Positions 1 through 28,585 of a stretch of 28,585 nt of DNA are shown here, in pieces. Made by a program: the position numbers and the translations under genes. Source of the DNA: Acarospora socialis (taxonomy: Eukaryota; Ascomycota; Lecanoromycetes; Acarosporales; Acarosporaceae); the NCBI GenBank assembly GCA_025617375.2, contig JAMYGW020000029.1, positions 1 to 28,585 of the forward strand. Reading direction: 5' to 3'. The first letter of the stretch is position 1; every line of letters begins with the position of its first letter. The notes beneath the pieces are model-generated. The model worked only from the letters and a program-made list of their open reading frames with translations. It was not told the origin of the DNA and did no database searches.

Positions 1-906
1 CTGAAGGAAGCACCCAAGCTAGTCTCAAAATAGTCAGAAGAAGAAAGATGAGGGCCATTCTAAAACCCTCAGTTTTTGAACATCAATGGATGACATTAGT
101 CAGCAAGAAGTTGGTGAATAATGTTGATAGATCAATTCTAGTAGCAATTGTGGGCAAAGATGCTGATAAATGACACAATAGCAGTCAGTTATCAAATAAA
201 GAGGGCAATTCAGAAACTCTACATCAAGAGATGCTAGTGAACAACAACGGTGAAGATATATGTTATGGATATATCCATAGGGCTCGGTGAGCATGAGGCT
301 CTGTGGATTTAGGTATTTGGCTCCGTGGCGGCCAAGGTGCCCACTTAGGTAGAAACACCACCACACCTAGATAGTTAGTTAACTCAGACAATAATAACAT
401 GCATATCATAAGACTTTAGGCACTATCCTTATAGTGATCTAACAATATAGGTAGACAATGCTTGCGGATTAACCATAGTGGAAAACTCTTAACACATTGA
501 TGAACAATACTCTGGTAGTCAGTTCTTTGTTTTATCTCTTTTGCAGTCACAATCATGACAAGCAAGAAACTTGTGAGTCTGAATCCATGTGTTCATGACC
601 TCACTGCAGTGTCTAGACTCAAGATGTTAGGCGTAGACCAGTCATGATGTTGCACCTTCCTTCACCTCGCTGTCGCTCTTACCCCTTATGGCCCACCCCA
701 CTCGTGGCCGACCTGGCTACCAGATATTTGCTTACTAAAATGCATCCTTCTTCCACCTCAATAACTTGACCATAACACAAGAGGTGTGTTGAAAATAAAG
801 TCTAGTAACTTACTTATTACTAGCATTTTTACCATTTACAGTCTGTATATGTGTTGAACTTAATAACATTGTATTCATGACAAAGATTGAAAGACAGATC
901 TGATAG
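1..906. other. AT-rich intergenic sequence, no gene recognised
   Basis: Both strands were read and only short open frames without recognisable motifs are present; the longest is under 90 codons and of unnatural composition. No transposon ends, RNA gene or tandem array could be supported here. The block ends at the degenerate LTR that begins at 907. Confidence 0.5.
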
Positions 907-1083
907 TGTTGAAATTAGGAGGCCTTTAGGATTTCAACCCTACCCAACCTAGCGTTAGACTTCTCTGTATCACGTGACACTGCTTAGTCAGTGCACACCA
1001 AAAAGTTATAGACTTTGTGTATTCTAGGATTCTAGACCTCAGGACACCTAATATCAAGCAATAGAAACGTTCCAATTCCAACA
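907..1083. mobile_element. Degenerate solo LTR, copia-like ends (copy 1)
   Basis: The 177-bp segment begins TGTTGAAATTA and ends AATTCCAACA, the TG...CA termini and TGTTG/CAACA ends typical of Ty1/copia-type LTRs. It is a diverged sister of the element at 11008-11201: both carry the same start, the shared internal block TCACGTGACACTGCTTAGTC, and the shared block AATATCAAGCAAT near the end. No flanking 5-bp direct repeat survives: the flanks are GATAG on the left and CTATC on the right. These are reverse complements of each other, so the TIRs of a small DNA element are an alternative reading. No internal retrotransposon region lies beside it. Confidence 0.6.
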
Positions 1084-1379
1084 CTATCATTTTTAATTCT
1101 TTGGTCCCAATATTATCCACTACTCGGACAGACTGGTATCTTCCGAGGGCCTTCATTGAAGTTGGCCGTCAACATCACCCTTGTTAAGTGCAGATCCAAG
1201 GCCCTCTACAGGCGGACTAAACCCCTGAGGCTTGTTGTCCCCATTGTGGCGATTAGAAGCCCTCCTGGCGTCGGGTTGACCTCATGCTGGTTGCCTACTG
1301 CGGTGCCAAAGCGTGGAGGTAGGTTTTCCCTGATTTGTATCAGCTAACTTACCCTAAAAGTTTCAGAGGGAAGACTTAC
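1084..1379. other. Intergenic, nothing recognised
   Basis: About 300 bases without a supported gene. A 63-codon plus-strand frame at 1156-1347 is present but shows no family resemblance and no splice context. Confidence 0.4.
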
Positions 1380-1802
1380 CGTTCTCGACAGGCTCTCGGC
1401 AATCACCCCGATGGCATCGGCAATACACCTTAAATTCGCAAATCCATCCTTAAAACACAGCCGTAAGCGCCGCCGTAAACGCACTTGTAAGCGTATCTTA
1501 TCAAGATCGAGAGCGCACTTCAACTAGTCAGCAACAATCCCAGACTGGGTGAAATAAGATAGATGATGATCAAAAAGTGTCAGAACAAGCCGAGGAGGTA
1601 CAGGTACACCAATCGTGATAAGGTGTAGAAATTTTACAACAAAGATATTGGCAGATGGTAGATATAAATGAAAATGCCAAGGACTTACATTTGGTTGTGG
1701 AGATTCTTGTGCTGACTCTCCTTCAGGAGATGCTTGTTGAGACTCTTGATATATTGTGTGAGAGCTTGCACTTTGATCTGACCCCACTTCTGAAGGAACC
1801 AT
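1380..1802 (-). CDS. Possible spliced hypothetical gene fragment (two exons)
   Basis: A minus-strand ATG at 1802 opens 38 codons rich in Ser, Gln, Glu and Pro (start MVPSEVGSDQSASS). They end exactly at a consensus donor GTAAGT (intron 1524-1688, 165 nt, acceptor ACTAG). The next segment, 1380-1523, is open for exactly 48 codons, basic and leucine-rich (LDLDKIRLQVRLRRRLRLCF), and abuts a second GTAAGT donor at 1379. Two consensus donors bounding phase-0 open segments is the only evidence. No domain is recognised and no downstream exon could be joined with confidence. It may be a relic or a chance arrangement. Confidence 0.3.
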
Positions 1803-2689
1803 CGTAGTTGTGACTGTATCAAGAAACTGGAGATGAGAGGGTAGAGATTGGTGAAAGACGAGTTTATAAGTCTAAGTAGAAGATAAAGAAAGAAACAGTT
1901 TAGATGGCTGGAAGCTGCGATATTTTTCTATAAGCCCATTTGAATCTACCCCATTTTCCTTGTTTACCCGGCTCCCCTCGCAAATCCATGTTCCTTTGTC
2001 CGATGTGTGTCGTTTCGGCATGTGTGGCTACCGGCCCTGCAGTTATGATGGGCTTCCGTTTCGTTCCCTTTGGCGTTCAGTAAGCATAGCTCAAATTGAA
2101 CTGATGTTGTGGCAATCTAGGTTGTTGTTGCCCAGACAACATGACAGCAAGTGACTTATCTGTAACCTTCTGTTTGGATCTGTATGCAGTTTTACACTGT
2201 GTTGATTCTGCCTTTGATCCTGCATACCTCTCAGCAACCATGGCAACGTCTAAGCTGTCAGAAATTTGCAAATATAAGAACTACAATGAGATAAAGATAA
2301 AGAGGGATTCGTCATCAAGGCAAATGACGGGTGGTTGTTGGGCCTGCGACAGAGCGGGTGGGGTTGGGGGGTTTATTTTGAGTGGTGTTGCTGGGTTTGG
2401 GGCAAGCTGACTGCGAGTGGGATAGGGACGGGAAATGAAACGGGAACGGGAGCGGGCACAGGCACAGACATGAGTACACAAATATCTATGGGGTCACCTT
2501 GTCTTGAAGAGAAGTGGCTGCAAGGTGGCCGAAGTTGCCTGAAACCTTGACATGGTCAATTGTTCTACGGACCAAGAGGTCCGACAATATCCTGCAGCAT
2601 TATGAGAGCGGGAGTGACACTTTAAGCCACTGATATTCCATCAAACACTGTATAGATCACTCTCACCTGATCTTATCAATTTTATAGGT
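1803..2689. other. Intergenic with short purine-rich degenerate repeat
   Basis: No gene recognised. Around 2418-2470 the plus strand has an imperfect run of (G)GGAACGGG/GGGCACAGG-type hexamer-like units (GGGACGGG, AACGGGAACGGGAGCGGG, CACAGGCACAG), a weak simple repeat. This run creates several overlapping low-complexity open frames on both strands that do not look like proteins. Confidence 0.4.
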
Positions 2690-2986
2690 GAAAATGAAAG
2701 ACTAACGGACAGTAATCCAGCTCAAGTACTCACCAAAAGAAGGAGAAAGCAAGCCAGCACGCTCAGTCTACGCCCGTCGACAGTATACTCTCGGAAATTG
2801 GGCTTACCCTGAGGATGGCAATGGCTTCTCAAGAAAGTGCTGGAAGTGTCTTTGCAAGGAAATGGGACCAAAACCGGACCTTGGGCTCTTGAGAACAATA
2901 AAGCAATTTATAAAGAAGCGGCAGAGATTTTGACAAATTTCTTCATCGGACTAGAAAGAATCAAAAAGCGATCTGCTGTTCCATGA
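2690..2986 (+). pseudogene. Relic exon of unknown fungal protein
   Basis: A 98-codon plus-strand frame is open except for one TGA at 2810-2812. It reads like a natural protein: a basic stretch (TKRRRKQASTLSLRPSTVYS) followed by an amphipathic, probably helical segment (NNKAIYKEAAEILTNFF, then GLERIKKRSAVP). No named family is recognised. It lies on the same strand as the larger relic at 3351-4538 and might be its upstream part, but no splice or frame connection could be shown. Confidence 0.3.
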
Positions 2987-3350
2987 TGCTTCTAGAACAC
3001 TCGGCATCTATACAATGATTCATTCTACATTCAGTAGGTTCTCATCGGTCACTGAATGTACTGTTATCAAGTTCTCATCAAGAGATTGTCGCACCTGTAC
3101 GCTCAAACACCCTTGCAGTCATCAGATGAAGCTGCCACTTGAAGAGGTCAGAAAGAAAAACCTTCAAACTCGATACTTTTACCTTCCTTCCACCAAATGA
3201 GCGGACGCAGACAAGCAAAAGAACTCAAAAGAATGCCAGCAGCGGAGGCACCAACACTAAGCTTGATGACAATAACAAGCCCAATATCCCAGTCAATAAT
3301 GAGTCAGAAGTGCATATGCTAGCCCTAGTCAAGCGTGTCTACAAGAAACA

Positions 3351-4538
3351 GTGCCCACCATTTTCTCTTCAAGATCACTAATACAAGCAGTGGTCCCAGC
3401 GACGCAAACCCGTTGTGCTGGCCACCGCCGATGGTCGCCGGCCGACAATCCAAGCCAAAGTCAGAAGGCGGAGATAATTTGTCAAGGGTACGGAGCCAGG
3501 GCCGCATTCTGGACACTGGACTTGAACGGTGTGAGATTCATTGTTAAGGCTAGAGGAGCGGGCAACGGTGTGGCCTACATTGTCTGGAATAGCCCGGAGG
3601 AGGGGTTTGGTCAGAAGGCAGTCGCCCTTCTCACCCCGCGTGCCTCGGGATGAGGGCAGGGTTAAGATTGCTGACGAGACTGGAACAAGAATTACCCAGT
3701 CATCAGGACTCCGTCGATGAAGGATCCGAAGAGGAGGACGCAACTTACTTCGCGGATGCTGCTCAACCACCGGCACTGAGAGAACCCCACCTGCGAGAGT
3801 GGGCGAACCTGGATGGTCTCACAACAAAACAGCAAGCCGCAGCACCAGATCACAGCAAACAACACCTGAAGTCTTGTGGTTGGAAGGGGTCGAAGATGTC
3901 TTCGAGCGTTGCCGAAGAAAAGACAGCCGCCACCAAGACCAGGACCAGTAAGGCCCCACACCCTGACAAGGGCCCAGACCAGACTCCAAGTTCCCGAACT
4001 CTCTCCCTCCCGACGTCGCCGTCCTCAATTATAAGTGACTTGTCACTGGTCCCGCACCCGGCAAAGCGAGAGCGCTGTCCCGCCGCTGACACGGACGATC
4101 ACGCATGCGAACCAGCACGCGGCCGTCCCGTCACCCTTCCCGCTCCCCATCCATCGTCGACGTCGCCACTCCACAACCCAATCAGTCGACCGGTACAAAC
4201 AGTCGGACACAACCCTCCACATCTCGCTCTCCACAAACAATTACGGCGCTGTGCCCATCTACCTGCGATCATGTATGACCATCGAAGCATTTTTGGCATC
4301 GGCGCTGTCAGCGTGGGGACTGGAGGGCAAGGAGACGGACGTTGCGGCTGTGGCAGTTTGATATGACTGGTTGAAAGACGATGGGCCCATGGTGGTGCGG
4401 AGGGAGGTGCGGGATAGTTTCCAGAAGGTGCTGGAGACCATTGCTGAGGCGCCGATTTGGGGAGGTGGAGGTGCGGATGGTGTTGCGGGGAGGAGAGGGT
4501 GTGAGGTTAGGGTGAAAATTCACATGAGGGAGAAGTGA
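3351..4538 (+). pseudogene. Decayed fungal gene of unknown family, C-terminal domain recognisable
   Basis: A GC-richer block on the plus strand. The last part (from about 4210 to the TGA at 4536-4538) reads continuously as a conserved-looking domain: YGAVPIYLRSCMTIEAF, LSAWGLEG, YDWLKDDGPMVVRR, DSFQKVLETIAEAPIW. It is interrupted only by one TGA at 4359-4361. Similar C-termini (xLRSCMTxxxFxxxxxxAWGLEG...DW...SFxxxLxxIxEAPxW) are known to me from uncharacterised Pezizomycotina proteins. Upstream, 3650-4240 reads in a different frame as a Ser/Pro/Thr-rich disordered linker, so a frameshift near 4200-4250 is implied. The segment ARAAFWTLDLNGVRFIV at about 3490-3545 also looks protein-like. No function can be assigned. 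Confidence 0.5.
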
Positions 4539-7500
4539 AAGGGATTTTATCTGGGGCTTGTCTGTCGAGTGGAGATTGGCTGTTGCTTGTGGAGTTGTTT
4601 GCGATGGGAAAAGTGTGGGGTTGCATTGCTGCGGGTTCGAGCTGCTGGCGAGCTAGGGTTGAAGCTAGCTGGGTATACTGGTACCAGCTGCACAGTCAAT
4701 TCTGGGCAAGTCAGAATTTTGCAGACTTGCATGAACCATTATAAGCACATGCTATGCCAGCCATTGATTGTGCAGATATTAAGGTTGTAGTCTTAAACTG
4801 ACCACCTTAAAAGCGACCACATTTACTCAATTGTGAATTTGCTTCTATGCAAGATGGCAAAGGTGAACAGCAGTCTCAAGAGGTCCCACTAGAAGAACTC
4901 TGTGAATGGACGTTTGGAACACTCCTTGCATCTCGATAGCGAAACGAGCCATAGCTGGACAGAGAAGTCCAAGGAGTTCCGTGTCGTCATTCAGTTGGTT
5001 GTGACTGTGACTGGCGTCTTGTAGATTGTCTAGCATCCAGACCTCGAAGTGCACATCCAGGCCCAACCATACCCAAATGTGTCTCTTCATCTGCTGAAGC
5101 GCTAGTGGTCTAGTTGCGACATAGCGTTAGAAAGGCACAATCTTTGATTGTGGGAGATGAATGTCCCTGATAAACCGACAGAAGTTGGGGCTGTCCCTGA
5201 TGTACAAGAAGATATGGTTGTTGGTGTGTCAGATTTGGTAGGTGACTGCTATTTCACTAATTGGTCAACAGTATTAATTTCTCTGGATGTTTTTGTGCTG
5301 CGTCCCGACCCTATGGTTGTACATTTTTTTTCAGTGTCAAGTTGTTGTAGTTGTTGTCTTTTGCTGGGCGTTTCAACGTCATTGTAAAATTCACTTGATT
5401 ATTTTCTCCCGCCATGAACATATCCTTTCAAGAGAGTTTAAATTATATCTTGTTCTATATAAGGTATTGAACACGACCTGAGCAGCATTACGCCATATGC
5501 AAGAACGAAAAGGATTAAATTTACCAATGAGTCTGAAAGAGTGATCTTCAACATTTCTTGGAGCAAAGACATTTTAAATGGTCACTGCTGAAAAGAGTGT
5601 CGCTACAGCCACAGGTTATTCAGCTGTGGCCAGTCAAGAGCAGCAGCCAGTACAAAAAGCCATTGCCCAGATGTCCCCTTTGGAGGGTGAAGCAAGTGAG
5701 AAAATTGAAACGGGTTCTCATACCTCTCAGATATGGACTGGAAGACCAGCATCAATCAACCACACAGACACTTCAACAGAATTCACCTCAGATTTTACTT
5801 ACAGAGTCCCGAAGGCACAGTCTCAATAAGCAACTAAGCATGGGCTCTTGGACGTGATTGGGCTATTACACTTTTATATTGTAATGTGCCTTCATGATAT
5901 ATTTGCCCAAACCCGCTGCATTTCCAATAAACTCATTAAGGGATACAGTATGGCCTTCACACATAGATTTGGGAGCCAGTTCACAACTTGAGCACTAGAA
6001 ACAGAGGCCGGAGATCTTCTGCTTCTATGGTAACAGCATCTTTACAGTCTTTGTAAATGAGATGTAAGAGTGGCTCTCTGCTGAGTGCACATGCTTGCGC
6101 TCATGGCTGGAGTATTGCTCTCACATGTCACCTATGGAGCACCGCTCTTGTGCTCACGGCTGGAGCTCCACCTCACTTCGGGAGGGACACCGCTGTTCTG
6201 AAACACGCCATGTATCACTCACTTGTCTTCCGTCTTCCATCTTTTCAAAGAGGTAGATGTGTGCAATGGCAGGTTCCTACTACCAAAAGAACTTTACGAC
6301 AATGATGCACGATGGTCCTCCTCAAAGATAGAGGGAGGGTTTACCAACAGTAGTACCAGAAAGCTCCGCTAAGTTCTTATTCTTTAATGTTTGAGCAATA
6401 GTCTAATAAGAGCAGACATGATGATAATGATGAATCTCATAAACAGCTTTTATATAAGATGAGTATTCTAGTAAAGTAGAACAAGCTGATCTTATACATC
6501 TTGAGCAAATACCTGAATCAGCATTCTCTCCAGAAATGAGAGGACGAGGTTGCTGATAGCTTGATCATCGAACTCTGCCACAGACTGAGCAGGTGTGTTT
6601 AGGAATGAACTGATCTTCATATGAATTCTGTTTAATGCTAAGTGGTCTTGCTTTTAAAAAACTCATTATTCAATCTTTGGTTGAAGTCTGTCAAATGACT
6701 GGATAGGATCTAGTAAAATGACTGTTAGTCCAAATGATCTACTGTCTGATGAGAATACAAATCGCTTGCTCATTTTTTCCAAACACTGCTTGTTCATTTT
6801 GAGCAAATCTCTGATGCAAGAAACAATGAGTCTGATATTTGATAAACATTGCAAAAAGCACAAATGACAGACAAAAATAGTCAGTGATCAAGATAACAAA
6901 GACTTTCCAGATATAGATATTGACAGCTGATATTAAGTCAAGTTACTCAGTCTATGTTTATCTCAGGCATGCATGCTAGTTTTCAAGGGGTTTCTTAATC
7001 TTATGGACTATGTAGTTGCTTCTTTATATATGCTCATTGCCTGTCAGATGTGCATCCCTGATCTGGGTATCTGGTGGGACACATCAGAGAGTGAGGCCAA
7101 GGGTATGCCCTATGCATAACAATTTATTCCTTGTCAAGCAACCGCATCAGTTCGGTATGCAGTGCTACGAGCAATTTGGTGTAGAACTTTGCGGGATAGT
7201 GGTGTAAGTGTCATGTGAAGAATACCGTAAGTTGTGACAGCCAGATGATGTAGTCCTTGTAGACAGCAGATTTTCAGAGAATCTGGTAGAGCCCTCAACG
7301 GAATAAGACAAGCAGGATGTAGGAAGTAGCATTTGATAGCTAGATAAGGAGCTCAGAGCTCAATCCGTAATGGCTATTATATGGTTTCGCGATTCGGTGG
7401 CATGCTTCCTTTTGTAGTCTTCTACTAGATTCTTGCATCATAAAATATCCTTCACGTGAAGTTAGTGAGTGATCAAGATTTCAAAGTAACTTCGACGCAT

Positions 7501-7539
7501 GCATTTAGGTCACGTGAGGACTGACCCGTTTTACAAAGA
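4539..7539. other. Three-kilobase stretch without a recognised gene
   Basis: No domain or motif was recognised on either strand. The best open frames are 5578-5829 (+, 83 codons, from ATG, Ser/Thr/Gln-rich), 4845-5090 (-) and 6057-6305 (+); none resembles a known family or has splice context. Around 6100-6180 there is a short imperfect direct repeat (GCTCATGGCTGGAG / GCTCACGGCTGGAG). The AT-rich composition matches the other intergenic blocks. Confidence 0.45.
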
Positions 7540-8530
7540 GCCGCTCGAGCTCATCGTCAATCCATCACAAACAGCCTTCAATAGGCAAGATATCAGAGAT
7601 CCTAGACCAAGCGATCGAGTCTATACTACAGCGAAACTTCTCACCCAGTGAAGTACAGGCAATACTGCGTCAGAAGTCGAAAGAAATCACTGCACGCGAT
7701 GTTGGTTCCTCAGCCACAGTTCGTTTGCCTTCAACAACCAACACTTCTAATCTCAAAACCTCACCTCCCAAGACTGTGAGAGTGGTCTCTGCCCCACTCA
7801 GGGCCCTTAATGATATCTGTCTTTCAAACCTGTACCAGATTGAACAAAACTGCGACCCTCTCTCTAATGGATATGCGTTATTACCTATAGGATCTTCCTA
7901 CTCGGATGTCGGAGGTTGTGAGATCTATTGAGGAGACGTTCAGCAGCAACAATATCACTGTGAAGGGAATTTAGTGTATCTACAAGGGGCTGAAGGAGCA
8001 CCAAGGAGGCTATTTGATGATAAGCCACCGTTTATTATGCCTTCCCTTAACAGAATATTGAGCAACTATGCGGATTCGGAGCTTGAGCAAGTAATGGAAG
8101 ACGAACTGGCAGGATGTTCAGATCTCATAAATTCCCAAGAGTACCTCATTGCTGCAGCGCATAATACCAAGAGTCAAAAAGAACTAGGTCTTCCTGCGTC
8201 GCCCTTGGAGGCAGGTCCTTGCCTTTTGAGCACTCTCAAACACTATCCTGGCATCCATGCGTCGTATGGTTATGTCTCAAAGGGTCACACCAAATCTGCA
8301 CTTAATGTTGAAGATTTCTACCTGAAGTCTGCAATTTTACTGCATGCCGGAGCTGCCAAACTGTGGGTTATCATTAACCCACAGTGCCTTCACAAACAGG
8401 AAGGACGGCTGGCAGAGTTGTTACAGATTCAATCGAAATGCAGTCAATTCCTACATCACAAGATTCCTCTCCCAACATCCTCACTGCTTCGTTCGTGGCG
8501 AATTCAGTTCTCTATGATCCTTCAACATCC
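7540..8530 (+). pseudogene. JmjC (jumonji) domain protein relic
   Basis: One frame is open on the plus strand from about 7540 to 8530 except for a TGA at 7929-7931. The downstream half resembles the core of a JmjC Fe(II)/2-oxoglutarate oxygenase of the histone-demethylase type: YGYVSKGHTKSALNVEDFYL, then LLHAGAAKLWVIINP, then CSQFLHHKIPLPTSSLL. In JmjC enzymes the first iron ligand is the His of an H-x-D/E motif (usually followed by ED); here the position reads Asn (ALNVEDF), which would abolish iron binding. The upstream part (KISEILDQAIESILQRNF) has no recognised domain, and another frame near 7895-7975 also looks coding, suggesting small indels. The relic ends abruptly where cyclin-derived sequence begins at about 8531; the frame reads on to a TGA at 8565 inside foreign sequence. 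The family assignment is inference from motif spacing. Confidence 0.5.
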
Positions 8531-8585
8531 GGCTTGGGTAATACTTGAGGAACCTATGGTCAACTGAGCTGATCTCAATCAGGTA

Positions 8586-9897
8586 CAGGGTGGGGGACAA
8601 ATGTCTTCGGTCACTTCGGTAGCTTTTTATTAGTAAACCACCATACAATCATGAATTTTGAGCCCGAAAGAAACCATGAAACAGGCGAATGGATAACCCC
8701 TACAAATGCTAGAATTAAGGCCTTAATAGAAGAAGGTGTCCTATCAATTAGAGGTGCTGCACGTCGTTTTGGTGTCCTGTACAGCACTATTCGGTGTTGG
8801 ATGCGAAAATCCTCGGATTGACGGCCTCATTCCTTACGAACTGGACGGCCACGAAAACTCAACAAACGAGACCGACGACACCTAATTTGAATAGCGACGG
8901 CCTCATACGAAGGTCGAAGACTGAAGTGGAAGGAATTGGGTCAATTGGCTGGATTGGAGGTGTCTGAGAAGACTATAAAGCGAGCATGTGAAAAGGAGGG
9001 TTTTCATAAGTGCAAAGCATGTCGGAAGCCATTTCTTTCGGCCGAAACCCGCTGAATTCGAAGGCATTTTGCTAGGGTATACGGCAGAGTTGAACCGGAC
9101 TTTTGGAGGAAGATAATGTGGTCAGATGAGTGTTCTTTTGACACGTCAAGAGGCACCACTAAGTGGGTGATTCTTACAAAGGGAGAATGCTACCATCCAG
9201 CATGCTGCGAATCAGTATTCAAGTTGAATTCGACGTCCATACCAATATGGGGGGCCATTGAATATAATTGGAAGTCTCCTTTGGTGTTTTTGGAAGGGCA
9301 TGGGAAGAGGGGGGGATTGACGATGGAGGACTACAAGAAACAGGTCCTAGAGACTGTTGTGGGGCCTGCATTTGAAGAACAGCTTGGATGGGACATCAAT
9401 GGGCTATTTCAGGAGAATAATGCCCCAGTTCATGGGGCAGGACGTGCAAAGAGTCTTCAAAAGTGGAAGAAAGAGCTGGGTCTTTGTCTTTTTGACTGGC
9501 CACCAAGCTCCCCTGACTTATCTCCTATTGAAAACGTATGGCGACTCCTCAAGCAGCGAATCTACCGTCGACGATACCCTCCTCGGACCCGTCCGGACCT
9601 CATACAGGCAATTAAGGAGGAATGGGACCGATTAGAACTGAAGGATTGGAGGAAATATGTGGATAGTATGCCTATGAGACTACAGCAGGTTCGGAAACGA
9701 CGTGGATTAGCCACTGACTTCTAATTAATCCAAGAAGCATGCAATTACGTAGCCTAGGATCTAAATTATAACATATATAACAATTAACTTAATTCTACTA
9801 GTTGTGTCTGAATTACATATAAATTCATAGGGTTATGGGATACTCGTTGTCTCGCCTAATTATATGGGGTGACCGAAGACTTTTGTCCCCCACTCTG
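8586..9897 (+). mobile_element. Tc1/mariner element, complete with TIRs and TA duplication
   Basis: The 1312-bp element has 29-bp terminal inverted repeats, 8586-8614 and 9869-9897, matching at 27 of 29 positions (consensus start CAGRGTGGGGGACAAA, end GTCTTCGGTCAC). It is flanked by TA on both sides (8584-8585 and 9898-9899), the target duplication of this superfamily. It carries one transposase frame (8651-9724). The insertion is in the duplicated cyclin fragment, so it is younger than that duplication. Confidence 0.95.
8651..9724 (+). pseudogene. Tc1/mariner transposase, inactivated
   Basis: From the ATG at 8651 a single frame of 357 codons runs to the TAA-type end at 9724, broken by three TGA codons at 8819, 8888 and 9053. 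The N-terminal part has a helix-turn-helix (GAARRFGVLYSTIRCWMRK) and an AT-hook-like GRPRKL. The DDE core shows WSDECSF (first Asp), FQENNAPVH where the family has a second Asp (here Asn), and SPDLSPIENVWRLLK (third acidic residue). Three stops plus Asp-to-Asn at the second catalytic residue make it dead. All four changes can be explained by C:G to T:A transitions. An intact internal start at 9116 leaves a 202-residue frame, but it lacks the DNA-binding half. Confidence 0.9.
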
Positions 9898-10092
9898 TAC
9901 TTTCCAAAAGTACAGTTTGAATGTCATAGCTATCTGCATTCGAGATTCTTCGTAGGAAGTCCATAGGGTTAGGGTAACTCAAGTCGTAGTTGTGAGCGGC
10001 CAACACGTAACATTTAGCGCTGAGTATGTCCAATTCAGTGAAATCATCGGCGGCAACAGCGTCTCAGGTAAGAGGTGGAAATGAGTGTGGAC

Positions 10093-11002
10093 TTCGGTCA
10101 CAAAGCGAGGCCAAATTTTGGCTTGGATATGGCACATCCGTCCAGCCTATAGCTATAGACCTTGTAACCCTCCTAAGTATGTCATCTACTGCGCGAATAG
10201 TGAGTCCCTCTCATTTCCGGTGAGCGTCGTGGTGTTCCTTGAGTTCTCAGACTTGTTGTTCTCCTCACTGAAGAAGACAGGACACTCATCATCATGTTCT
10301 CAGTTCTACTTCAGCATGACCAGGTGATGCTTGTTATGGTTACTCACATAGCTGTGTGAGACAAGATGATAGATTGTCTAACATTCATGATGTTCAATTC
10401 GCCGTATGAAGTCCATATCTTTGCACACAGACCCCAATGGTTCTCATCACTCCTGAATCAGTTGCAAACTCCTGTTTCTCAATCTACTTTGAACCTCTGA
10501 TGGGTGCAAAGGGCTAGCCTGGGTGTACTTTGATGAATGTCACCTTCTTATTTGCTATCATGCAAGAGCTCCTGATTCAACATGTCTTCCTCACTGAGAC
10601 TCTATCTTGGCATCATGAGTCCTCTTTGGCATCTAGCGCCAATGGCGATGGTTTATTTGATTTATTAGCAACACCTTGTGATAACTTTGAGAACTAGAAA
10701 GAGATGGCTTGTTCCATTCAAGGAAGAGATCTTCAGGCGGAGGAGTTTCTTTAAAAACACAGCAGATATGCAATAAGCTACAAGATTTGAGAAGTAATTA
10801 AATTCACCCAAGCTGCAAATTGGGCAAACCTACCAAGATATGTTATGCAATTTTTTTTGAACTGGGTCACATTGAATATGACTGCCACTCAAGCCACCCA
10901 CGTTTCATATAAGTTACATTGTTTCGGAATCCAAGAACTTCACAATATAGCAGTAAATACCTCTAATAAAATAGATATTTGAAGTACTAATTAAACTTTA
11001 TA
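10093..11002. other. AT-rich intergenic sequence
   Basis: No gene, transposon end or RNA gene recognised. A frame at 10085-10327 continues from the cyclin-derived fragment into unrelated sequence and has no family resemblance. Confidence 0.45.
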
Positions 11003-11206
11003 AAAAGTGTTGAAATTATGAGGCTCTTTGGCCAGATGTTCAGTCCCTATTTGACCTAGTGTCATTGGATTGTTCTGTGTCACGTGACACTGCTTAGTCA
11101 GCCCACAAAGGTTTTCTATGACTTTGTAATATTCTGGTCCTTAAGACTTTAAGACATCAAGACTTTAATATCAAGCAATTAAGACGTTCACCTTTTCAAC
11201 AAAAAG
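11003..11206. mobile_element. Solo LTR with 5-bp target-site duplication (copy 2)
   Basis: The LTR proper is 11008-11201 (194 bp), starting TGTTGAAATTATGAGG and ending CCTTTTCAACA. It is flanked by a perfect direct repeat AAAAG (11003-11007 and 11202-11206). TG...CA ends plus a 5-bp duplication are the hallmark of an LTR retrotransposon insertion; the TGTTG/CAACA termini suggest a copia-type family. No gag/pol sequence is nearby, so it is a solo LTR left by recombination. Internal block TCACGTGACACTGCTTAGTC is shared with the copy at 907-1083. Confidence 0.85.
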
Positions 11207-11401
11207 TAAATTAAAATATCGAGCGCTGTAATTTACTGTTTTTCTAAAGACATTCTGTATATTACTTCAGATAAGAGACATGATCTTTTATAAAAACTGA
11301 TATATAACAGAGCATATTGACTTATACTCTATGGTTTGAATTTTAGATAAGTGGGTGGCTCGAGTTGCAGGGAAATACGTTACCCGCATCTTGGTCTTGG
11401 C

Positions 11402-11660
11402 AGGCAATATTGCACTTAACCTCGCAACATTCGGGCTCTCTATGCAACGTTGTACTTTCACACGCAACATGACGCCGCACCGTGCAATATTGCTCTCCAT
11501 GCAACTTTGCGCCTCCTAAGCACGTCCCAACTCTGTTTGTCTCAATGCTGTTGGCTATCTGCGCATCATTGTCCAGCATTACTTCGAGTTCAAGACATGT
11601 GCTCTACATCAGGTGATAAAGGCAAGGGTGAGAATCCGAGCAGCAAGTAAGAAAAAGAGC
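11402..11660. repeat. Dispersed repeat with clustered GCAATATTGC palindromes (copy A)
   Basis: This block aligns over about 250 bp with 22352-22645: shared strings include CTCCTAAGCACGTCCCAACT, GCTGTTGGCTATCTGCG, CATGTGCTCTACAT and AATCCGAGCAG. Its left part is a cluster of the palindrome GCAATATTGC (11404-11413, 11483-11492) and variants such as GCAACTTTGC (11501-11510) and GCAACGTTG. Shorter patches of similarity continue to about 11760 (CTCAGCCAAGTTCTTGACTG). It lies directly next to a pogo transposase relic and may be that element's terminal region with repeated transposase-binding sites, but no clean TIR or target duplication was found. Confidence 0.7.
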
Positions 11661-11759
11661 CAAGACTCTTCGCTTGATCAACCAGTTGAAGATGATGTGA
11701 TCCTTTTGAGAGGTATGGAATCTCTCAGCCAAGTTCTTGACTGGCTGTTTAGTCAGGCC

Positions 11760-11990
11760 TGCTGTATAGGTCCTGATTACCAGCTTGACCACTGAAAGCT
11801 TGTCTTTCTGTGTGTCCTACTAGTACTTTGAAGCTGTTGGCGATGCCCATAGCAAACCCCTTCTCATTCATGTTGTAGATATCAATGACTCCAAGATACC
11901 ATGCTGAGATCGGGTGGAGTTGTATAGATCACACCATTCCTGGATGGATTTGGTGTTTTCAGCCTTATTCACGATTGATTAGGGGCTCAT
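11760..11990 (-). pseudogene. Pogo/Fot-type DDE transposase relic
   Basis: On the minus strand about 11800-11885 reads DIYNMNEKGFAMGIANSFKV, followed by SGQAGNQD. In pogo/Fot/Tigger transposases this segment reads xIYNMDEKGFxMG and contains the first catalytic Asp, here Asn. Just upstream, in a shifted frame, SIQEWCDLYNSTRSQHGILES fits the usual W-F-D-L segment before it. The rest of the core and the N-terminal DNA-binding domain are not recognisable. A frameshift near 11885, loss of Asp and heavy truncation make it a relic. Confidence 0.7.
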
Positions 11991-13114
11991 GAGCCGCCCT
12001 TCGAGCCATTTCCGGTATACCTCTTCTCGGTTGCAAGACATGAGGTGTAAATGCGCAGTTTGTAGGCTGTAGACGAGCTATAGCCCAAAGGAAAATGGCT
12101 CAATGTAATCCATTAATTGTGAATCAGTTGTGGGCTGAACTAAGCCTCAGTCGGACGAAAGTTTCCCTTGTAGGCTATAAAGACCAGCAATCGCCCATCA
12201 AAAATCAACAACCAGAAGGTGTATAAGAATTAGCTGAATGCAACACTTCCAGTTATAGGCAAATTTCTTTGAGATTGCGGTTGGAAGGAGAGGATTGTCC
12301 TCAAAAGACCCTTCCGGTATCTTGCAAACGATCGAACCCACAAGCAGTATTGAAGACCCTGATTACCCTATTTCGCCTTCCCGAAACTTCCTCTTTCGAG
12401 AATAATACCGGTTGGAAAACCCACTTCACATGCTTGAGTACTCACTTGGAGGCAAAGGGGTGGCAGCAAAAGAGACTTGGGATCTTGAGTCTACTCAGCG
12501 GGTTTAATTACTTTACCAAATGAGAAAAGGACTGCTCAGGTCTAGGAAGTAAGATGAGGGGAATCTTGGAGGAGTAATGGTAGTGTATACAATCCTTCGA
12601 GTTAGGCAGGAAAAGAAACGTTCAGTCTGCAGTTCTGTTCGATTTGGGAAAGCAGAAGTAAACATTGGTTGGTGGCAGATCCGGCGGGGCAGGATGGCTG
12701 ATGGTCCCGTTGTAGCTTGTTTAAAATGACTGTTTCTCACTTGTGTTATCGACCTCGATCGTCACTGCGCATATCGTTATGAACCACCCATGGATGAAAG
12801 CAACCCAGCAAAATTCAGCCGAATGTACGGAGGAAGGAAGGTCTGGCCATCAATGCCCACAACTAAGAAAACAAATACATGCATAAGAGTTACGGAGAAG
12901 GAGTTGCAAGTTGACAAGGACCAAATAATGGCCGATATCAGTCCGATGATCAATTTGGAATGCAATAATCACCCTCCATAGAAACCTGATCCACAAGGAT
13001 CCAGTAATCAAGTTTCTGCGTTCGTGAAATTCCTGTTAAACAAGATGGAGTAATGAGAACTGCATCGAGTTCCATATCCTTTGTCGGCCTTTGCTTCAGA
13101 CTATTGCTCAGCCT
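11991..13114. other. Intergenic, downstream of the cyclin gene
   Basis: No recognised gene. The plus-strand frame 12269-12523 and others near 12513-12981 on both strands have no motif. The last part (about 13000-13114) would hold the 3' untranslated region of the minus-strand cyclin gene. A short inexact repeat TGTAGGCTGTAGAC / TGTAGGCTATAAAGAC occurs at about 12060 and 12171. Confidence 0.45.
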
Positions 13115-14832
13115 TTATATCTGCGTCTGTGAGGGAAGACTTTTTGTGGCCAACATCAGTGTGGCTATCGAGGTATACTTCTTTGCCCATTGACGTGTTA
13201 GGATAGAAGCTGAAAAGACTGATTAGTTTCCATCTCTGTCTAGTACTCAGCACAGATGACAGCGTACCTTTGAGGAATTTCTTGCTTGCATATTTCTCAA
13301 AGAAGGCTTCGTGAACCACAGGACGGTGCAGATAATCAATCATAAGCTTAAAAACAGGTTGGATCTCCTCCTCGCTGTACCCCGAATAGTGTGTGAGGGT
13401 AGGATTCTATCAAAGTCAGATTATCACCGAATCTTTCTCGGTCTGCATCACATACCCAGTCACCTCGTTCCCGGATAAGGCGCGAGAGGTACATTGCGGC
13501 GGCAGCGATGCAGCTTGGGTGATACTTCATGAACCTATGGTCGACCAAGCTGATCTCAATCAGGTACTTCCCGAGCGTACATGTCTGAATGTCGTAGCTA
13601 TCTGCCTTCGATATTCTGCGTAGGAAGTTCATGGGGTTAGGGTAGCTCAAGTCATATTTGAGAGCGGCCAACACGTAACGTTCAGCGCTGAGTATCTCCC
13701 ATTCAGTGAAAGCATCATCGGTGACGTGACGGAAATTGGCGACATGAGGGGAAAGAACCTCTTCATACTTGGAAGCGATGAACATTGCTGTGACCCCAAC
13801 CAACTGCAGACGATCCTGTTGGACGACCTTGGCTGAGAGGAAGCGGTCGATGATGTTGACAGCGAGGAACAGCGTCTCAGGTAAGAGGTGGAAATAAGTG
13901 TGGACCTGGATCAGCCAGTCAACCAAATCACCACGCATCTTCCATTCAAGGTCATCTTGGTGGTCCATATAGTGGGCGTTTGGCATAGTGGCTTTCTCAA
14001 GCACTTTGAGGTAGTCAAAAATCTCGACGACATACTCAGCAACCATGAGTGGGTCGTCGGCATCTCCCAGGTCTAGGTCTTGGACAGCCTGAAAGAACGC
14101 TTGCTTCACGTCAGGGACCTCTTCTTCAGCTTCGGCAACCTTTACTACTTCTTTAACCTCGAGCTCAACTCGCTTCTCGATCTCAAAGGCGAAGGTCTTC
14201 TTTGAGGGATCAAGATCCGGGGCAGGCGTCTCTTCTTCGATCAATTGCTGACTTGAGGTTGAAGTGGTGTTGCATTTTTGTTGCACACTTCCTATGACGC
14301 TTGATCCATTAGCAGGTCGCTTCAGCTCAGTCGCTGCCGCCTTCTTGCTGTTGTTGTTGTCTTTGGTGCCAAGAATCAACCGCGAAGAATTTGCTCCGGA
14401 CAACTTCTGAACACCTGCGTGTTGTGTGGTCTTTGATAAAAGACCCCGTTTGACATTCAACAACTTCGTGTCATCCTCGCCTTCAATGGTCTCGGTCCTG
14501 TTAACGTTGCTGACATCCCCAAGAACAGCGCGTTTTCGTTGAAACTTTGTTGCAGTCAGGTCGAGGGTGTTGATGGAGGACTGCCTTGATTGCAGAGGTT
14601 TCTTCATTGTGACGGTCGAGTTCTCATCAAGTGCAGCTCCTGCTGCGGCCTTAGCCCTGGTCAACCGGGTAGTACAACCATTCTCGTTGTTTTGATCCCG
14701 GACCACAACGTGTTGTCTCACACTTCGCGCCTGTTTTACCCTCGATTAGCAGACAGAATTTGTGAAGACGGCTTCGAACCATTATGAGTACTAACACGTT
14801 CAAATGCCGGAGAAGTGACTTACTGGAGGCAT
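13115..14832 (-). CDS. nimE: G2/mitotic-specific B-type cyclin
   Basis: It encodes the regulatory partner of Cdk1 that drives entry into mitosis and is destroyed by the APC/C. I model four exons: 14824-14832, 13456-14730, 13268-13406 and 13115-13209, giving 505 residues. Introns are 14731-14823 (GTAAGT...ACAG), 13407-13455 (GTATGT, branch CTGAC, ATAG) and 13210-13267 (GTACGC, branch CTAAT, TTCAG). Joining them yields MPPARSVRQHVVV at the start, a destruction box RAVLGDVSN at about 70-78, and the cyclin-box opening MRGDLVDWLIQVHTYF from about 268. Next come SKYEEVLSP, and a C-terminal cyclin fold reading THYSGYSEEEIQPVF, HEAFFEKYASKKFLKA, SILTRQWAKKY. These C-terminal residues match ascomycete NimE/Clb-type cyclins better than basidiomycete ones. 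The large exon also reads upstream as a GTG-initiated frame, but the ATG microexon restores a normal start. The symbol is the Aspergillus orthologue name. The gene appears intact and is the source of the fragment at 8531-10092. Confidence 0.93.
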
Positions 14833-15268
14833 CATGAATATACCCAATAGCTCTGAACTAGAAGAGCGAGAGTGGTCGGTAGAAGCCCTTTGAAACAATA
14901 GAACCACCTTGTAATTGACAATGAATGCTTAGGGAATGGTGAAGCCGTGATGCTATTCTACATTTCATGTATAAGATTAGCCATGCCAGTGTTCAAGAAC
15001 CGCATCTCCACACATAACAGAAATACCTGTAAGGATGATGGCTGTGTTTCTGGATGAGGGTGATTGACTGTAAGGTGGAGCAAGTCAATGCAAGTATGTT
15101 CTTCGTTGCCAGGGGTGCAGTGTTGGAGGAAAGACGTGAAAGTGAACGAGTAACGTAAATTACATGTAACTTACGAGGGGGCACATCGAATGTTGCAACC
15201 AGGAAACTTATCTGATTCTTCTTTTATCAGTTCCTGCATTCAGTTGCCACCGCGATCTCAATGTCAAC
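14833..15268. other. Cyclin upstream region
   Basis: This should contain the promoter and 5' untranslated region of the minus-strand cyclin gene. I see no TATA box or known cell-cycle element that I would assert. A 63-codon minus-strand frame at 14993-15184 has no recognised motif. Confidence 0.4.
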
Positions 15269-16950
15269 ATGTGGCTTAGGCGAGCTTGTTGCGGACAGCA
15301 ACCACTGTGGCTTGACTCTAAATCATTGCACGATCCCTGCCTCCCGCACACACCCTGGGACCAGAAACATGTCGGGTATTTGGACAGCCAACCCGTGCGT
15401 CCGCCCCGGCCGTGGCAGAAGCGCTGCTTCCCCTGCCTCTTCCTCCACCGGCTGGTGACTTTCGCTATCCCCGTGCTGGAAGAAGAGCGTCACGTGAGCC
15501 GTTGTCAGGTGTGCCATCACCACCACGACACCGCTGGGGCTGTGCATTGTGCACGGAGGCTGCTACACACAACGCACCATCGCCCGCACCTCAGCAAGCG
15601 ACATCAGTTCCGGCAGGCGAAGAAGCAGACACTGACCCTCCTTGAGGTGACTGACATCGCCATCTGCCCTGAGGAGGCACAGCACCCAGCTCACGGGGCA
15701 GTGGCAATCTCATATCATCTGCTGCAGGATAGGTTTCGCTGCCGTCCCTCAGCTGTGCAGTGTCAACGTCGAGGCCGGCAAGCAACACTACTTTCGCGCG
15801 CATGGGTGGAGGCGGAACAGTGTGGTTGCGACACCAGCGGCTGGAAGGGGGACCTGCCTGCGCTGCCTCACCAACCCATAGGGATCCTCGTAAGCCCCGA
15901 TGAATCTCTGCAGATCGTTCGCTGAGACCAAGCAAATGCGGGATTCGAGGTGAACCTGGCTGGCATCGGGCCCCATTACCCTAACCCTAGGTCCGTGCTA
16001 TTCACGCCGTAACTCGGATCTCATTGCGCGGGGGTGCGGCGCCGCCGACCAGTTGCGCACTTCCCTCTTTTAACTGGGGTTATCAACAAAATTCATTGTC
16101 AAGGATATTGGAAGGCTCCTTGGGATACCGATTCGGATGAACACGATGCTTGTGAGGAGGTTACAGCAGCTGGATGGAGGTGAAGAAGGGTGAGAAAATG
16201 CGTGAGAGCATCTATTCGGAGCGCAAGTTGTGTGCCCCCCACAAGCTAAATATCTTTTGTCAGCCTTGACCTGAAACGTAGGATGATGGTGCAGAAGAAG
16301 AAGGATGGGGAGAACCGGAAGGCGTTTTACTGGAAGCTGATGCACTTGGTCTTCCTTACTATCAATGTAGGCGGGAAGCTGTGTTTGCAGCTGCAACTTT
16401 GCGTAAGCCAGTGCAACATTGCCAGCACAAGGGTCCATGAAGGCAACGGGAAAGGAAATATAGACCTTATCCAAGCAACTGTAAGAGACGTTCCTGATGA
16501 CTCATGAGTTTGAAAGGAGTTAAGGTAGAAGTGCTGTGCTTTAGACAACTGAGCAGAACTGCAACAACTACTTCATCAAACGCAAAGTTGCAGTCTTCAG
16601 TTCTGACAACTACCTTTGGAATTGTGCCCTTGCTACTCATACTATCTATGATCTTTGCCGTTATAGAGAGATGAATATCGACATTACAAGTGTGCTCTCA
16701 GCAATACAACAGAGAATTGCTTCATGGTTCTCTGCAGCGAAGAGATTGTCTAATAAAAAGGATGAGCATGGTTGAATGCTTGAAGCTGTTTCAGAGCTTA
16801 CCTTCATCAAAAACATTCTTCTAACCAAAACCACTTAAGGCTTTGCCTTTCCCATGAATCATCTGTAAAGGAGCCTCACATCTCTGCTAGTAGTAATATG
16901 AGATTTTGGTTGTCAGAACAGAGTCTGTTCTGTGAGCTTGTCTCTGAAGA
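15269..16950. other. GC-rich block then intergenic sequence, no gene recognised
   Basis: About 15290-16060 is clearly richer in G+C than its surroundings and therefore carries long open frames on both strands (up to 218 codons on plus, 114 on minus). Their composition (His/Pro/Arg-rich, overlapping in antiphase) looks like chance frames in GC-rich DNA, and none shows a family motif. At about 15972-15986 there is a two-unit telomere-like string (ACCCTAACCCTAG). At 16393-16422 there are two GCAACnTTGC palindromes like those of the repeats at 11402 and 22352. At 16914-16932 there is a near-perfect palindrome (CAGAACAGA-GTCTGTTCTG). Confidence 0.45.
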
Positions 16951-16956
16951 AATCCT

Positions 16957-17805
16957 TCAAGCTTGGACTGGGAGCAATATTGGCTGAGCCTTCATGCTGT
17001 ATTTGAACACACCTGAAATCATACTCCATTCCTTCTCGAAACTACTAGTCACTTTTTCTTTGCTTATTGGCAGACCCTGCGGATCAAACACGCAAGTGGT
17101 ATTGTTGATCAAGCGAAGTACTGTGTTCGTCTCTTTGGCCACTTTTACTATGGGATTGCTGTCCGTTCTATGAATTCAACTTGGGCCCCTTCTATGATGT
17201 TAGTAAGAAGCTCTCAAAATACTCGAACAGAGATTGGCCGCGAAGCCTGCAGGAAGGTCTTCCAGCTTTTCACTTACATGTTTACAGTATGCTCAAGTAG
17301 ATTGCTCTGGTGAGTCTGCGACAATCCTCAGTCTCATTTTTCTACAATCTAAGTGGTAGCTTACATGCCCTCCAAGCCTATCCCGTGCTTCCAGGATAGT
17401 AACCTGGACACCTTTGGAGATCAGAGTTTCCGCACATCTTAATCCTGCCAGATCAGCTCCTACTATGCCCACATGAGACCTTATCTGTTGCACCTCCACC
17501 TGCAAGAAATGCACTGCGCGCTTGGGTCGCTGTCTTCTCTTGAACTGTCCCCACGCGGAAAATGACTTGAATGTTGATAGGGTGCTGTGTCGGGCCTGGT
17601 GTCGCAGCTTGTGTACTCTGACCTTGACAGGATGCTTGTGGCCAGCACCGAGAACTAGGTGGCTTAAATGGAAGTTTCTCGAGAATTTCCGATTACCGGG
17701 TCTTCTGCAGCTTCGGCGGAGTACTTCTTGCTGATTCCGTATCCGCTGATTGCTCCCGACCTCGTTTTCTGGGATCGCCAAATGCTGGTCTCCCTGCAAA
17801 ATCAA
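16957..17805 (-). pseudogene. Flavin-containing amine oxidase relic
   Basis: Two recognisable stretches of an FAD-dependent amine/polyamine oxidase lie in order on the minus strand. The first (about 17350-17470) is the dinucleotide-binding motif HVGIVGADLAGLRCAETLIS, then KGVQVTILEARDRLGG. The family has GxGxxG, and here the second Gly is Asp. The second (about 16960-17175) reads IHRTDSNPIVKVAKETNTVL, then CVFDPQGLPIS and FKYSMKA, matching the family's WIHGTxxNPI...AKETNT...FKYS region. A TGA replaces the Trp expected before IH (TGG to TGA). About 170 bp between the stretches carries no similarity and may be decayed introns or an insertion. The substrate-binding and C-terminal FAD regions are absent. 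Upstream sequence to 17805 is basic and possibly the N-terminal extension. Confidence 0.72.
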
Positions 17806-17956
17806 GTGACGTATTGGTTTCGGAAACAGCTCTGCTGTTCTGTAATGATTGATCTTGACTGACTGCTTGCGTCAGGGCTGGAGGTTTCGCAGCTGGTGTC
17901 GAGATTCGATTGTTTTGCTGGATGAATTTCTGTCCATGAGAATAGAACCAAATGTT

Positions 17957-19330
17957 TTATCTATCCGCTCTTGCAGATTTATCCCTCAACTTTTCCGAAA
18001 TATCCTCGGCGGCATCCTTGAGCAAAGGACGGAGCTCATTTGCTCCATAGCCGATCAGAATGCTTTTGATAGTCTCAAAGACTATTCTTCGATCGAAGTT
18101 ACTGCGTTCGATGGTGAGGATCTCTTGATACTCAAACTTTAAAGGATAGTCTTCTGTGGTTTTCGGCATACCAGACCCATCCCCGTGGGTTGCTCGATGC
18201 ATGCGAATTGTGAGACCTCTAGCGCTAGCTACCACAGAAAAGAATCTCACCTTTTTGAAAAAGTTGACCTCATGCTGTGGTCCAGCGTCCCAAAAAAATT
18301 CAAACATATTGTGTAGAGCCTAACTTACATTATTCAGACTTTGACATTTCCCTACACTGTCGTCGCTGGTAATCATTGCTTTCTTGGCCTCAATAGTGAA
18401 GAAATGGAATAACCTTTGCGTAAGGTAACCCCCACTTTCGTAGCAGGCTAGGCGCCTTGTCCCTTTTGGCAATCTATACCACAGTGCATCGGGTATAAGA
18501 GCCTTTCTGCGGAAACACACAGCAAGGTCGGGCTTGGGTTGCGACACAAAAGTTTCGTCCATCTCAAACGCTCGGGTCGGCATTGGGGGGCAAGTCCAGG
18601 TCTCTTCAACACTGAAATCTAGACAACTCTCATTGCTAGTGTCTCTATTGTAGATAAGAACATGGCGTGCAATCAAGCTCATCATGAGTGTTCGTTGAAA
18701 GAGCGCCTCGTTTGATCGTCCTCGACATTTGGCGTGATCCGAGGTCCAGAGCTGGTCGTACGACTCTCTTTCCTCGTCGGTCTCCGGAACAGACTGTTTG
18801 GGTGAAAGAGAGAGAAATTGATCTATATATGGGTCGGGCTCATGGCTCTCCTCCAGAAGGACGTTTCGATATGAAAGCCCTTCAAGGAATGCTTCGCTGT
18901 CGGGTTTCATTGTCGAGTACTCTATTGCGAGGCTCGGATCTGCAACGATGGCATCTATAACGGCTAGGGCTTCTTCACCCAGCGGGGGCAAATACCCCCA
19001 CTTCCGATTGAATATTTGCTCGGGATCGTCGTCCTCTGCATCTGTATCCTGAGGTGATATAAGTAATTCCTCATCAGAAAACTCTTGAGGAGTTTGTTCT
19101 TCTGCAAGCGACGTTTCTATACTCTTTACAACACTGTGGAGGTTAAGGCGGGTTGGACTCTCTGGCCGACCCTGCGCTTGTGCTGTTCCTCTGGCTTTCT
19201 GAGGTCTGCGTGCCTTGCGAGCCTTGCGAAGAATTGAGTCCGGGTCGTCCATAACGGACACAGCCGATTGAGTGGAAGCTCTTGACCTGAGACCAGACCT
19301 TGAATTGTGGTAGGGGCCCGAGGCTGTAGC
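17957..19330 (-). pseudogene. DUF7924-like PD-(D/E)XK-fold fungal protein, one nonsense codon
   Basis: One minus-strand frame spans the region from about 19330 to 17957 and is interrupted by a single TAG at 18320-18322. The frame reads QSLNNVS-stop-ALHNMFEFFWDAG, where a Gln is expected (CAG to TAG). Up to 313 residues precede the stop and 120 follow. The core has PKPDLAVCFRRKALIPDALW, ACYESGG, then FHFFTIEAKKAM, that is PD...(x)EAK, the signature of the PD-(D/E)XK nuclease-like fold. It continues with KVRFFSVVASARGLTIRMHR and YPLKFEYQEILTI. The region before the core is acidic and low complexity. Such proteins are common, uncharacterised and multi-copy in Pezizomycotina. The start is uncertain: ATG at 19252 is the first in frame, but similar-looking sequence continues upstream to a TAG near 19345. 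Stop readthrough or a sequencing error could make this a functional gene. Confidence 0.65.
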
Positions 19331-20119
19331 CGGTTCGTCCAGGGACTAGTAACAGATATGGACTGAGAACCCATACTCAATCATACTGCTGGCGACCGCA
19401 GTTCACCTTGGGCGGGAAATAGAGAGAGGGTCTCACATTCTTGCCTGTTCCTTGAGATACTCGGTTGGATCTCATTCGAGCTGTTCGAGAGTTTGGCCCA
19501 AATTCTTTTCCCTTGTTACCTAGGCATTGAGAAAGCGTAATCCAGTATTATTTATTCCAATTCTTAACCTGAACCAATTTCTGAAGTGCAGACACACAAA
19601 TTAAACGCACGACACTGTATATGTAAACCCAGAAGCTCGAGCGGCTTGGGCCGGCACACACAAGTACTTATTAAACATTGAGGGAGGGGTAGATGAGCAG
19701 CTGAACTGGGGTATGGCGGTGCAGGACCCATGAATTTTCGCAGCTACGCTCGTGTCTTGGCTGATACAGGTCTTGATTCCTGAGACGGCCTCCTGTCCGG
19801 GTCTTTTTGTCCAACTCAGGACGGTGACCAAGAGGTGTTTGAGTGCAAAGGTGACGCAGGGGTAGCGACCATCTCTTATGGTGGACTGTCAGGTCTGGAT
19901 AGAATAAAGTTCCCTGTACGAGTAAGTCTAGCGAAGTGATTTAGCAATGGGCGAATGAAGAATAAAGAGGCAAAGATAAAGTACTTTCTTGATGTAGCTC
20001 TAGGGAGAAGTGACATTGAGCAGATCAATTAGGTGTTCTTGTTGCGTTTCATCTCTTTTTTGCCTTGTAAACCGCTCAATTCCCTACCCAATGAGAGGGT
20101 TCCCTGTTGTGGCGAGACT
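19331..20119. other. Intergenic, nothing recognised
   Basis: No gene, RNA or transposon signature on either strand. A 76-codon minus-strand frame at 19601-19831 has no motif. The first part (to about 19450) could contain a further decayed 5' exon of the DUF7924-like gene. Confidence 0.45.
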
Positions 20120-22320
20120 TTAGGTTGCTTTATCTCCTCTGTGAGTGACGTTAACAATTGTTGAGGGAGGTGGTGCGAGTCTGGATCGTACGAGTCCCGA
20201 TGGACTCAGATCCCGCGTTGCAGCATTCTTCCCACTCTTTCTTGAACACACTAACATCTTGATAATGTGATTGTTCTCAAGCATTTCCCTGAGCATCTCA
20301 GCTCCCCATGAAGCTTCCGGGAAATTGCGGTTAGGTGGAGTCGTGGCGACAGAGACCACACTTCGCGGGTTACCGGTGGTTTCAACCAGCAGTCTGAGAC
20401 ACCTCATCTTAGAGCAGAGTACAGCCATCCATTCGACCAGATCGCACTATACCTGCAACAACCTCAGATTCTTCTCAATTACTTCGCATTACTACAAATG
20501 CCTGCTCATACCCTGCAGAATCAACGGCAAGTCTGCCGGTTTTCACAAAGTTGATGATGTCACTATGAAGGCCTGAGACTGGCAGAGGGGTGTTGTGAGT
20601 TGGCTGTTGTACCTCACGCATAGCCTCGACTACAAAAGCGTACTCCCGCTCCTGTTCGACTTCCTGTAATGCTGAGCCATGAACGGCGCTACCAGTGTCT
20701 TGAAAACCTTTCCAAAGAGTGTCGAGCTCTTTCATAAAGGTTGCTACTTCTGGTAACCATGTCCCGCAGGTTGAGGGAGGCTTCGACTGTGTACTTGTCC
20801 CATACAGTTGAGCCAAAGTCTGCCGCTCCCGCTGTCGTAAAAAGCCAAGAAGTATATCCCGTTGATGGGAATCGACAAGAACTTCCGGATTATCGGAAGC
20901 TGCCTGTGGATGACGACAGAAGTCAACCCCTTGAGAGAAGTACAGAGGTTGAAGCTGCTCGATTCCATCACAGGTCTGCTCCAAAAGCCAGGAAATCACA
21001 TCGCTTGAATCTAATGAATCACCCATTTTCTACTGACGAAGATCGAGAATGCTCTGGTGAACTTCAGGAGGGGCGAAGAACACAATGTCAATGCTCCAGC
21101 GCGCGCAGAAGCTGGCATCTTCAAATCCGTGCCCCGGGTGTGAGCTTCGTCAAGATAGACAAGACAGTCGCCCAAGTTGTCAGCAAAGGGGGCCGCTAAC
21201 AAAGGAACCGAAGTCCCATGTCGATATCGAACAAAGGGCTTGTTTTCCTTATCAAAATAGACGATGGCCGGGCTTCCAGATCGATAGTGAGCCACGCTTC
21301 CGCCAGAGTCAAGTTATCCATCTCCAAATTCCCATCGCCCCGAGCTTTCTGAGCAGATCGACTTCAGATAGACGTCCCGTACGTGGGTCCGCAGCGAGTA
21401 CGTACTGTCCGCTTCGCTTTTGTAGTAAACATGTCAACACCTCGGCATTTGTATGTGAAAGTCCAGGGAGATCGTTTTGCTTTATAGTTAGAGGTAGCAT
21501 TCCTCTGTTATTGTTGTTCCACTGAAGCCCGTCGTTAAGGGCTGGGAATATGTGCCGAGACTCCGTGCAGTTAACAATGGGCTGTCTGGTAAATAGAGAG
21601 AGGGATGTCCCACCCTGAAGCTGGCAACTTCATCTGGAACTGTTTGGCATGTTTCGGAAAACGAAGTTATTTAAACAAGTAATCGATAACACTTGTATTA
21701 TAGCGGAAATGCTGCCAGACTTCCATAACCTGAGTCACCTGATCAACATTGATTGCATTCCAATCCCGCAACGAGTCTGGAAGGCTGTCGGAGCTATGAC
21801 TCCAGCGGTCATACTGACTTGAGGGGTCATCAGATTTTAGGACATGCTCAAGGCTGTGATGCAACTGAGTGATAGTGAGACCGTCGTAGTAGGATGTCCC
21901 CATCTGCTTGATTGGATGGAACATTTTTGGCATGGAAGGGAACCGCTATTGGGTCTTGATTCGGATGCAATCATATTGTACATTTGACCACTTATTAAGA
22001 GTCGGAGGCAGTATGCGGTGCATGAACAAGCCTCGCAGTAGATAGATGTTCTGTGTTGCAACAGGCTTGTCATGGAACAGCTGAAAGATGCACTCAGTGA
22101 CTGTGGGTGGAACCTTTGCTTCCGAAATAAACTGCTCGATCGCTAGACAATCGGAGTCTGGGTGGTCCTCAGTTAGTATGATTGACGTCTGCCTGCCACA
22201 GATGTCTTTAACCGATCGCGCGATTAATGCATCCTTAACGTCCCTGCGAAACAAGAAAACAAGCGGAAACCCGCCTCTCGGAATGCATGGGTGAAAAAAT
22301 GAACGGCCAAGGCTGACATA
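20120..22320 (-). pseudogene. DUF3638/DUF3645 giant fungal protein, C-terminal relic
   Basis: Five minus-strand pieces appear in the right order for the C-terminal third of the very large (about 3000-residue) fungal DUF3638/DUF3645 proteins. From N to C they are: YLLRGLFMHRILPP (about 22035); AVPFHAKNVPSNQADGD then SYYDGLTITQLHHSLEHVLKSD (about 21820-21950); PKHAKQFQMKLPASGWDIPL (about 21600-21660); LPLTIKQNDLPGLSHTNAEVL (about 21430-21500); and VPLLAAPFADNLGDCLVYLDEAHTRGTDLK (about 21125-21220), followed by VISWLLEQTCDGIEQLQPLYFSQG and VHGSALQEVEQERE (about 20640-20990). Breaks include frameshifts near 21970 and 21890 (the usual VAIVLTCL-like segment lost), one near 21050 (about 25 residues missing after ALTL), and stops near 21640. 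The final part (20120-20428) fits the C-terminus weakly. The N-terminal two thirds are absent: the relic is cut off by the repeat that starts at 22352. Confidence 0.82.
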
Positions 22321-22351
22321 AAGCTTCGATGTATTGACTGGCGTCGTGGCA

Positions 22352-22880
22352 AGGCAATATTGCACTTTGGCTCGCAACATTGCGACTCCCCATGCAACAT
22401 TACTCCTCTAAGTGCAACATAACCCCCCACTGTGCAATATTGCTCGCCACGGTCTCCTAAGCACGTCCCAACTTTTTTTCTCTCAAAGAGTGCATCCTTG
22501 CTGTTGGCTATCTGCGGCATCACTATCCAGCATTACTACAAGTTCAAAACATGTGCTCTACATTAGGTGATGAAGGTAAGAGATGAAAATCCGAGCAGGA
22601 ATCGAGAGAAAAGGCCAAGAGGCTTCGCCATGATTGACCATTTGAATGCGGTCATTATGATTCTGAATTTCACGCATCTTTAGATAGGGGGGTGAAAAGG
22701 AGCTGTACGACTTCCTTCAATGACTTGAGAAGGTTGCAACATTTGTGATGACAAGGCCAGAGACTACAAGTCAAATACTGACACCAATGCTGGGTCATGA
22801 ATTCACCAAGTTCAAGATCCTGGATCGACTTCACAGCGAGCTTCTTCAAATTCTCAGCCAAGCTCTTGACTGACCATTCA
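22352..22880. repeat. Dispersed repeat with GCAATATTGC palindromes (copy B)
   Basis: It aligns with copy A (11402-11660) over 22352-22645 and again around 22851-22872 (CTCAGCCAAGCTCTTGACTG). Palindromes GCAATATTGC occur at 22354-22363 and 22434-22443, and GCAACATTGC at 22374-22383, with further GCAACAT halves between. Its left edge lies exactly where similarity to the DUF3638 relic ceases, suggesting that this element truncated that gene. The 22670-22861 minus-strand frame is open but not recognisable; it could be transposase remnant. Confidence 0.65.
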
Positions 22881-23244
22881 ACATTCCATTATTCCATTGA
22901 GCAACTGAGGACTCTCTTAGTCTTGGCTCTCACATTAGTTCTCAAATGATTTGTAGAAATTTCTTAGATCAGGTATTACAGGTCGTGGATGAGGGCATCT
23001 CACAGGGAAATCACACAGCTCAAGGAAATTTTACAGTTGTTCTATCAGAGTCATCTGGAACAAGCTCAAGGCGCAGATTAGTGTAGCATTGGTTGGCACA
23101 TGAGAAATAACCGGCGGCCAACTAGTATTAATGCAGTTCAGATACACTTATCTTAGTCATCAGCACCAACAAATAAGTGTAAACTAGTATCTGAACACAG
23201 CAGCGTACACTCTCTAATCCATCACAGCTTACCTTCTATCTCAC
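22881..23244. promoter_or_regulatory. Upstream region of the EF-1alpha-like gene with an inverted repeat
   Basis: No gene is visible. An inverted repeat lies 50-110 bp upstream of the start codon: left arm 23136-23151 (GTTCAGATACACTTAT) pairs with 23173-23196 (ATAAGTGT, 7-nt interruption AAACTAG, TATCTGAAC). The 20-odd bases before the ATG are pyrimidine-rich (CAGCTTACCTTCTATCTCAC), as often seen before fungal starts. No TATA box is asserted. Confidence 0.4.
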
Positions 23245-23946
23245 ATGATGGAGAAAACGAACATGGATATCAAGGTCTTCTTTGATGGACCCTCTGAACC
23301 CAACACATATACTGTCATTGCCAGAGTGCTCAATGTGGTAAGCTGAGCCTCCACATCTACCATCAACCTTCAGTGCTAAAGGGAGAACAGATGGGAACTA
23401 TTGACCTCTTAACATATGAGAAGGTGCAGCACCAGAAAGGTTTTGCTCAGGTAGATGTTCTTCTGAAAGAAGTGAAATGCTTTCAGACTTGTCACTGTAA
23501 TGTCAACATTGTTTGTAAGTACTATCATGAATGCACTGAAGATACACTAACATCATGCATAGCTGAAGAGCCAGCTTGTGATTGTGTTGTTCTTGTGGTT
23601 GCAAAGGATATGTCTGGGATTGAGAAGTTCAATACAAGTAGTACAAAGCCATCCATCATCCTTGTAAATAAGATGTCAGTGAATCTTTACTATGCTCAGA
23701 CATACTCAGTACTTACTGCATCTAGGGACAAATCAAACTGGTTGGAGAAAGAATTCGAGCAGGTACGAAGGGACTTGAAACAAAAACTCAAGGAAAACAT
23801 CAAGACGTAGGCTATCCTTTCCGGTGTCTTTCAATACTAATTTTGAATTTAGTATTATTCCTGTCTCGGCCCACTATGATGACAACGTGGTTGACCAGAC
23901 CCCCTGGTATCAAACTTTTTCTGAAGCTTTTGAGTCACTGAAATAA
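23245..23946 (+). CDS. Truncated EF-1alpha-like protein with lost GTP-binding motifs
   Basis: Three exons give 200 residues: 23245-23337, 23391-23806 and 23853-23946. Introns are 23338-23390 (GTAAGC, TGCTAAAG, AACAG; phase 0) and 23807-23852 (GTAGGC, TACTAAT, TTTAG; phase 2). The order of similarity follows the EF-1alpha G domain: EKTNMDIKVFF against the family's EKTHINIVVIG, MGTIDLLTYEKV against GIDKRTIEKF, FQTCHCNVNIV against FETPKYNVTVI, ACDCVVLVVA against ADCAILIIA, SIILVNKMS against LIVAVNKMD, and TIIPVSAHYDDNVV...TPWY against the PISG..GDNM...PWY segment. Yet the P-loop GHVDSGKST is replaced by FDGPSEPNT (residues 13-21), about 13 residues including switch I are missing before residue 62, the DxxG motif is unrecognisable, and NKxD reads NKMS (124-127). 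Domains II and III are absent. Residues 61-96 hold eight cysteines. It cannot be a normal GTPase. Frame and splice sites are intact, so it may still be expressed. Intron 1's acceptor could alternatively be at 23381. Confidence 0.75.
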
Positions 23947-24412
23947 GCAGAGGTATGTAGCTTGGGGTGAAAACCTGTGGTACTTTCACTTACAATCAAT
24001 AATTTTCTGTTAGATATGGATAGGTGAGCTTGGTCGGACGTGGCTTACCGATCCACACCAAGTTTGATATCATGGTCTTGTGAGCTAGCTTGATGTCGTT
24101 ACTGTAGCAGCCAAGGTGTCAGTTGACCCAGTTGAATTCCTTGCCTTCAAGTGAAAAACACTGAAATGACCTCCAGAAACCTCTTGTGACTGCTCTGCAA
24201 TGTTTGCCTGCCCTCTGTGTGCTTGTCCTCCATGACCATGCTGCCCTACACCTCATCTCGTCCTTCCTGCCATTCCTGACGTCCGTCCACTAGTTCAGAG
24301 GCCGAGTAGTCCTGTTGGGTCGATTTCCAGGCCTATGTCCATGGGCCCATTCTAGAGATGCTATGCGCTTTAGATAGATTTCCTGAAAAGATTCTCAAGC
24401 AAATAGAAGGTA
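23947..24412. other. Intergenic, nothing recognised
   Basis: A GTATGT...TAG segment just after the stop codon (23953 onward) could be a 3' untranslated intron of the EF-1alpha-like gene, but this is speculative. No other gene, and no clear terminal repeat of the neighbouring pogo element, was found. Confidence 0.4.
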
Positions 24413-25411
24413 TCATCCTGCAGTCATTAGTGATACATCTGATGGATGAGCTGCTTCGGTAGTACTTTTAGCAACAACCACCACTTCTTCCTGTATCACT
24501 ATGGGGCTATCCTTCCTTGAAGGCCTCTGGAGCTGCTTTTTAAGGTCTGTTTTGACCTGTTCCGCTACTTTCCTGGCTATCTTTTCCTCTGCTTTAGCAG
24601 CCCTCTTGTCTATCAAACACCTCAGTCAACCAATTGATCACCAGGGAGTTGCTAGTCCAGCCGTTAGGAGAAGTCGTAAAGAACACATCCTCAGAAGAGA
24701 AATCCTCAAGCCAGGTGTCCTGGAGATTGCCTGAGTCCGATTGGTAGATAACTGTAGAAGGGAGGGAGGATCCATCCATACAAATTGTGACCACAATAGT
24801 AATCCATTCCCTGTTACCATCTTGACCAGCACCTCTGATTTCCGTGCTCTTAGACCATACTCTCTTTGTCTTTTGAAGTACACCAATCAGGAAGCCTTTT
24901 TCATCCATATTATAGATGTTCTCTGACCGGATCTCATATTCTTCCATGTTGGAGCTTAACTGCACTATATCAGTATGAGAGTCTGCCACTTTGGGCCACT
25001 TACCAGGTCAAACCAGAGAGTATACTCATATATGTTGTCTGCTTTCTTTCTGTCCAGATCAAAGCCTAACTGGAAGCCAGAGTGAAGCTTCTCTCGGTGC
25101 CGATTCACGAAGCGGGAAAGCCACATCTTTGACGGCGCAACTCCGGCAATATTTGTGGCGGAATTGCGTACCATGGCTGGGGTCGGTGGAGTTCCTTGGT
25201 CAGTCAATCAATTTATATACTCAATAAGTGTTATTTCCTGCTCTGAACTGAGCAGTTTTCCATTGCTGATCTTCTCCGCTCTACTGCCCGCTACACCTCT
25301 ATGACGCCGTGAGAGGGTAGATCTGTTGATTCCGAACAACCAAGCGGTCTTGCTGTAATTAGGACACTTCTGGCTTTTCAAATCTGCCAAAGCTTTCTCA
25401 ATTGGAGTCAT
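24413..25411 (-). pseudogene. Pogo/Fot-type transposase, internally deleted
   Basis: From ATG 25411 the frame encodes a psq-type helix-turn-helix (ALADLKSQKCPNYSKTAWLF, INRSTLSRRHRG) and a CENP-B/Tc5-type DNA-binding segment (LTDQGTPPTPAMVRN, SKMWLSRFVNRH, FDLDRKKADN). The DDE domain starts with ENIYNMDEKGFLIG. A TGA at 25208-25210 replaces a Trp expected in EYINW (TGG to TGA). An intron at 24960-25003 (44 nt, GTAAGT...GCAG) joins WFDL to LSSNMEEYEI in frame. After INWLTEVFD near 24625 the core is deleted: the DGHxSH and third acidic motifs are missing. Sequence resumes with the charged C-terminal tail (KRAAKAEEKIARKVAEQVK, then RPSRK and EEVVVVAKST). The direct repeat CCAAGTGTGGC occurs twice at about 25463-25490 near the element's presumed 5' end. 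Terminal inverted repeats and target duplication were not identified. Confidence 0.85.
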
Positions 25412-25629
25412 TTTGGCTGAGCTATGGAGTTCTTGATATTGTTCTTGATATGGCGTGCGCCAAGTGTGGCCGTGCACCAAGTGTGGCTGACTCCTATGGA
25501 AGAAGGCCACTCTCAATTCAAATCTTTTTACATTAGATCCAGCGAACAAGCAAATGTCCATGTCGGTCACAATTATCAACGTCAGTCAATCTGGTTTGAA
25601 GACTTTCTTATACTAGGAATGCTCTTATA

Positions 25630-27290
25630 TTGATTGAACTTCCAGAAAACCCGCCAGACCTTGCCGAAAGACTACATCCGGTCTCTGGAGCTGCCTTCCA
25701 CGCCTTCTCTCGCAGACACGAGCCCCAATGCCTTGATAATACACGAGTCGAACTCCTCCGCAAGGTGATGAAATGGAGCAATAACCCGGACGGTGAGTAT
25801 ATATTCTGGCTGAGAGGCATCGCCGGCATTGGTAAGTCCACCATCGCTCGCACGGTTGCCGACAAATGGGGCAATATCGAACGACTCGGAGCGAGCTTTT
25901 TCTTCTCCAGAGGTGGAGGTGATCTTGGTAACGCTACCAAATTCTTTACGACAATTGCCTTCCAGCTGTCACAAGTCTCTTCGGACGTTAAACACTATAT
26001 CTGCGAAGCAGTAAAGAAGCAGCCGGATATTGTTCAGCAAGCTTTCCGAGACCAGTGGAAACGGCTTGTCTTTGGACCGCTTGCTATGCTAAAGGCCGAT
26101 TCAACTCCATTACCGTTGGTCCTTGTGGTTGATGCCTTGGATGAGTGCGACGGAGATCAAGACGTCAAACAGATCCTTCAACTCGTTACTGAGGCAAAAA
26201 TACTTAAAACTGTTCGATTGCTAATTTTCTTGAGTAGTAGACCAGAAACTCCGATCCGGCTTGGCTTTCGTAATATGTCCGGAAATCTGCATCGAGACCT
26301 CGTCCTGAATAATGTTCCCCGCGCTATTGCAGATAATGATATTCGGATCTTCTTTGAGCACAAATTTGGAGCAATCAGATCTGCTTCGGACGACCTACTG
26401 GTGGACTGGCCTGGCAAGGAAACTATTGACCTTCTAGTTTTGAGAGCTCACGGCTTGTTCATCTACACTGCAACAGTATGTCAGTTTATTGAGGAGAATG
26501 GTGAGCAATGGCCTCCCAATAACCTTCTTCACCTTATACTTCCCTGTGATTGCACAACCGACTCCTCGCTGTGGAAGTCCGGTAATACAGTGATAACTCA
26601 CAAGTTGCCCACAAAGAAGCTTGATATGATGTATACCCAAATCCTGGAGCATTCTCTGAAGAATGTTCATGATGAAATGAACAAGCAACAGCTTGTCGTG
26701 ATATTCAGACAGGGAGTTGGTGTAATTGTCAACTTATTTGAGCCTCTTTCTATTATCACTATTGTGGGATTACTTCCTTTCAATGAAGCACAATACAGAG
26801 AAGGTTGCATAATCTATACTCTGTTTTGGAAGTTCCTGATGGCCAAGAATACCCTATCTGCCTCCTTCACCCTTCGTTCCGTGACTTTCTCCTAAACAAT
26901 GAAAGATGCTGCAATCAAAATTTCTGGGTGAACAAGAAACAGGCACATGGAACTTTAGCGGAGAGCTGCCTGCGGCTCATGTCCAGCAATCTCAAGAGAG
27001 ATATTTGTGACCTGCGCGCCCCAGGTGCTCTTGCAAGTGAGGTGAACAGCTGTCAAGTAAAATTTTATCTTTCTGCTGATCTCCAGTACGCGTGCCACTT
27101 CTGGGTTCAACATCTTCAACAGAATAAAGTTCGGGTTCATCACATTGATCAAGTCAATCAGTTTCTGCGGAAGCACTTCCTTCATTGGCTTGAAGCTCTT
27201 AGCTTAATAGGGAAGGCGTCCGACAGTATCCAGATGGTAACTAGCTTACAGACTTTAGTTGTAAGTGGCCCTATGGATATATCTTATTAG
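25630..27290 (+). pseudogene. NACHT-domain NLR-like protein, frameshifted and truncated
   Basis: This is a fungal NLR-type signalling NTPase (heterokaryon incompatibility/innate immune class). The first frame (25630-26895) shows GAAFHAFSRRHEPQCLDNTR, Walker A GIAGIGKST (residues 63-71), FFFSRGGGDLGNATKFFTTIA, Walker B LVLVVDALDECD (163-174), the sensor FLSSRPETPIR, and FIYTATVCQFIEE. Near 26804 a one-base shift is needed to continue in the second frame (26805-27290), which supplies the winged-helix end: HNLYSVLEVPDGQEYPICLL, HPSFRDFLLNN, KQAHGTLAESCLRLM, LQYACHFWVQHLQ, LHWLEALSLIGK. No WD40, ankyrin or TPR repeats follow, and no N-terminal effector domain is visible: a TGA lies just upstream and no ATG is in place. 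The TTG start is only the open-frame limit. It is probably a relic, although a sequencing error could account for the frameshift. Confidence 0.85.
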
Positions 27291-27339
27291 GTTAATACTG
27301 ATACTGATGTAAGTACAATTAAGGGTTTTGAGGCCCTAG

Positions 27340-27924
27340 ACCAAACAGGATAGTGTCTTGAAGTTGGATTTGTCAGACTCTTCACCATAACTATATGGAA
27401 AGGTGTTCTGCAGGGGAAGCTATTCTCTTCTCCCGTCAGTACTCGATCTCGGTACCGGCACAGGGTCATGGGCCATTGAATTTCAAAAAGCACAAAATAC
27501 AGGAATTGATCTATGTAATAAGCAACCCAGATATCTGCCACTCAATCTGGAAATATTGATCGGTGACATGGATTGCTGGAAAGGGCGGTACAATTTTCTC
27601 CACGCGAGGGACCTTAATGGCAGCGTTTCCGACTAGAAAAAGATTTATTCGCAGGCTTACAAATGTCTCAAGCCCGATGGATGGCTGGAAGTGCAAGGGA
27701 TGGAAATCTGTGTCCATAGTGACGATGATTCGTTGAAGAACGCACCAAATTTGACCAAACTCTACAAACAGATCGACAAAGCAAGCAAAGACATAGGAAA
27801 GCAGGTGAATGTCGTGGAGCAACAGAAAGGGAGTATTGTTGATGCTGGATTTGAGCAAGTGGTCCGCGAAGTGCACAAGGTATATGATGTCCTTGATAAC
27901 CGTGACACCGCTAACAATGGTTAG
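27340..27924 (+). pseudogene. LaeA/TAM-type SAM-dependent methyltransferase relic
   Basis: The frame from 27403 reads the SAM-binding motif I as SVLDLGTGTGSWAIEF, then GDMDCW and YNFLHARDLNGSVSD. It continues after a TAG at 27634-27636 as KKIYSQAYKCLKPDGWLEVQ, with DDDSL, KASKDIG and IVDAGFEQVVREVHKV before a stop at 27922-27924. The TAG sits where the family has Trp (DWxxxYxQAYxxLKPGGWxE), so TGG to TAG. Upstream, another frame (about 27375-27420) gives WKGVLQGKLFSSPV, the usual segment just before motif I, indicating an indel at about 27425. Fungal proteins of this class act on small molecules or proteins, and many are uncharacterised. The N-terminal part is missing. Confidence 0.8.
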
Positions 27925-28585
27925 GGCGACGACGAGCTTCCACCTCTACGTTGGTGTCGCCTATGAGTACTCAGGACTTTGTCCACCCTGAGGAAACTAA
28001 GAGAAGCTCCACAACAACAACACCACTACACACGACGACGACATCACCTCTACCACCTCCCTCGACGACGCGTCAAATGGCATGCCAAAGCTACGTGACA
28101 TATCGACGCCTCTCGATATGACGAAGTCTCGACATGATGCAGTCTTTTGATATATTCTCCGGTGTATCAAGGACTCCTGACATGCTGCCTCCCCATGTCA
28201 AGCCTGTTCAACGCGTCAAGAGACACCCACATACAGCACTCACACCTTTCCTATTCGAAGTCACATCTTCAACACACCACAGAAAGCAGTCACATAACGC
28301 CCTCTTAACATTCTCTCTACGGCTTCATCCTCTACGCACGAGCAAATATCGGGCGACTTGACACTTGGAGGAAAGCATAAAGGGACGGGATGACTAGGGT
28401 ATTAATTGTTTACAGCAACGTTCATCTCTGCGGGTGACGACCCAAAGAAGGCATTAGCAAGCAGTCACAAAGATAGGGGATTAGCAAGGCATTGGGGTTT
28501 CTTTTGTTCAGCCAACTAGGGTACACTCATTTGGGCAGGATTTCTTATGTTTTTGAGTGCAGAATGCGCTGGTCTACCTTGTAGT
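27925..28585. other. Noncoding with short simple repeats
   Basis: No gene recognised. Around 28005-28070 there are short CAACAACAAC and GACGACGAC runs and CTACCACCTC-type sequence. At 28100-28155 the phrases CTCTCGATATGACG and GTCTCGACATGATG form an imperfect direct repeat. A 75-codon frame at 28134-28361 has no motif. Confidence 0.45.

Follow-up and report, generated by a model that had tools for sequence, protein, structure and literature searches.

A five-exon gene on a repeat-rich contig of Acarospora socialis, probably of a small family of stand-alone, switchless G domains related to eEF1A

The locus at positions 23248-23946 (+ strand) of the window, which comprises the whole of contig C29 (28,585 bp) of the Acarospora socialis genome, was interpreted as a five-exon member of a small and rapidly evolving family of free-standing G domains that probably descended from eEF1A; the probability of this interpretation was put at roughly two in three. 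With a sister gene on contig C3 and a relative, P0121, among metagenome proteins, the C29 gene looks like part of a small unrecognised protein family and not like a lone dead gene. As judged from sequence, the best reading is a small pseudoGTPase family that arose from eEF1A and lost switching. An earlier note on this DNA had described an intact spliced gene for an eEF1A G domain stripped of its GTP-binding motifs; its observation was confirmed in part, and its interpretation as a neofunctionalised pseudoGTPase was partly supported.

Gene structure and motifs of the C29 locus

Comparison of the C29 locus with its relatives gave a model of five exons encoding 166 aa. Exon 1 (23248-23337) begins at a candidate start ATG at 23248, with a second in-frame ATG ahead of it at 23245, and contains the degenerate P-loop GPSEPNT. 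It is followed by intron 1 (23338-23390; 53 nt, GTAAGC...CAG, phase 0), the aligned position of which is that of a C3 intron, and by exon 2 (23391-23514), which carries the GTID landmark and then the site of the missing switch I. Intron 2 (23515-23562; 48 nt, GTAAGT...CTAAC...TAG, phase 1) contains a CTAAC branch-like site and follows V-T-V-I / V-N-I-V; by aligned codon, its position and phase are those of an intron of the organism's own eEF1A gene and of a GTAAGT donor in C3. Exon 3 (23563-23674) extends from the site of the missing switch II through to NKM, and intron 3 (23675-23725; 51 nt, GTCAGT...TAG, phase 2) interrupts NKM|D, as a phase-2 intron of C3 does, with the D encoded in exon 4 (23726-23806). 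Intron 4 (23807-23852; 46 nt, GTAGGC...TACTAAT...TAG, phase 2) is nearly equivalent to a phase-2 intron of C3. Exon 5 (23853-23946; PVSAHYDDNVVDQTPWY) ends with the stop codon TAA at 23944-23946, and the absence of domains II and III noted earlier was thereby borne out.

A motif search of the 166-aa product detected neither the P-loop GxxxxGK[ST] nor switch I (ERGxT) nor switch II (DxPG), and DxxG was missing whether intron 2 was kept or removed. The loss of the P-loop and of switch I described in the earlier note therefore holds for the corrected product, in which switch II is missing too. NKxD is present as NKMD, spanning the junction 23674/23726. The landmarks G[GT]ID, NKMD, PVSA and DN..PWY are common to the C29 product and eEF1A, and identity between the two was 28% over 166 positions. 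Of the shared residues, 2 of 10 are kept in the P-loop region and 28 of 44 downstream of it. The product scored 20.2 bits against Pfam GTP_EFTU (PF00009), which is under the curated cut-off of 26.5. When the whole own eEF1A was compared with the window by tblastn (E <= 10), the C29 locus was matched only at 23857-23913, and three further weak matches were found elsewhere in the window.

The origin from eEF1A proposed earlier was upheld, eEF1A being the best match by sequence and the highest scorer in the profile search that had been suggested. The likeness to the eEF1A G domain thus consists of these matches, the landmarks, and the aligned codon and phase of one intron, while C29 differs by the missing switches, the lost P-loop, the absence of domains II and III, and the low identity. 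The true eEF1A of the organism is an intron-split gene on contig C9 and is the sole full copy seen in the genome. It has two phase-1 introns, in codons 25 and 91, one in phase 2 after codon 2 and one in phase 0 after codon 44; only that in codon 91 is common to both C29 and C3. C29 and C3 have four introns in common, three at the same aligned position and in the same phase (phase 0 ahead of [CM]G[GT]ID, phase 1 within the V-I/V-L codon, phase 2 at NKM|D) and a fourth nearby (also phase 2, ahead of the IP[IV]S strand and offset by two codons), so that introns outside the eEF1A set are shared by the two genes. The first intron of C3, in codon 2 and in phase 2, is eEF1A-like.

Relatives in the genome and in environmental DNA

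Searching the organism's own genome (31.1 Mb, 38 contigs) with eEF1A revealed a second unusual locus at C3:447339-447485, and the gene there extends over C3:446472-447488. Its G domain contains GPQGVGKAT, CGGID, NKMD and PISGLRGDN..SPWY and ends after TVLEAID; it has no switch I and no DxxG. At the junction where switch II is missing, a good GTAAGT donor is present (position 2900 of the extracted locus L055), and no frame-keeping acceptor was found in L055 2900-2980 (C3:446899-446979). This junction could be a lesion, a sequencing error or an unusual splice, and the C3 gene may be damaged.

The metagenome relative P0121 is a 210-aa protein, known as a single sequence from a 1131-bp contig. It was found when the alignment of C3 and the corrected C29 product was used as a profile query, with 144 bits versus 106 for the next among the matches listed. 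It contains GCAGVGKAT and NKLD, lacks both switches and ends at TLLAAID. Both C3 (44.6 bits) and P0121 (37.8 bits) scored above the cut-off of 26.5 for GTP_EFTU. Pairwise identities were 46% between C3 and P0121, 35% between C29 and C3 and 31% between C29 and P0121; identity to eEF1A was 40% for C3 and 39% for P0121. The fold of P0121 was modelled with eEF1A rows in the alignment, which helped the fold, and the model made without an alignment was poor (pLDDT 49.8).

All three share one architecture, namely a G domain only, ending where that of eEF1A ends, in which switches I and II are missing while the guanine-recognition motif NKxD and a G5-type PxS[AG] are kept. The P-loop GxxGVGKAT and PxSG are kept in C3 and P0121, and among the three the P-loop is lost only in C29; the G motifs lost are accordingly G2 and G3 in C3 and P0121, and G1, G2 and G3 in C29. 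The losses look stepwise, with the switches gone in all three and the P-loop gone in addition in C29. Three of the 120 matches listed were without both switch motifs, i.e. P0121, P0135 and P0211; P0135 is an eEF1A without one segment and P0211 an N-terminally truncated protein. A search for relatives, as the earlier note had proposed, thus yielded one paralogue and one metagenome relative, in both of which the derived architecture recurs.

No paralogue besides C3 was recognised in the genome by exon-by-exon searches, which a divergent or much-split copy could escape. Likewise, no further member emerged when 64 extracted loci (L001-L064), a set to which the PF00009 search contributed 20 of its 28 genome matches, were compared by tblastn with C29, C3, P0121 and the G domain of eEF1A. 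The 201-aa three-exon product, used as a single-sequence query against about 5.8 billion proteins, gave 0 matches at E <= 10 among 94 candidates, partly because of the wrong gene model and the reach of a word-based search. Two loci on viral contigs were rejected as relatives; both carry the switch motifs, one being nearly identical to eEF1A in residues 1-112 and the other CysN-like by reading. None of 28 pattern matches in genomes of bacteria and archaea was a relative. Searches of the open-licence PMC literature turned up a paper on septin pseudoGTPases and papers on pseudoGTPases in general, and none that, judged by title and opening of the abstract, dealt with a switchless eEF1A-type family, which may be published elsewhere.

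Contig surroundings and alternative readings

The surroundings of the gene are rich in repeats. The upstream flank (22600-22934 and other parts of 22600-24600) is repeated on the small contigs C21 (95% and 82%) and C26 (65-79%), and a 92-bp piece downstream of the gene is repeated on C1 (75%); within the compared stretch 22600-24600, no further copy of the gene proper was matched. Transposase remnants were found at 9116-9724 (+; DDE_3) and 24594-24989 (-; DDE_1), and a further frame up to 25579 (-) appears by eye to belong to the same element as the latter. A long open cyclin B copy (13348-14721, -; 457 aa) is 85% identical to the full-length gene at C6:1447241-1448608 and is, by sequence, a diverged duplicate on this repeat-rich contig. 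Its closest named relative among the matches listed was that of Pleopsidium flavum (72%), a member of the Acarosporales within the Lecanoromycetes, and other proteins reached up to 81%; a placement of the organism in the Pezizomycotina, close to the lichen formers, is probable on this basis. Short cyclin B fragments at 9905-10057 (-) and C21:4084-4239 (75% and 69% identity) are probably remnants of further copies. A gene with an NPHP3_N/NACHT domain lies at 25630-27290 (+) in two overlapping frames, the second of which gave a weak HTH_TANC1 match below the cut-off.

The earlier note was right in describing a spliced gene, but had given it three exons, since introns 2 and 3 were read as coding. 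Both segments are stop-free, in frame and a multiple of three in length, and stop-free introns of such lengths are able to mimic novel residues and motif losses. The S of a reported NKMS motif was read from intron 3, the real motif being NKMD, and three cysteines of a reported eight-cysteine patch come from intron 2, leaving five. Excision of both introns improved the local alignment with P0121 (score 129 instead of 96) and with C3 (160 instead of 121), and took the Pfam GTP_EFTU result from no listed match to 20.2 bits. Pfam was neutral on intron 2 (20.0 versus 20.2 bits), and alignment with eEF1A spoke against its removal, scoring higher with the intron kept (131 versus 114); removal is nevertheless favoured, because the residues matching intron 2 are missing from the predicted P0121. 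The three-exon model was rejected, as the splice signals of introns 2 and 3 are common to C3 and the scores fall when the introns are retained. It is very improbable that the 200-codon protein is the true product, perhaps arising through retention of both introns: the open frame and the eEF1A alignment would allow it, but retention lowers both relative scores and abolishes the Pfam match, and the splice signals stand at positions shared with C3, one of them also with eEF1A. A more serious doubt is whether the five-exon gene is a decaying duplicate, in other words a pseudogene of recent origin, derived from the family or from eEF1A, whose frame has stayed open by luck. The loss of the P-loop, the 28% identity to eEF1A, a contig full of gene fragments and transposase remnants with the flank repeated on C21 and C26, and the C3 donor without a frame-keeping acceptor would all fit such a history. 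The 166 codons without a stop, the four GT...AG introns (three matched in C3 by aligned position and phase, one nearly so) and the retention of most shared residues beyond the P-loop region argue against it, and we regard decay as unlikely. Over 165 codons, C29 and C3 were identical at 50% of first, 59% of second and 33% of third codon positions, third positions having diverged far more than second ones, and pN was 0.472 versus a pS of 0.735. These figures indicate long protein-level constraint on the divergence of the two genes, although they describe the long C29-C3 history and not the most recent part of the C29 branch; the dN/dS comparison proposed earlier gave a ratio below 1 over this whole divergence, with dS (about 2.9) saturated. 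In simulated neutral decay of the C29 frame (substitutions only, 1500 runs per level), the share of runs whose frame had no stop fell from 8.2% at a protein identity of 80% to 0.9% at 60% and 0.07% at 36%, and this rarity also speaks against decay. By the usual two-index rule, neither the gene (indices 0.75 and 1.32) nor any of fourteen 2-kb blocks covering 1-28000 showed a RIP signature; a single index was raised in block 1-2000 (0.92). The earlier view that the gene is maintained and not simply dead is thus supported by the paralogue, the metagenome relative, the shared introns and the codon-position constraint.

A maintained family could also have a decoy role, in which it would mimic the eEF1A G domain as bait for a toxin or mycoviral protein that attacks eEF1A, and would be monitored by adjacent NACHT-type NLRs. 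An NPHP3_N domain (NLR-type NTPase) lies within about 2.3 kb of both genomic members. On C29 it is found in the downstream gene at 25762-26241 (+), 1.8 kb past the end of exon 5. On C3 the neighbour is a large NPHP3_N-ankyrin ORF (C3:447641-449998 within the extracted locus; L055 3642-5999, -), which contains ankyrin repeats, has its NPHP3_N domain at 449774-450301 and stands tail to tail with the family gene, 152 bp separating the convergent ends. The genome contains 53 NPHP3_N matches, some of them pieces of one gene, and 0.79% of it is within 2285 bp of any match; the naive product for two loci is 6e-5, with both the distance and the type of neighbour chosen after looking. This choice, the differing orientations at C29 and C3 and the transposase remnant between gene and NLR on C29 make the proximity only a lead, a hint of a decoy role and no more. 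With two loci and no paper on such a system found in the open-licence PMC literature, a guarded decoy is regarded as improbable. Should NLR neighbours prove to recur beside family members of further fungi, a fungal guard or decoy system for translation would be indicated.

Comparison with known GTPases and possible function

A profile of the three sequences matched yeast eEF1A best among PDB entries (2e-35), then other eEF1A and aEF1A proteins, followed by eRF3 (best 5.8e-17), Hbs1 and Ski7. Ski7 is kin of Hbs1 and carries domains II and III. It is a translational-GTPase relative described as 'GTPase-like' by the depositors of PDB entries 4zkd and 4zke, and was matched by the family profile with an E value of 4.6e-7, which ranks it far below eEF1A.

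A G domain that lacks DxxG and the threonine of switch I can neither co-ordinate Mg2+ and gamma-phosphate nor switch; guanine is read by NKxD and SA/SG, and phosphate binding should fail once the P-loop is gone. Proteins of the C3/P0121 type may still bind guanine nucleotide without sensing the gamma-phosphate, and would act as locked, non-cycling eEF1A-like domains. C29 has lost the phosphate loop and therefore probably binds no nucleotide; if it works, it would serve as a protein-binding surface similar to that of the G domain in eEF1A.

As in pseudoGTPases, the sequences of the C29 family indicate both an origin from a GTPase domain and the loss of G motifs. The part of PMC5593906 drawn on here covers mostly pseudoGTPases of Ras type and distinguishes a class i that binds no nucleotide (p190RhoGAP pG1 and pG2) from a class ii in which nucleotide is bound but not hydrolysed (Rnd proteins); in pG1, switch I was lost through an 11-residue deletion. 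Under this scheme, P0121 and C3 would be class ii-like and C29 class i-like. The p190RhoGAP pG1/pG2 and Rnd examples are of Ras type or parts of a larger protein, whereas the C29 family is of translational-GTPase type and stands alone.

A lone G domain derived from eEF1A, with its switches lost and its base recognition kept, would amount to a natural experiment in which a translational GTPase was dismantled motif by motif. Two stages of it appear to be preserved as sequences, one with the P-loop present (C3 and P0121) and one with the P-loop lost (C29).
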